Of a stretch of DNA of 55,043 bases, positions 1 to 55,043 are shown in pieces (the first letter of the stretch is position 1; the number at the start of each line of letters is the position of its first letter). The translations under genes and the position numbers were made by a program. The stretch lies in the IMG/VR virus record IMGVR_UViG_3300048838_000123, positions 1 to 55,043 of that record, one strand, 5' to 3'. The notes below the pieces were generated by a model. The model had not been told where the DNA came from. It was given only the letters and a program-made list of their open reading frames with translations, and made no database searches. The DNA is from a virus.

Positions 1-127
1 AGATGTATTGTACGTATACGACTAGATCGTTTGCATCTAGCTGTGCATCTGGATCGGCTTCAAGCATCGACGCACGGAACGCAGCCACTTCGGCCTTCTC
101 GTCGTCCGTTAGCCGATGCTTGACACC
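1..127. repeat. Terminal overlap of a circular contig
   Basis: This 127-base segment is identical to 54917-55043. It lies inside a protein-coding gene whose reading frame continues smoothly across the junction. An exact 127-base overlap equals a common assembler k-mer length, so this is best read as the overlap of a circular assembly graph rather than a biological terminal repeat. The unique genome is then 54916 bp. Confidence 0.93.
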
Positions 128-379
128 GAGTGTAACGTACAAGCGGCGAATGCGTGCTTCGAGATCCATCTGCCACGCTTCGATCGCACGCAGGTACTCA
201 ACGTCTTCTTCGTCAGCGACCTTTGCCGTGCCGCCGTTTGGTCTTGCGATCTCTGTCAGCGGCGGCTGCGGCCGTGGATAACGTCGGCGCAAGTCACTAA
301 CGACGATAGGACTAACGGGCTCGATAGCGACTGTGCGCCCCGAGCCCTCGAACGTGAATTGAACTAGTTTGGTTGTCAT
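1..379 (-). CDS. Tail assembly chaperone, 5' part (cut by window end)
   Basis: The gene starts at the ATG at 379-377, behind a GGAGTGGGG ribosome site, and runs off the window start. On the circle it continues from 54916 to its stop at 54756, giving 179 residues (MTTKLVQF... at the N-terminus). It lies between the tail-tube candidate and the tape measure gene, the usual place of the tail assembly chaperone that coats the tape measure during tail growth. The protein is charged and has no recognisable catalytic motif. A CCCAAAA slippery site near its end joins it to a second frame (54589-54849), the usual G/GT arrangement. The function rests on position and the frameshift, not on similarity. 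Confidence 0.8.
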   Translation of the reverse strand, partial: MTTKLVQFTFEGSGRTVAIEPVSPIVVSDLRRRYPRPQPPLTEIARPNGGTAKVADEEDVEYLRAIEAWQMDLEARIRRLYVTLGVKHRLTDDEKAEVAAFRASMLEADPDAQLDANDLVVYVQYI

Positions 380-397
380 GGCCCCACTCCATTGAGA

Positions 398-1966
398 CTA
401 GAATACATTCGGCGCACCGAGCATCAGCGTACCGTCAGTCGTGGCCCCGAGGCCTGCGAAGATGGCATAGTTCACTGCGATGTTCGGTTCGACGACACGT
501 GGATACGCGATGCGATTGAACTTCTGCAATCCAGACGTCGGCAGTCCCGACAAACGCGGGTTGACCGTTCCAACGCCAGGCACAAACGTTACGCCGCCGT
601 TGATCGTGTACGCAACGCGAGCAAGTGGTCCGCTCGCCTGGTACGTGATGATGCCAGCTGCGTTTGTCGGGAAGCGAATGTCTTGGATCGCTGTTGGCAC
701 CGAGCCATCAATCGCGCGTGTGGTCCAAGCCGATTCGCCTGCGTTCAACGTGTAGTACACAACGCCCGACGCGTTACCGACCCACCAGCGATACTTGTCC
801 AACACTTCGACCGCAGTCAGTGCAGCGGCGCCTGGCGAAGTGGTCGTGGCCGCGAACGTCTGGCCCATGTTCCAACTCCGCACGACAGTTGCACTCGCGC
901 CCACAGCTACGATTGTGTCGTGTGCCGCGCTGCCAGAGATGCGTGCAAGGTCACTCGCTGTCACAACACCCAACGATTCAGCGCCTGCGACCACATCGCG
1001 AATGCGAAGGATCTCGCCGCTGTCGGTGCAGATGAACGCGAGACGATCATTTGCGACCCACATGTCACGCGGCTCGCGGTTGTTCGTGAAACCGGCCGTG
1101 ACTTTGGTCCACGAACCTGGCGCGCCAGTCAACGGGTTGATCAGCGCGTAATAGTAGCCACCATTCGTAGCTGTGTTTGCAGTCGGTGAAAGCACAACCA
1201 GATACGAACCCATGACTGCAATCTTGCACGGCGTTTCGGCGTTCGCGGCGGCCGTAATCGATGACGTCGACCAAGTCAGCCCACCGTCGGCGCTATAGTG
1301 CACGATAGGAGCTGCGCCTGCAGCGCCTTTCTCGACCGCGTAGATGTAGCGCGTGCCGTCGCTTGCAGGGCCACAGTCGCCGCAGTTGACGTAGTTGCCG
1401 TAGCATACGTCCAACACTTCGAGCGTAATGCCTGAAGCGTTCTTCTCTGCGAACTGGATGCCGCCGATGTTGTAGATGCTGGGCACGATGACTGTGCGTT
1501 CGGACATCACTGGGTCGTCGCTATCCATGACGAAGCGATCGCCTGGATTGTCTTCAGTGACCAAGCAGTGTTCGTAGACCTCGACGTAGTTGCCTTCCCA
1601 ACCGAAGTCGAAGTCCGCCAACGAGCGACAAGCGCCACGCGGGATGTACACGCTCATGCGGCAACCACGCGCAAGCAACGCACGCGGCAATGCGTTCAGC
1701 TTCTCGTAGAAACCAAACGTGGCCGATGCGAAGTCGGGCGGATCCATTGACTGGCCGATAGCCGCGTACTGCCCAAACTGAAACGGGTCGTGTGCGTTGA
1801 TGCGGTTGATGCCGCCACGCAGCGGATTCGACACGCCCGTGATTGAAAGGTACGATGTGTCGGCGCCGTAGAAGTACAACGGTGCCTGGGGCGTCGCCAA
1901 CCCGAATTGGATGTAGGGACGCCCGTGCTTTTGAGTGATCACTTCCTGACCGAGATTTGCTGGCAT
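398..1966 (-). CDS. Putative tail tube protein with C-terminal beta-propeller
   Basis: This encodes 522 residues. The start at MPANLGQEV is chosen because TAAGGAGAACAG lies just upstream; longer in-frame starts have no ribosome site. The N-terminal ~190 residues are a compact domain without motifs I recognise. The rest looks like a BNR/sialidase-type propeller with one clear Asp box, SADGGLTW, and weaker copies such as TINGGVTF. The gene sits directly upstream of the tail assembly chaperones, where siphoviruses normally encode the major tail tube protein, and no other tube candidate is visible. A tube domain carrying a surface propeller, perhaps for binding glycans, is the best reading. It could instead be a head-tail or decoration protein. 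Confidence 0.55.
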   Translation of the reverse strand: MPANLGQEVITQKHGRPYIQFGLATPQAPLYFYGADTSYLSITGVSNPLRGGINRINAHDPFQFGQYAAIGQSMDPPDFASATFGFYEKLNALPRALLARGCRMSVYIPRGACRSLADFDFGWEGNYVEVYEHCLVTEDNPGDRFVMDSDDPVMSERTVIVPSIYNIGGIQFAEKNASGITLEVLDVCYGNYVNCGDCGPASDGTRYIYAVEKGAAGAAPIVHYSADGGLTWSTSSITAAANAETPCKIAVMGSYLVVLSPTANTATNGGYYYALINPLTGAPGSWTKVTAGFTNNREPRDMWVANDRLAFICTDSGEILRIRDVVAGAESLGVVTASDLARISGSAAHDTIVAVGASATVVRSWNMGQTFAATTTSPGAAALTAVEVLDKYRWWVGNASGVVYYTLNAGESAWTTRAIDGSVPTAIQDIRFPTNAAGIITYQASGPLARVAYTINGGVTFVPGVGTVNPRLSGLPTSGLQKFNRIAYPRVVEPNIAVNYAIFAGLGATTDGTLMLGAPNVF

Positions 1967-1977
1967 TTCTGTTCTCC

Positions 1978-3174
1978 TTAGCCTGATATGCTGACGCGGG
2001 ATGTCTTGTACTGCTGCGCCATCTTCCACGCGTAGATGTGCCCACGGCGCGTACCAAATGGGTTGTCGAGATCTTGTTGACTTACTGCGACTGCGTTATC
2101 ACCTCCTACTAACGCGAGGTCCTGTTGCCATGAACTGAACTCCCGATACGCTTGCTGACAGGCACAGATCGGTCGCGCCAGTTCGGCAGCGGCCATTCTG
2201 CAGATCGCCAATGTCAACGCTCGCGAGTCATAGCCTGACTTGTAGTGCACCCGCACTCGCGACGGTGCCCAATCATAAGGCCACTCGACCGCAATGTACG
2301 ACGATGCGGGTGTGCTGTATTCTGCTGCTTCGCCTGCGATGTAACCCAAGTCAGGATCGCGAATGACAAAGCGCGCTGCTGATGTACCGATGGCCGATGG
2401 GTCAGCGCCAACGCTTGCACACTCCCCATCCGGGCCACTCTCCCATATGAACTCGCCTTGCTGCGTCGTGTCGTACGCTGCTCGATACAAGGCGATGGAT
2501 GTTACTAAGTTACTCGTGTCGGCAGGATCGAGTGCCTGCAATCGCACAGCCTGTTGTTTGGCAGGCTTGACTAACAAGTACGATGGCCCAGTGATCGTCG
2601 CATTGCCGCTCGCGACTGTAATGCTCACGGGCTGCAGACGCCAACGCTCGTGCGATGCATCTTTGTCAGCGCCTATACGATCAGCGACTGCGATGTAAGC
2701 GCCCAACAGCGTCGCGTCGGTCTCTATTGTCGCAATCGTGGCTGTGAATGTTTCAGCTACGCCGTCGCCGTCTTCATCGCTGAACGCAACATTGCCTGTA
2801 CCGATCAACGCATGCGTCAACTTGCCAATCGTCAATGGCTGTGCATACGGCAATCGAAACGCGAGCCAACGCCCCCATGTGTCGACCGACAACCGATACT
2901 GATCGGTGACGTCGAAGAACTGTGGGAACGGAATGTCGACATACGTTGCACGCGGGTAAGGGTATGCACCGATCTCGTCTGCCAAACGCTGCTCAGCCAT
3001 CTCGATCGCGTCGCGTATCTCTGCACGGCCAACGGCGTCAGTCGCTTGCCAGCTGTGCTCGCTGACCAAAGTGTCGCAGCCAATAGACAACGGCACCTTG
3101 TCGTTAGTCAGCTGATAGAAGTGCCACGGGTGGAAGCCGAACACGCTGCGGAACGTATCGAGTGGTAGTGACAT
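1978..3174 (-). CDS. Structural protein, possible head-tail connector
   Basis: This encodes 398 residues. The segment at about 50-75 (AIEMAEQRLADEIGAYPYP) resembles the helical part of head-tail adaptor proteins. The C-terminal segment is again helical, with AICRMAAAELARP and a QQDLDNPFGTRRG stretch. The middle is mostly beta. It follows the repeat protein (3174-4850) with a one-base overlap and precedes the tail-tube candidate, so a role in the neck or head completion fits the gene order. No enzymatic motif is seen. I do not recognise a specific family with certainty. Confidence 0.5.
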   Translation of the reverse strand: MSLPLDTFRSVFGFHPWHFYQLTNDKVPLSIGCDTLVSEHSWQATDAVGRAEIRDAIEMAEQRLADEIGAYPYPRATYVDIPFPQFFDVTDQYRLSVDTWGRWLAFRLPYAQPLTIGKLTHALIGTGNVAFSDEDGDGVAETFTATIATIETDATLLGAYIAVADRIGADKDASHERWRLQPVSITVASGNATITGPSYLLVKPAKQQAVRLQALDPADTSNLVTSIALYRAAYDTTQQGEFIWESGPDGECASVGADPSAIGTSAARFVIRDPDLGYIAGEAAEYSTPASSYIAVEWPYDWAPSRVRVHYKSGYDSRALTLAICRMAAAELARPICACQQAYREFSSWQQDLALVGGDNAVAVSQQDLDNPFGTRRGHIYAWKMAQQYKTSRVSISG

Positions 3175-4850
3175 TATCGTGATCCCCTGCTGCGCGTGTT
3201 GTTCGACGAACCACGCGAACCTGTGTTCCTAAACGAGCGGCGTGCCCGCACGCTGTGCCCGCCGCTACTTGGCGTTGGATAGTTTTCAGGTGCCGCGCTT
3301 GACGTTGGGAACAGCGATCCAATGAATGCAAGCACACCGCCTAGTGTACGTGTGGTCAGTTTAGTAACGCTGCCCATCGTGTCTAGCACACCCGCAAGTA
3401 CGACGCGCACAACTCGCGTCGCGGTGACTCCGCCACTACTATCCAACGTCCCTTCGAGCTGGCGGCTCGTCCGCTTGAGTAGGTCACCCGTACTGTTTAA
3501 CGTCGCAAGCAGTGACTTGTTCACGCGCAATGTAACAACGCCTGTCGAGACAAGACTGCCTTGCAACAGCGCCAAGAACGTCTTGATGGTACCTAGCGTA
3601 CCTCCCATCGTTAGCACACCCGCCACTGACGTCGCGACCTGTTTGTAAAGAACGCCCACAGGGGCAAACGCACCTGCGACGCGTGTGGCAGTCCGGCGTG
3701 CTACGGCCCCTGACATCGTAAGCGTTCCACTGATGGCCTGCAACACTGTTCGGATTGCGGCTAACGCGCCCGATGACGTTAGTGCGCCCGCCACTGACTT
3801 CGACGTGCGTTTGACTGCCGCACCACTGCTTGTGAGTGTGCCCGCCACTGACTTGCTTGTACGCTTCGCAAGTGCGCCTGCACTAGTCAACGTTCCTGCG
3901 ATCGCCTGCAGTACAACTCGCGTACTGGTTAGTACACCTGAACTTGTCAGTGAGCCTGCGACCGCCTTACCAACTCGGCGCGTCAGTGCCCCCGCAGACG
4001 TCAGTGCACCTGCGACTGCCTTACCTGCCCTGCGTGTCAACGCACCTGCGCTTGTCAATGAACCTGCAACCGGTTTGTTGGTGCGCTTCACAACGCTGCC
4101 TGCAGACGTTAGCGCTCCCGCCGTGGCCTTGTTTGTCCGCTTGGTGATCGCACCGCTGCTTGTCAGTGAACCTGAAACCGATTGCGGATACTCAGTTGGG
4201 CCGCCGGCGTCTGGCGTAAGCGCCACTTGCGCGCCCCAGTTAACACGCCAGTTGACAGAGAACGCGGCGTTCTGCACGCCTGTCGCGCCTGCACTTGAAT
4301 ACACCTTATCAGCCGCGTACACATTACGCCAAGCCATTTCGTGCTCGACGCGTTCGGTGTAGCCACTTGGGGGCGATACGATACCAGCAAAGGCATAGTC
4401 GCTGAAGCCGTAGCCGATGAACACGACCATCGCGTCGGCGACCGTCGTCGTGACTGAAGGGGCCTCTATTGATCCGATCGCCGAGCCGTTGTATTGAAAG
4501 GCGTGAACATCAATCGGCGACGACGTATCGACGCCCGAGTAACACAGCATCTCCGAGGCTGAGTACTCATCTGTGTTGCTCATCGTCCACGTGTAAGACG
4601 ATGGTTCACTCCCGCCGGCGACCTTATACCAAACGTGCAACCTGTGGCCGGCGTTCGTTTCTGGCGTTACCTCTGACTTGTAATCAATCTCAGTCCAGCC
4701 ACTTGGCGGCGTTGGGCCGGCGTCCTGCCCGTAGTACGTCATGGCGCATAACAGAAGGTCGTCTTCGGCCGTGCCTGACGGTTTCGTGATGACGTGAGAC
4801 GACCCCGAACTATGCGAGACGGATGTGGCCGACCTGAAAGAGATTGCCAT
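3174..4850 (-). CDS. Virion-associated protein with 16 tandem 18/20-residue repeats
   Basis: This encodes 558 residues. Residues 1-215 form a beta-rich domain with phrases such as PPSGWTEI and YSGVDTSSPID, typical of surface or decoration domains in phage and environmental proteins. From about 220 to 520 there are sixteen tandem units of the form VAGALTSAGALTRRVGKA. Most are 18 residues; units 5, 8, 11 and 14 are 20 residues, giving an 18+18+20 higher-order repeat. The C-terminus is Ser/Arg/Asn-rich (RNTGSRGSSNNTRSRGSR). It lies among capsid and tail genes, so a fibre, spike or decoration role is likely. The later copies are more diverged than the early ones. Confidence 0.55.
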   Translation of the reverse strand: MAISFRSATSVSHSSGSSHVITKPSGTAEDDLLLCAMTYYGQDAGPTPPSGWTEIDYKSEVTPETNAGHRLHVWYKVAGGSEPSSYTWTMSNTDEYSASEMLCYSGVDTSSPIDVHAFQYNGSAIGSIEAPSVTTTVADAMVVFIGYGFSDYAFAGIVSPPSGYTERVEHEMAWRNVYAADKVYSSAGATGVQNAAFSVNWRVNWGAQVALTPDAGGPTEYPQSVSGSLTSSGAITKRTNKATAGALTSAGSVVKRTNKPVAGSLTSAGALTRRAGKAVAGALTSAGALTRRVGKAVAGSLTSSGVLTSTRVVLQAIAGTLTSAGALAKRTSKSVAGTLTSSGAAVKRTSKSVAGALTSSGALAAIRTVLQAISGTLTMSGAVARRTATRVAGAFAPVGVLYKQVATSVAGVLTMGGTLGTIKTFLALLQGSLVSTGVVTLRVNKSLLATLNSTGDLLKRTSRQLEGTLDSSGGVTATRVVRVVLAGVLDTMGSVTKLTTRTLGGVLAFIGSLFPTSSAAPENYPTPSSGGHSVRARRSFRNTGSRGSSNNTRSRGSR

Positions 4851-4855
4851 TGCGT

Positions 4856-5491
4856 TTAGCCGCCTGCCGTTAGTGTCAGCACATACGTGAACTGAATGCT
4901 GTCACCGCTGGCCACGTTGATGGCGCTGAACACGCTGCGGTCCCAAAGCGTGCCGCCACCAGTCGCCGCTTGGTTAAAGATGCCGTGTTCGGTGATCGCT
5001 GCGCTCGCGTCGAACGTCACCGTGCCGACAGTCTGGAACTGGTTCGCTGCGGGTGTGCTTCGCGTACCAGTCGCGCGCGTGCTGTCGGGGTTCAATGCTG
5101 TCGTGCTCTCGGTAACCAGAGCTGTGTCACCAACTGCCTCAGCTGTCGTGCCAGTACCGCAGCCGTGGAAGTTCATGTTGCTGATGTCTTGTGCGCCGTT
5201 GTTGAAGTCGTCGCGCAAGAACGTTACGCCCGCAGTCGTGATCACGCGTCGCGAAAGCACACCGTAGTCAACCCATGTACCATCTGCCTTGCGCATGCGA
5301 CCGCGCAGTTCACTTGTCAGCGTCACGGCGCCAGTCAGCTTACTGAAGCCACGCGCCAACACGTTGACGAACGCGCCCCAGATGTAGCCCCATCGAAGCA
5401 CGTTGCGCAAGCGCCAGCTAAGCGGGGCACGCGCAGCCTTGATGTGGCGAGCTGTTAGCGCTCCCGATGGTCGAATGTCCGAAGTGATCAT
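4856..5491 (-). CDS. Hypothetical virion protein
   Basis: This encodes 211 residues, with start at 5491 behind a CTAGGAGA ribosome site. A basic N-terminal ~50 residues (ALTARHIKAARAPLSWRLRNVL) precedes a beta-rich domain with the phrases NFHGCGTGTTAEAVGDTAL and FDASAAITEHGIFNQA. I have the impression of similar phrases in unannotated phage structural proteins located among capsid and tail genes. The most likely role is a virion decoration or neck component. There is no enzymatic motif. Confidence 0.45.
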   Translation of the reverse strand: MITSDIRPSGALTARHIKAARAPLSWRLRNVLRWGYIWGAFVNVLARGFSKLTGAVTLTSELRGRMRKADGTWVDYGVLSRRVITTAGVTFLRDDFNNGAQDISNMNFHGCGTGTTAEAVGDTALVTESTTALNPDSTRATGTRSTPAANQFQTVGTVTFDASAAITEHGIFNQAATGGGTLWDRSVFSAINVASGDSIQFTYVLTLTAGG

Positions 5492-5503
5492 GTGTTGTAT
5501 CTC

Positions 5504-6478
5504 CTAGTTTGGAACGACGACGCCTTCTTTTGCGTAGTCACGATTGACGGCTAAGAACTGTAGCCGGCACTGCCCGAACTCGATTTTGCAATCCTTGCGT
5601 ATCGATGCCTGTACGTCAGCGGGGAAGCGGTCGGCGTAGAAGATCCAGCCCATCGTTCTATACGTGCCAACGCCGCTCGACTTGTTTGCGTCGAAGTGCT
5701 GATTGCGTCCGCAGATCACCCACTCGGTATCGATGATGCCACCTTGCGCACCGCCATACCACGTCTCGCAGCCGCCATCGCCTTGTGACAAAATGATCGG
5801 CCGTTCGCCTGTGTCACTCGTTCGAAGCGGTGGCTGTGCGGTACATGGGCTCGCGTAGCAAAGTAGCCCATCCCAGTAAAAGATGTTGCCATCGGTAAGC
5901 TTTAGCCACACTTGGTAGTCGTGGTCACCGTGGCTGCGCGCCATTGCCGTCGAGAGGATGTGCGCGATCCAATAGGACTCTGCACCCGAGCTGTGCTTGA
6001 CATATACGCCTTTGTAGCCTGTGTGGCTCTCGCGTGACTGGCTGAACGGCATCGGCTTGTTGTTCGCCTGCGCGTACTGCGTTACCCATTGAGGCGGTGC
6101 GTCGCCATGCTCGTGGCCTGTAAAGCAGCTGCCCCATTTGTTCGGATGCCACACGTTCATTGGCTCACCGCATATGCCCACAGCTCCTGGCTCTGTCGTC
6201 GGATGGACATGCGGTGTAGCTGTTGGCGCGACTGCAGTTGCCGTAGGTGGCGGTGTCGATGTTGCTGTTGCTGTTGCTGTTGGCGTCGGGGGCTGTGCTC
6301 CGACACTCACGCCGTAGTTCGCGGCGATGACGCTTGTCAGTTCGTCCACGTCATGGATGTCAAGAATGCCATCGCCATTGATGTCGTACTTGGCGAGTGA
6401 TGTAGTCTGTGCTACTGCAGTGCCTGCCGTCAACAGCAAGACGGCAATGACCAACGCTACGAGTTTGTTGTGCTTCAT
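5504..6478 (-). CDS. Secreted protein with dockerin-like repeat and Pro/Thr linker
   Basis: This encodes 324 residues. Residues 1-23 are a signal peptide ending AVA-Q. Residues ~30-50 (DINGDGILDIHDVDEL) form a calcium-binding dockerin/EF-hand type loop. A Pro/Thr/Ala linker of alternating PT and AT pairs runs from ~63 to 95. The C-terminal ~220 residues are a Trp-, His- and Cys-rich globular domain (NVWHPNKWGSCFTGHEHGD) of unknown function. This bacterial secreted-protein layout is unusual inside a virion operon. It may have been acquired from the host and could act outside the cell or be displayed on the particle. The linker style is common in Chloroflexota. Confidence 0.6.
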   Translation of the reverse strand: MKHNKLVALVIAVLLLTAGTAVAQTTSLAKYDINGDGILDIHDVDELTSVIAANYGVSVGAQPPTPTATATATSTPPPTATAVAPTATPHVHPTTEPGAVGICGEPMNVWHPNKWGSCFTGHEHGDAPPQWVTQYAQANNKPMPFSQSRESHTGYKGVYVKHSSGAESYWIAHILSTAMARSHGDHDYQVWLKLTDGNIFYWDGLLCYASPCTAQPPLRTSDTGERPIILSQGDGGCETWYGGAQGGIIDTEWVICGRNQHFDANKSSGVGTYRTMGWIFYADRFPADVQASIRKDCKIEFGQCRLQFLAVNRDYAKEGVVVPN

Positions 6479-6493
6479 GTAATGTCCTTTGGT

Positions 6494-6784
6494 CTACATT
6501 CGCCGCATGAGTAGAATGCTTACGGCGCTAATGCCTAGACCTGCAACTATGCCAGTTGCGTTGAGTCCCCACCAAGCGACGCCTGCCCCAAGCCCTAGCC
6601 AAAACGAGATACAAGATACGCACTGCAGTCCGCGACGCCACCAAGTGTTGCGTTCGGGGATCCGCCAGTGCATGCGCGCGCGATCGAAGATGCTCGCAGG
6701 CCCTTCGTCACTGATGATCAAGACGCAAAGCCTGAACACCGCCAACGATAGAAGCGCGAAGACGATCGCGTCGCCGATAGTCAT
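6494..6784 (-). CDS. Small membrane protein, DUF1360-like
   Basis: This encodes 96 residues with membrane segments at about 5-25 and 58-90 and a C-x2-C pair in CVSCISFWLGLG, the pattern I associate with the DUF1360 family. Its ATGA start overlaps the stop of the upstream glycosyltransferase, so the two are translationally coupled. It may be a membrane partner of the glycosyltransferases or a lysis/envelope protein. The precise role is unknown. Confidence 0.5.
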   Translation of the reverse strand: MTIGDAIVFALLSLAVFRLCVLIISDEGPASIFDRARMHWRIPERNTWWRRGLQCVSCISFWLGLGAGVAWWGLNATGIVAGLGISAVSILLMRRM

Positions 6785-8724
6785 TTTGCTTCCGTCACTT
6801 TTACCGAGCTCGGCTTGATCGTAGCAGGCACAGGTGCGTCTGGCGCTGAGGTCGTTACGACTTCTTCCCAGCCCAGAGCAGCCAGTCGCTGCCAGTCACC
6901 ATTTGGTACCCAAATCGGGTCGACAGTCTTGCCGCCTTCGTATGTACCGAAGAAGCGAATGCCGCCGTCGACCTTGGTGTACTTCATGAGCTTCGCGCCC
7001 GGTATCTGCAACGCTTTGGCAACTGGATCGCCAGCGTCTGCTGCGGCCTGCACAGCCGCTGATTGTTGTCCACAGCATCCCATAGGTTCTTTTCTCCTGT
7101 CGATGTATTCGCCGAACTCACGTGTAAGGTAGTCAGCGATGTCTCCGCGTCGCTTTTGCGCTTCGGCTCGACGCTGGCCTGAGTCCACGCGGTAGCACAG
7201 CAGCGGATCGTCGACCCACTTACCATGTACACCGCGCGCTGCGCACTTGGCGAAGAACGCCCAATCTTCAAACAAGTCGATGCGCGGGTCGAAGCCATCG
7301 AGTTCGACAAACGTCTGCCGCGCCATCAACACAGTCACTGCGTGCAGTCCATCTGTTTCAGTCGTCAGCCACACATGCGGATCGTACGGCCGTGGTCTGT
7401 CAGTGTGCTGCTTTGCTTTGTTGTCAGCCACAACCCACCAACCGCTGTAGATGTAACCTGCATCGCCTTTCGCATAGCGCGCTACCATCTTCTCGAGCGC
7501 GTCTGGTGTTAAGTAATCGTCGGCGTCCAAGAACAGTACAAACACACCGCGCGAGACTGCGACGCCTGTGTTGCGTGCATCGCCTGCTGGTGTGCCTGCC
7601 TTAACTGTCACCTCGGTCACAAACGGATACGGTAGTAACGGCAACTCCTGCCCCGACGCGTTAACGACGACTGCTTCCCAGTTCCAAAGCGACTGCGCCA
7701 GTAGCGAGTGCAACGCTGTCGGCAACAGGTTAACATGCTTCGCGCCGACTGGAATGATCACACTGACCAATGGCTTTGTGTAGTCGCGAAGCTCAGGCAC
7801 ACCGCCTGTCGGTGCCACCAGCGGCTTAAAGCCTCTGTGTATGTTCGACCACAGGCCGATGTCAGGTATGGGCCGACTTGACATACTCGGGCCGTGACGT
7901 CGATAGACAAAGATGGGATCAGGAGTGGCCTTGACGGCATCTGCCCCAACGCCGATGATCCTTCCCCAGAAGTCAACGTCTTCGGCTGCGATTCGGTTTG
8001 CGTCGTATCCACCTGCTCGCTCCCACCGCGACTTGCGAAACATACTCGCCACTGGAATGCACGTTCGCGGCGGGTTTGTTTGCTGCATCATCCAGTCCCA
8101 GTTGAACACCGGCGGGAAGTCATGATGCACTGTGCGCGTGTTGTCGAAGTTCTCGTCGAGTGTTTGCACACCTCCATACGCGACGCCCACGCTGCGGTTG
8201 TCGAACGCGGGCAACAGTCTTTCGATGTATCGCGGTTCGACCATGTCATCGCTGTCGAGGCACACGATCAACTCGTTCTCTGCGACTGCGATGCCAGTGT
8301 TTCGTGGCCCGCCAACGTTGCCTGTATTGCGTTCGTGCCGCAGCACTAGCGTCTTGATTGGAGCTGTGCTTGCCCACGCTTGCGCGATGTCGTAACTATC
8401 GTCAGTCGAAGCATCATCGACAACGATGATCTCGTCCGGCGGCACTGACTGTGCGGCCAGTGAGTCCAACGCTTCGACGATGTACTTGCCGTAGTTGTAG
8501 TTAGGCACGATTGCCGACACGCCAGTCGGGCGAAGCTTCGTTGCACGATGCCACGCTTCGAACTCTGCCTTGTCGCCAAACACAGGCACACGCATGTCGC
8601 GCAACACCGCTTCGCGCACCACTGCGTCTGTAGTGATCACAGCGTCAGCGCCTCGCAAGACCTTGGCGTCAGCGGCGGTTAAGTCGCTGCGACGTATCTC
8701 GGCTACAGCCCTTGCTGGTTCCAT
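6781..8724 (-). CDS. Tandem-domain family 2 glycosyltransferase
   Basis: This encodes 647 residues, starting at MEPARAV behind GGGGG; it overlaps the upstream glycosyltransferase by 22 bases. Two GT-A domains are present. The first, at ~65-290, starts SAIVPNYNYGKYI and has the metal-binding LDSDD. The second, at ~315-550, starts VSVIIPVG and has LDADD. A C-terminal tail of ~100 residues contains a CCGQQ segment and a small beta-like domain. Such enzymes transfer sugars from nucleotide donors. Sitting between capsid and tail genes, it most likely glycosylates virion proteins, as known for some mycobacteriophages. DNA hypermodification is less likely because 7-deazaguanine genes lie elsewhere and no base hydroxylase is present. 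Confidence 0.85.
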   Translation of the reverse strand: MEPARAVAEIRRSDLTAADAKVLRGADAVITTDAVVREAVLRDMRVPVFGDKAEFEAWHRATKLRPTGVSAIVPNYNYGKYIVEALDSLAAQSVPPDEIIVVDDASTDDSYDIAQAWASTAPIKTLVLRHERNTGNVGGPRNTGIAVAENELIVCLDSDDMVEPRYIERLLPAFDNRSVGVAYGGVQTLDENFDNTRTVHHDFPPVFNWDWMMQQTNPPRTCIPVASMFRKSRWERAGGYDANRIAAEDVDFWGRIIGVGADAVKATPDPIFVYRRHGPSMSSRPIPDIGLWSNIHRGFKPLVAPTGGVPELRDYTKPLVSVIIPVGAKHVNLLPTALHSLLAQSLWNWEAVVVNASGQELPLLPYPFVTEVTVKAGTPAGDARNTGVAVSRGVFVLFLDADDYLTPDALEKMVARYAKGDAGYIYSGWWVVADNKAKQHTDRPRPYDPHVWLTTETDGLHAVTVLMARQTFVELDGFDPRIDLFEDWAFFAKCAARGVHGKWVDDPLLCYRVDSGQRRAEAQKRRGDIADYLTREFGEYIDRRKEPMGCCGQQSAAVQAAADAGDPVAKALQIPGAKLMKYTKVDGGIRFFGTYEGGKTVDPIWVPNGDWQRLAALGWEEVVTTSAPDAPVPATIKPSSVKVTEAK

Positions 8725-9395
8725 GAAACCCCCACGTGTGCCCATGTCTCTGCAGTGTATGCATGCAACGGTACCAGAACGCTTATGCTGCGCCCCAAGC
8801 CCATGCACAGCTCTTTGCAGTGCCCACTATACAGCCATTCGGTCATGCCTGTTGGGTGTCCTTCAGGCAAGTACCCAAACACTTCGGTCCACTTGCGCGC
8901 ATGAATCAGATGTGGCCTGAAGCTCATCATGAACCGCTCTTCGCAGTCGGGATGCACACGCCAATAGCGATCTGAGTCTAGCGTCGCCGTGAACTTATAG
9001 TGGTCGAAGTGCTCGTCGCCGCGTGCATCCATCAGTAAGTGAATACGCACAGCACGATCGTCGTTCATTAGCTTCGCGACATGCTTGTCCAACTCGATCG
9101 GTGCCAACATGTGGTGGTCGTCATCGAGCCCCATTAGGACTTGACAACCTTCACTGATCGCGTACTTCCACAGCCTGTTAACGTTTGCGCCTAGCGAACC
9201 ACTCGGGTTACTCAGCACGTGCAAGTCAGGCCACAGCGCCGCTAGATGCTGTGCTGTGTCGTCATTGCCATCGCACCCTACGTAGTAAGATATCTCGCCG
9301 CTGTATCGGAGATATCCCTTCAGGCGTGCAATCGTATCGGCAACTATGTCACGCCTGTTGTACGTTGGGACAACTATGCCCACTCGTGGTTGCAT
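8703..9395 (-). CDS. Family 2 glycosyltransferase
   Basis: This encodes 230 residues: a single GT-A domain with N-terminal VGIVVPTYNRRDIV, a donor-binding CDGNDD segment at ~40, and a DxD-type LDDDHH at ~94-99 for metal and nucleotide binding. The length is that of a bare catalytic domain. It is followed at once by the two-domain glycosyltransferase, so both probably build one short glycan. The acceptor is not evident from sequence; capsid or tail proteins are the natural candidates because the pair lies just downstream of the major capsid gene. Confidence 0.85.
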   Translation of the reverse strand: MQPRVGIVVPTYNRRDIVADTIARLKGYLRYSGEISYYVGCDGNDDTAQHLAALWPDLHVLSNPSGSLGANVNRLWKYAISEGCQVLMGLDDDHHMLAPIELDKHVAKLMNDDRAVRIHLLMDARGDEHFDHYKFTATLDSDRYWRVHPDCEERFMMSFRPHLIHARKWTEVFGYLPEGHPTGMTEWLYSGHCKELCMGLGRSISVLVPLHAYTAETWAHVGVSWNQQGL

Positions 9396-9396
9396 G

Positions 9397-9729
9397 CTAC
9401 CTCGTTGGCTGTGCGATTGGCTGGACCTCGCCGACGGTCAACAACCAATAGAGCTTGGCGATCAAGATGCGCGACAGGTGCCCATCTGTGCCATGGCCGT
9501 AGTTGAGTGCGTACGTTGCCGCGAACTCACACTCCGCTCGCTCGCGCTGCGTTAGCGACGCTGCGAGGTTCGCTTTGCGTTCGGCGGCTACTTCCCATGC
9601 TGACTGCACGCGATCGCCCAACTCGGCCCACGGCGGAATCGGTTTGCCTGTCGCGCCGCTGATGCCATCCATCGCTGCGGCGTACACTTCGAACAATGCT
9701 TGACCAGGTGTTTTTGCTTGTTGAGTCAT
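9397..9729 (-). CDS. Hypothetical protein downstream of capsid gene
   Basis: This encodes 110 residues, mostly helical, with PPWAELGDRVQSAWEVAA in the first half and YALNYGHGTDGHLSRILIAKL in the second. Similar short proteins occur in many phages without a known role. It lies between the major capsid gene and the glycosyltransferases, with a GGGGG ribosome site. Confidence 0.55.
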   Translation of the reverse strand: MTQQAKTPGQALFEVYAAAMDGISGATGKPIPPWAELGDRVQSAWEVAAERKANLAASLTQRERAECEFAATYALNYGHGTDGHLSRILIAKLYWLLTVGEVQPIAQPTR

Positions 9730-9758
9730 TTAAGCCCCCACGGCTATTGCCCCTTCAA

Positions 9759-11192
9759 TTACGCGGTGTACACAGTTGGCGGATACAGGCTCGGCGCGAT
9801 GCCGACCGTGTTGCCGCCATTGTAGAACCGATTGCCATCACCAGGGAAGCCACTGCGCGTCAGTTGCAACGGCGTGTACTTGACACTGGTAAAGCGAGTC
9901 GCGAGGAACGGAGTGTCCAAGCGAACGCGGCTGCGTTCAGTCGCATCCATGCTGACACAGAAACCGTTCTTGCGGCGGTTCCAGATCCAGCGGCCACCAT
10001 CGCTCGTCATGATCTCATCGCCGGCCGACATCGTGTTGCGAACAGCGCGTGCATCTTCGTTGTCGTAGTCGTAGTACTCGACATACAGTGCAGGCATGCT
10101 GCCAATCACACGCAGCGGCACGCGATAGATCGAAGCGCTGAACTCACCACCGGCGCCTTCGGTCTCGCGGATCGTGTCGTCGATGATGACTTCGTAGCGC
10201 TTGCCATCGATCGTCAAGAAGTTGCCCATGCGCATTTCGTCAGTCATGCGGCGCATGTCTTCGGCATTGACGTTCGCGGTCAGCGACGTGTTCTCGCTGA
10301 AGCAACGATTGGTCAAGTACGAGCAAGGCCAGATCGCAGTCAGTTCGTAGAACATCATCTCCGGCATCACGTACACGAACTCGACAGGATCGAGACCAGT
10401 GCGTGAAGCCAAGTGGCGCGCGCGGCGATTGTCGTACGTCAACAGCTCGACGAACGTTTGGCCATTGGTGCGAATGTTGTAGTTCACCGGCAGCACGATC
10501 GCGTCTGCGCTTGGCAGATACGCGCCCGTCTCGGCATCCTGGTAACCAGTGTTGATCAGGGTGTCGAGGCCGCGGAACTCAGCATACGCGCCAGTGTTGT
10601 TCGACGGGTTGCCTTCCCACAGCAAGCGGGCCCACACATCGCGACCCCATGCCACGTACAGCTTGAACAGCTCGGCATCGAGTTCGCGATTGAGAATGTT
10701 GGCCATCCCGCCCGGCATGGTCGGCGCTGCCTTGTTGAATGACGGATCCGGACCACCAATGAGGCGGAAGTCCTTGAACTCGCCGCGGTTCTTCACAGCA
10801 CCAAGATCGCCTGACAAGTCGAGCGTCTTCGTGCTCAAGCAGGTCTTGCCGAACACGGACGTGATCTTGCCAGTCTTGAGATCACCTGCGACTTGGCACG
10901 GCGAGCAGTTGTCGACCTGCTTGTCGCCAGTGATCGCCTTCTGCCCAGTCAAGAACGCCACGAGTGGGCGCATCTCGTTGGTGCCTGTTACCGGCAAGCG
11001 AGCCAACAGGCCAAGCTTGGGCAACACCATCGTATTGAACACATCACGGTTGAGGCCGTACGTGTTCATCATACCAGTCATGCCATGCATCCACTGGTTG
11101 TTTGCTGTGCCGCTTGCGTCACCGGCCTTGAAGCTCATCAGAGCGTCATAGGCTTGCGCGAGCTGCAACGCTTGTGCTGAAACCTTATCCAT
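9759..11192 (-). CDS. Major capsid protein
   Basis: This encodes 477 residues and is the main shell protein of the head, expected to have the HK97 fold. The assignment rests on gene order (portal, protease, scaffold-like protein, then this gene), on length, and on segments typical of the family: a long N-terminal arm, a central domain with RELDAELFKLYVAWGRDVWARLLWEG in part, and a C-terminal beta-rich domain with DGKRYEVIIDD. Six cysteines fall in residues ~95-120 and ~295-305, more than usual for a capsid protein. An AT-rich leader with GGAGGACA precedes the start. No other capsid candidate is present. Confidence 0.82.
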   Translation of the reverse strand: MDKVSAQALQLAQAYDALMSFKAGDASGTANNQWMHGMTGMMNTYGLNRDVFNTMVLPKLGLLARLPVTGTNEMRPLVAFLTGQKAITGDKQVDNCSPCQVAGDLKTGKITSVFGKTCLSTKTLDLSGDLGAVKNRGEFKDFRLIGGPDPSFNKAAPTMPGGMANILNRELDAELFKLYVAWGRDVWARLLWEGNPSNNTGAYAEFRGLDTLINTGYQDAETGAYLPSADAIVLPVNYNIRTNGQTFVELLTYDNRRARHLASRTGLDPVEFVYVMPEMMFYELTAIWPCSYLTNRCFSENTSLTANVNAEDMRRMTDEMRMGNFLTIDGKRYEVIIDDTIRETEGAGGEFSASIYRVPLRVIGSMPALYVEYYDYDNEDARAVRNTMSAGDEIMTSDGGRWIWNRRKNGFCVSMDATERSRVRLDTPFLATRFTSVKYTPLQLTRSGFPGDGNRFYNGGNTVGIAPSLYPPTVYTA

Positions 11193-11249
11193 GTGTTTAA
11201 TGTCCTCCGTTACGAACCGATTTTGTCACCAGCATCGTAGCAACAAGTG

Positions 11250-11873
11250 CTACTGCTCAGCGCCTACCTTACCCTGCACCCAGAAGTTCACCAACGGGTT
11301 GACTGCAGGCACAACCTGTGGCGGAGCCGGCGGAAGCTGTGTGCCTTCGCCATTGTTGTCGGCCGACTTGTTCGTCACGCTCTTACCGCTGCCGGTTGGC
11401 GCGCCACCCTCGAGAACGTTGATCCGCTGTTCCATCTTGTCGACGATGTCAGCGATCGCCTTCATCGTAACGAACATCGGTTCGAGGCTCTTGGCCGTGA
11501 CTGGCACCTGCTCGCCGAAGTCAACCTTCGCGGCGATCGGTGTCGTCGCCATTGCCTGCGCCAGCAACTGGTTGAAGAGCCCGCCGAACTCTGCAACTGT
11601 CAGGTCGCCAACGTAGTCCTGTTCGGTCACGACGTCTGCCGGCTTGTCGTCTTTCTTCTCAGTCTCAGGCGCTGCCGGAGCTTCCGCGACCGGCGTCTCG
11701 GTTACGTCCTGTGACTTGAAGGTCGCGCCACTCGCGTCTGCCTTCATCTGAATCTGCTCCGCACCACCAAGAACGGTTTCGATCTTTGCGAAGTCGTCCC
11801 CGAGTAGTGCCTTGAGCGCCGCCGTCTTGATTGGATTCATCGCGGCTGCTTGCTGCTGCTGTCCGTTCGACAT
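11250..11873 (-). CDS. Scaffold-like capsid assembly protein
   Basis: This encodes 207 residues, with an acidic Pro/Glu/Asp-rich centre and a predicted amphipathic helix at ~135-155 (MFVTMKAIADIVDKMEQRIN). It lies between protease and capsid genes, where a scaffolding protein is normally found. Its ribosome site, GGAGGATAGT, is built from the last codons of the protease gene. A short C-terminal segment, PLVNFWVQGKVG, may bind the capsid protein. The role is inferred from position and composition. Confidence 0.6.
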   Translation of the reverse strand: MSNGQQQQAAAMNPIKTAALKALLGDDFAKIETVLGGAEQIQMKADASGATFKSQDVTETPVAEAPAAPETEKKDDKPADVVTEQDYVGDLTVAEFGGLFNQLLAQAMATTPIAAKVDFGEQVPVTAKSLEPMFVTMKAIADIVDKMEQRINVLEGGAPTGSGKSVTNKSADNNGEGTQLPPAPPQVVPAVNPLVNFWVQGKVGAEQ

Positions 11874-11874
11874 A

Positions 11875-13176
11875 CTATCCTCCTGTCACTATGAAGCCCG
11901 TGAATTGGTTTGCTGCCGCGCCGGCTGGTACGACCGAGCGCTCGAAGATTCGAATGTTTGAGAACACTCCGTCGACCGGCTCGTCTGGCGGATGCGTAAA
12001 GCCGATGCTGACCTTGAGCTTGTGGGCGTTACGGGCAAACACGTCCGCAAGTTCAGGCGATCGAAATGTTCCACTCTCGACGAGCACACGCCCATGCATT
12101 GCCATGAAGTCGGTGTCGCCGATGTCCCAACCTGGACCAGCTTTCGCCGTTGTCCAGTCAAGAGCCTTATGCTCGATTAGGCCTGTGTGCCATATACGCA
12201 ACGGGCCGTAGTGGCCTTCAACGTCGGCCCAGTTAACTGCTGTCTCCAATGCTCTCTGTGATACGATCTCCTGCTCAACATCTTGATACGGTGTTGAGGA
12301 ATACGTGATCCAACGCATGGCTCCGTTGGCGTCCTTGAAGACTACAAACGGAGATGACTTGATGGCTGTTTGAGGCTCCCCTTGAGAGAGCCTGGCTCTA
12401 GCTTGCTCAACCAGCTTCTCAACACCGGGTCTCAAGTCGTCCGGTAGATCCTGTACTTGGAGCGAAAGTTCCTCAAGCCTGTTCTCAAGCCTGAGCCGCT
12501 GTTCGTCAGACTTCGGCTCACGCGCCGTCAACTCTTCGAGCCTGTTCTCTATCCGCACGGCTCTACGTTCGCTCATGGTCTGCTGTCGTTGAGCCTGTGC
12601 TTGAGAGCGTTCGTCTCTACGCTGTTGAGCCTCAGCGGCTCTAGCGGCTCTAGCTTGATCACGTTCGGATCTACGTTGATCTCTAGCGGACTGTCGTTGG
12701 ACTCTCTCGTTGTCTCTAGCACGAGACTCTTGGACCTTGGCTAGAGCCGCTGTGACTCCAGCTGCGTCTCCACGACGGACGGCGTTTGAGAATTGCCGTC
12801 CAGCGGGCGTCATCACGATTGAGCCATCATCGGCTCTAGTAGCGAATCCACGAGCCACAAGTCGCTCAGCCGTTTGAGCGTCGACCTGTCCGTTCTTCTT
12901 GAGCAGCTCTGCGTCCGCTAGATCCTGGCGTGAGGCTCCGAGCTGCCTCAACTTGTCGTCCGTTAGAGTCTTGTCGAGCTTACCCCGCTTGCCTCCGCCT
13001 CTAGGCTTTGGAGCGACACTGGATCCAAGAGGCACAGCTCCTACTCTCGCGAACCGTCCATCAGGTCCTCTGCCTAGGTTGCCTACGATGGCTTCGCCTG
13101 CACCGGCGTTCCACTTCGGAGCCTTTAGAGAGACGATCGCTCTATTCAGTTGACGCCGTAGCTCTCTCAATTGCAT
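11875..13176 (-). CDS. Prohead maturation protease with long N-terminal coiled coil
   Basis: This encodes 433 residues. The C-terminal ~150 residues match the HK97-type (S78) prohead protease: His330 in IWHTG, Ser390 in KVSIGF and the acidic motif around Glu412 in IFERSVVPAG. It cleaves scaffold and capsid arms during head maturation. Residues ~140-270 are an Arg/Gln/Glu-rich helical region, a probable coiled coil that may act as a built-in scaffold. The N-terminus has a NLGRGPDGRFARVG segment. Codons in the coiled-coil part favour AGA, GAG and CTC, unlike the flanks, hinting at a separate origin or recent repeat growth. It overlaps the upstream gene by 35 bases. Confidence 0.8.
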   Translation of the reverse strand: MQLRELRRQLNRAIVSLKAPKWNAGAGEAIVGNLGRGPDGRFARVGAVPLGSSVAPKPRGGGKRGKLDKTLTDDKLRQLGASRQDLADAELLKKNGQVDAQTAERLVARGFATRADDGSIVMTPAGRQFSNAVRRGDAAGVTAALAKVQESRARDNERVQRQSARDQRRSERDQARAARAAEAQQRRDERSQAQAQRQQTMSERRAVRIENRLEELTAREPKSDEQRLRLENRLEELSLQVQDLPDDLRPGVEKLVEQARARLSQGEPQTAIKSSPFVVFKDANGAMRWITYSSTPYQDVEQEIVSQRALETAVNWADVEGHYGPLRIWHTGLIEHKALDWTTAKAGPGWDIGDTDFMAMHGRVLVESGTFRSPELADVFARNAHKLKVSIGFTHPPDEPVDGVFSNIRIFERSVVPAGAAANQFTGFIVTGG

Positions 13177-13636
13177 CGTTAATCTCCCGCGTCATAGTGC
13201 GCCTGAACTGCTTCTCGGCTTTGTCCACGATGATACGCAACGCGTGTCGTGGGCGAATGCCTGGGTGGTTGACCTCTTTGGCGACGACGAACATCTTACC
13301 TTTAGAACCCTTGACCGCAACGCTGCGACCAGGAATCGTCTTCGGCTTCCCGCCCATGAAGAACTTCAAACGGCCATTGCGCCGCTTGGGTCTGATCTTG
13401 TATGGCTTGGTACCTTCGTCAATCCACTTGACTCGCTTGTCACGAGTCTTGATCCGAATGTAGTCCTTACCGATCTTGGTCTCCCACTTAGGTTGCTTGT
13501 TCCACGTCTGCGTGAACTTGTCTAGGCCATCGCGAGCGACCTTCTCGGTCTCCTTGAACGACTTGTGCAGCGCCTGCTTCATCTTGAAGCCAGACGGTAT
13601 GCGACGGCGGGGCATGATAGCCTTGACCTTATACAT
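13142..13636 (-). CDS. HK97 gp10-like head-tail joining protein
   Basis: This encodes 164 basic residues. Segments such as KWIDEGTKPYKIRPKRRNG and NHPGIRPRHALRIIV followed by a helical end match the layout of the gp10/tail-completion family that sits at the head-tail joint. Its start overlaps the portal stop (TAATG), indicating coupled translation. The C-terminal domain of the portal protein just upstream has a similar layout, so two gp10-like modules lie side by side. An internal start at MPRRRIPSGF is possible. Confidence 0.55.
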   Translation of the reverse strand: MYKVKAIMPRRRIPSGFKMKQALHKSFKETEKVARDGLDKFTQTWNKQPKWETKIGKDYIRIKTRDKRVKWIDEGTKPYKIRPKRRNGRLKFFMGGKPKTIPGRSVAVKGSKGKMFVVAKEVNHPGIRPRHALRIIVDKAEKQFRRTMTREINDAIERATASTE

Positions 13637-15555
13637 TACTTCTTCCGCTTACGCATCCAGCTACGTGGCGGCTTAGTCTGTGCCGCTCGCGTGATCTTCT
13701 CTGCGCCTGGGTAGTCTTCAACGTCAATGAACTTGTCGTTGGTCTGCATGTCGACGTTGCGCTGCATCGCCTCGCGTTGTGCACGGGTCATCTTCAGTGC
13801 CTTCTCGACCCAGTCTTGCGCCTTAGCACCTGATACGTACTTGGCGTAGATCGTCTTGTTACCGATCTGGAACTTGAGCGCCTTGCCTTTCGCCTTGATT
13901 GGGTGTCGTCCAAAGAGCACACTCCTGATGGCTACCTCAGGGCGGTTGGCGTTGCCAACGTACACCTTCAGCGTCATCGCGCGAGTGCCCTTCTGCTCAA
14001 CTTGCCAGCGTAGTGTCCTAGCGGTCTCACCTGTTCGCTGAGGGATCAAAGGCTGTGCTGCCTGTGTAAAGATCCGGCCGTACTCGGCGAAGTCTTTTGC
14101 AACGGCTTTCAGGTACGCCTCTTCTTCTGCCGACATCGGGCCACGCTTACGTGACTTGGGCACAGCCATGCTCAGGACCTCAGTCGCCTTGATGGTGACC
14201 ATCTCTCCTTGAGCCTGAGCCGGAGCGACTTGAGCCTGAGCCTGAGCCAACATTGGAGAGACCTGCTCTCCAGCCGTTGGCTTGTCATTTTCGTCGAGCT
14301 GCTCACCAAATGCGTTTGGATCCTGTACGACCTCCTCCGGGAGATCGCCTTCCCTCACAGCCATCTGTCTAGCGATCTCAGGCGTGATCTCGCCGGAGGC
14401 AATTTGAGCCGCTCGAGTATCAGCGCGGAGCTTCGCGATCTCAGCCTTGGCTCTCTGGTCGGCTAGGTCTTTCTCCGACCACGAGAACGTAGTACGGTTC
14501 AATGGATGCCAACGATCGGTGTCGTTAAAGAAGTGCAAGAGCTGTTCGCGTAGTGCAATCATGCCCTTGCTGTCTTGCTTGTCCTGCAACACCTGTGCCT
14601 GGCTACCTGCGCCCAACGATCGATTGCCGATCAGGCGTGGGTCCAAGTCAGTTGGATCGATGCCAAGTGCCGTCGCGAACTCGATCGTTACTTCCTGTTG
14701 GTGTGCCGATTGGTCGAACCAGTCAGGCAACGACGCGAACGGAATCTCGACCATGCTCACGCTCTGGGAACCTGTGTCGCCCCAGATCGCTGCACCAATG
14801 CGGGCAATGTTACCTGACACATCGGCCTGTGCTTGCGCGTCGGCCATCGCTTTGTTAATCGTGTCTTGGCGAATGCCGGCGACCAAGTACAAGCTCTGCG
14901 GCTTACGGCCTGTTGCCTTCTCTTTGAAGTAGGCAGCCACAGCCATCTGTTCGTAGATCTTGTCGTACACACGGCTCGTTGCACACAGCCCAACACCGTA
15001 GATCAACTGCTGTGGCATGTCACTGAACGCTGCAACCTGATGTGCGCGCAGGTCATGTAGCTTGCCAAGGCGATCAACGTACTGAACAGGGATCTCCGGA
15101 TCGCCTGTCCGCCAACAACGAAAGGTCGACAGCGGCACGAGGCCGAGCATCTTACTGCCTGGCGACTTGCTCGCACGCACAACCTCAACAAACGCACCGT
15201 TGTCGGTCGTGCACCAATCGCGTGCGATACTGGATGCCATTGGCGCCCAGTCGCGGTTCAGCATTGTCAACGCTTCTTTAGCACGTGCCTGGAACTTACT
15301 CTCGACATCGTAGCCGAGTGTAGCGATGCGTGTGCTCGCAATATGCACAGCGCTCGCCCACAAGCCACAATGGATGTAAGCGCCCCAAAGCGTAATGTCG
15401 CGATGCGGCGTCCAGTACTGTGGAAGCGTGTACGGCAAAGACCGAATCAAGGGGGCGTCGCCCATTGGTCGAAAGAACACAGCCGTGGGGCCGAGCTGTT
15501 CGACCTCTTCACGAGTCACGCTCTTCTTGATCAGGTCAGCGTCAATAGTCGTCAT
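13636..15555 (-). CDS. Portal protein with C-terminal gp10-like domain
   Basis: This encodes 639 residues, starting at MTTIDADLIKK, whose ATG overlaps the endolysin stop (TGATG). The portal forms the dodecameric ring through which DNA enters the head. Supporting signs are its size, its place upstream of the protease and capsid genes, and helical core phrases such as FATALGIDPTDLDPRLIG and the clip/stem-like region ~100-350. A Gln/Ala/Pro-rich hinge (~415-455) leads to a C-terminal ~150 residues (AEYGRIFTQAAQPLIPQRTGE... YAKYVSGAKAQDWVEKAL) that resemble gp10/tail-completion proteins. Such a portal fusion is uncommon. Confidence 0.75.
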   Translation of the reverse strand: MTTIDADLIKKSVTREEVEQLGPTAVFFRPMGDAPLIRSLPYTLPQYWTPHRDITLWGAYIHCGLWASAVHIASTRIATLGYDVESKFQARAKEALTMLNRDWAPMASSIARDWCTTDNGAFVEVVRASKSPGSKMLGLVPLSTFRCWRTGDPEIPVQYVDRLGKLHDLRAHQVAAFSDMPQQLIYGVGLCATSRVYDKIYEQMAVAAYFKEKATGRKPQSLYLVAGIRQDTINKAMADAQAQADVSGNIARIGAAIWGDTGSQSVSMVEIPFASLPDWFDQSAHQQEVTIEFATALGIDPTDLDPRLIGNRSLGAGSQAQVLQDKQDSKGMIALREQLLHFFNDTDRWHPLNRTTFSWSEKDLADQRAKAEIAKLRADTRAAQIASGEITPEIARQMAVREGDLPEEVVQDPNAFGEQLDENDKPTAGEQVSPMLAQAQAQVAPAQAQGEMVTIKATEVLSMAVPKSRKRGPMSAEEEAYLKAVAKDFAEYGRIFTQAAQPLIPQRTGETARTLRWQVEQKGTRAMTLKVYVGNANRPEVAIRSVLFGRHPIKAKGKALKFQIGNKTIYAKYVSGAKAQDWVEKALKMTRAQREAMQRNVDMQTNDKFIDVEDYPGAEKITRAAQTKPPRSWMRKRKK

Positions 15556-17531
15556 CAGAACTCCAAGAAGTCCATGTACTGCGACACGCCGTAGCCCGCA
15601 GTCCACTTAGGATCGTTCGGGTGGCCAGTGAACAAGCACACGCCCCGCATTGGCGATGGTTGGCCAAGCACAGGCTGGCTTAGCGTCTCTTTGATGACGC
15701 GGCACATGTCACGCACCTGCTCGCCAGTAAGGTTGTGTGCAGGCACACCTCCTACTCCGCCTTCATCGATGCCGCCTTCGCCACTAACGATCTTGCGCTG
15801 CTTAACATCGAAGCCGCAGTGCGTGAAGTACCAATGCCAACGATTGGCGAACCAAACTGGATCGATCCAACCAGATGCACGTGTAACCATGCGCGCGTTG
15901 TCTTGATCGACTTCGTCAATTGCCCAGCTGGCGCGATGGCCATTGCGACCAACGTTGCCAACTACTTTGACTTCGCGACCAGTCAGCGATCTGGACGCAG
16001 GCGGACGCATGTGCGCATTGGGCCAGTAGGTGTGGTAGTCCCACCAGAAGTACGCGTTGGTGTTATACAGCTGTGCGTACGTTGCCTTAAAGAACTCGGC
16101 GAGCTCTGGACTCAGGTCTGGATTGCCCATTGCGACGGCGCCACCTGCGTAGTGTTGTCCTGCGCGGGCACACATCTCTGCTAGGTCGCGTTCGATCGGC
16201 CAACGCTTCTTGTAGTCGTCGAGCTGCCAGCAACCGATCTGGTCGCCTTCGTTCATTGCTGTAACAATGACACCGGGATGGAAGGCCGACTTCAACATGT
16301 CGAACCACGCCGCTGCGGATGGCGATGAACCAGTCTGCGGTGTCCAACGACGGAACAGAACGCGACCGCCACGGGGCAGCACTGTGTCGGCAAGTCGCTT
16401 TGCAAAGACCTCGTCGTCGATTACAAGGAACCAGTTGGCACCTCGCGACGCTGCGTCTAGCGCAACGATCTGCGGCGCAGTACCGCCAGCGTTGGAGTTC
16501 AACATGTTGAAGCCGATACCCACCGCCTGTACCGGTGGGGGCGGCGGAGGCGGTGGGGTGCCAACAACAACACTTCGCTTAACTCGTGCGCCTGTCGACG
16601 TTACGATTTCAACGTTGTGTGTGCCAGCCGGAAGTGTGTGTGAACTGTGACCCTCCACGCCGTTACCGTTAAGGTACGCAGCCTGGACGAAGTCGATGTC
16701 AAGACGTAGAACGTTGTTCGTCACAGTCATGTCCCAGCGCCACTGGTGTTTGTTAACCAACGCCGGCGCCAAATGCGGCGACAGCTGTGGCGTGGGGTCG
16801 AAGATGTTGTTAGGCCACTTCTGTCCCTTGGCGTCAGTGTAGGTCTTGCCGACCTTCTTCAGCGTAAGATGTAAGTGGCTGCCTGAGGAGTTGCCCGTGT
16901 TGTTGGCGATGCCGATAAGGTTGCCCGCGAGCACCTTCTGGCCAACCTTAACACGCGTCTCGAGCAGGTGTGCATAGATCGTAACGTCGCCATCAGCATG
17001 CAGTAGCTGAACATAGCGACCATACGCGCCATCGGCGTTGTTGTCAGCGATCTGCACAGTGCCGTCGTCCACAGCCACGACCAGGGCACCAGTCGGCGCA
17101 CGCAGGTCAATGCCTTCGTGACCAGGCAAACCGAACTGTGCATAGGCTGCAGGGTTGGCACCGAACGGTTGTGTGACCACGCGCCCTTCGCCGGCAACGG
17201 GATAACAAGCGAAGGGCGCGCCAGGCGGTGGTACATCAGGAGTTGTGTCGCCTGACTCCCAGGAGAGGGGACCGGGAGCGATCACGGCAAAGTGCTTAAC
17301 GAGCGAGTCGATCTCGGCAGCACTATAGCCCCAGAAAATAACGTGTCGTGATTTGCTTGCCAGGTATTGCACACCCGCATCGACAAGATATACATTGCCC
17401 ATGCCATCGTGCAACGACCACATGACTGATTGGCGCGAGGTGAAAGCCTTCGCGAGGACCTCTTGACACTTGGCAAGAGGGAGTGCAGGATTGAGCAGAT
17501 GCACAACCCGATCATAGGTTACTTGGGCCAT
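15555..17531 (-). CDS. Endolysin: M23 endopeptidase plus glycoside hydrolase-like domain
   Basis: This encodes 658 residues. Residues ~105-235 are an M23 (lysostaphin-type) zinc peptidase: HEGID gives His138 and Asp142, YAHL gives His187, and SHLHL gives His219 and His221. It should cut peptide cross-bridges of the cell wall. After a beta domain and a run of eight prolines at ~330, residues ~340-655 look like a TIM-barrel glycoside hydrolase (GFNMLNSNAGG, YFWWDYHTYWP, VSGEGGIDEGG with acidic residues). The N-terminal ~95 residues may bind the wall. No signal peptide is seen, so release probably needs a holin. It lies next to small membrane proteins between terminase and portal. Confidence 0.8.
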   Translation of the reverse strand: MAQVTYDRVVHLLNPALPLAKCQEVLAKAFTSRQSVMWSLHDGMGNVYLVDAGVQYLASKSRHVIFWGYSAAEIDSLVKHFAVIAPGPLSWESGDTTPDVPPPGAPFACYPVAGEGRVVTQPFGANPAAYAQFGLPGHEGIDLRAPTGALVVAVDDGTVQIADNNADGAYGRYVQLLHADGDVTIYAHLLETRVKVGQKVLAGNLIGIANNTGNSSGSHLHLTLKKVGKTYTDAKGQKWPNNIFDPTPQLSPHLAPALVNKHQWRWDMTVTNNVLRLDIDFVQAAYLNGNGVEGHSSHTLPAGTHNVEIVTSTGARVKRSVVVGTPPPPPPPPVQAVGIGFNMLNSNAGGTAPQIVALDAASRGANWFLVIDDEVFAKRLADTVLPRGGRVLFRRWTPQTGSSPSAAAWFDMLKSAFHPGVIVTAMNEGDQIGCWQLDDYKKRWPIERDLAEMCARAGQHYAGGAVAMGNPDLSPELAEFFKATYAQLYNTNAYFWWDYHTYWPNAHMRPPASRSLTGREVKVVGNVGRNGHRASWAIDEVDQDNARMVTRASGWIDPVWFANRWHWYFTHCGFDVKQRKIVSGEGGIDEGGVGGVPAHNLTGEQVRDMCRVIKETLSQPVLGQPSPMRGVCLFTGHPNDPKWTAGYGVSQYMDFLEF

Positions 17532-17983
17532 CTTACGTTGGGTCTCCTACGTTGTACAATGTCGTGGAGGTCTTTGAATAGTCCACGTTGCTTGGCTGCG
17601 ACGACCAAGTGTGTCGCCTGCAGCTCGCGAGTGTCGCCTGCTGGTCGGTCCAGTGCCAGCTCCATCGCGAGTAGTTCGATCTCGTCTTCGCTGAAGTGTT
17701 CGTAGATCAATTGGCCAGTTGTCCACACCGCGTTGGTCTGGGTCGGCTTTATCGGCTGTTCGCCCATCTGCTCTAGCTGGGCTTCCAGTATAGCATTGCG
17801 GCGTTCAAAGTATTCAATTAAGTCGTGCGATGATCCTGCAGTGCGCGCTGCTGCTTCGGCTACATCACGTGCAGCCTGTGCCATTTCACTATCGCTGGTT
17901 CGCTGCTTGCGAAACAATGCTAACGCGCTGACTGCTATCGCCAATGCTGTCAGTATGTACGGGAAGATGGTTAGCGCGTCCAA
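17519..17983 (-). CDS. Membrane-anchored protein with effector-associated-type domain
   Basis: This encodes 154 residues from a TTG start; the frame has no upstream ATG. Residues 5-24 are a membrane segment, ~30-75 a helical stalk, and ~91-152 a small helical domain (IYEHFSEDEIELLAMELALD ... KDLHDIVQRRRPNVRW) that closely fits the effector-associated (EAD) death-like adaptor domains of bacterial conflict systems. Those domains normally link a sensor to an effector by self-association. It overlaps the upstream membrane protein by 84 bases and the endolysin by 13, so it belongs to the lysis cassette. It may be a spanin- or holin-like lysis factor, or a decoy that engages host EAD-based defence. 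Confidence 0.55.
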   Translation of the reverse strand: MDALTIFPYILTALAIAVSALALFRKQRTSDSEMAQAARDVAEAAARTAGSSHDLIEYFERRNAILEAQLEQMGEQPIKPTQTNAVWTTGQLIYEHFSEDEIELLAMELALDRPAGDTRELQATHLVVAAKQRGLFKDLHDIVQRRRPNVRWPK

Positions 17984-18272
17984 TTGTGTATGCCGCCCCT
18001 CGCGACAATGCGATCAAGTACACAAGTAGCGCCCCCACAGCATGTATGTCGATTGCAATGCCCCAGTGCAATACCAATCTTGACATCTCAGGTCCTGTGA
18101 CCAACCCCCAGTGGTATGCATTAGCTACTAACAGAAACAGCGTCGCGTTGGCCAAGAACATAAGAGCCCAGATGGCCCACTTGGAACGCCAAGTGATGAC
18201 TAGCACACCCAGGCATACCAATGTGACGAACAGGTCAACGAGACGCAGGTACGGTACTACGGGAGCGTTCAT
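17889..18272 (-). CDS. Three-span membrane protein of the lysis cassette
   Basis: This encodes 127 residues with three hydrophobic segments (LFVTLVCLGVLVITW, WALMFLANATLFLLVA, VGALLVYLIAL) and a polar C-terminal tail. The ATG at 18272 is preferred over the adjacent GTG because AAGGAGG lies four bases before it. Its start overlaps the stop of the preceding membrane protein. Holin or antiholin is plausible, but only position supports it. Confidence 0.5.
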   Translation of the reverse strand: MNAPVVPYLRLVDLFVTLVCLGVLVITWRSKWAIWALMFLANATLFLLVANAYHWGLVTGPEMSRLVLHWGIAIDIHAVGALLVYLIALSRGAAYTIGRANHLPVHTDSIGDSSQRVSIVSQAANQR

Positions 18273-18604
18273 CACGCCTCCTTTCGTAGACTCCGCTCCT
18301 TCCGGCCTTCGCGTACTTCATAGGGAAGCGTAGCGGCCGTCAATGAACCAAAGCCCAACACCGTCGCAACGATGACGTGGTAGACAAAGTCAGCGATCGA
18401 GTTCAGCTCGCACGGTATCCCCTGGATCGCACGTCCACACGACAGGATGATGTACAGAACTCCGATCAACAATGCCACACCGCCTTTCACAGCTGCCTTC
18501 TCGTCATCGGGCAGGCTCGCTAGTTTCTTGCCGAGCGGCGGGATGACGGCGATCACAACTGCAATGCCGGTCGTTGTTAAGGTAGCCAGTTCAGTCGCGT
18601 TCAT
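18272..18604 (-). CDS. Holin-like membrane protein
   Basis: This encodes 110 residues with hydrophobic segments at about 11-25, 41-57 and 74-93 and a highly charged C-terminus (EVREGRKERSLRKEA). Size, three spans and charged tail fit a class I holin, which would form the membrane holes that release the endolysin encoded three genes downstream. It directly follows the large terminase gene. No sequence signature is decisive. Confidence 0.55.
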   Translation of the reverse strand: MNATELATLTTTGIAVVIAVIPPLGKKLASLPDDEKAAVKGGVALLIGVLYIILSCGRAIQGIPCELNSIADFVYHVIVATVLGFGSLTAATLPYEVREGRKERSLRKEA

Positions 18605-18605
18605 C

Positions 18606-20054
18606 TTATAGATACTCCTGGGCCATCCAGTTGGCCATGCTCAGGCACACCGCCGCATCGATCTTTAACGACTTCGAGCGCTTAACTAGTCGCAGGCGTT
18701 CGCGCTCTGTCGGGTCGACCTGTTTGTTGGCGTGCATGATGTGCGTGCGTAATGTTTCGTTGCCTGCGTGTGCGATAAGCTTGCTGATGATCCCATCGCG
18801 AAGCATCTTGTCTGACTTGAGTCGCAAGGCGTTCTGTTCGAATGGCTTGAAGTGGGCGTCAACGTGCCCACGCATCTTGGCCATAAACATGTGTAGCTGG
18901 TATGGGTCGTAAGTGACTACAGCGATGTTTGTGTCGCGTGCCAGTTCCTTGATTGCCTCGAACGGTTCGTCGAAGTCGATCTTACCGTTCTTCGGTGGCT
19001 TCCATTCCCTACTGCCGATTGCCAGCACACGCTGCGCACCTGCACGCTCGCGGCCCACCAACGTGAACGCAAACGAGTCATGGTCTGTTGCAGCGTCGAC
19101 AGCAAGCACATGCGGCTGGTTCGGGGGATAGGATAGCACAGTCGCATCGTCGCGTAGGCGATCCCACCAGACAATGTCGTCGAGGAACGGTGTGTCCTCA
19201 TCTGTGCTACCCCAGCCACCTTCGACGTAGACCTTTGCTTCTGCGTCGGAGAGCATCGAACTCCGGGTGTCGGTGTATCGCTGACTGAGCTGTGCAATGT
19301 TATCCCTTGTGTTAAGATTGAACGCCCGCGTTTGCGCCTTAAATGCAGCAAGCGGATCGTCCGGTTGCACAGGGCCGAACCAGTCGTACATCCAGTGCTC
19401 GCCTGGCGAACCTCCTCTAGGTGTACTAGAGAACATTACCTGCGGCGGGATGCCTCCTGGCCCTTCAATGCGTGCACGGCCAGCTAAGACCTTCACCATC
19501 TGGGCGGTCGGCGCTCGACGTACTTCATCGTACGCGCCGAAGTTGACGTTGCCGCCTTCCCATGCAATAGGTTCCTTGAACCCACCGCACATCAACTCTG
19601 TACCGTTAAGGAAGTTTAAGGTAAACTTGTGCTGGGGCTCCCAGTCTGGGTTTGCCCTGTAGCGCTGGCTGGGTACCACATGATGCCATGGACACCATTG
19701 CTGGAACTCTGTCCACAGCGACGTCCGGAAGTGCGGAAGGTCCGGCGATCCCATGATGCCGGTACATCCGCGTCGCAAACGTTCTAGTACCTTAATGACT
19801 AGCCAGGTCGTCTTACCTGAACCTTCTCCGCCAAGCGCTGCTATGTACGGTGTGTGGTCGTCCAGCAGCGCTTCTTGTTCTATGTCTGTGTGTGGTGCGT
19901 ATGTGCGACCTGTCTTCGCGTTAACGTAGATGCCGTCACTCTTGTCCCACGGCGTTGTCCGTTGTCGGTTGGTCGCCTTCCGGAGTTCCAGTTCCTCCAG
20001 CATTGAGTCCAAGGCGAGCAAGTCGTTCAGCGATGCGTTGCTTAAGTTGATCAT
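18606..20054 (-). CDS. terL: Terminase large subunit
   Basis: This encodes about 482 residues if it starts at MINLSNASL (20054); a later ATG at 20003 is also possible and neither has a clear ribosome site. It is the ATPase-nuclease motor that packages DNA. Walker A is GGEGSGKTT (about residues 75-83), Walker B is FGAYDEV, a coupling motif follows in MFSSTPRGG, and the RNase H-like nuclease has Asp residues in LAVDAATDHDS and VTYDPYQLH and near the end in KIDAAVCLS. It overlaps the small terminase by 119 bases, a long overlap. The circular map without defined ends is compatible with headful packaging but does not prove it. Confidence 0.9.
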   Translation of the reverse strand: MINLSNASLNDLLALDSMLEELELRKATNRQRTTPWDKSDGIYVNAKTGRTYAPHTDIEQEALLDDHTPYIAALGGEGSGKTTWLVIKVLERLRRGCTGIMGSPDLPHFRTSLWTEFQQWCPWHHVVPSQRYRANPDWEPQHKFTLNFLNGTELMCGGFKEPIAWEGGNVNFGAYDEVRRAPTAQMVKVLAGRARIEGPGGIPPQVMFSSTPRGGSPGEHWMYDWFGPVQPDDPLAAFKAQTRAFNLNTRDNIAQLSQRYTDTRSSMLSDAEAKVYVEGGWGSTDEDTPFLDDIVWWDRLRDDATVLSYPPNQPHVLAVDAATDHDSFAFTLVGRERAGAQRVLAIGSREWKPPKNGKIDFDEPFEAIKELARDTNIAVVTYDPYQLHMFMAKMRGHVDAHFKPFEQNALRLKSDKMLRDGIISKLIAHAGNETLRTHIMHANKQVDPTERERLRLVKRSKSLKIDAAVCLSMANWMAQEYL

Positions 20055-20538
20055 CGGACAACGTCGACAGATTGATCTTGGTCTCCGTAGGCACAGCCGC
20101 ACGATCAAGGATCGACTTGGCTGCGGCAAGGGCATCTTCTGTGTTCAACAGTTGCACCAGCTTGACCGCTGCATCGGGAGCAAAGTACTGAAGCATGACC
20201 CTGGCTTCCATTGAAGCGCGCAGGGTAAGTTGGTTAACAAAGTCGTCATACGCTCCTGCCCTCGGTTCCCAGTCGTACAGCTGTGCTTGCCGCACCCAGT
20301 CAGTTACATCGTTTTTGGGTGCCTGGGTGCCGGCAGTCTTAGCCTTGGAACGGGCTTGCTGCACTGTACGGCTGGGACCGAGAGACACGTATAGGAGAAA
20401 CCTGTCATACCAAAGACCGTCTTCGTCTTCGCGGCGGCTCCACGGGCCAGGGGGAACATCGCTGGCGTCGAGTAGCCACAAGCGCTTAAACTGTTGGGCC
20501 AAGCGCGCCGAATCCGGAAGTGAATCTTCTGCTGACAT
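19936..20538 (-). CDS. terS: Terminase small subunit
   Basis: This encodes 200 residues from the ATG at 20538; a GTG at 20544 two codons upstream is possible. The N-terminal half (YDRFLLYVSLGPSRTVQQARSK... WVRQAQLYDWEPRAGAYD) is a typical DNA-binding helical region of small terminases, and the C-terminal half includes an oligomerisation-like helix. It recognises the packaging site and recruits TerL, which follows in overlap. A promoter-like TTGCTT-18-TAAAAT lies just upstream, so this is probably the first gene of the late operon. Confidence 0.8.
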   Translation of the reverse strand: MSAEDSLPDSARLAQQFKRLWLLDASDVPPGPWSRREDEDGLWYDRFLLYVSLGPSRTVQQARSKAKTAGTQAPKNDVTDWVRQAQLYDWEPRAGAYDDFVNQLTLRASMEARVMLQYFAPDAAVKLVQLLNTEDALAAAKSILDRAAVPTETKINLSTLSDDQLKQRIAERLARLGLNAGGTGTPEGDQPTTDNAVGQE

Positions 20539-20985
20539 GTTCACTTTTTATTTTACGCCAAAGGACAAAAGAAAAGCAATTGGAAGATATGCGCTAATAC
20601 CCCTATTTTTGTGGCGTCACGCAGATGCACACCCTCTTGAATGCGCCGAGCATCTACCGCAAAGTGTTTACCGTTCCTGGTGTGAAGATAAATGAAAAGA
20701 TCAAACGAGTCAGAAAAATAGGTCCTCTAAAAATTTCGTTGGATAAGCTATATATAAAAATTTGGAATATCTTCTCGTCAGTGCTTATCGCGTTCTTTAT
20801 CAACTTTGCATATATAGCGTATATGGGGGCAATGAATGGAGTCCCTATTTTTTTGACTCGTTTGTTCTTTTTATTTTTCTTTCTTCTTTCTTTCTTCTTC
20901 TTCTCTGTTAAGGTTGATTTAAGGATTCAGGCGTACAATAGAGAGTCAGTCGCGTCACATTACACCGCGACAAGGAGCAAGTAAC
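20539..20985. other. AT-rich divergent control region
   Basis: This 447-base gene-free stretch separates the leftward late operon from the rightward genes. It is much richer in A and T than the rest of the genome and contains TATATA-type runs near 20745-20825 and a long pyrimidine tract (C and T only, with two or three exceptions) near 20850-20905. An open frame on the plus strand reads only hydrophobic low-complexity sequence and is not convincing as a gene. The region probably holds promoters for both directions and could include a replication origin. Confidence 0.6.
20550..20579 (-). promoter_or_regulatory. Candidate late promoter
   Basis: A -35-like TTGCTT (20574-20579) and -10-like TAAAAT (20550-20555) are separated by 18 bases, reading to the left. 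The -10 lies only five bases before a GTG and eleven before the ATG of terS, so the transcript would be nearly leaderless. It would serve the whole minus-strand virion operon. Confidence 0.45.
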
Positions 20986-21549
20986 ATGAGACAATGGGCA
21001 ATGAATCCGGCTATCATGTGCGATCGCCATCTGCTTGGTGAACACAACGAACACCACGCAATGCTGGGCACGATGCGCAAGAGGATGAAGATCGACAACT
21101 ACATCGCATGGAACCTCTTCAATCCAGGTACACTGGCGGGGCGCCACGAGTCGATCAAGATCGAGATGCTGGCACGCAACTTCAATCACGACACACCGAT
21201 CAACATCGCAGAGGCAGCTGGCATGGCAGCTATCTACGGCAACCATCCCATCGACATTCGACTCAGCAACCTCGAACTGCTGCGTCGCTGCCCAGAGTGC
21301 CGCAAACGTTTCTACGGTCGGCTCGGCGAGTACATCAAACTGGCAAAGGAAGAACAGCCACGCCACGCACAAGACACAACGATCATGTTGGACTACGCAC
21401 TCGCACTGATGAACGACGACTACGCAACTGGACTCGCCGTTACTGACTTCTTGGTCGCCAACAAACGACTAACGCTGGTGCTGCAAGACGAGTGCTACGA
21501 TCCGAAGCCGGCAAATCGCACGCGCTACGCTGCGCGGCAGGTAGCCTAG
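20986..21549 (+). CDS. Pyrimidine dimer DNA glycosylase-like protein
   Basis: This encodes 187 residues. The N-terminal ~80 residues (MRQWAMNPAIMC, then HLLGEHNEHHAML, then EMLARNFNHDTPI) match the T4 endonuclease V-related family that cuts next to UV-induced dimers. Two Cys in RRCPECRKRF at ~100 may bind a metal. The first residue after Met is Arg, not the Thr nucleophile of T4 endonuclease V, so the catalytic mechanism may differ or the fold may serve another DNA-binding role. It is the first rightward gene after the divergent region, with an AAGGAG ribosome site. Confidence 0.6.
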   Translation: MRQWAMNPAIMCDRHLLGEHNEHHAMLGTMRKRMKIDNYIAWNLFNPGTLAGRHESIKIEMLARNFNHDTPINIAEAAGMAAIYGNHPIDIRLSNLELLRRCPECRKRFYGRLGEYIKLAKEEQPRHAQDTTIMLDYALALMNDDYATGLAVTDFLVANKRLTLVLQDECYDPKPANRTRYAARQVA

Positions 21550-21559
21550 AGGGTGTGCT

Positions 21560-22015
21560 ATGAGCGAACAACCTACCAACGATCGCCTGTCGCAAGACAT
21601 CATTGAACTGCATGAAGCCGGCATGTCGCGCGAACAGATCGCCGCCGAGCTGCAAGTGTCGCTGCGTACGGTAAAGATGACGATAGGCGTCGACAAAGAC
21701 GCCGTCGTGCAAGCGTACCAGGATCCCAAACAAGAGCCTGTGTCGTCGATCGCCTACCGCTTCGGCCTGTACGTGCCCGAAGTGTATGCGATCCTGGACG
21801 AGCGCAACATACAACGCCGGTCGTCAGGCAACATGGGTCCGAACTTTGATCGCCGGCGTGTGTCGAAGTTCCAACTCGACATGGCTGTGGAGATGTACGT
21901 CGACGGGCAACTACTTTCGTGGATTAAGAACGAGACCGGCATCAGTCAGCCGACACTGCACCACGAACTACGCAAGCGCGGCATCCCACTGCGCGGCAAG
22001 GGTAAGCGAGCATGA
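21560..22015 (+). CDS. Multi-HTH DNA-binding regulator
   Basis: This encodes 151 residues with three helix-turn-helix-like segments: ~8-40 (LHEAGMSREQIAAELQVSL), ~60-85 (PVSSIAYRFGLYVPEVYAIL) and ~102-140 (AVEMYVDGQLLSWIKNETG then QPTLHHELRKRG). There is no effector or dimerisation domain. It is probably an early transcription regulator. Three DNA-reading heads in one short chain could suit the triple 11-base repeats found upstream of several accessory genes, but that link is only a guess. It overlaps the next gene by four bases (ATGA). Confidence 0.65.
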   Translation: MSEQPTNDRLSQDIIELHEAGMSREQIAAELQVSLRTVKMTIGVDKDAVVQAYQDPKQEPVSSIAYRFGLYVPEVYAILDERNIQRRSSGNMGPNFDRRRVSKFQLDMAVEMYVDGQLLSWIKNETGISQPTLHHELRKRGIPLRGKGKRA

Positions 22016-22311
22016 TCATCCTTTTTACATACGGCACTAAGGCGGTGTGCGGCACTCACCACGGCAACATCGTCGTCGACACGCTCGACAACGTTCGACG
22101 CAAGATCAATGGCTATGTTGGCCCGCAGCTGTATTGCATGCGCGTGCACGGTAACTCTGTCGCACTGGGCCCGCTTACCGATGGCGGCGACCCCGTTGTT
22201 CTGCAGCTGCGGCGCTATTACCACGGGGAACTAATCTTCAGCGCCGGCTATAGCGACCCCCATCACATTTGGGCCTATTTTGTTGCCGATGAAATTCTGA
22301 ATTCTAAATAG
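22012..22311 (+). CDS. Hypothetical protein
   Basis: This encodes 99 residues starting in the ATGA overlap with the HTH regulator, so it is co-translated. It is beta-rich (IILFTYGTKAVCGTHHGNIVV) with two Cys and several His and no family I recognise. It ends the short rightward operon. Confidence 0.5.
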   Translation: MIILFTYGTKAVCGTHHGNIVVDTLDNVRRKINGYVGPQLYCMRVHGNSVALGPLTDGGDPVVLQLRRYYHGELIFSAGYSDPHHIWAYFVADEILNSK

Positions 22312-22328
22312 ACCTAAAGCATGGCGAT

Positions 22329-22340
22329 TAAACCGGTTTA
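22329..22340. promoter_or_regulatory. Perfect 12-base palindrome
   Basis: TAAACCGGTTTA is a perfect palindrome in the gap between two converging operons. It may be an operator or a protein-binding site. No promoter elements are evident next to it. Confidence 0.3.
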
Positions 22341-22435
22341 GTTTGCGATTTGAAGCGCGTTCCCCGGTGCCTTAATAGATTTGTCTAAAAGCGCCTGGAA
22401 CATTGAAATTTCGCGCGTTTTTGGCGCAACAAAAA

Positions 22436-22474
22436 GGCTCGGGTCGCCTGGTCTCCCCAGCAACGACCCGAGCC
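22436..22474 (-). terminator. Intrinsic terminator between converging operons
   Basis: An 11-base perfect stem (22436-22446 with 22464-22474) has a 17-base loop and, in the leftward direction, is followed by a run of five T. It begins two bases after the stop codon of the leftward gene at 22476. In the rightward direction the T run is weak, but the hairpin could still slow polymerase leaving the upstream operon. Confidence 0.85.
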
Positions 22475-22475
22475 C

Positions 22476-22874
22476 TTACTTTGTAGCTAGCGACTGCGCG
22501 AATGCTTCAACTGCCTGCCAGCCTACCGTGTAGTGGATGGTAGTCCACAGCAGCGTACCCCAAAACAAGAAGCCCACTAGTGCCTTACTGAACCACGCGC
22601 CGTCGGCACCTGTCTGTGTCTCGACAAAGGAGGTGTGCGCTACATCCCTGAACCCGGGTCGCAGTACGCGGTGCTCGAACACTTCGGCCACCTGCATGTA
22701 CAGCCACACTGGTGCGATACAGATGATCAAGCATTGTGTCAGGACAGGCTGTGCTGCCACGAACGCGACTAGGTCAGGCGACGCACCTTCATGAATGCCG
22801 AGCCAGACCGCGAATGCCAGTGCGATCAAGAGGATGTGGAAGATGATTGCACCACATGCATACAGTACACGCAT
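22476..22874 (-). CDS. Three-span membrane protein
   Basis: This encodes 132 residues with hydrophobic segments at about 5-26, 35-60 and 97-118. No family is recognised. It is the last gene of the leftward accessory operon and ends directly at a terminator. It follows the exported sugar-dehydrogenase-like gene by eight bases, so the two may act together at the membrane. Confidence 0.5.
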   Translation of the reverse strand: MRVLYACGAIIFHILLIALAFAVWLGIHEGASPDLVAFVAAQPVLTQCLIICIAPVWLYMQVAEVFEHRVLRPGFRDVAHTSFVETQTGADGAWFSKALVGFLFWGTLLWTTIHYTVGWQAVEAFAQSLATK

Positions 22875-22882
22875 GCTCCCCC

Positions 22883-24061
22883 CTACCGATACCGGTACAC
22901 ATTGCCGTCCACCGTAATCACGACGATGTCGCCCTGTACCATCTTCATGCGCACGATCTTGCTATCGAAGCGCTTCACCAGCGAATCACCACTCAGGCGC
23001 CGTACATCGCCAACGAAGTCAGCGTACCACACGTCCGCCCCCTGTGCCGCAACGCCAACGACGGACCCACCGAGATAACGATACTGGTGTACGGCATCGA
23101 CCTTAACCAGCGTACCGCACTTTCCACTCGTCCAGTCTGCAGGCCGCGAACCTTCATAGCACGGCCAGCCATAGTGCGGCACATCGTCGTCGTCTGCATC
23201 GGCAAACGTCAGATCAAGCAAGTTGATCTCTTCCCACGTACTCTCGCCAGGGTCGACAAACCACAGGCCGCCTGGCAGCAGCTCCAGTGCCCACGGGTTG
23301 CGAACACCGGTTGCGATCTGCTGTCGCACACCGGTAACGGGGTCCACAGACCACAGCGACCCGAACTCGTATTCAGGATCTGTCATGATCCAGTCGCCGC
23401 GCTGATCGTCGCCGAGCCCTACATACAGTCGCTTCGTCGCATGCGAGTACACCATGCCACCCGCTGCGTGCTTGTTGCCTACTTGCTGTGCGAACACAGT
23501 CACCGGATCGATGTCGCGTTCATCGGGTTGTATCTCGACCAGCGTAACGCGCCGATCGCCGCGCACGTACAACGCCCATATACGATTGACACCATCCGTC
23601 GCTAGTGCCAGCAATCCGTTCTCGCCGCGCGTGTCTACCGAATCGAAGTACGTCCACAGTTCGTTGCCCGCAAACACTCTGCCGTCTTTCGTGGCTGTGT
23701 AACACGTTCGCTGTGTGCACACGTAGTCGGTCACGATTGCGCCCGGCACTGACGCGACGATGTCTTGCGACACTGCCCGCACAGTATGCCACGTGCCCGG
23801 GCCGCGCCCAATGACCGGCATGTACACGTTCGTAGAGGTGTGCCATGGCGGATCGGCGATCACTTCGGTCTGTGCCCGGGCCGATCGCGCTGTACCGAAC
23901 AACATCAGTATGCCCAAGAGCACCACCGCGACTGCGAGCGCAATTACAAACAACACAGTCGCCGTGTTCCTGACCTGCATTGCCGCACGCCGATGCGAGC
24001 TCAAATCGTTCTGAGTGTAGGGGCCGTTGACTGACCCACCCTGCCCCAGTTTTCTGTTCAT
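22883..24061 (-). CDS. Exported PQQ sugar dehydrogenase-like beta-propeller
   Basis: This encodes 392 residues with an AGGAGACAC ribosome site. A signal anchor lies at ~35-57, followed by ARA-Q and then VYMPVIGRGP. The rest is a six-bladed propeller of the soluble glucose/sorbosone dehydrogenase type, shown by RNPWALELLPGG, WFVDPGESTWEE and HYGWPCYEGS. Those enzymes oxidise sugars with PQQ. Whether this copy binds PQQ cannot be judged here. As an exported or membrane-tethered protein made from an accessory operon it could alter the cell surface, for example in superinfection exclusion. The N-terminal style resembles secreted proteins of Chloroflexota. Confidence 0.65.
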   Translation of the reverse strand: MNRKLGQGGSVNGPYTQNDLSSHRRAAMQVRNTATVLFVIALAVAVVLLGILMLFGTARSARAQTEVIADPPWHTSTNVYMPVIGRGPGTWHTVRAVSQDIVASVPGAIVTDYVCTQRTCYTATKDGRVFAGNELWTYFDSVDTRGENGLLALATDGVNRIWALYVRGDRRVTLVEIQPDERDIDPVTVFAQQVGNKHAAGGMVYSHATKRLYVGLGDDQRGDWIMTDPEYEFGSLWSVDPVTGVRQQIATGVRNPWALELLPGGLWFVDPGESTWEEINLLDLTFADADDDDVPHYGWPCYEGSRPADWTSGKCGTLVKVDAVHQYRYLGGSVVGVAAQGADVWYADFVGDVRRLSGDSLVKRFDSKIVRMKMVQGDIVVITVDGNVYRYR

Positions 24062-24120
24062 GTGTCTCCTACCAATGAACGAGCGCCGACTTGCGCCGGC
24101 GCCCCTGCTTTCGCTTCCGC

Positions 24121-24375
24121 CTAGTCTTGCCAGGCTTTCGCACCCATGTACTCTTCGTCGTCTTCGTCTTCGTCGTCTTCGTCGTCGTCTTCTTCAGGAT
24201 TTTGCTCTGCTTCCACGGCAGAAGAAGAAGAAGCAAACGGCAAATGCAACTGTGCTGCCTGGTCTGCCGGCACTGCTTCGTAGAACCCAGTCTCGTCTGC
24301 CACGACGATTGAGAAGCCCGCTCGCCCTAGAATGTTGACCAGCAATGCAAGCCCACTATCTGAACTACCGGACAC
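24121..24375 (-). CDS. Small protein with extreme acidic tail
   Basis: This encodes 84 residues from a GTG start behind GGGAGGTGATCC, an almost perfect ribosome site. The first 45 residues are mildly hydrophobic (GLALLVNILGRAGFSIVV). Residues ~58-75 are nearly all Asp and Glu. Such tails occur in DNA-mimic inhibitors and in chaperones; no specific function can be assigned. Confidence 0.5.
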   Translation of the reverse strand: MSGSSDSGLALLVNILGRAGFSIVVADETGFYEAVPADQAAQLHLPFASSSSAVEAEQNPEEDDDEDDEDEDDEEYMGAKAWQD

Positions 24376-24386
24376 GGATCACCTCC

Positions 24387-24560
24387 CTACGGACGTGTAG
24401 TGATGAACGCCGACACAAGAACCACTACGCTTAACGCGCCAACAACAAATCCTGCTGCGCGCACCATGCTCCGGGGTGTGCCTGGCTTCATGCGATTACC
24501 AACGGCAACAACCCCGGCAGCGACGACGAGACCGACAACTGCAAATGCTAGATCACCCAT
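24387..24560 (-). CDS. Small two-span membrane protein
   Basis: This encodes 57 residues (MGDLAFAVVGLVVAAGV... ending VLVSAFITTRP) with two hydrophobic segments joined by a basic loop. Its ATG overlaps the stop of the upstream gene by eight bases, which supports a real, coupled gene. The function is unknown. Confidence 0.55.
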   Translation of the reverse strand: MGDLAFAVVGLVVAAGVVAVGNRMKPGTPRSMVRAAGFVVGALSVVVLVSAFITTRP

Positions 24561-24960
24561 TGTCGCCCCCTTCGTCTTCGTTCAACTGCGTCAACTCGTA
24601 CAACGTGTCGTCGTCGAGCTCTTCGGCCATGACGCGCACCTCTTCCACCGTAGTAGCTTTGTCGAATCGTTCCTTCGCCTCTGCAACCTTGTCGCGTAAC
24701 ACTTGTGGATCACCTCCCTGCTGTGCCCAGCGTGCCTGGATCAGTTCAATGGATGCCAGCGCCATGCGCGCCAGCTCGAATAGTGCGTTGATCGCCGCGG
24801 CACTGTCTTCGTACACGTCATGGCGATCCGCATCGTAGATGTTTTCGTCTTCATCGATCACATTGACCGTCGGTCGCAGTACTGCCGGATTGCCGATCAC
24901 TTCCACGGCATGCATCGCTGCGCCGTCCCAGTACCACTGCGTGTCGTCAACTGTTGCCAT
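24553..24960 (-). CDS. Hypothetical acidic helical protein
   Basis: This encodes 135 residues, starting at MATVDDTQWYW behind GGGAGGAAG rather than at the longer upstream start. The C-terminal half is a charged helix with many Glu and Asp (VEEVRVMAEELDDDTLYEL). No family is recognised. It overlaps genes on both sides by short stretches, as is typical of this operon. Confidence 0.5.
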   Translation of the reverse strand: MATVDDTQWYWDGAAMHAVEVIGNPAVLRPTVNVIDEDENIYDADRHDVYEDSAAAINALFELARMALASIELIQARWAQQGGDPQVLRDKVAEAKERFDKATTVEEVRVMAEELDDDTLYELTQLNEDEGGDNG

Positions 24961-25177
24961 CGTCTTCCTCCCTGAGCACCTGAACGTTGCTCTGGTCGAC
25001 GTACCAAAACTTGCCCGTGTCACGCCCCTTGAAGCCGACGCGCTTTACCTTGCGCCCCCACTTCGGTATGCCGACCCACGATGCAACACCTGCTTCGCCT
25101 ACTGGGCACTGTGGCGCTGTGCGATCTTCACGCGTTAGCTGCACCACGTCGCCCACCTTGATCTCTTCGTCACTCAT
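24947..25177 (-). CDS. Hypothetical protein with SH3/KOW-like strand pattern
   Basis: This encodes 76 residues. KVGDVVQLTRED at the N-terminus is the opening of many small SH3/KOW-like beta barrels. It overlaps the genes on both sides (14 bases downstream, 8 upstream). The neighbour at 25170-25373 has a similar pattern, so the two may be distant duplicates. The function is unknown. Confidence 0.45.
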   Translation of the reverse strand: MSDEEIKVGDVVQLTREDRTAPQCPVGEAGVASWVGIPKWGRKVKRVGFKGRDTGKFWYVDQSNVQVLREEDDGNS

Positions 25178-25373
25178 TCTTGCTATCCGCCTTGCGAGCC
25201 TTGTCGTTGCACGGTTTCAAGTTGCCGCGCAGACGCAAGGCACGCCCCTTGCCGTGATCGAACTCGACCGTAACCACGTTCTTGTTCACCTGCACCACTG
25301 TTCCCGTCTGCGTCGATGCCGCGTCGACTGGACTCGTTGAAATCACACGGCTTCCCCTTCGAAACTTGAACAT
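25170..25373 (-). CDS. Hypothetical small basic protein, KOW-like
   Basis: This encodes 67 residues. RRGSRVISTSP and TGTVVQVNKNVVTVEFDHG resemble a small beta-barrel RNA- or DNA-binding domain of the KOW type, with a basic C-terminus. It belongs to the leftward accessory operon. No further assignment is possible. Confidence 0.45.
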   Translation of the reverse strand: MFKFRRGSRVISTSPVDAASTQTGTVVQVNKNVVTVEFDHGKGRALRLRGNLKPCNDKARKADSKNE

Positions 25374-25374
25374 G

Positions 25375-25629
25375 TCATTCTCCTGTATAGTTGTTGTATG
25401 TCTTGTTGTGCCACACCCTGACCTCGAACCCGCTCTTGAGTAACTGGTTCGCGATGGATGTTAACTCCGTGTCGTCTGCTGTCGTTTCGCCTTTGGTAGA
25501 CCAAGCTGCGCGGTCGTGCGCCCGTAGATACAGCGCGCGCCATACGATGCCCGAGATGCGTAGTGGCCCGTTCCAAGACACCCACATCCAGTCATTCGTT
25601 CCACGCAGCCGTACCTGTATCTTAAACAT
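25375..25629 (-). CDS. Hypothetical protein
   Basis: This encodes 84 residues with aromatic-rich beta strands (DWMWVSWNGPLRI) and a C-terminal FEVRVWHNKTYNNY. Its design, in which strands report an argument and return a value-like pattern, is shared by several small genes here (26462, 26754, 29390). No known family is seen. Confidence 0.4.
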   Translation of the reverse strand: MFKIQVRLRGTNDWMWVSWNGPLRISGIVWRALYLRAHDRAAWSTKGETTADDTELTSIANQLLKSGFEVRVWHNKTYNNYTGE

Positions 25630-25645
25630 CGTCGATCGTCCTGCC

Positions 25646-25711
25646 CTACAGCCGCTTAGCTTTTGCCTTGCCCTTGCTGTCTGCCGGTAGTCGTCGTGCT
25701 CGCCTTGCCAT
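25646..25711 (-). CDS. Possible 21-residue basic peptide
   Basis: This is a very short frame, M-A-R-R-A-R-R... rich in Arg, Lys and Ala, that begins one base after the stop of the upstream gene and fills the gap before the next. An AAAGAG precedes the ATG. It could be a real micro-protein or chance. Confidence 0.3.
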   Translation of the reverse strand: MARRARRLPADSKGKAKAKRL

Positions 25712-25712
25712 G

Positions 25713-26006
25713 CTACTCTTTGTAGCCCAACGCCTCGAGTCGACCCATGGTCTCCGCGACGCCGTACACGTCACCCTTGTTCGCGAGTTGAATGCGCTCT
25801 GCCAGCAGCTCGTCGATGCGTGCCTTGAGGCCTTCTGGTGACACCGGCTGCACTGCCATCGTTGAAACCCACGTTGCTGTCTCTGCCCAGTACCCGCTCT
25901 CGCGAACGGCTTGTTGCGCGACCGTGAACATGCTATCGCTCAACATGTTCACGGTCTGCAGGTTCGTCTGTGAACGCTTGTAGCGTTGTAGTGCGACCTG
26001 AGTCAC
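25713..26006 (-). CDS. Hypothetical helical protein
   Basis: This encodes 97 residues, largely helical, with no family recognised. Its ATG overlaps the stop of the upstream gene (ATGA), so the two are co-translated. The C-terminal half (LKARIDELLAERIQLANKGD) is a likely coiled coil. Confidence 0.5.
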   Translation of the reverse strand: MTQVALQRYKRSQTNLQTVNMLSDSMFTVAQQAVRESGYWAETATWVSTMAVQPVSPEGLKARIDELLAERIQLANKGDVYGVAETMGRLEALGYKE

Positions 26007-26386
26007 CCTTCATCCTCCTCGTTGGCTTCGTGCACACCCACGTAGCCCATCAGTTCCTCAGCCACGCTGTCCATCTTGTCGTCGAGTACCTTCTGCAGCC
26101 CGTCGTTGTACACAAAGCCGACCTCATTGAAGTCCTGGCTCACTGCTGAGCTACCGCTACCGATACGCAGCGCCTCTGCGATGTCGCAATCGCGGCTGCC
26201 GTAGCCGCTAATGAACGCATCCAGGTGATTGAAGAAGTAGGCATCCAAGTACCCGTTGCCCCCAGTCATCTCCCGTACGCCCTCGCGCATCATGTCGACC
26301 GCCTGCCGAAGCAATGCGCCCCCAACTGCTATCTTCGCCACACTCGTCACGTTGTCGTGCGTCATCTCTGCCTTATTCTGTGCCAT
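26003..26386 (-). CDS. Hypothetical protein, first gene of a leftward operon
   Basis: This encodes 127 residues with a GGAGAAAC ribosome site. It has a helical N-terminal region and an acidic C-terminus (EANEEDEG). It is preceded by a promoter element with three phased repeats and therefore appears to head the operon that runs to 22476. No family is recognised. Confidence 0.5.
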   Translation of the reverse strand: MAQNKAEMTHDNVTSVAKIAVGGALLRQAVDMMREGVREMTGGNGYLDAYFFNHLDAFISGYGSRDCDIAEALRIGSGSSAVSQDFNEVGFVYNDGLQKVLDDKMDSVAEELMGYVGVHEANEEDEG

Positions 26387-26408
26387 GATTTGTTTCTCCT
26401 ATGGATAG

Positions 26409-26452
26409 ATTGTAACCTGTTCAGATGAGACTAGTATGAATGTTTGATGAGA
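26409..26452 (-). promoter_or_regulatory. Class II phased-repeat promoter, copy A
   Basis: Reading leftward there are three five-base repeats, TCTCA, ATTCA and TCTCA, whose starts are 11 bases apart. A -10-like TACAAT begins exactly 16 bases after the start of the third. There is no TTGACA-like -35. The same spacing is found in copies B (29344) and C (30360). The layout resembles promoters whose -35 contact is replaced by an activator bound to direct repeats, as in PhoB-type control. Confidence 0.65.
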
Positions 26453-26461
26453 GTTTTTTCG

Positions 26462-26659
26462 TCACTCGATCTCGTGCACCGACACCTCGCAACCCTGGAA
26501 GCTGCGCAGCGCGCGCGCCATGGCGCGGGCGACTTTCGTCCACGATGTGTACTCAGTAGCGTTGCGGCGTTCGTCGACAATCTTGATCACGTCGTTCTGC
26601 CGGGTGTTGATGTACTTCCAACCGTTGCCCGTGTCGATCTTGATAATGTAGTGCTTCAT
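26462..26659 (-). CDS. Hypothetical small protein
   Basis: This encodes 65 residues. The strand pattern KHYIIKIDTGNGWKYINT, then a helix KVARAMARALRSFQGCEVSV, is shared with the product at 26754-26975, suggesting paralogs. It is transcribed from its own class I element (26693-26746) with a 33-base leader. The function is unknown. Confidence 0.5.
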   Translation of the reverse strand: MKHYIIKIDTGNGWKYINTRQNDVIKIVDERRNATEYTSWTKVARAMARALRSFQGCEVSVHEIE

Positions 26660-26692
26660 GATTTTGTTTCTACCGTACTGTTTGATGTTTGA

Positions 26693-26746
26693 ATTATACG
26701 TCAGGGCGACGACGAGGCCACCCTGACATCCGTACCGTTGTACCCG
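26693..26746 (-). promoter_or_regulatory. Class I repeated promoter element, copy 1
   Basis: Leftward, block A CGGGTACAA is followed after 19 bases (start to start) by block B GTCAGGGTGG and, 29 bases after block B starts, by TATAAT. An inverted repeat GTCAGGG...CCCTGAC spans block B and the bases before the -10. Five further copies with the same spacing lie at 26982, 27296, 28019, 29141 and 29672. Confidence 0.65.
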
Positions 26747-26753
26747 TGACGTT

Positions 26754-26975
26754 CTACGCCTGCTCGATCTTCACGCTGCAACCCGGGTAACGAACGATGG
26801 CATTCGCCATAAGGCGCTGCGCCTCACCTATGGTCAACTTCGATGCACGGTCTTCTACTGTCAGCATGTATATCGGGCCCATGTTGGAGTTCATCTTCAC
26901 CAAGTTCACGTAACCACTGGCAATCGTCGCTTCCACGTACATCGTAACTTTCGGGGTTTGGGTTTTGTTAGCCAT
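26754..26975 (-). CDS. Hypothetical small protein, probably leaderless mRNA
   Basis: This encodes 73 residues, starting at MANKTQTPK. The ATG is exactly six bases after a TATAAT, so the transcript should begin at the ATG itself, and there is no ribosome site. The product has beta strands followed by a helix (EAQRLMANAIVRYPGCSVKI) like the 26462 gene. The N-terminal TQTPKVT phrase recurs in the neighbour at 27056 (TKTPKVN) and at 29215 (KTPKTTR), hinting at a shared signal. Confidence 0.5.
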   Translation of the reverse strand: MANKTQTPKVTMYVEATIASGYVNLVKMNSNMGPIYMLTVEDRASKLTIGEAQRLMANAIVRYPGCSVKIEQA

Positions 26976-26981
26976 GTCTCT

Positions 26982-27035
26982 ATTATACGTCAGAGGCGCC
27001 GAATAGCACCCCTGACGTATGTCCCATTGTTCCCG
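26982..27035 (-). promoter_or_regulatory. Class I repeated promoter element, copy 2
   Basis: Block A CGGGAACAA, block B GTCAGGGGTG 19 bases on, TATAAT 29 bases after block B. The inverted repeat ACGTCAG...CTGACGT overlaps the -10. Six bases separate TATAAT from the ATG of the gene it serves. Confidence 0.65.
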
Positions 27036-27055
27036 GGACGGTCCGGGGACGGTGT

Positions 27056-27289
27056 TTACTTGAGCTTGTAGACAATAATCGACGTCTTGATCGTGCGCTG
27101 GACAATAACGTCCTGCGACTCCAGCACGTTTAGTGCGTGTATTGCCTCTTTCGTGCCACCGGGCGCATTCTTGCACAACCATTGTCGAGAACGATACTCC
27201 CATGCCGTACCGTACGCCTTGCTCAGTTGCTTGAGAATCCACTCTGCCGTGTTCGTGTTCACTTTCGGGGTTTTGGTGTTCTTATTCAT
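27056..27289 (-). CDS. Hypothetical protein, probably leaderless mRNA, wHTH-like
   Basis: This encodes 77 residues. The pattern AEWILKQLSKAYGTAWEYRS ... TKEAIHALNVLESQDVIVQR fits a small winged helix. The ATG is six bases after the TATAAT of class I copy 3. The N-terminus NTKTPKVN echoes neighbouring small proteins. It may be a small DNA-binding regulator. Confidence 0.5.
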   Translation of the reverse strand: MNKNTKTPKVNTNTAEWILKQLSKAYGTAWEYRSRQWLCKNAPGGTKEAIHALNVLESQDVIVQRTIKTSIIVYKLK

Positions 27290-27295
27290 GGCTTG

Positions 27296-27349
27296 ATTAT
27301 ACCCCTGGCGCCGACGATGTCACCCCTGACAGCCGTCCCATGTTACCCG
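27296..27349 (-). promoter_or_regulatory. Class I repeated promoter element, copy 3
   Basis: Block A CGGGTAACA, block B GTCAGGGGTG, then TATAAT at the shared 19- and 29-base spacings. The ATG follows TATAAT after six bases (CAAGCC), identical to the spacer of copy 4. Confidence 0.65.
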
Positions 27350-27375
27350 TGACATTCGCCGGGACGGGCTCTGGG

Positions 27376-27413
27376 CAACAAAAATGGCACGATTATTGTC
27401 AACCGTGCCATTT
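27376..27413 (-). terminator. Intrinsic terminator
   Basis: A ten-base perfect stem (27382-27391 with 27404-27413) with a 12-base loop follows the gene ending at 27418. Leftward it continues into a T run. It closes the two-gene unit 27418-28012. Confidence 0.8.
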
Positions 27414-27417
27414 ATTG

Positions 27418-27699
27418 TCACCAGACGTTCGGGGTGTCGAGATAGATTTCAAGGGTGCCAGAAGTGCCATATTTGCCCTCAGGGATAAACGCATTGAACA
27501 CTTCGTCGCTCGGGAGGTCGAAACCGAACCAATCTGGCACGTCAACGCCCATTACTTCAATGCCGCGCGCATTTGGCCATTTATACAACATAACGCGTAC
27601 GGTATGTGTATTAGGGGCGACACGCGACACGTTTTTGTCGAACCAGGCGTTTCGTATCAAACCGCACACGATGAGTCGGGCTTCCGCTTGTGTAATCAT
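27418..27699 (-). CDS. Hypothetical protein
   Basis: This encodes 93 residues, starting at MITQAEARL behind GGAGACAA rather than at the longer upstream start. It is a mixed alpha/beta protein (VRVMLYKWPNARGIEVMGVDV). No family is recognised. It is the second gene of a unit read from class I copy 4. Confidence 0.5.
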   Translation of the reverse strand: MITQAEARLIVCGLIRNAWFDKNVSRVAPNTHTVRVMLYKWPNARGIEVMGVDVPDWFGFDLPSDEVFNAFIPEGKYGTSGTLEIYLDTPNVW

Positions 27700-27718
27700 T
27701 TTATTGTCTCCTTCGGCA

Positions 27719-28012
27719 CTAAAGCGACCGGTATGTCGGAACTGACGGCAAAGCGTACACAGTGCCACGAGACTTCTTGTCGCCGCGAATAAAGAGTTCA
27801 TACTTGCACACCTTCCCGATAGTTACAAGATATGACAATTCGCGTCGCACCATGCTATATGTCGCGCCATCGATTGCCAGTGCACACTTCTCGACGATAT
27901 ACTCTTCGAATGCATAGTCACAAACGGGTGTGCTTGCACGCTTCGTCAGCAACGCCATAATCCACTGCTGCACCTGTTGCTCTGGTGTCATGGTTTCTGT
28001 TGTGTGTTCCAT
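27719..28012 (-). CDS. Hypothetical wHTH-like protein, probably leaderless mRNA
   Basis: This encodes 97 residues. The helices QQVQQWIMALL and TYSMVRRELSYLVTIGKVCKYEL followed by a basic wing resemble a winged helix, similar in plan to the 27056 product. The ATG lies six bases after the TATAAT of class I copy 4. The role is unknown; transcription control is a possibility. Confidence 0.5.
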   Translation of the reverse strand: MEHTTETMTPEQQVQQWIMALLTKRASTPVCDYAFEEYIVEKCALAIDGATYSMVRRELSYLVTIGKVCKYELFIRGDKKSRGTVYALPSVPTYRSL

Positions 28013-28018
28013 GGCTTG

Positions 28019-28072
28019 ATTATACCCCCCGGCCGCCGAATAGCACGCCGGACAAACGCCTCATTGTTCCCG
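28019..28072 (-). promoter_or_regulatory. Class I repeated promoter element, copy 4
   Basis: Block A CGGGAACAA, block B GTCCGGCGTG, TATAAT at the shared spacings. The six-base spacer to the ATG is the same CAAGCC as in copy 3. Confidence 0.65.
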
Positions 28073-28231
28073 GTACATTCAACATGACTAGTAAGCCCCG
28101 CCAGCATGCCTGCCGCTAAGCCGCACCGCAGCGTCCCACGTGTGCAAGATTGACTGTTGTCGTTCCTACTAGTTCGTAGTGGGCGTGGCTACGATAGCGC
28201 CGTAGAGCCCCGCACGCCCCTTCTACTAATG
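28073..28231. other. Gene-free stretch with nested hairpin
   Basis: No gene is seen. A two-part hairpin spans 28181-28219: an outer seven-base stem (28181-28187 with 28213-28219) and an inner five-base stem (28189-28193 with 28201-28205). There is no T run, so it is not an obvious terminator. It does not fold as a tRNA by eye. It might be a small structured RNA or mRNA-end processing site. Confidence 0.35.
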
Positions 28232-28510
28232 TTATGAAAAGAACTCACCCCACTTGTATTCGTTGCCATCGTCGACGATCACGTTGACATCGAAGCCACC
28301 AGCAATGCACGCATTGCCGATCTGCGAGAAGTTGCCCATGTCGCGACGATTGCGGTCGACGAAACGCCTCGCGTTGCTTTCGCTGCCACATGCTGGCACC
28401 CAATCGTGTCGATTGACCTTGAGTTTGACCTGTGCGTTGCGTTCGTCTGAGATTGCGAACCACTTGTCCGCGATGTCTTCGTTGCGCACCAAAAGTTTAT
28501 AGTGTGTCAT
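28232..28510 (-). CDS. Hypothetical protein
   Basis: This encodes 92 residues, starting at MTHYKLLVRNED, whose ATG overlaps the upstream stop (TAATG). It is an alpha/beta protein with FDVNVIVDDGNEYKWGEFF at the C-terminus. No known family. The leading strand (HYKLLVRNEDIADKWFAIS) again resembles the small KHYIIKID-type proteins nearby. Confidence 0.45.
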   Translation of the reverse strand: MTHYKLLVRNEDIADKWFAISDERNAQVKLKVNRHDWVPACGSESNARRFVDRNRRDMGNFSQIGNACIAGGFDVNVIVDDGNEYKWGEFFS

Positions 28511-28818
28511 TATGCTTCCACCTTCATGGCGACCAATGCAGGCTTGCCGCGCGCCTCGACGACAATTCCGTCGCGTGCGTACGTGTAGCGCCGCACATTC
28601 CATCCGTCCGACTTTAGCGCCTTGTGTGCCCGATCGCGCGCCTCGACTGTATCGTACGCCAAGTGCGATGTAGCGACGCCATTCACAAACTTCTTGTCAG
28701 TGTCTCCAAATAGTGCGTATGTTTTGTTCATTTGCCACTTTCCTTGCGATAAGCGATCAATGACGGTCCCATTCTGGGTTTTGCCACCTTTGGTATCCAT
28801 GCATCCAGTTTTGGTCAT
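28510..28818 (-). CDS. Hypothetical protein behind a leader hairpin
   Basis: This encodes 102 residues, starting at MTKTGCMDTKGG behind AGGAGAAAC. A hairpin (28832-28857) stands directly upstream of the ribosome site and may affect mRNA stability or translation. The C-terminal half (ARDRAHKALKSDGWNVRRYTY) is alpha/beta. No family is recognised. Confidence 0.5.
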   Translation of the reverse strand: MTKTGCMDTKGGKTQNGTVIDRLSQGKWQMNKTYALFGDTDKKFVNGVATSHLAYDTVEARDRAHKALKSDGWNVRRYTYARDGIVVEARGKPALVAMKVEA

Positions 28819-28831
28819 TTTTGTTTCTCCT

Positions 28832-28857
28832 GGGGCGACAACTTGCGCTATCGCCCC
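28832..28857 (-). promoter_or_regulatory. Leader hairpin upstream of ribosome site
   Basis: GGGGCGA pairs with TCGCCCC around a 12-base loop. Leftward, the stem ends one base before the AGGAGA of the next gene. There is no T run, so control of translation or RNA processing is more likely than termination. Confidence 0.4.
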
Positions 28858-28871
28858 ACTCGTGTCGAATC

Positions 28872-29117
28872 TTATACGTCGAAGCGCCAACTCGCCGTAA
28901 GTGCGTTCTCGTCGCCGATTGCCGCACGCAACGTGTCTTGATCGAACTCAACGTCCTCAAACCACGATGTGTACATTTCGGGCGACACACTCCACGAATA
29001 GTTGCCACCTTCCGCCCACGCCCAGATGTCGACAACAAGTGCCGCGTTCAGGTGCGGGTGTGCCTGTCGCCAGGCGTTCGTCAGTACGGTTTGGATCCGG
29101 TTTCTGGCTTCTCTCAT
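28872..29117 (-). CDS. Hypothetical protein
   Basis: This encodes 81 residues, with a strong GGAGG ribosome site and its own class I element (copy 5). It is Trp-rich (VVDIWAWAEGGNYSWSVS) and acidic. No family is recognised. Confidence 0.45.
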   Translation of the reverse strand: MREARNRIQTVLTNAWRQAHPHLNAALVVDIWAWAEGGNYSWSVSPEMYTSWFEDVEFDQDTLRAAIGDENALTASWRFDV

Positions 29118-29140
29118 TTGTATGTACCTCCTACGCCTCT

Positions 29141-29195
29141 ATTGTACGCCCCTGGCGCACCCCCGGCACGCCGGACATCTGCCACGTTGTACCGG
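29141..29195 (-). promoter_or_regulatory. Class I repeated promoter element, copy 5
   Basis: Block A CCGGTACAA, block B GTCCGGCGTG, then TACAAT 30 bases after block B starts, one base longer than copies 1-4. The gene start is 23 bases beyond the -10 and has a ribosome site, so this transcript has a leader. Confidence 0.55.
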
Positions 29196-29214
29196 GGGGC
29201 CTCTGTCATGTGCA

Positions 29215-29337
29215 CTACTTGGCGCCGAAGAACCGACACAGCTTCTGACCTTCGGTACGATTCTTGCGATCGGCTGCCGCCTTGCTGGGGATCTTGACAA
29301 TCTTTGCGATCCGGGTAGTTTTTGGTGTCTTGCTCAT
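29215..29337 (-). CDS. Small basic protein, probably leaderless mRNA
   Basis: This encodes 40 residues (MSKTPKTTRIAKIVKIP... ending GQKLCRFFGAK), rich in Lys and Arg, likely nucleic-acid binding. The ATG lies six bases after the TATACT of class II promoter copy B. Longer in-frame starts would run through that promoter and are rejected. Confidence 0.5.
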   Translation of the reverse strand: MSKTPKTTRIAKIVKIPSKAAADRKNRTEGQKLCRFFGAK

Positions 29338-29343
29338 GTTATC

Positions 29344-29387
29344 AGTATATTCCGTCGAGATGAGACTAGTATGAGAATTACGTGAGA
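29344..29387 (-). promoter_or_regulatory. Class II phased-repeat promoter, copy B
   Basis: Leftward, TCTCA occurs three times with starts 11 bases apart, and TATACT begins 16 bases after the third. This is the most regular of the three copies. The ATG follows the -10 after six bases. Confidence 0.7.
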
Positions 29388-29389
29388 GT

Positions 29390-29665
29390 TTAGGCTTGCC
29401 CGTCGTCCAGGTGCGCCCGGACAATAAAGTACGAATCCTTGGGCCACTGGTTCCAGCGATCGGACGATTCGTCGATGACGAGACCATTGACACGCTTCTG
29501 ACACGCTTGTTCCAACGCCTCGCACGACATGCCGAAGCGATAGAAGTACGTCCTCTTGATGGTGATTGTACCGTCTTTTGAGAACCGTACGGTGTCGCAC
29601 ACGTCGCACAGGGCTGCCTGGATCTCGTCTTTCTGCGTCTTGGTGAATTTGGTTATCTTAGCCAT
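29390..29665 (-). CDS. Hypothetical protein, probably leaderless mRNA
   Basis: This encodes 91 residues. A lysine-rich N-terminus (AKITKFTKTQKDEIQAAL) precedes beta strands (GTITIKRTYFYRFG) and a helix with Cys (CEALEQACQKRV). The ATG is six bases after the TATACT of class I copy 6. No known family. Confidence 0.5.
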   Translation of the reverse strand: MAKITKFTKTQKDEIQAALCDVCDTVRFSKDGTITIKRTYFYRFGMSCEALEQACQKRVNGLVIDESSDRWNQWPKDSYFIVRAHLDDGQA

Positions 29666-29671
29666 GGTTGT

Positions 29672-29726
29672 AGTATACGCCCCCGGCGACTAGAAGGCAC
29701 CCCGGACAAACGTCCCCAGTTCGCCG
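29672..29726 (-). promoter_or_regulatory. Class I repeated promoter element, copy 6
   Basis: Block A CGGCGAACT is weaker than in other copies. Block B is GTCCGGGGTG, and TATACT starts 30 bases after block B. Six bases (ACAACC) separate it from the ATG. Confidence 0.55.
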
Positions 29727-29749
29727 GGACGGTGCCGGGACGCAGGCAA

Positions 29750-29775
29750 TAAAAAAGAGCCGGGGGTCCGACTCT
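29750..29775 (-). terminator. Intrinsic terminator
   Basis: An eight-base stem (29756-29763 with 29768-29775, one G-U pair) is followed leftward by six T. It stands between the terminator of the 29886 gene and the class I element of the next gene, insulating that promoter from upstream reading. Confidence 0.75.
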
Positions 29776-29814
29776 ATTTGTTACCGCGGTTGACATTCGG
29801 TCCATACTTGACCG

Positions 29815-29858
29815 AGCCAAAAAGAAACCCGCGGTAGGATTGTGTCCCGCCGCGGGTT
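29815..29858 (-). terminator. Intrinsic terminator
   Basis: A nine-base perfect stem (29826-29834 with 29850-29858) is followed leftward by TCTTTTTGG. It lies 27 bases after the stop of the gene at 29886. A smaller six-base hairpin (29797-29802 with 29810-29815) follows it. Confidence 0.75.
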
Positions 29859-29885
29859 GTGCCGCACTCGATACGATTGTGTCGA

Positions 29886-30290
29886 TTATTCGACGCTCAG
29901 GCCCTCTTCGCCCTCGCTGCCGGCATCGCTCGCACCATCAGTGCCATCCGAGCGGAACTTCTTGTTCTTGTACACCGGGTTGAAACCCAGTTCCTTCAGC
30001 TGCTCGAACTGTTCAGCAGTGGCCATAACCACCACAGCGCGAGAACCAGCTGCGCGCGCGCCCTTGGTTGGTTGGCCCTTCGTCGCCTGGTACTTGTCCA
30101 GGCCGTCCTGCGGGATCACCCACTCGCCGTTCTCGGACTTCGTGGCGCCCTCGATGCGACCCTTGCGCAACAGTTGCGACATCTGCATATCACCGATATC
30201 AAGGTACCAAGCGGCACCACGAGTACCGGTATTGCCACTGGCATCGAAGACCTGGCGTTCGCGTTTGATGGTTTGCACGGTTTCTGACAT
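29886..30290 (-). CDS. HTH-type DNA-binding protein, two possible starts
   Basis: This encodes 134 residues from the ATG at 30290, which has an AGGAGAAAC ribosome site. The segment YLDIGDMQMSQLLRKGRIEG ... WVIPQDGLDKYQ resembles the excisionase-type (HTH_17) DNA-binding unit also seen in the gene at 32402. A second ATG in frame at 30353 lies exactly six bases after the class II -10 and would add 21 residues on a leaderless mRNA. The C-terminus is acidic. It may be a regulator controlled at two starts. Confidence 0.55.
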   Translation of the reverse strand: MSETVQTIKRERQVFDASGNTGTRGAAWYLDIGDMQMSQLLRKGRIEGATKSENGEWVIPQDGLDKYQATKGQPTKGARAAGSRAVVVMATAEQFEQLKELGFNPVYKNKKFRSDGTDGASDAGSEGEEGLSVE

Positions 30291-30359
30291 GATTGTGTTT
30301 CTCCTGAAATTGAAAGAGTTTGCTTCGCACTCCCGTTGTTCGGTTGTGCCCATGGATGT

Positions 30360-30403
30360 AGTATCACCCGCGAAGCTGAAGATAGCCTGAATCGCACGTG
30401 AGA
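30360..30403 (-). promoter_or_regulatory. Class II phased-repeat promoter, copy C
   Basis: Leftward, TCTCA, ATTCA and CTTCA have starts 11 bases apart and GATACT begins 16 bases after the third. The region 30291-30502 between two diverging operons otherwise holds the leader of the leftward gene and no gene. Confidence 0.6.
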
Positions 30404-30502
30404 GTTTTCTCATCCGAATCCTCAGCTAGTACTCACACGATTGGGTATCATATATTGCAAGCCGCAATCGAATAACCCGTTCTCTATACACGTGGGGTGA
30501 AT

Positions 30503-30895
30503 ATGGACAAAATCAACAAGGCGGCAGCAGCTGGTGTCATCTTCTTCTCGGTGATACTCGCAGGGTTCGTAGGTGTCAAGATAGACCAGACAACAGTAGC
30601 ATTGCTTGGCGGTGCGTTCATTGGTCTCATCGTTGCCATACCTACGACGGCTCTTATCATGATTGTCGGAATGCGCAAGCGTGACGATACGCCGCGCAAT
30701 GTACACTATCATGACCAGCGCCGCGAGATGCCGATGCCGCCGCCCAGCTACTACCCGCAAGTCTCTCCCCCGCCACAGCAGTGGGATGGACAAGTGGTGA
30801 ACCCGCATCAGCAGCGCATGATCGCGCCGCCCGTTAAGCGACAGCACTACGTCATCGGAAGCAATGACGACAACGGAGTGCAGGAAGGTTGGTAA
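30503..30895 (+). CDS. Membrane protein paired with FtsK-like ATPase
   Basis: This encodes 130 residues with two hydrophobic segments at about 8-25 and 32-57 and a Pro/His/Gln-rich cytoplasmic tail. The ATG at 30503 is preferred to the GTG two codons upstream. Its stop overlaps the ATG of the FtsK-like gene (TAATG), so the two are made together; it could be the membrane anchor of that ATPase. No family is recognised. Confidence 0.6.
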   Translation: MDKINKAAAAGVIFFSVILAGFVGVKIDQTTVALLGGAFIGLIVAIPTTALIMIVGMRKRDDTPRNVHYHDQRREMPMPPPSYYPQVSPPPQQWDGQVVNPHQQRMIAPPVKRQHYVIGSNDDNGVQEGW

Positions 30896-32301
30896 TGGAC
30901 GCGCGACGCAAAGAAGAGCTGTGCGACATCGTTCAAGACGTATTCGACGCTCGCGAGATCCCCGTCAACATACAGGGAACTCGCGAGCTTCCTTCGTTTA
31001 TAGAACTGATGTGTGTGCCTGGAAGGGGTGTGGACATCAACGCCATCTCGCGCCAGGCAGGCAACATCTCTGTCGCCATTGGCATCCGCAACATTCGCAT
31101 CGCTGCTGCCAGGGGCTATGTCGCAATCCAAGTACCACTGGCAGAACGGCGGACGCTAAAGCTGACTGACTTGCTGTCGCGCGACCTGCCTACCAAGCCT
31201 ACGTTCGTACTAGGCCAGTCGGAGGAAGGCAACAACATCTACGCCGACCTCTCATCGCCAGACGTAGCGCACGTCGGCATCTTCGGTACAACAGGCAGCG
31301 GCAAGACTAATCTGCTGCACTGTATGGTAGGCAGCCTGTGCTACAACGTTCGACCCTCCCAGGTAGGCATTGTGCTGCTGGATCCCAAGCGCCGCGACCC
31401 TACGTCGTTCATGCGAGTCATAGCACCACATCTACTCGCACCCCCGTGCGTCGATACAAAGGACATGACGGCTGTGCTTCACCGTTGCGTCGCAGCAATG
31501 GAGCAACGCGTTGCAGGCCGGGTCAACGAACCTCGCATCGTGATCGTAGTCGATGAGCTAACCGACTGCATCAAGACGGGAGGCGATGTCTTCCTAAGCG
31601 CTGTGCAACGCATCGCCGCAAGAGGCAGGGAGGTGTGCGTACATCTAATCATGGCGACGCAGTACCCGACAGCACAGGCTGTGAGCAGTATCTTGAAGGC
31701 CAACATTCCCTTGCGCTTAGTCGGTCGCATGATGTCCAAACAGGAAGCAGTGGTGGCAGCGGGCGTAAAAGATAGCGGCGCAGAGGGCTTGCCAGGCAGG
31801 GGCTCGTTCGTTGCAGTTGCTGCAGGCCGCATTATACGGTTCGACGCACCGGTGTTCGATCTCTTGCCCGAGCGCGACGACATTATCGTCGACAGCACAC
31901 CCACTTCTACCGACGCATCGCTGCCTTCAACTGTCGTGTCGCAAGAGATAGTCGAGTACAGCCCGGACGCCGACACACAGCGCGTGTACGAATTGCTGCG
32001 GGATTCGTACGAGATTAGCGGCAACCAGCTAGCACTAAAGCTGACCGACGGCCGCAGCGGCTATGCAGGCATGTCGGTCATTAAGCGGGTCGACACAGCC
32101 CGCGCCAAGGCCGAACGCATGCTCATCGAAGAGTGGACTGAAGCCGCGCGCCTGCTAATGCAACAGAACCCTACATGGGGTGTGATGGAGATGACCCGCG
32201 CGCTTGTAGGCCGCAGCTTGTCGGGCAAGAGGCTGTCCGCAACCATGGCGCTCATCTACAACTCTGTTGCTTCTGCTTCTTCTGGCCGCTCAAATCCCTA
32301 G
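30895..32301 (+). CDS. FtsK/SpoIIIE-like DNA translocase ATPase
   Basis: This encodes 468 residues. Walker A GTTGSGKT is at 131-138, the DPKR signature in LLDPKRRDP at ~162-169, and Walker B IVVDELTD with Asp220 and Glu221. MATQYPTAQ and GRGSF segments further match the FtsK/HerA fold. The C-terminal ~110 residues may form a winged-helix DNA-reading part (YELLRDSYEISGNQLALKLT). It probably moves or segregates double-stranded DNA, perhaps anchored by the membrane protein upstream. Such enzymes are common on plasmids but unusual in lytic siphoviruses. Confidence 0.8.
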   Translation: MDARRKEELCDIVQDVFDAREIPVNIQGTRELPSFIELMCVPGRGVDINAISRQAGNISVAIGIRNIRIAAARGYVAIQVPLAERRTLKLTDLLSRDLPTKPTFVLGQSEEGNNIYADLSSPDVAHVGIFGTTGSGKTNLLHCMVGSLCYNVRPSQVGIVLLDPKRRDPTSFMRVIAPHLLAPPCVDTKDMTAVLHRCVAAMEQRVAGRVNEPRIVIVVDELTDCIKTGGDVFLSAVQRIAARGREVCVHLIMATQYPTAQAVSSILKANIPLRLVGRMMSKQEAVVAAGVKDSGAEGLPGRGSFVAVAAGRIIRFDAPVFDLLPERDDIIVDSTPTSTDASLPSTVVSQEIVEYSPDADTQRVYELLRDSYEISGNQLALKLTDGRSGYAGMSVIKRVDTARAKAERMLIEEWTEAARLLMQQNPTWGVMEMTRALVGRSLSGKRLSATMALIYNSVASASSGRSNP

Positions 32302-32401
32302 CGAAAGCAGCAGTAGAAGAAGTAGAAGAAGCGGGTGTCATTAAGGAAGGTATAAGTTTTCGCTCAGATGCAAATCAGTTGCTTCCGTATAATAAGGCCG
32401 C

Positions 32402-33007
32402 ATGAATATTGCACAAGCAGCGAACTACCTTTACGGCAAGGGCATTGAGATCGGCGAGATGCGAGTGCGTAAGCTTTGCATGGCCGGCGATATCAAGGCA
32501 ACCAAAGACGCAGACAACCGGTGGACCGTTGAAGCGAGTGATCTCGACGACTACATTGGGCGGCGTGCCAATCGTACGCCCGCTGCGCAAGTACGCAAGC
32601 CTAGGACAGTCGAGACGCCGTACGAAGTTGCAACGTACCACAACACGCCGCGACCGAGTGCACCAGACGACGAGTACGTGCCACAAGGTAAACCGTATGT
32701 TATCTACATTCCCCCGATGCTGTTGCGGGAAGCCAACGAGTTCCTGAACTCAAGGGGCATCCTGACACAGTCGGCATATCACTTCAGTAAGCGGCGCGCT
32801 TGGGCGTGGCAGCAAGCACACGCAGCGTCTGCAGCTGAAGGCAAGGAGTTCGATCCACGTGCATTCTTTGCTAGAACAGCGGGCACGACACCGGAGCAGT
32901 GGTTCAGTGTCCAAAACCCGGACCGGCCCCTCCCGCCCGAACCAGATGCGGCTGACGAGATTGAAGCAGCACTCGAATCTGAAACCAATGCGACTACTAG
33001 CGATTGA
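32402..33007 (+). CDS. Excisionase-type HTH protein
   Basis: This encodes 201 residues. The N-terminal ~50 residues (MNIAQAANYLYGKGIEIGEM ... WTVEASDLDDYI) are a HTH_17/excisionase-like DNA-binding unit. The remainder is a helical region with an acidic C-terminus. TATAAT ends eight bases before the ATG and no ribosome site is present, so the mRNA would be nearly leaderless. With no integrase present it is more likely a regulator than an excisionase. Confidence 0.55.
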   Translation: MNIAQAANYLYGKGIEIGEMRVRKLCMAGDIKATKDADNRWTVEASDLDDYIGRRANRTPAAQVRKPRTVETPYEVATYHNTPRPSAPDDEYVPQGKPYVIYIPPMLLREANEFLNSRGILTQSAYHFSKRRAWAWQQAHAASAAEGKEFDPRAFFARTAGTTPEQWFSVQNPDRPLPPEPDAADEIEAALESETNATTSD

Positions 33008-33470
33008 CCCCGGTGGCACGACAGGCTTGTGCCTCATCCAACTCGACAGAGGTTGGGACCAGTTCGAGCTCATCGAGAGCGTTGAGTTCCCATGGCTCGA
33101 ACGGTTTCACATGTATGACTACATACGCCGCGTAGGCGCAGACATTCATGTCATCGAAGAGTTCAGGCTGTACCGACATGAAGCCATGAACCAGGTCGGC
33201 AGCGACTTCCCATCGTGCCAAGTTATTGGCGCTGTGGAGTACCTGCTGGAAGAGAAGGGCAAGAGGAAGAACCTGTTCTACCAGCCCGCATACGTAACCA
33301 AGAGCGTCGCGATCGAGAAGCGACATGAAGCGATGGTCGGCAAAGATAGCGAGCATCGCAAAGACGCCTACAAGCACGCACGCTACTGGGTGCTGCTAGC
33401 GACCAACAAAAATGACCACCCAAACAAGTCCATCCTCCAACGTGTATTTGACTCGCTGGTACCAAGATGA
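32988..33470 (+). CDS. RuvC-like Holliday junction resolvase
   Basis: This encodes 160 residues with an RNase H-like fold. LLAIDPGGTTGL gives the first catalytic Asp, VIEEF the central Glu, and the helix near HRKDAYKHARYW the C-terminal Asp. It should cut branched DNA made during recombination and replication before packaging. It overlaps the upstream HTH gene by 20 bases and the helicase gene by 59. Confidence 0.75.
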   Translation: MRLLAIDPGGTTGLCLIQLDRGWDQFELIESVEFPWLERFHMYDYIRRVGADIHVIEEFRLYRHEAMNQVGSDFPSCQVIGAVEYLLEEKGKRKNLFYQPAYVTKSVAIEKRHEAMVGKDSEHRKDAYKHARYWVLLATNKNDHPNKSILQRVFDSLVPR

Positions 33471-34731
33471 AGCGGTGGACTTCACGCTGCGCCGCAACAG
33501 CTTGATCTGGCTACCGTTCGGCACAGGCAAGACCCTCATTGGCGCCCGTGCCATCTTGCGCGACGCGGAACTCAACGGCAAACGTGGCCGCTATCTGGTG
33601 GTGTGCCCAAAGCGTGCACGTGATCAGTGGCTCGATACGTTCCGCAACCTGGACGACTTCTACAGCCTCCACATCTGCGACCTTAGCAACCCGACTCCTG
33701 ACGTAATGAATGGCGACATCGTCATTACGCACTGGGAGATGCTACTGCGTAGCGACTGGCTGCAGATGCAAACGTGGACGACAGTCGTGCTCGATGAAGC
33801 ACACCGCATTCGCAATCGCAAGGCACAGCGCAGCAAGAAGGCCATCGCGCTAGATGCCCGCCACAAGATCGAGCTCACAGCAACACTGTTCGACAAGAGC
33901 ATCGATGAAGCGTGGCACGTCTTCCGGTGGCTGTACCCAAAGGTCTTCACCAGCTACCACCGCTTCCTTAACCAGTTCTGCGAAGTGTCCGAAGACTATT
34001 GGTCCGGCCGTAAGCAGGTCGTCGGCACGAAGAACGGAGAAGCACTTGCAAAGTTAATGTCCAAATTTGTCTATCACAAGACGTACGAAGACATTAGCGA
34101 CACCCTTCCACCGCTAGACATCGTCGTCGAACGCGTCGACATGTTGCCGCAGCAGCGCGCATTGTACGATCGCATGGATCGCCTGAACGACATCGTGTTC
34201 GATGACATGTTGATTCCCAACGGTTTGGCGAAGGCAGTACGCCTGCAGCAGGTCGGCACAGACCCTAGCCTGTTGGAGTACGCGGTAGGCAGTGGTAAGC
34301 TACAGTGGATCGATGAGTTCATGGAAGACCTGGATCAGCAAGCGATCATCTTCACTCGCTTCCGCAACACCGCAATAGCATTGGCGGCCAAGTACAATGC
34401 CCCTGTGCTTGTCGGCGGATCGCCACCGAGCGCTGCCGATGGCTTCAAGGCAGGTACAGACAAAGTTCTCTTCGGCACCATTGACAGCATGTCCGAATCA
34501 TTGGACTTCCCACGAGTAAACCTTGCTGTGTTCGTCGACAGTACATGGTCATCGCTACAGATGCAGCAAGCCATACATCGCATCTATCGACCTGCAGCAC
34601 CTAATCAACAGGCGAAGCGAGTGGTGCAGCTGTGCACTAGCGATACGGATGACCTGATCATCCAGGCAGGCGCCGGCAAGATAACCGAACAGCAGCTAGT
34701 TCATCAGCTGTTGCGTCTCACGAAACCTTAA
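33412..34731 (+). CDS. SNF2/SF2-type helicase
   Basis: This encodes 439 residues with two RecA-like halves. Walker A PFGTGKT is at 35-41, VVLDEAHRI at ~125-133 is a DEAH box, ELTATLFDKS is motif III-like, and QAIHRIYRPAAP is motif VI. The pattern fits the compact SNF2-type helicases of phage replication or recombination modules. Its stop codon lies within an inverted repeat. It probably remodels DNA with the neighbouring resolvase and nuclease. Confidence 0.8.
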   Translation: MTTQTSPSSNVYLTRWYQDEAVDFTLRRNSLIWLPFGTGKTLIGARAILRDAELNGKRGRYLVVCPKRARDQWLDTFRNLDDFYSLHICDLSNPTPDVMNGDIVITHWEMLLRSDWLQMQTWTTVVLDEAHRIRNRKAQRSKKAIALDARHKIELTATLFDKSIDEAWHVFRWLYPKVFTSYHRFLNQFCEVSEDYWSGRKQVVGTKNGEALAKLMSKFVYHKTYEDISDTLPPLDIVVERVDMLPQQRALYDRMDRLNDIVFDDMLIPNGLAKAVRLQQVGTDPSLLEYAVGSGKLQWIDEFMEDLDQQAIIFTRFRNTAIALAAKYNAPVLVGGSPPSAADGFKAGTDKVLFGTIDSMSESLDFPRVNLAVFVDSTWSSLQMQQAIHRIYRPAAPNQQAKRVVQLCTSDTDDLIIQAGAGKITEQQLVHQLLRLTKP

Positions 34732-34758
34732 AAATTCTTTCAAGCGTATTTAAGGTTT
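34723..34758. promoter_or_regulatory. Inverted repeat at helicase stop
   Basis: AAACCTTAAA and TTTAAGGTTT are perfect ten-base arms around a 16-base loop, overlapping the helicase stop codon. A TTAAAAT that may be a -10 follows, before a GGAG ribosome site. It may be a weak terminator or an operator for the nuclease operon. Confidence 0.45.
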
Positions 34759-34794
34759 GCTGATTAAAATGGTAACTACGTATAGGAGCCCCGC

Positions 34795-35943
34795 ATGACA
34801 AACTTTCACATCCATATCAGTGACGTCCAGGCATTCAAGAAATGCCGGCGCTTTTGGGACTACAGTTCCCGGTTGCGCAAGGGACTCGAACCCAGACGTA
34901 TGTATGCCCCGTTCTTCACTGGTCGCGCACTGCATGCGGCTCTCGAAGCATGGCATACTGGCAAGGGCGATCTGTTCGCCACTGCCGAGAACTTCATCGC
35001 ACACAGCCGTGACGAGCTGAAGGCAGGCGGCTACTGGGAGCGCCAGCAGACCGAGTTCAACGAACAGGCTGCACTGGTGCGCGCCATGCTGTCCAACTAT
35101 CTCGAGTGGTGTGCCTACTACAAGGGCGAGTACGCCAACGACGAACTGGAGTTCATTGCCACAGAGGTCGACTTCAACGTGCCCCTTCGCAGCCCCACGA
35201 ATCCTCGAACCGACATCACGTTCTCTGGCCGCTTCGACGGACTCGTCAAGCACAAGCCAACGAACACTGTGTGGGTGTGGGAGACCAAGTCCACAGCCAA
35301 TGTCGACATGTACATCAACGGCCTCGATCGCCACGAACAGGCGACAGCATACACTATTGCAGCCGGCTACGTCCTGAAGCAGCCAGTCGCAGGTGTACTG
35401 TTCAACATCGTTCGCAAGAAGGCGATGCCGGAGACCAACGTGCTGAAGGATGGCACACTCAGTAAGGCCAAGACCTCTGACATCCCTGCACGCGTGTACC
35501 TGAACCGCATTCGCGAGCACCACAAAGACGACCTCGACATCATCGCCCGCGACACTCGTGCGCTTCTCGGTGAGGGCATTGAACAGCCGGAAGAGCTGGT
35601 CGAGAAGGAAGTCAAGCTGGCGCAGGACAAGTGGATCAAGCGCATGTACGGCGAGACGCTGGAAGCATTGGTTGAAGCCGACCGCCAGTACGTCGCACGC
35701 ATCCCGCTGGTCAAGACGCCCGAAGAGAAAAAGACGTTCTTGAAGGAGCTGTGGCAGGTTGCCATCGACATGGTCAACCCGAACATCCCCATCTACCGCA
35801 ACGAGTCCGACTGGAACTGCCAGCGCTGCCTTTACAAGTCACCGTGTGCTGCCAACAAACTGGGCGCCGACGAAGACTTGATCGTCAACCTGGACTACCA
35901 GCCGCGCACGTACGAAGCACACGCACTGTCGGTCGAGGAGTGA
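34795..35943 (+). CDS. PD-(D/E)xK nuclease with iron-sulfur cysteines (Cas4/RecB-like)
   Basis: This encodes 382 residues. GRFDGLV and VWVWETKS at ~143-167 give the Asp and Glu-x-Lys of the nuclease core. Cys17 (KKCRRFW) together with NCQRCLYKSPC near the C-terminus form the four-cysteine iron-sulfur pattern of Cas4 and AddB. It should be an exonuclease that prepares single strands for the Sak4-like recombinase that follows. No cas genes or CRISPR arrays are present. Confidence 0.82.
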   Translation: MTNFHIHISDVQAFKKCRRFWDYSSRLRKGLEPRRMYAPFFTGRALHAALEAWHTGKGDLFATAENFIAHSRDELKAGGYWERQQTEFNEQAALVRAMLSNYLEWCAYYKGEYANDELEFIATEVDFNVPLRSPTNPRTDITFSGRFDGLVKHKPTNTVWVWETKSTANVDMYINGLDRHEQATAYTIAAGYVLKQPVAGVLFNIVRKKAMPETNVLKDGTLSKAKTSDIPARVYLNRIREHHKDDLDIIARDTRALLGEGIEQPEELVEKEVKLAQDKWIKRMYGETLEALVEADRQYVARIPLVKTPEEKKTFLKELWQVAIDMVNPNIPIYRNESDWNCQRCLYKSPCAANKLGADEDLIVNLDYQPRTYEAHALSVEE

Positions 35944-35944
35944 C

Positions 35945-36751
35945 ATGTCGTTCAAGAAGGCAGACACATCCTCACCCAAGTTCCTGAAGCTGTGGTTGTT
36001 CGGGCCTGGCGGGTCGTACAAGACTCGCACAGTCGCCAGCGCAGCACTCGACGAACGTAGCTCGCCAGCACTGATCGTTAGCTTCGCAGGCAACCCAGTC
36101 AGCTTCACCGACTACGCGAAGAAGCCAGACGTCGTCGAAGTGTCCAGCATCAACGATCTGAACCTGTTGTACACGTGGCTGGCGAACAAGATGCCGGCAG
36201 ACCACAACCTGGTCAAGCAAGTCGGCCTGACGCCAGGCTACAAGACGATTGCGATCGACACCGTTACCGAACTGCAGCGCGAAGTGTTTCAGGTTGTGCA
36301 GGGCACCGGTACGAGCGGCATCGTCGACATTCCACCGGCAATGGAACAGTCGCACTTCGGCAGAGGTCTGGCTGTGCTGACTAAGTTCGCGCGCATGATG
36401 TACGCGCTACCTATGCACGTCATTTTGACCGCGCAAGAAGGTGACAAGACCAATCCGCAAACACTACTGACTACTTTCAATCCGCTGGTGTGGGGCCAGT
36501 CCGTTCGCGAGGTGGCAGGCTATGCGTACGCAGTTGGACGCATGGCTGCAGCGTCTAGTCTGCCATCGGACGTGAACCGTGTGATCAGAGATTCGAAACT
36601 ACCTACGCCCCAGTACTGCGCGATTTCGTTTCGCCCCAGCATTCAGTCGCCGCTGCTGAAAGACCAGTACGGCACGCTGGGCCCAGTAATGGTAGACCCG
36701 AGTATCACCAAGATGCTCGATGCACTACAACGTGATGGAGCGACTAAGTAA
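35945..36751 (+). CDS. Sak4-like RecA-fold recombinase
   Basis: This encodes 268 residues. Walker A is FGPGGSYKT (19-27) and Walker B is TIAIDTVTEL, as in the phage single-strand annealing ATPase Sak4 (AAA_24 type). It starts two bases after the nuclease stop behind GAGGAG and is followed by a DUF669 protein, a recurring partner. It would anneal strands during replication and repair. Confidence 0.78.
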   Translation: MSFKKADTSSPKFLKLWLFGPGGSYKTRTVASAALDERSSPALIVSFAGNPVSFTDYAKKPDVVEVSSINDLNLLYTWLANKMPADHNLVKQVGLTPGYKTIAIDTVTELQREVFQVVQGTGTSGIVDIPPAMEQSHFGRGLAVLTKFARMMYALPMHVILTAQEGDKTNPQTLLTTFNPLVWGQSVREVAGYAYAVGRMAAASSLPSDVNRVIRDSKLPTPQYCAISFRPSIQSPLLKDQYGTLGPVMVDPSITKMLDALQRDGATK

Positions 36752-36780
36752 CCTACTGATTCAAACCGGAGAAACAAACC

Positions 36781-37278
36781 ATGACACAAGAAGATATGTC
36801 CGCAGGCGCGTACGAGATCGAGTTGGCCATTGACCTCGATTCGATTCCCGATGCTACCGAAACGATCCCGGCCGGCAAGTACAATGCCGAGATCGCGTCG
36901 GCAGTGCCCGGTAAGTCGAAGGCGGGGCAGCCCAAGATCGAACTGCGCTGGAAGATCATCGAGCCCATGTTCGAGACCGACGCCAAGGTCGAGAACCGCT
37001 CTGTGCTCGATTCGATCAGCTTCCACCCGAACAAGATGGGCATCACGAAGCAGCAGCTGAAGGCGCTCGGCGTCACAGGCCAGCTGAACATTGCACTCGG
37101 CGACCTCGCGGCACAGCTGCTGGGTATCCGCACAGGCATCGTGGTCGACATCGAGAAGGGTGTGAACAAGGATCCGCAGACCGGCGAAGTCTACCCTGAC
37201 CGCAACCGCATCAAGAAGATCTCGCCGAAGCTGTTCACGCCAGACGGGGGCGTCGACAACCTGCTGTCCGAGGACTAA
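36781..37278 (+). CDS. DUF669-type single-strand DNA-binding partner
   Basis: This encodes 165 residues. IPAGKYNAEIASAVP, followed by LRWKIIEP and GVDVIEKG-like strands, matches the OB-like DUF669 proteins that accompany Sak-type recombinases and probably coat single strands. It has a GGAGAAAC ribosome site. The acidic C-terminus (DNLLSED) resembles that of SSB proteins. Confidence 0.72.
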   Translation: MTQEDMSAGAYEIELAIDLDSIPDATETIPAGKYNAEIASAVPGKSKAGQPKIELRWKIIEPMFETDAKVENRSVLDSISFHPNKMGITKQQLKALGVTGQLNIALGDLAAQLLGIRTGIVVDIEKGVNKDPQTGEVYPDRNRIKKISPKLFTPDGGVDNLLSED

Positions 37279-37279
37279 A

Positions 37280-37306
37280 GCATAGCGAGCTCCATCACGG
37301 CTATGC
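37280..37306 (+). promoter_or_regulatory. Hairpin covering primase start codon
   Basis: GCATAGC (37280-37286) pairs perfectly with GCTATGC (37300-37306), whose ATG is the start codon of the primase-helicase. No ribosome site is visible. Folding would hide the start and could limit primase translation. Confidence 0.4.
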
Positions 37307-39732
37307 AGCAGTTTCTACAGCAGTTCTGTTACGGGCCGGGCTTGCTGGCGATCGCGACCAAGCATGTAGCGAACGTCGAGTTCTACAGCAAGCCGCCGGA
37401 CAGGATCCCAGAAGACACGGAGGTTTGGTTCGCGCCTGCGCTACGACGTAGCAAGGGCATGAACAAAGCCGATGTAATGGGGAGTGTTGCACTGTGGGCA
37501 GATGTTGACAACGAACAGCTGCCCACTGTTGTTCTACCTCCTACAGCCGTCGTGCGCAGTGGTCACGGCTGGCACCTGTACTGGTTCTTAGCACAACCGG
37601 TAGACGACACTGCGCTTCTCGAACGCTACAACCAGCTCATACTCGCCGACGTCGATGGCGCGGACATGAGCACATGGAACTGCAACAGACTACTACGTGT
37701 ACCAGGCACAGTCAACCTTAAAGATCCGCGCGACCCACGTTCGGTCATGCTATATGCTACTAACTGGTCGCTTCGCTATCGCGTTGAAGACATTGTCGCG
37801 GTTTCGAAACTCGATCCGAACACGGCATTTAGGATTAAGACCGGGCACACTCGGGGTTTCAAGACACGCAGCGAGCGCGACTGGGCTGTGCTGCGGGAGA
37901 TGCGGAAGCACGGTATCTCGTACGAGACCTGTGAACTCATCTTCAAGGCACACAAGATCGGGGACAAGCTGCGCGACGATAATGGTGCTGAGTACTTCAA
38001 GCATACGTGGGAGGCGCTCTCAACTAAACACGCCAAGGAGCTCACTGTTACTGGCAAGGAGCCACAAACAAAAGGAGCTGCTGCGGCCCCTGAACCGTTC
38101 AGCATACAGGAGCGACCTGACGGATACTACAAAGGTCTGAAGCGCCTTAGCACGTTCACATTCGAACCGCAGCTGCTGCTAGACGGATCGGCGAACAATG
38201 CCGAAGACGCTCTCGTCGGATCGGTGGAAGCGAATGGCTACAAGTGGGAGAACATAACGTTCAACCGCAAGTCGTTCACCGAGATACGTGCGCTAGACAA
38301 AGAGTGCCCTGTCGCAGCGTGGCAGTGGCTAGGCAACGACAACGACCTGCGAGCACTGCTGCCGTACTTGATCGATCGCCTGAAGACGCAGGGATTACCG
38401 CGTGTGCTGGCGACACCGCAAATGGGTTTGCACTTCATCAAAGGCGAACCGTTCTTTGTCGGAACCAAGCACACCCTCAGTGCGACCGATGTGTGGACTG
38501 ATTACAAAGGGCCACTGCACTGGTTGCCGAGCAAGCGCGAGCACCCTGAACTCGATCTGACGATCACGCCGCCGACACCAGACCAGGTTAAGATGCTAAC
38601 GATGCAGCTGCCGAACGTTAACGACCCAGAAGTGTTTTGGGTGCTAACAGGGTGGTTCACATCGTCACTGTTCAAGCCTTGGCTGGAGCAACGCAATCGA
38701 AGATTCCCGACACTGAACGTTACCGGCACACGCGGCAGCGGCAAGTCAACGCTAGTCACTAAGATGATGATGCCGTTGTTCGGGCAGTCGACGGCAAAGG
38801 CATACGACGCAGGCACAACTCGGTTCGTAGCACTGTCGCTGTTGGGCGCAAGCAATGCAACGCCTGTGAACTTCAGCGAGTTCAGGTACGAGACGTCGAC
38901 AGGCTTCGAGCGCTACATTCGATTGGCATACGATACAGGTCACGACCCGCGTGGTCGTCCTGACCAAACGACAGTCGACTATCCGCTCAGTGCGCCAATG
39001 GTGGTCGACGGCGAAGACCTGATCACAGATCCGGCAACACAGCAACGATTGGTAGTCGCGCTACTGCGCCCGGCAGTCGTTGCAGAACGAACGTTGGGGC
39101 ACACCACCTGGAACAGTTTGCGCGACAAACTTCCGAAGGGCTTTGGCGGGTGGATTACGCAGTACGCTGTCAGGGCAATCGCCACAGGTCTAGCAGACAC
39201 TTGGCTAGCCGAAGCGACAGAGGCTGTGCAGAAAGAGTTCACAGTCTCTATCCCAGACCGCGTTCGCAACAACCACATCGTGACGTACTTCGGCATGATA
39301 GTGTGGTGCAACGCTTTGCAGTGTGCATTGCCGCCAGCCGACGTACTAACGCGAAGCATCAGGGCGGTGTGCAACCTTGACGTAGGCCGTAGCCGCATTG
39401 CAGCAGACGACTTTGTGGAAGCAGTGGTCAACGAAGTCGCACGGCGTCCACAGTTGGCTCCGTTCAAGTGGGCGTTAGGCGATGACGGCAAAGTGTTGTT
39501 CGTTCAGCTGACACCTGCACACGCATGGTGGGCTGCAGTACGACAACGCGCACGGAAGGCTGCACTTGAACTTGCCGCAATCCGAAACCAGGTAGCCGAG
39601 ACAGACTACTTCGCCGGCACCAAGGCAATGAACGGGGCAATGATGTACGGGATTAACTTGCAACGAGCATGCGACGCAGGACTAGACATCGTGTCGCAGA
39701 TCGACGCAAGCCAAATTAGCATTACGTATTAG
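37303..39732 (+). CDS. Primase-helicase (archaeo-eukaryotic primase plus P-loop helicase)
   Basis: This encodes 809 residues. The N-terminal ~200 residues are a RepB/AEP-like primase: ALWADVDNE gives Asp67 and Asp69, RSGHGWHLYWFL the His motif and NRLLRVPGTVNLKD the third motif. After a linker (~265-290) comes a helicase-like half with Walker A GTRGSGKS at 475-482, resembling DUF927-type phage ATPases. It should both prime and unwind at replication forks. The start lies in a hairpin. Confidence 0.75.
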   Translation: MQQFLQQFCYGPGLLAIATKHVANVEFYSKPPDRIPEDTEVWFAPALRRSKGMNKADVMGSVALWADVDNEQLPTVVLPPTAVVRSGHGWHLYWFLAQPVDDTALLERYNQLILADVDGADMSTWNCNRLLRVPGTVNLKDPRDPRSVMLYATNWSLRYRVEDIVAVSKLDPNTAFRIKTGHTRGFKTRSERDWAVLREMRKHGISYETCELIFKAHKIGDKLRDDNGAEYFKHTWEALSTKHAKELTVTGKEPQTKGAAAAPEPFSIQERPDGYYKGLKRLSTFTFEPQLLLDGSANNAEDALVGSVEANGYKWENITFNRKSFTEIRALDKECPVAAWQWLGNDNDLRALLPYLIDRLKTQGLPRVLATPQMGLHFIKGEPFFVGTKHTLSATDVWTDYKGPLHWLPSKREHPELDLTITPPTPDQVKMLTMQLPNVNDPEVFWVLTGWFTSSLFKPWLEQRNRRFPTLNVTGTRGSGKSTLVTKMMMPLFGQSTAKAYDAGTTRFVALSLLGASNATPVNFSEFRYETSTGFERYIRLAYDTGHDPRGRPDQTTVDYPLSAPMVVDGEDLITDPATQQRLVVALLRPAVVAERTLGHTTWNSLRDKLPKGFGGWITQYAVRAIATGLADTWLAEATEAVQKEFTVSIPDRVRNNHIVTYFGMIVWCNALQCALPPADVLTRSIRAVCNLDVGRSRIAADDFVEAVVNEVARRPQLAPFKWALGDDGKVLFVQLTPAHAWWAAVRQRARKAALELAAIRNQVAETDYFAGTKAMNGAMMYGINLQRACDAGLDIVSQIDASQISITY

Positions 39733-39739
39733 GAGGAAC

Positions 39740-40027
39740 ATGGATCGAAATGGAGGTATGACACGCGAAGAGATGCTCGCAAAGCTATCGCCTGAGGAAC
39801 GGGCACAACTCGCGGCCGAAGAGAACGCAGCCAACGCACCTGGGTTCGCAGTGGCAATGGCGCTGTTAGCCGCAGCGTGCTTCGGTGTCTCGATCGTTAC
39901 GGCATTGGTCGGCAAGGCAACAGGCGACGCCTTGTTTTGGGCCATAGCAGTTGTGGTCGCGTTGTTGGGCGTTGTGCCGAGCGTGGGCCTGCTGTGGGCA
40001 TTCTTTACTCGAGGGAACAATGGCTGA
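39740..40027 (+). CDS. Small two-span membrane protein
   Basis: This encodes 95 residues, with a charged N-terminus (MTREEMLAKLSPEERAQLAAE) then two hydrophobic segments at ~33-56 and 64-88. It starts behind AGGAGG and overlaps queC by eight bases. A role is not evident. Confidence 0.5.
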   Translation: MDRNGGMTREEMLAKLSPEERAQLAAEENAANAPGFAVAMALLAAACFGVSIVTALVGKATGDALFWAIAVVVALLGVVPSVGLLWAFFTRGNNG

Positions 40028-40724
40028 TCAAAAGGGATCTGTGGTAGTGATCAGTGGCGGGCTCGATAGCACTACGCTACTGCACTACGTTGTCAAGCGA
40101 CTGCGGCTGAATGACCAACCGATATTCGCATTGACGTTCGACTACGGGCAGACACTCGTACGCGAAATCGAATGCGCGAAGTACCAGTGCGAGCTTCTGG
40201 GCGTGCCTCACCAGGTCATCGATCTGAAGCACCTGGCACAGCAGCTGTTCAGCACCAGCGCGCTGCTGCAGGGCACAAGCATCCCAGACGTTGAAGCTGT
40301 GATGGGCGACCCACAGCCAGTGACGTACGTGCCGAATCGCAACACACTGTTCGTGGAGATCGCGACTGCGTTCGCCGAGAACAACAATTGCGATACGGTC
40401 TACATCGGAATCCAGCGGCACGACTTGTACGGCTACTGGGATACGACGCCGCAGTGGGCAAAGGCGATCAACGGTGTGCATGCATTGAATCGCAAGAACC
40501 AAGTGTGGGTCTCGGCACCGTTCGTCAACTACACCAAGGCAGCTGAACTCGAACTCGGCATAAAGCTGGGCGTCGACTACAGCAGGACCTGGTCTTGTTA
40601 CAAGGGCGGCGGGAAGGCATGCGGCGTGTGTGCAACCTGTGCCGAACGCATCGCGGCGTTCAAGGCGATTGAAGTCGTCGATCCCGTTCCTTACGAAATC
40701 GAGATCGACTGGAGTACCAAGTAA
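40020..40724 (+). CDS. queC: 7-cyano-7-deazaguanine synthase QueC
   Basis: This encodes 234 residues, starting at MADQKGSVVV. SGGLDST (12-18) is the PP-loop that binds ATP, and Cys193, Cys201, Cys204 and Cys207 are the four zinc ligands. QueC turns 7-carboxy-7-deazaguanine into preQ0 using ammonia and ATP. The next gene, a glutamine amidotransferase, overlaps it by one base and may supply ammonia for this step or for conversion to archaeosine. The length fits the family. Confidence 0.92.
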   Translation: MADQKGSVVVISGGLDSTTLLHYVVKRLRLNDQPIFALTFDYGQTLVREIECAKYQCELLGVPHQVIDLKHLAQQLFSTSALLQGTSIPDVEAVMGDPQPVTYVPNRNTLFVEIATAFAENNNCDTVYIGIQRHDLYGYWDTTPQWAKAINGVHALNRKNQVWVSAPFVNYTKAAELELGIKLGVDYSRTWSCYKGGGKACGVCATCAERIAAFKAIEVVDPVPYEIEIDWSTK

Positions 40725-41446
40725 TGTGTGGCATCTTCGGAGTGATCGGGGGTTCGCGTAAGCTGCGAGCGGCGCACATGCAACGCTTCCTGGAACTTGG
40801 GGAGTTGAACTCAAAGCGTGGCGGTCGCGGCTTCGGTTTGGTAGCGGGCAACAGGACGAGCACACTCTCGTTCCAACGTGGCACTGGCAACTTCGCTAGC
40901 CGCGAGTACGATGTGGATCTGCCGATCGGTGTGGACTTCTATCTCGGGCACACGCTGGCGCCGACCAATGGCGACGACGTTACACTCGAGCGCACACACC
41001 CGTTCGAGACAGATCGCTTCCTGTTGGCGCACAACGGTATCCTGCACAACAGCGATGACCTGTTCGCCGAGTGGGGTTTCTTCGAGAACTTGCCCGACAT
41101 CGACAGCGTTGCAATCCTGGCAGGCATCGTTCACTTCATCGCCGAGGGTGACAGCGTCGTCGATGCCATTGTGACTACGGCGTCAGCGTGCCAGGGACAG
41201 TTCGCTTGCTGGCTGTACGACAAGCAAGATGGCGGCATCTATCTGTGGCGAGTCATGTCACCAATCCATGTCGAGATCTATCGGAAGCACACCCCGAAGA
41301 TGCTGCTCTTCAGTTCTGAACCTACCGAGAAGTCAGTACTGATCCCGCAAGGCGAAGTGTTCTCGGTCACACAAGCGGCTGTGCTTACGCCAGTACGCAA
41401 GTTCACATTCTACGATCCCTACTATAGGGGTGAACATCATGCATGA
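40724..41446 (+). CDS. Class II glutamine amidotransferase next to QueC
   Basis: This encodes 240 residues. MCGIFGVIGG exposes Cys2 as nucleophile, and GHTLAPTNG and AHNGIL (Asn104, Gly105) complete the glutaminase site, so it should release ammonia from glutamine. In other phages and archaea a similar domain is fused in front of QueC (Gat-QueC) and the product is archaeosine-type base. Here it is a separate gene placed after queC. This favours deoxyarchaeosine or preQ0 in the DNA. Confidence 0.8.
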   Translation: MCGIFGVIGGSRKLRAAHMQRFLELGELNSKRGGRGFGLVAGNRTSTLSFQRGTGNFASREYDVDLPIGVDFYLGHTLAPTNGDDVTLERTHPFETDRFLLAHNGILHNSDDLFAEWGFFENLPDIDSVAILAGIVHFIAEGDSVVDAIVTTASACQGQFACWLYDKQDGGIYLWRVMSPIHVEIYRKHTPKMLLFSSEPTEKSVLIPQGEVFSVTQAAVLTPVRKFTFYDPYYRGEHHA

Positions 41447-41846
41447 GATCAGCAAAGAGTTCACGTTCAGTGCCAGCCACCAGTTGGGGCATCTCGAACG
41501 TGACGACCATCCATGTAAGCGATTGCATGGCCACAACTATATCGTTCGCGTAACGCTACGCGGTACACCAGACGCGAACGGCTTCGTACAGGACTACCGC
41601 GACTTGGACTTCTTCAAACGGTACATCGATGAAGTGTTCGATCACCAGCACCTGAACGAGGTCATGCAGCGCCTCTTCGACCTGCCGCCATATGGAGCAT
41701 CGCGGTTGACGACGGCAGAGAATTTGGCGACGTACTTCTACCACTGGATCGCCGAGAGCGGTAAGTGCCCAGGTCTCTACAGCGTGGCTGTCAGCGAGAC
41801 GCCAAAGACATGGGCGGTCTTCATCCCGGAGGTCGACAATGGATGA
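41439..41846 (+). CDS. queD: 6-carboxy-tetrahydropterin synthase QueD
   Basis: This encodes 135 residues. The ATG at 41439 is preferred to a GTG three codons upstream because AGGGG lies well placed. His14 (SASH), His30 and His32 (HGH) are the zinc ligands and Cys26 the catalytic cysteine. It converts dihydroneopterin triphosphate to carboxy-tetrahydropterin. It overlaps the amidotransferase stop by eight bases. Confidence 0.92.
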   Translation: MHEISKEFTFSASHQLGHLERDDHPCKRLHGHNYIVRVTLRGTPDANGFVQDYRDLDFFKRYIDEVFDHQHLNEVMQRLFDLPPYGASRLTTAENLATYFYHWIAESGKCPGLYSVAVSETPKTWAVFIPEVDNG

Positions 41847-42210
41847 TGTACGCCGAACACTTGAACAACGTGGCAGGCAGTACGAACAGGTAGGGCCTAC
41901 GTGGAAGATTGTCGGCCAGATCATCAGCACATTGAACTTGTCGGTGCTGCAGCGCACGCCATACACGCACAACTGGGTGCAGATCCTTGGCAAACTGATT
42001 CGCGCGCTGTCGTCGCCTAACGACCCAGAGCATTGGCGCGACATTGCCGGCTACGCAACATTAGTGCTGGACGACATTACTACTCAGCCGCCACCGACAG
42101 TTGCAAACTACAACAGCGACATGGTGCCGATTACTGAAGCGGACATAGAGAACGCACTACGTGGAGTAGTGCCTACAGGAGATAGCTATGACATCGTACC
42201 AGGTAAATGA
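41839..42210 (+). CDS. Hypothetical protein inside the deazaguanine cassette, DUF6378-like
   Basis: This encodes 123 residues, helical, with LEQRGRQYEQVGPTW at the N-terminus and HWRDIAGYATLVLDDI near 65-80, a pattern seen in small phage proteins labelled DUF6378. It overlaps queD by 8 bases and queE by 23. Its place between two base-synthesis genes suggests a link to nucleotide modification, but nothing catalytic is visible. Confidence 0.55.
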   Translation: MDDVRRTLEQRGRQYEQVGPTWKIVGQIISTLNLSVLQRTPYTHNWVQILGKLIRALSSPNDPEHWRDIAGYATLVLDDITTQPPPTVANYNSDMVPITEADIENALRGVVPTGDSYDIVPGK

Positions 42211-43240
42211 AATCTTTACAAGCGTGCAGGGCGAAGGTTACTGGGTGGGTGTGCCTTCGACGTTCATTCGTTTGCAGGGCTGCCCAGTCGGCTGCAAGTG
42301 GTGTGACAGTGTTCGCACTTGGGGACCAGGTTCGATCACCGAACACTACATGCGTGGCTGGCTGCAAGCAGGCCGACACTTGCCGTTCATGTCCGCGCAG
42401 CCGCAGATTGCCGATCTGGAACGCGAGTACGCGATGCAGCATGGCAGACCGCAGAGCGACTGGCCAGACGACAACTACGATACGCAACGAGGCTTCGTAG
42501 CAGGTGTGATCGATCGCGCCGCGATCTGGTGGCCCGCACGGCCCGAAGCAGCCGTGTCGTTTGCGGCGAGCGGCGAACTGCGCGAAGTGATGCTGACTCT
42601 GCTTCGCAAGCAAGGCATCGAACCTTACATCGATGAGTCGCCAGCCGTGCTCAGCGAGCAGATCATGGTTCCGATGGCGCAAACACAGCTGCTGTTGGAC
42701 TACTACCAACCACGCTTGCCGGTTGCTGGTTGGAAGCCGAATCGCAACGGCAAGCGCATGGTCGTCGATGACATCGTTGACTTGATCGACACGACGCACG
42801 TCATCATTACTGGCGGCGAACCGATCCTGTTCAATCTCGATCCGCTGATCAAAGCGATCCGCGAACGCGACTTGCGCTACATCGCGATCGAGACCAGCGG
42901 TGCCAGCGACTTCAAGGGCAAGGAACGCCCGCAGTGGATCACGTGGTCGCCGAAAGAGAACTTGGGCTTCGATGCGCCTGAAGAGTTCAAGACGCAAGTC
43001 AGCGAAGTGAAGTGGGTCGTCGACGACAAGTTCGAACTGGGCACGGCGATCAAGACAGCGGAGTGGATGGCCAATCACGGCAACGAACCTTCGTTCGTGT
43101 TCATGCCTGAAGGATGTCCGCCAAGCAAGGAGTCGCAGACAAAGGCGTTCGCGATGACGTTGGCGTTCGAACGACTGTTCGGTCATCGCCTGCCAACTCG
43201 GTTCGGGACGCGACTTCAGTACACGTTGGGGGTGCGGTAA
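42188..43240 (+). CDS. queE: 7-carboxy-7-deazaguanine synthase QueE, enlarged
   Basis: This encodes 350 residues against about 210-250 in usual QueE. QGEGYWVGVPSTFIRLQGC leads to Cys32, Cys36 and Cys39 (CxxxCxxC), the radical-SAM iron-sulfur site. TGGEP follows only at 208-212, about 100 residues later than normal. The insert (~50-190) is Trp- and acid-rich and has no motif I know. It rearranges carboxy-tetrahydropterin to carboxy-deazaguanine. Some longer QueE proteins have extra roles; whether this one does is open. Confidence 0.88.
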   Translation: MTSYQVNEIFTSVQGEGYWVGVPSTFIRLQGCPVGCKWCDSVRTWGPGSITEHYMRGWLQAGRHLPFMSAQPQIADLEREYAMQHGRPQSDWPDDNYDTQRGFVAGVIDRAAIWWPARPEAAVSFAASGELREVMLTLLRKQGIEPYIDESPAVLSEQIMVPMAQTQLLLDYYQPRLPVAGWKPNRNGKRMVVDDIVDLIDTTHVIITGGEPILFNLDPLIKAIRERDLRYIAIETSGASDFKGKERPQWITWSPKENLGFDAPEEFKTQVSEVKWVVDDKFELGTAIKTAEWMANHGNEPSFVFMPEGCPPSKESQTKAFAMTLAFERLFGHRLPTRFGTRLQYTLGVR

Positions 43241-43413
43241 TGGCACCACAAGGCGTTCAGTCTCCACAACCAACAGCACGCGACGCGCAGGCCAGGACGC
43301 AAGCGCGAACTGTGGGGCAACTCGTTCTCGTTATCCTGGCAGCGTCATTGGTGTGCAACTGCGTGCTGTTCAGTACTACCGTTGCACTGTTGGGGGCAGC
43401 AAGTGGCAAGTAA
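43240..43413 (+). CDS. Small single-span membrane protein
   Basis: This encodes 57 residues whose ATG overlaps the queE stop (TAATG). A Gln/Thr/Arg-rich N-terminus precedes one hydrophobic span (LVLVILAASLVCNCVLFSTT) with two cysteines. It may be a filler or anchor; unknown function. Confidence 0.5.
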   Translation: MAPQGVQSPQPTARDAQARTQARTVGQLVLVILAASLVCNCVLFSTTVALLGAASGK

Positions 43414-43453
43414 GAAGACATTCAACCCGCTAACAAAGCGCATTGAGGAGACA

Positions 43454-44011
43454 ATGAAACCCATTGAAGATGTGGCGCGACTCGCCGACATGTTGACAGA
43501 TATCTTTGGCGTCGAAGCGTTCGATGATGGCGCAGCACAGACAGCTCGCCGCGTGTTCGAGATGTGGCAAGAGTTCGCACCTGAACACGAGATCCCATTC
43601 AAGTTCACGACCTTCGAATGTACCGACCCGCAGATGATCGTGTGTGACCATATCGAGTTCAGCAGCTTGTGTGCACACCACCTATTGCCGTTCTATGGCT
43701 ACGCACATGTCGCGTACATTCCCGCCAAGCTGCAAGTCGGCCTGAGCAAGATCCCGCGACTCGTCAAGTGGCTTGCGAAGCGGCCGCAGGTGCAGGAACA
43801 GCTGACAGCCCAGATCGCCAACGAGATGAAGCATCGACTGGACGCGCATGGCGTAATGGTCGTTGTGGAAGCGCGCCATACGTGCATGTCATGTCGCGGC
43901 GTCGAAGCGCACAATGGCATGATGCGAACGTCGCTGCCAAAGGGTGTGTTCCTATCTAGCCCGGCTGCACGCGACGAGTTCTTTGAACTGATCAAGAGGA
44001 ACGCGCTATGA
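43454..44011 (+). CDS. folE: GTP cyclohydrolase I
   Basis: This encodes 185 residues. The ATG at 43454 has GAGGAG five bases before it; the earlier GTG at 43403 is a weaker alternative. Cys73 and His76 (CAHHLLPF) and Cys144 (HTCMSCRG) bind zinc. VGLSKIPRL is the family signature. It opens GTP to dihydroneopterin triphosphate, the first step to preQ0. With QueD, QueE and QueC the phage has the full route and need not rely on host enzymes. Confidence 0.9.
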   Translation: MKPIEDVARLADMLTDIFGVEAFDDGAAQTARRVFEMWQEFAPEHEIPFKFTTFECTDPQMIVCDHIEFSSLCAHHLLPFYGYAHVAYIPAKLQVGLSKIPRLVKWLAKRPQVQEQLTAQIANEMKHRLDAHGVMVVVEARHTCMSCRGVEAHNGMMRTSLPKGVFLSSPAARDEFFELIKRNAL

Positions 44012-44748
44012 AGTATGCCCCCATCACACATGACGTCGACGCACTGGCAGCTGTCGTTCGCGAAACACATTGCGCGTACCACATGTGTTTGGCACCGGCA
44101 GTGTTGCGCGACGATCACTATCGCATAGCGTACGCAGGGCTGGCAAGGCGCGGGCACTTCATCATACTGGACAACGGCGCGGCTGAAGGGCAACGACTCG
44201 ACACTACCGATCTGATATCGGCGGCGAACAAAGTCAGCGCCGATGAGGTTGTGCTACCTGACGTACTGCGCGACAAAGAAGCAACGCTGGCACTGATGCT
44301 GGACGACAGAGTGCTGAACGCGATCCCGCCGGCAATGCGCTGTGTCATTCCACAAGGCGATACGATCGAAGAGTGGTGTGCCTGCTACGACGAGCTCGAT
44401 GTGTTGATCTCGTTTGCGACTGTCGGCATCCCGAAGCATCTCGAACGCTTCCCACAAGGTCGCGCGCAGGCATTGGCACATGTGATCGAACGGGGCGGGC
44501 ATGCGAAGTACAACGTGCACATGTTCGGTGTGTGGGGCGATCTGTACGCTGAGCTCGAGAACGTGCGAGCGTGGAACATGCGGCCATTCATTCGCGGCAT
44601 TGATAGCGCGCTACCGTTTGCGTTGGCACAGCGCGGCGTACACTTGGTCGGCCACAACGGCATCCATGTCTCGTACGAGTGGGGCAAGGCATTCGATCAC
44701 AAGTTGGCTGTGGAGAACGTTGCGACAGCCATGAAGTTCTGCCACTGA
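44008..44748 (+). CDS. dpdA: DpdA-like DNA transglycosylase, active copy
   Basis: This encodes 246 residues of the tRNA-guanine transglycosylase superfamily that swaps guanine for a deazaguanine base in DNA. FIILDNGAAEG gives Asp55, VVLPDV Asp85 and RGIDSALPF Asp199, matching the base- and nucleophile-carrying segments. VIPQGDTIEEW and NVHMFGV (His171) are further family positions. It overlaps folE by four bases and the second copy by one. It is likely the catalytic subunit that inserts preQ0 into phage DNA. Confidence 0.82.
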   Translation: MKYAPITHDVDALAAVVRETHCAYHMCLAPAVLRDDHYRIAYAGLARRGHFIILDNGAAEGQRLDTTDLISAANKVSADEVVLPDVLRDKEATLALMLDDRVLNAIPPAMRCVIPQGDTIEEWCACYDELDVLISFATVGIPKHLERFPQGRAQALAHVIERGGHAKYNVHMFGVWGDLYAELENVRAWNMRPFIRGIDSALPFALAQRGVHLVGHNGIHVSYEWGKAFDHKLAVENVATAMKFCH

Positions 44749-45485
44749 TGAAACTGGCATTGGTAATGCCCACAGCTCACCTGAAGCTGTTGAACACGCT
44801 CCGCATGGGCTACCAGGAGCTCGACTTGCAGCGCGTGCTGATGAAGGAACCTTGGTACACAACTATCTACCAGCGCATGCAGCATCGCGGACACTACATC
44901 ATCGCCAACGTTGGTCTCGCAGGTTCGCAGATGCGGCCAGGCGACATAACGAAGGCGCTGTCGATCTATGAACGCGAGATAGACGAGTTCGTGTTGCCGA
45001 GCGTACCTCGCGACATCAATGCAACGCTACGACTGGCGACTAGCGATGAAGCACAGCTCGTGGCTAGGCACACCCGCGTAATGGCTGTGCCGCAGGGCGC
45101 TACTATCGATGAATGGTTCGATTGCATGTACGCGTTAGTCGCAATGTTCAGCAGGGCAGTTGTCGCTGTGGGCATTCCAGCCTACTACGAAGACATCGGG
45201 CGCGCAAGGATCATCGAGCGCATTAAGGAAGACAATCTGTTACACGGCAAGTGCGTTCACCTGTTTGGCATTCACAACCATCCGCAAAGAGAGATACAGC
45301 AACTAGAACGCACTGGCATGGTGCGGGGTATCTCGACTGCGGTTGCATGTTCGTATGCACAGACAGGTCACGCAGTGTGGGCAGACAAGCCGGTCGAGCG
45401 CTTTGACATTGGCGCACGGCCGAACCGAGAACTAGTCACGAACAACATACACATACTACTGAGGTGGTGCAATGGCGGACGTTAA
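44748..45485 (+). CDS. DpdA paralog lacking catalytic aspartates
   Basis: This encodes 245 residues that align along nearly their whole length with the product just upstream (RGHYIIANVGLAG, VLPSVPRD, MAVPQGATIDEW, VHLFGIH, VRGISTAV). The three aspartates of the active copy are replaced: Asp55 by Asn54, Asp85 by Ser85 and Asp199 by Ser196. The fold should persist but not the chemistry. It probably pairs with the active copy as a structural or substrate-reading subunit, like QTRT2 in eukaryotic queuine enzyme. It overlaps polymerase by 14 bases. Confidence 0.75.
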   Translation: MKLALVMPTAHLKLLNTLRMGYQELDLQRVLMKEPWYTTIYQRMQHRGHYIIANVGLAGSQMRPGDITKALSIYEREIDEFVLPSVPRDINATLRLATSDEAQLVARHTRVMAVPQGATIDEWFDCMYALVAMFSRAVVAVGIPAYYEDIGRARIIERIKEDNLLHGKCVHLFGIHNHPQREIQQLERTGMVRGISTAVACSYAQTGHAVWADKPVERFDIGARPNRELVTNNIHILLRWCNGGR

Positions 45486-47805
45486 CAAACACCCACTAGC
45501 GCGATGCAAGGAGTGCACACTGTGCTCACAGCCTTTCGTGCCTAGCGCGATCATCGAGACAAGTAAGCTTGTCGTCGTTGGCGAAGCGCCTGGCGCAGAA
45601 GAGGCCCAGCATGGCACACCCTTTGTTGGGCCCAGTGGCAAGGTACTGCGGGCTCTGATTGCCAAGCACGGTGTCGATCCTACAGCGCAGGCATCCTACG
45701 TCAACGTTGTGGCATGCAGGCCGCCGAACAATCGTGAACCTACCGACGACGAAAAGCAGGCGTGCAGGGCTCGCTTCACCTACGATCTAATGGAAGCGGG
45801 CGGAACGATCTTGGCAGTAGGGGCAACAGCTGCCGACGCACTGAAGACGACAGGCGAGAAGATCGGCAAGCGACGTGGGCTGTGGACTCGTGTGCAGAAC
45901 GATCGACCGATGATGACTACTTGGCATCCTGCCTACGTGCTGCGTAAGCAAAGCGAGATGGAGACGCTGAGCACTGACATCCGTCGGGCGATTAGCGGCA
46001 ACCAAGATGGCGTCGTGCCTGAACCGAACATCAGGATCATTCGAACGCGAGCGGAGCTGCAGTCACTTGTCGACGAGTTGAGCATCGCGAAGTACACGAT
46101 CGCGTTCGACATCGAGACAGACCAGCTGCGATGGTTCGATACGCCAACCGAACTTGCCGATCCCATCTTGATGTTGGCACTGGCATGGAGTGAACGCGAT
46201 GCAGCGATCATCTGCGACGGCCTGCTGTACGACATTCCAGGCGCGGCATCGTTAATCAACGAACTGTTCCACGCGCACGAGATGGTCGGCCACAACAGCA
46301 AGTTCGACGTTGTTTTTCTACGGGGGCAAACGCAGGTGAAGGCACGCGTCGACCACGACACGATGCTGATGCACTACGCGTTGAACGAGCAGCCAGGCAC
46401 ACACGGCTTGAAGCAACTGTCGAAGACGTACTTGGGCATCGATGACTACGAAGAGGAGCATGTGCAGAAGTACCTTCGCAGTCGCAACGATCAGTACAGC
46501 AAGGTACCGTTCGACGAGCTGAGCAAGTATGCCGCGATCGACGTGTGCGTGACGTGGCGACTGTTTCACCTGTTCAAGGCACAGCTCATTCAGCAGTACC
46601 TGTGGGATGAACCGTATCGCAGTTTGCTGATGCCACTGGCGCAAGCACTGACAGAGGTCGAGTTGAATGGCATGGCCGTCGACGTTAAGTACTTGAAAGA
46701 GGCGACCGACAAGCTCGAGCGCGAGATGGCCGAACTGGAGACGCAGATCAGAGAACTGGCAGGAGCACCCGAGCTTAACCTGAACAGCCCAGCACAGATG
46801 GCCAAGGTGCTGTACGACCAACTGAAGCTGCCGAATCCCAAAGGCAAGGACATCAACCCAAGAGCGACAAGCAAGGAAGCGTTGGCACAGCTCAAAGGAA
46901 CACACCCTATAATCGCGCTAATTGCGCAGTACAGGCGTGTCATGAAGATTAAGACCAGCTACCTTGATAACTTGTCGGACCGCGTCGATTCGAATGGACG
47001 TGTGCATGCAACGTTTCAGGTACACGGCACTGAGACTGGCCGGCTATCGGTTCGCGATCCTGCATTGCAAACGATACCGCGTGAAAGCACAGACGCATAC
47101 GGCAAGCTAATCCGCAACGCGTTCTGGGCGCCGCCAGGGACGAAGCTTGTAGTCGCTGACTACTCGCAAGCAGAGTTGCGGGTGCTCGGTGCGCTGTCAG
47201 GAGATGAGTTCCTGCTGGGTGTGTATCACGAGAAGCGGGATCTGCACACCGAAGTGGCGAAGGCGATCTGGGGCGACAACTGGACAAAGGAGCAACGCAT
47301 CCAGGCCAAGATGTTGAACTTCAGCGTCGCGTACGGCGGCAGCGAGTACTCGTTCGCCGAGACAGCAGGCCTGCCGCTAGACATTGCGCGTGAAGTAGTG
47401 CGCAAGTTCAACAACAGCATGCCGCGCGTGAAGCAGTGGAAGGAAGAACAGTTCAGGGCTGCCCGCGCACACGGCTATGTTCAGTCGCGCACTGGGCGGC
47501 GACGTCGGTTCCCTGTCATCGATCGCATAAACCTGGACGAGGTTCGTAAGGCATCGATCAACTCAGTGATTCAGGGGCTCGCTAGCGACATCACTGCCAT
47601 CGCAGCAACGAAGCTAATCAATGCCGGCTACAAGGTTGTGCTGCTGGTGCATGACTCGATCATTGTCGAGGTGCCAGAAGAAGCAGCCGAAGCAACCGCA
47701 CAAGTGGTGACTGACACGATGGTCGCAGTCGGCACGGTGGTGTGTCCTGAAGTCGCATGGAAGGCTGACTGCGACATCGTCAGTCGCTGGGGCGCGAAAT
47801 CTTAA
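45472..47805 (+). CDS. polA: Fused uracil-DNA glycosylase, 3'-5' exonuclease and family A DNA polymerase
   Basis: This encodes 777 residues. Residues 1-175 are a family 4 uracil-DNA glycosylase: Cys12, Cys15, Cys82 and Cys98 form the iron-sulfur pattern, GEAPG at 37-41 is motif 1 and WHPAYVLR with His152 motif 2. Residues ~185-385 are a proofreading exonuclease (AFDIET with Asp213 and Glu215; HNSKFD; AAIDVC). Residues ~390-777 are polymerase with ADYSQAELR (Asp563), QAKMLNFSVAYGG and VHDSIIVE (Asp728). It replicates the phage genome. Its end overlaps the converging methyltransferase gene by 26 bases. Confidence 0.9.
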   Translation: MADVNKHPLARCKECTLCSQPFVPSAIIETSKLVVVGEAPGAEEAQHGTPFVGPSGKVLRALIAKHGVDPTAQASYVNVVACRPPNNREPTDDEKQACRARFTYDLMEAGGTILAVGATAADALKTTGEKIGKRRGLWTRVQNDRPMMTTWHPAYVLRKQSEMETLSTDIRRAISGNQDGVVPEPNIRIIRTRAELQSLVDELSIAKYTIAFDIETDQLRWFDTPTELADPILMLALAWSERDAAIICDGLLYDIPGAASLINELFHAHEMVGHNSKFDVVFLRGQTQVKARVDHDTMLMHYALNEQPGTHGLKQLSKTYLGIDDYEEEHVQKYLRSRNDQYSKVPFDELSKYAAIDVCVTWRLFHLFKAQLIQQYLWDEPYRSLLMPLAQALTEVELNGMAVDVKYLKEATDKLEREMAELETQIRELAGAPELNLNSPAQMAKVLYDQLKLPNPKGKDINPRATSKEALAQLKGTHPIIALIAQYRRVMKIKTSYLDNLSDRVDSNGRVHATFQVHGTETGRLSVRDPALQTIPRESTDAYGKLIRNAFWAPPGTKLVVADYSQAELRVLGALSGDEFLLGVYHEKRDLHTEVAKAIWGDNWTKEQRIQAKMLNFSVAYGGSEYSFAETAGLPLDIAREVVRKFNNSMPRVKQWKEEQFRAARAHGYVQSRTGRRRRFPVIDRINLDEVRKASINSVIQGLASDITAIAATKLINAGYKVVLLVHDSIIVEVPEEAAEATAQVVTDTMVAVGTVVCPEVAWKADCDIVSRWGAKS

Positions 47806-48343
47806 TCGCAACGAGTGACGGATAGAAGTGCATCGTGAAGGGGGCGGTCCATCTAGTTGCGCCGCCTCCTATCGTTAAGTCAAGCAACGGTCGATAGATG
47901 CGATCGAACGCTCCGTGCTTACTAGTCTGCGGCCACCACAGGGTGTGCAAGTCCTCGACAAAGTACCACTGTCGAGTTCGCGGCAACAACCAGTTCAGCG
48001 TTGCCTTCTGTTGTTCCTCTTGGTGACTCGCATCGTCAATCACAACGTCGACAAAGTCAGGCACACCCTCTACTGGCTCGGAGACATCGGCTTCGATAAA
48101 CGTAGTGTTGCCGACGCGCCGAACGTAGTGATCCCCGTTCAAGTCGATCCCGATCACAGTTGCCTTAGGGAAGTACTCGCGCCACATTGCCAACGATGCG
48201 CCTTCCCACACGCCCAGTTCGACTAGCGTGATCTGCTTGTTGCGCAGTGGCGACAGCAGGCGATCGTAGACCTCGGTGTAGTTGTGCCCATCTGGCCCTT
48301 TGTCTGTGCCGTACTTAAGCGCTAACTCGTGTAGTGTCTTCAT
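47780..48343 (-). CDS. Class I SAM-dependent methyltransferase, sugar O-methyltransferase type
   Basis: This encodes 187 residues. LALKYGTDKG at the N-terminus, ELGVWEGASL (SAM loop) and IGIDLNGD, then VVIDDASH with a metal-binding Asp pair, match the MycE/TylE-like sugar O-methyltransferases of natural-product and glycan pathways. As the last gene of the late operon that also has glycosyltransferases, it may cap virion glycans. DNA methylation is unlikely because no DNA-binding or NPPY-type motif is seen. Confidence 0.7.
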   Translation of the reverse strand: MKTLHELALKYGTDKGPDGHNYTEVYDRLLSPLRNKQITLVELGVWEGASLAMWREYFPKATVIGIDLNGDHYVRRVGNTTFIEADVSEPVEGVPDFVDVVIDDASHQEEQQKATLNWLLPRTRQWYFVEDLHTLWWPQTSKHGAFDRIYRPLLDLTIGGGATRWTAPFTMHFYPSLVAIKISRPSD

Positions 48344-48738
48344 GCGAAGTTTGGGTTGGTTGGGATCACGCGTACGCGATACGTACGATTGCCGCCACGT
48401 AGGTTCTGCAGAAACAACTTCTTGTTCGCGTTCACATACAAGTTGGTACGCGATGCAGTGCCTGATGTCGTGCTGAACGTTGCGCCATGACTGATTACGG
48501 CGATTGAGCCGGCTGCTGGCTGAAAGAAGTACAGTCCGTGGTCGCCGTCGCTTGCGTTATACACGTACAGCAACCCTGCGAGTGTGCCATCTGTCGCAGT
48601 TGTGGGGAACAGTTCCACAGCTGTGTTGTTGGCAATGACAGTGTCCAAGAACATTACGCCAACGAAGTCTCGGCTGCGCAAGCGTCGAACTTCCGCTTCC
48701 AACTGTGCCACACGTCGAACCAAAGAGTCGCTACTCAT
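48340..48738 (-). CDS. Short tail fibre-like protein
   Basis: This encodes 132 residues. A coiled-coil start (LVRRVAQLEAEVRRLRSR) is followed by a beta-rich domain (GLLYVYNASDGDHGLYFFQP). The coiled coil suggests a trimer. Its start overlaps the stop of the upstream Gp37-like hub gene by eight bases. It is a candidate tail tip or receptor-binding component. Confidence 0.55.
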   Translation of the reverse strand: MSSDSLVRRVAQLEAEVRRLRSRDFVGVMFLDTVIANNTAVELFPTTATDGTLAGLLYVYNASDGDHGLYFFQPAAGSIAVISHGATFSTTSGTASRTNLYVNANKKLFLQNLRGGNRTYRVRVIPTNPNFA

Positions 48739-49921
48739 ACCAAGGCCTCGTGGATGTAACAGTTGCTTCGACGTCCTCGCCTGTCTCCGACACCGTGACG
48801 TGCACCTGTGTAACGCGACAGTCCGCTTCGTACCCGAACATACGTATACGAACGATGTCGCCATGATTCCAATGTAAGCCATAGCGCTTGTCGGGGATCG
48901 AGGCAAGGCGAGCCGAGACGCGTGTGAACGGACGGTTGTTAACAAGCGCACGATACCCCTCAGTGACTAAGAAGCTTGTGTTTGTGCCCTCGCCAGTGAC
49001 GTAGATCTCTCGTCTGCCGAATGGACCGCCTCGCCGTAGTTCTTCAATGTTGGCCTGTAACGCGGCTATTGTCTGTGCCGCACCTTCACCCTCTCCGCCC
49101 ACTCGAACATAGTTTGCATACGCCGAATAGTCGTACTCGATCTTAGGCACTGTTAGTTCACCACGATCCCAATCGAACACGATCGCATTGACGCCGGCAG
49201 CTGCTCCGTGGTTGGTGCCGCGAAGATCGTAGTACACCTTGAATGCCACGTTCGGCGGAGCACCGTTTCGGATGACGTCGTAGCCCATCCAGTTGTTCGC
49301 GCCAAAGCCGCCAGCCGGGTTAATGCTGTAGTCGTCAACTAAGTCGCTGAGCACATCCAGCAGGTTCATCCACGCCGCCTTCTTCTGCGTCGTTAACACT
49401 AGCTCGGGGGCCGTCTGCAGGTATTGCATCGCAGAGACCGTTCGCAAGTCTTTCGGCCCCTCGACTGTACCGTCGGATGCTTGTGTGTCGAATGCTCCGC
49501 GGACGTGTGCGAACATGATGTTGCCATACTCGCCCGCTGTTTCAGCTCGTACTGACCCTTGCCTGTAGTTGATGATGCGTCTGCGTAACAGCTCTTTGCT
49601 GTCGGCGCATCTGACTGTGATCAGGTTCTGGTGTTGGTTGTTCACTTCCTGCTGGAACCCGATTACGTTCCACACAGCTCCTTCGCCGCCTGACCCTTCG
49701 AGATAAGGTGCCGCGCCGTCAACTGATCTCCACACCTCAAGCTGGAAACCGTCTTGCCACATCGTCACAGGAAGACCCGTAGGTTCGGGCGCTGCGTATA
49801 CCAACGTAAGCGCGCCTGGTTCCTTTTCGTTGAGCACGTACTCAAGGCGACTGAACTTGTCCAATCGGCACAGTAACGTACCTGCGTGGTTGTACACTCG
49901 TACGTGGTAGTAGTTCGTCAT
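48731..49921 (-). CDS. Gp37-like tail hub/baseplate protein
   Basis: This encodes 396 residues that fit the ReqiPepy6 Gp37-like family placed after the Dit-like gene in many siphoviruses: YYHVRVYNHAG, ITVRCADSKELLRRRIINY, FDWDRGELTVPKIEYDYSAYANYVRVGGEGEG in part, and RFTRVSARL-like C-terminal strands. It would form the hub that ends the tail tube and holds fibres. It overlaps the Dit-like gene by four bases (ATGA). Confidence 0.72.
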   Translation of the reverse strand: MTNYYHVRVYNHAGTLLCRLDKFSRLEYVLNEKEPGALTLVYAAPEPTGLPVTMWQDGFQLEVWRSVDGAAPYLEGSGGEGAVWNVIGFQQEVNNQHQNLITVRCADSKELLRRRIINYRQGSVRAETAGEYGNIMFAHVRGAFDTQASDGTVEGPKDLRTVSAMQYLQTAPELVLTTQKKAAWMNLLDVLSDLVDDYSINPAGGFGANNWMGYDVIRNGAPPNVAFKVYYDLRGTNHGAAAGVNAIVFDWDRGELTVPKIEYDYSAYANYVRVGGEGEGAAQTIAALQANIEELRRGGPFGRREIYVTGEGTNTSFLVTEGYRALVNNRPFTRVSARLASIPDKRYGLHWNHGDIVRIRMFGYEADCRVTQVHVTVSETGEDVEATVTSTRPWYE

Positions 49922-52440
49922 GGCATGTCAATGGTTGTGTGGTACGAGAAGCGCTCGAGCGTCGTCGTTACGTTGAGTGCAGTCAACTGAATACGGTTGT
50001 CACCTGGGTTCAATCTAAACGCTCGCGGGTCGCTGCCGTACAGCACTGCCCTTAGGTCGCCTCGCAAGTTGCTTGTGAACTCGAACGATGCACCCGTCTG
50101 TAGCGTCAGCACTTCGTTGGGCACAGTAACCAGATCGAAGTACAACACTTGGCCCGTCGCCCAATTGCGTAGTGACGTAATGCTGCCGTTGGCGTTCGCG
50201 GCTGTGAAAGTAACGCGAGGGAATGCGACTTCGTTGCCTGGCACGTTGACCGTCGTCGTTCCCGGTATCAACAAGTTGGTTGTGAAGTTACCACCGCCAA
50301 CGAGATATGGTGCACTGTAGTCAAGGGTAAAGATGCCCTGCGCTGTTGGGTACGTCTCGATGTCGTAGCGGAGAAACGTCGATCCAGTCCACAGCGCCGT
50401 GCCGCCAACCGCTTTGCCGCCTGCTGTGTTAAAGTTGCCAGCGACTAGCATGCCCTCTGGAATCCGTTTCAGTGCGCCGACGCCTTGCGCACTTACACCT
50501 GAGCCTACAGGCGACCACGTGAAACCATTCCACTTCGCCAGGTGACTAACAGGTATTGAAGTGCCTGCCGCAGTCGTAAAGATGCCGCCAACATACAACG
50601 CACCGTCAGCACCGAACTCCATGTCGACGACAAAGCCGCCGCCGCCTTGTACGCCCCCGCCTACAGCTTGCCATCCAACGCCTATCGTGTATTGCGCCAG
50701 CCCTAAAGTCGTTACACTGTTGACAGCACTGATTGCAGAGCCCGTTTGACCTGCCCCAATGAAAACAGGCCAGCCTGGCGCCGTCTCGATAACGCCCACT
50801 TGACCTGACATTGATGACGCGATCGAAGGTCCCCACGCACCGCCATGCGAAGGGTTCCAGTCGTAGTAGATAATGTTGCGTGACGAGATGGCTGTGCCGA
50901 CCGTGTTACCTATTGCGGTGAAGTTGCCGCCGATCCACATCAGGTATGTGCTGGGCTCGAACTTCAAGGCATACACTGGCCCGTTAACGTAGAACGAACT
51001 AAAGTTGCCCTTCTGCCCTATGCTCGGCAGCCAGCTGTCGTTGTATCCAAGGTACGGCGACGTTGCCTGCCCGACCATTATCAGTGTCGTACCGCCGCCC
51101 ATGTTGAGAGTAGAGATGGCTGTTACGTTTGCGGGTACGAACGCACCGCCGCCGTCATCGACAGTAATGAACGTACTCGTGACTGGATCGAACTCGCGAA
51201 TGCCGAACGTGCCGCCCACCAGGATGCGACCTTCCCACGTGACGTGTACGACATTAATCACACCGCCTGGGTTCGCTGCAGGATTGGGTAGCACACTCCC
51301 GTCACGATAGTCGCGCGCGAAGAAGTAGTTCAGCGTTTGCGTCGTTGTACCAGCAAGCGCCTGTGTCGTTGTGCCCAAAGACGTTCCGAGAGCCGCGTAC
51401 GGCAAGTACACGTTGAACGTCATCGCGGCAGTCTCGATGCCGAAGTCGGTCGTTTGATTGCCTTCAAGTCCGCCGGCGTACACTGCGTCGACAACGATTG
51501 CGTCTGCTTGGTCGATGTCGTGCTCAGCGCGACGCCGAATGAACATACGCACCGGCTGCTGTGGAACCGTCGCTTCAGGCCGCACAGCGCTGTGCAGGGC
51601 CCGTCGGTCGTTAATCAACTGCGCGCGCGAGATATGTTCCCAAACACCTGCGATCGTTAGCGTCCGCATTGGCGTTAGCGATTGCTGATAGTCGGCGCCG
51701 CCGATCTGTGCGTAAGGTACGACAATCGGGCTTGTAGGGGCTGCTGCGAACCCTATCAGGGCTGTGACAGTCAAGCCAAACTGTTTGAGCGACATGGGTC
51801 TGCCACCAGCTCGCGTAGTCGCTGAACGTGTGGACACAGATCGATGAGCTACGCCAGTCCATGTGCAGCCTTGTTGTGTGCCATCGATGAATGTGGTAGC
51901 GTAGGGCAGCGGCTCGATTTGCACACCATCAAGCCACACTGTCGTCTGCGTACCGCCTCCTGCGCCTGTAATCGTCAGGCGCACTTGCGTCGCAGTCGAC
52001 GGAGGTTGAAAGGTCGCGGCAAACTGATGCCACTTCGTGGTGTTGCCGCGGCGCAAGTTGCGAACGTAGATACCAACGATGTTGTTGCTACCGTCGCGAA
52101 ACGATACTTCAACGCGAGCGCCAAACGCATCCCCGCTCTGCTGTTGGTACGCAAAAGAGACTGTGCACACTGTCGCGCCAGACCACGAAGTGTTGAAGTA
52201 CGAGCCGCCGTTGCCGCCGCTGTCGGATTGTATACGACCGCACGCGATGCCGTAAAAAGCCCTGTCAGTCTGGCGTGTGACTGTGCCGCCAGTGTTTGTC
52301 CATCCAACCGTGCCCTCTTCGAACGAAGGGTTTGTACAGACATTAGTGCCTGGCGTCGGCACAACGATCTGGATCTCGACGTCCTCGAGCACATGCTGCG
52401 GTTGCGTAACCGGGTTGCGGAATGTTCTTTGCCGTGTCAT
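49918..52440 (-). CDS. Distal tail (Dit-like) protein with CBM-like and beta-propeller inserts
   Basis: This encodes 840 residues, far above a bare Dit (~250-300). Residues ~30-185 (NPSFEEGTVGWTNTGG ... DGVQIEP) form a carbohydrate-binding (CBM_4_9-like) jelly roll. ~215-370 and the C-terminal ~100 residues resemble Dit halves (RMFIRRRAEHDIDQADAIV; LNPGDNRIQLTALNV). Between them, ~385-720 is a kelch-like propeller with repeated GGNFT and LAKWNGFTW phrases. It probably connects the tube to hub and binds sugar at the host surface. Confidence 0.65.
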   Translation of the reverse strand: MTRQRTFRNPVTQPQHVLEDVEIQIVVPTPGTNVCTNPSFEEGTVGWTNTGGTVTRQTDRAFYGIACGRIQSDSGGNGGSYFNTSWSGATVCTVSFAYQQQSGDAFGARVEVSFRDGSNNIVGIYVRNLRRGNTTKWHQFAATFQPPSTATQVRLTITGAGGGTQTTVWLDGVQIEPLPYATTFIDGTQQGCTWTGVAHRSVSTRSATTRAGGRPMSLKQFGLTVTALIGFAAAPTSPIVVPYAQIGGADYQQSLTPMRTLTIAGVWEHISRAQLINDRRALHSAVRPEATVPQQPVRMFIRRRAEHDIDQADAIVVDAVYAGGLEGNQTTDFGIETAAMTFNVYLPYAALGTSLGTTTQALAGTTTQTLNYFFARDYRDGSVLPNPAANPGGVINVVHVTWEGRILVGGTFGIREFDPVTSTFITVDDGGGAFVPANVTAISTLNMGGGTTLIMVGQATSPYLGYNDSWLPSIGQKGNFSSFYVNGPVYALKFEPSTYLMWIGGNFTAIGNTVGTAISSRNIIYYDWNPSHGGAWGPSIASSMSGQVGVIETAPGWPVFIGAGQTGSAISAVNSVTTLGLAQYTIGVGWQAVGGGVQGGGGFVVDMEFGADGALYVGGIFTTAAGTSIPVSHLAKWNGFTWSPVGSGVSAQGVGALKRIPEGMLVAGNFNTAGGKAVGGTALWTGSTFLRYDIETYPTAQGIFTLDYSAPYLVGGGNFTTNLLIPGTTTVNVPGNEVAFPRVTFTAANANGSITSLRNWATGQVLYFDLVTVPNEVLTLQTGASFEFTSNLRGDLRAVLYGSDPRAFRLNPGDNRIQLTALNVTTTLERFSYHTTIDMP

Positions 52441-54599
52441 GGTGATGCCAGTGCGCGCATTAGGTTAAAGTCAGTCGTCACAGTACCAGTGGACTGCATC
52501 GACGTTACGTTAAGGTTGTACGCTGTGCTGAAGTTGCTTACGTTCGAGGTAGTACTGCTGCCCGCAAAGCCTGACATGGTTGTCGTTGCAGGTATCCCCA
52601 AGAACGATCGCAGTGCTTCTTGAATGGGGCCGGGGAAGATACTAAGCGCAGCATTGAACGCCGACAGGATTGCGTTGCGCAGTGTGTTGACCAATAGCTC
52701 GGCAGCGTTGCGTAGACCCGTTACGATCGAGTCGATAATGCCCTCGCCGATCTTGATCCAGTCAGTCAACGTTTGCACAGCGGCGTTGTAAGCGTTTGTC
52801 AGGCCGGTGCGCAACGCATTCGCGATCTCGGTGACCTTGTTGTTGATCGTGCGAATGATGCTGTTAAGTGTATCGCGGACTGCGGTTTGGATGTCCTGCC
52901 ATATCTTCTCGAACAGCTCAAGTATGTTAACCAAGTCGGTGTCAAGCTGCCCAGTGATGAGCGACATGACGACCTTCAGCACAGTCTGTATGATACCAAT
53001 AGCGACCTTAACAACCGTCGAGATCACTGTCCACACGGCTGTCCAAATCGCTTGTATCGTTTCGCTGTTCTCGTTGATGAAGGATGCGATACGGGCAATG
53101 CCTGGCACGACGACATTGGTGATGATCGCGATGGCGGTCTCAACGACCATACCAATCGTCTTCCACACCTCCTGGAAGATCGCTTGTATCTCATCACCGT
53201 GTTCGCTTAAGAAGATCTGGATCTGTGCAACAGCGGCTTGGATGTAGGTACTCATTGCCCACATCACCTGTTCGACGATTGCACGGGCTGCTTCGAACAC
53301 AGGAGCGAACTGTTCCAGCACCGGGAACATCGTCATCAGTGTCTCGCCGAAGCCCTTGCCTTCGCCTGACGCTGCCTGGAACGACTGCACGATCGACATG
53401 ATCGCGTTAACGCCCGGCGTCAGTACGTTGTTGAACAGGTCGGTCAAGATAGGCAAGAGGAGTGTGCCAAGCACGATCTGCAGCGTCTCGATTGACCCTG
53501 CGAACTGCTCCTGCGCAAAGGCTAGGCCCTGCTGTTTCTTGCCTGCCTGATCTGCAGCGCTTCCAACCTTGGACATCGCTGCTGCCATATCGTTGTAGCC
53601 TGCAGCGCCTGCGTTAGCAAGTGCGATGGCTGCACGCGCAGCATCGGAGCCAAAGATAGTTGTGAGTGTGGCGTTCTTTTGTTCGTCGCTTAGGCCCGCC
53701 AATGCTGTCTGCAACATCTGGGCCGTTTGCTCCATGCCAACGAACTGGCCATTGGCATCGAAGAACGCTGACTTGCCGTCTTCTGTTGCCAAGCCTAAGG
53801 CCATCATTGCCTTGGTGGCTTCCTTCGACTGCGGCGTAAGACGTTGCAAGAACGTCTTGAAGCCTGTGCCCGCATCGCTGCCACCTGCGAACTGGGGTCG
53901 GATAAGTGCGATGGTCTTGATGAGGTCGTCGAACTCAACGCCGGCACCTTCAGCTTGGCCTGCTGAGTTGGCGATGCCCAGTGCCAGGTCGTCGACGTCC
54001 AACGAGCTAGCGTTCGCTGCCTGCGACAACAGGTCGACAACGTTGGTTGCTGTGATGCCGTGCCGACTCCACACCGCCAAGTTCGTTGCGACGATTTCGG
54101 CTGCAGGCGCAAGCTCCATATCGGTCGCGCCTGCAAGATCAAGCACAGCGGCAGTTGCATCGCTTTGTACCTTCGCGATGTCGACGCCGCCCTTGACTAG
54201 TTCGATAGTTGCCTGCTGTGCGTCTGCGGCACTGAACTTGGTAGCTGCGCCCAAGTCCAACCACATCTGCTTGAACTCTTCTAGTTTACCGACGGGCAGT
54301 TCACCTGCGACGGCTTCGAAGTTGAGTGTGTTGGCCTGGAAGTCCGCAGCGACGCCAATCGAGTCAGCGACAAACCCTGACACCGCCTGAGCTGCCTGCG
54401 CGGCCATGTCGATGACAGTAGTCGCCATGGACACGAACGCGCCTGCAATGATACCTGTCTTCGCGGCAACACGGGTCTCGGAGCTTTCCGTTTGATCGAC
54501 AAAACGATTCAGCGCACGAGACGACTCATCCATCGACTTGATGAACTTGTCGGTTTGGTCCGCTGTTAACGTAATGCCTGCTTGGTTTTTATCGGACAT
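52437..54599 (-). CDS. Tail tape measure protein
   Basis: This encodes 720 residues, setting tail length during assembly. It has a helical N-terminal part with FEAVAGELPVGKLEEFKQM (the TP901-like core), a Gly/Ala/Gln-rich region, and several hydrophobic helices at ~380-620 (GTLLLPILTDLF, VVETAIAIITNVVV, VISTVVKVAIGIIQTV). Its start overlaps the end of the frameshifted chaperone frame by 11 bases. At 720 residues it predicts a tail of roughly 100 nm by the usual rule of thumb. Confidence 0.9.
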   Translation of the reverse strand: MSDKNQAGITLTADQTDKFIKSMDESSRALNRFVDQTESSETRVAAKTGIIAGAFVSMATTVIDMAAQAAQAVSGFVADSIGVAADFQANTLNFEAVAGELPVGKLEEFKQMWLDLGAATKFSAADAQQATIELVKGGVDIAKVQSDATAAVLDLAGATDMELAPAAEIVATNLAVWSRHGITATNVVDLLSQAANASSLDVDDLALGIANSAGQAEGAGVEFDDLIKTIALIRPQFAGGSDAGTGFKTFLQRLTPQSKEATKAMMALGLATEDGKSAFFDANGQFVGMEQTAQMLQTALAGLSDEQKNATLTTIFGSDAARAAIALANAGAAGYNDMAAAMSKVGSAADQAGKKQQGLAFAQEQFAGSIETLQIVLGTLLLPILTDLFNNVLTPGVNAIMSIVQSFQAASGEGKGFGETLMTMFPVLEQFAPVFEAARAIVEQVMWAMSTYIQAAVAQIQIFLSEHGDEIQAIFQEVWKTIGMVVETAIAIITNVVVPGIARIASFINENSETIQAIWTAVWTVISTVVKVAIGIIQTVLKVVMSLITGQLDTDLVNILELFEKIWQDIQTAVRDTLNSIIRTINNKVTEIANALRTGLTNAYNAAVQTLTDWIKIGEGIIDSIVTGLRNAAELLVNTLRNAILSAFNAALSIFPGPIQEALRSFLGIPATTTMSGFAGSSTTSNVSNFSTAYNLNVTSMQSTGTVTTDFNLMRALASP

Positions 54600-54849
54600 T
54601 GCTTCTCCGTGTCTGTAAGTCTGTGCTTACTGCATCCAGTAACCGCTTGGCCTGCCACGTTGCCACTACTTCGCTCTGCTCGTCTGGTGTCAGTGCATCG
54701 AACTCACTATACGATTTGAACCCCGATTCAAGCGCCGCGAGTCGATACTCGAACTCTATCGAGTAGGTGATGCCGGATCGTCGGAGAGGATAGTGCCTGA
54801 CGTCGACGCCGTTTGCTCTGATTTGCCATTCGTCGAAGAGCTGGGCGAT
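54589..54849 (-). CDS. Tail assembly chaperone, -1 frameshift extension
   Basis: After the slippery site the -1 frame codes 86 residues (IAQLFDEWQIRANG ... LAALESGF ... FDALTPDEQSEVV ... LQTRRSNVR) and stops at 54589. The Asp-Ala-Leu-Thr-Pro-Asp segment and following helix are typical of second tail chaperones (GT or gp14/gp15 type). It has no start codon of its own, which supports expression by frameshift as a 235-residue fusion. The fusion would bind tape measure and the short form. Confidence 0.8.
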   Translation of the reverse strand: MAQLFDEWQIRANGVDVRHYPLRRSGITYSIEFEYRLAALESGFKSYSEFDALTPDEQSEVVATWQAKRLLDAVSTDLQTRRSNVR

Positions 54850-55043
54850 TTTGGGCTCGATGGGCCACCAGTCGCCGCCGCCACGAAGCTGGTGTAGTCG
54901 CTGGCGGTCTTGATGCAGATGTATTGTACGTATACGACTAGATCGTTTGCATCTAGCTGTGCATCTGGATCGGCTTCAAGCATCGACGCACGGAACGCAG
55001 CCACTTCGGCCTTCTCGTCGTCCGTTAGCCGATGCTTGACACC
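54756..55043 (-). CDS. Tail assembly chaperone, 3' part
   Basis: This is the continuation of the gene at 1-379 across the circle junction; bases 54917-55043 duplicate 1-127. The zero-frame product ends at 54756 with a Ser/Thr-rich tail (SPSSSTNGKSEQTASTSG). The slippery heptamer within it sends some ribosomes to the -1 frame. The full short product has 179 residues. Confidence 0.78.
   Translation of the reverse strand, partial: GVKHRLTDDEKAEVAAFRASMLEADPDAQLDANDLVVYVQYICIKTASDYTSFVAAATGGPSSPKSPSSSTNGKSEQTASTSGTILSDDPASPTR
54849..54855 (-). promoter_or_regulatory. -1 ribosomal slippery site CCCAAAA
   Basis: In the zero frame the codons read AGC CCA AAA TCG, so C-CCA-AAA fits the X-XXY-YYZ rule. 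After slipping, CCC AAA pair with the same tRNAs and the new frame continues ATC GCC CAG. Its place at the end of the first tail chaperone gene is as expected. Confidence 0.85.
54917..55043. repeat. Terminal overlap of a circular contig (copy)
   Basis: Exact copy of 1-127; see that entry. It should be removed when the circular genome is written out. Confidence 0.93.

Follow-up and report, generated by a model that had tools for sequence, protein, structure and literature searches.

A predicted DpdA-type transglycosylase followed by a probably catalytically dead twin in one uncultured phage genome

Introduction

Eukaryotic tRNA-guanine transglycosylase (TGT) consists of the active subunit QTRT1 and the inactive subunit QTRT2 (D279 changed to E and D105 to C), both of which are needed (PMC6165067). 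In the TGT of Z. mobilis, Asp280 is the nucleophile and Asp102 is the general base (PMC6165067). The DpdA of phage 9g, together with Gat-QueC, modified plasmid DNA in E. coli without any other phage subunit and without the TGT of E. coli (PMC6884629), and its residue H196 is the histidine that separates DpdA from DpdA2, in which it is absent (Hutinet et al., PMC6884629). The DpdA enzymes described so far are known as single gene products.

The stretch of DNA analyzed here (the window) comprised all 55,043 nucleotides of the IMG/VR virus record IMGVR_UViG_3300048838_000123. It contained a predicted DpdA-type enzyme (A) accompanied by a probably dead twin (B), a combination seen in this one uncultured phage genome. 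If A and B work together, the pair would split catalysis and DNA recognition into two separately testable genes, and would repeat independently the step of the eukaryotic tRNA enzyme to a heterodimer. Apart from B, the compact DpdA-like family to which A belongs was widespread in phages and otherwise single-copy.

Gene organization of the locus

The features of the locus were as follows.

39951..40724, + strand, QueC-like protein (preQ0 synthase); Pfam QueC 8.5e-54, PHROG 1550
40724..41446, + strand, class II glutamine amidotransferase starting with MCGIFG; Pfam GATase_6 1.6e-6
41430..41846, + strand, QueD-like protein (6-carboxytetrahydropterin synthase); Pfam PTPS 2e-29
42188..43240, + strand, QueE-like radical SAM protein with an internal insertion; PHROG 2076 QueE 2.4e-25
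43382..44011, + strand, FolE (GTP cyclohydrolase I); Pfam GTP_cyclohydroI 5.6e-52
44008..44748, + strand, A, DpdA-type (TGT-fold) transglycosylase, predicted catalytic, 246 aa
44748..45485, + strand, B, predicted TGT-fold pseudoenzyme, paralog of A, 245 aa
45472..47805, + strand, fusion of a UDG domain and a family A DNA polymerase (UDG-PolA); Pfam DNA_pol_A 2.3e-92, UDG 4.5e-20

The computed gene context placed A in a full 7-deazaguanine gene cluster, with QueC, the amidotransferase, QueD, QueE and FolE upstream and B and UDG-PolA downstream. The stop of FolE overlapped the start of A (ATGA), the TGA of A and the ATG of the head-to-tail gene B overlapped as TGATG, and the start of UDG-PolA overlapped the end of B by 14 bases. 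Both open reading frames of the tandem pair that a sequence-only reading had placed at 44008-45485 were found there, and BLASTP aligned 223 residues of their products with 29% identity (E 2e-22). The global alignment score of A and B was 194.5, compared with -47 ± 14 for 500 shuffles. An assembly artefact is unlikely, since the two copies share only about 30% identity and both neighbours are overlapped in a frame-consistent manner. As A and B are paralogs in one overlapping operon, their translation is likely coupled.

Linkage to the preQ0/archaeosine synthesis genes was found in the window and likewise in relatives. The same gene order with a single transglycosylase gene was present in Weizmannia phage Youna2, Bacillus phage BSP7, Brevundimonas phage StAshley and many IMG/VR contigs, and was partly matched in Cellulophaga phi13:1 and Flavobacterium immuto; the record of the latter annotates its phrog_20335-family gene as DpdA. 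The presence of QueC and the amidotransferase at 39951-41446 suggests that the phage base would be amidated (dG+ or dADG) instead of preQ0. These two overlapping genes are separate, similar to the Gat-QueC fusion of 9g split in two. A similar free amidotransferase was found among the relatives in L071 only, and a tie between B and the amidotransferase was rejected because L071 carries one transglycosylase.

Predicted structures of A and B

AlphaFold2 models of A and B were built from alignments of 33 window and locus proteins and had mean pLDDT values of 96.2 and 90.7, respectively. Because active relatives made up the alignment behind the model of B, the fold of this model is in part borrowed from them. 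A comparison of the A model with the PDB revealed tRNA-guanine transglycosylases as the matches (best Foldseek E 4e-7), and the best VIA Z score was 17.7 for the archaeal TGT 1iq8, with an rmsd of 3.2 over 228 residues. The B model gave Z scores of 17.1 for 1iq8 and 15.9 for the DpdA 7ui4 (a DNA preQ0 insertase), and the comparisons of A and B with 1iq8 spanned 227-228 residues. The TIM-barrel fold of TGT was therefore found in both predicted structures. The C-terminal zinc site (CxCxxC...H) of tRNA TGT proper, which is CDCYTC in E. coli TGT, was absent from the sequences of A and B.

Profile alignment (hhalign) of A with the DpdA of phage 9g paired D55 with D72, D85 with D114, H171 with H196 and D199 with D215; the E value of 0.005 was weak, but the four motifs were in register (LDNG/LDSG, LPD/LDG, HMFG/HGFG and RGID/CDSS). 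The DpdA-type histidine (H171) was present in A, in B and in all 145 distinct relatives, which were gathered by profile scans of viral and genome contigs. The TGT/DpdA relationship that had been proposed for A and B was thus borne out by the predicted folds, the structure comparison and the register of the 9g motifs.

Sequence searches placed A and its relatives in the family phrog_20335, and no Pfam or NCBIfam match was obtained for A or B. When A or B alone was searched against the PDB by sequence, no match appeared, and a profile search of the PDB returned chance matches only. The NCBIfam DpdA model NF041059 matched neither A nor B. It matched the relatives L022, L036 and L028 at 4.5e-6 to 0.003, with a best score of 25.7 bits against a cut-off of 200, and in some relatives the match spanned the second to the third Asp motif. 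The phrog_20335 proteins are a widespread, compact DpdA-like group that is largely unannotated in public phage genomes. Further DpdA subfamilies (DpdA3 and DpdA4) were reportedly described by Cui et al. in 2023, and the family of A may be one of them.

A resembles the DpdA of 9g and the bacterial DpdA (7ui4) in its TGT fold, and shares with 9g DpdA the Asp motifs, the histidine corresponding to H196 and a location in a preQ0/archaeosine cluster next to a replication polymerase. In contrast to DpdA, A is shorter (246 aa), is too diverged for a Pfam match and is followed by an inactive paralog. Given the fold, the residues, the histidine and the gene context, it is likely, with good confidence, that A exchanges guanine in DNA.

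Loss of the active site in B

The catalytic Asp motifs of DpdA were present in A and replaced in B. Residues D55, D85 and D199 of A aligned with N54, S85 and S196 of B, whereas the motifs RGH(F/Y)II, PQGxTIxEW and H(M/L)FG were common to both proteins; these substitutions and conserved motifs had all been quoted correctly in the sequence-only reading. The column of D55 contained Asp in 144/144 distinct relatives, that of D85 contained Asp in 142 and Glu in 2 of 144, and that of D199 contained Asp in 145/145. The counts at each catalytic column were stable as the alignment grew from 37 to 87, 113 and 144 sequences. Together with the alignment to 9g DpdA, this near-invariance agrees with the earlier assignment of the three aspartates as catalytic.

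Further losses were observed in the pocket motifs of B. The near-invariant N56 was replaced by V55, E60 of the LDNGxxE motif was missing, and the K/R143 column contained alanine. Conservation reached at least 80% of the relatives in 25 columns, of which B retained 17. Five of the eight lost columns were D55, N56, E60, D85 and D199, and the other three changes were mild (I6V, L173F and P203A), so the losses fell mainly on the active site (hypergeometric p ~0.001, calculated by hand). The active-site residues were intact in A and lost in B. Since all three acids are invariant or nearly so in the 145 relatives and all are replaced in B, unlike in any of those relatives, B almost certainly has no transglycosylase activity, as had been proposed, and its sequence makes it very probably a pseudoenzyme. 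It is highly improbable that B is an active enzyme with a changed chemistry or other catalytic residues: the pocket-region residues Q117, the G117 equivalent, H171 and G174 are kept, but no acid is left at the three positions, and N56, E60 and K/R143 are also gone.

Distribution of the gene pair

Viral contigs gave no match when scanned with A or B as a single query protein, and profile scans were required to find relatives. No match to B was obtained by tblastn against 50,697 phage records. A search of all locus ORFs with the family HMM revealed 226 loci with a match, some of them on the same contig, and each carried a single copy except the window. In the whole records of 32 relatives, one copy was found in 31 and none in one, and B as the query led to the same single places. 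The profile scan of genome contigs found one locus (L134) with one copy. The single copies in relatives had all the catalytic residues. A second transglycosylase copy was found in none of the 225 other loci or the 31 whole records, although near-identical records may lie outside the searched set. The pair was therefore found once, in the window, and was not conserved in a lineage. The sequence-only reading had proposed that A and B would be a new form of DpdA and had suggested a search for the same pair with conserved substitutions in other phages. Its views on the TGT/DpdA relationship, the catalytic aspartates and the inactivity of B held, whereas the recurrence of the form did not.

The presence of one copy in these loci and records indicates that a partner is not generally needed. 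Cellulophaga phiST and phi13:1, Weizmannia Youna2, Bacillus BSP7, Flavobacterium immuto and Brevundimonas StAshley carry members of the family of A (phrog_20335) in the same order beside a family A polymerase, but differ from the window in having one copy with all catalytic residues. Likewise, 9g DpdA is one gene product, whereas the window has A and B. A could be the whole DNA-modifying enzyme and B an independent protein, such as a DNA- or base-binding regulator, a PolA chaperone or a counter-defence decoy, instead of a subunit of A. For 9g DpdA and the relatives, activity without a partner is either known or expected (PMC6884629). The gene for B lies between A and UDG-PolA with its 14-base overlap into polA, and many relatives have an unrelated small ORF at the same place, which implies that accessory genes are accommodated there. 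Nevertheless, the paralogy and the overlap with A make a partnership simpler, and no sign of another domain was found in B; an independent role is unlikely, though it deserves serious consideration.

Origin and maintenance of B

B persisted as a coding gene. Its frame ran through 245 codons without interruption, its product shared about 30% identity with each relative, and its GC contents at the three codon positions (0.60, 0.40 and 0.65) resembled those of the neighbouring genes. When the DNA of A was drifted neutrally to 45% protein identity, several stops were produced and a stop-free frame was retained in 0 of 300 simulations. The open frame and the simulation argue for long-term selection on B as a protein, which concerns the past and is a separate matter from current function; drift of B alone may have occurred in the most recent period.

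The nearest relatives of B that were found had no more than about 37% identity to it, with the reservation that near-identical records may be outside the searched set. Two trees grouped B with A, L011-L013, L063, L065 and others in one clade; the support was weak, and the branch of B was long, the longest or nearly the longest of the clade (1.66 and 2.06 in the two trees). B scored higher against the proteins of L065 and L063 than against A, and is therefore not simply a recent duplicate of A. A recent tandem copy was not supported, as B was equally far from A and the other clade members and aligned better with L065 and L063. Judged from these alignments, B may have arisen by an older duplication or have been acquired from a related phage.

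According to another explanation, B would be a relic: the phage would have received a second transglycosylase gene from a relative, and this gene would since have lost its activity without yet being deleted. B was unconserved in all relatives found, and its branch length would be consistent with decay. However, 245 unbroken codons at about 30% identity are not expected from drift that yields several stops, the losses cluster at the active site while the structural motifs remain, and the predicted fold is confident. A relic is accordingly improbable. A decaying, unconserved duplicate had been named beforehand as an outcome that would speak against a functional pair; the lack of conservation was confirmed among the relatives found, whereas the intact frame, the coding composition, the motifs and the fold showed no obvious decay.

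Proposed mechanism

In the proposed mechanism, FolE, QueD, QueE and QueC would make the 7-deazaguanine base, the adjacent glutamine amidotransferase would probably amidate it, and A would exchange guanine in the phage DNA for this base. Modification of DNA by A is inferred from the known chemistry of TGT and DpdA. Asp199 of A would attack the sugar of the target guanosine to give a covalent intermediate, with Asp55 as the acid/base and Asp85 and Gln116 holding the base. The ancestor of B would have been an active enzyme of this phage clade, and B would have kept the barrel while losing the three acids and neighbouring pocket residues. As the non-catalytic partner of A, B would most simply stand in for the second subunit of a homodimer and contact the DNA. 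The net charge of B was +4, compared with -7 for A and a range from -16 to +2 among 18 clade members, so that B was the most basic of the clade members examined, which is compatible with contact with nucleic acid and proves nothing.

Only by analogy with QTRT1/QTRT2 would B bind A and help with the substrate. Both pairs consist of two TGT-fold paralogs, one with the catalytic acids and the other without. QTRT1/QTRT2 differs in its tRNA substrate, its zinc domain, its occurrence throughout eukaryotes and its proven heterodimer, whereas A/B is known from genes and monomer models and was found once. Because the acids were lost in none of the 145 relatives, A/B may be a two-part version of a single-gene enzyme. 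The most likely reading takes A as a compact DNA transglycosylase of the DpdA type and B as its lineage-specific non-catalytic partner; the partner role of B has about an even chance. The fuller proposal, a two-subunit phage DNA-guanine transglycosylase with a catalytic subunit and a pseudoenzyme subunit that sets the target or positions the DNA, as an independently arisen counterpart of QTRT1/QTRT2, is tentative and falls slightly short of an even chance.

Other features of the locus and its relatives

The QueE-like protein of the window was longer than the 210-aa QueE of L012: about 135 additional residues separated its CxxxCxxC region from its GGEP motif. The UDG-PolA fusion, with UDG at the N terminus of the polymerase, was also present in close relatives. 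In L011, L014, L059, L061, L064, L066, L068, L069, L070 and L074, the place of B between the transglycosylase gene and polA was occupied by a small conserved ORF (about 80 aa; MHIxxKD...CIER...GW...VVMxK), whose product vaguely resembled the end of a GNAT acetyltransferase. The window, like L056, L065 and L080, lacked this ORF; as these three relatives lack B too, the idea that B replaced it was weak. The transglycosylase gene of Youna2 and that of BSP7 were directly preceded by a P-loop kinase-like gene (GCDKTGKST; L001, 7429-7980; L002, 7342-7905). In Arthrobacter phage Sonali (L054, 1-610 and 2980-3870), two distinct genes that lie six genes apart, gp81 and gp87, are annotated as queuine tRNA-ribosyltransferases; the DNG/DSG, PD/LD and CDS/TDS motifs were present in both products, and both looked catalytic.
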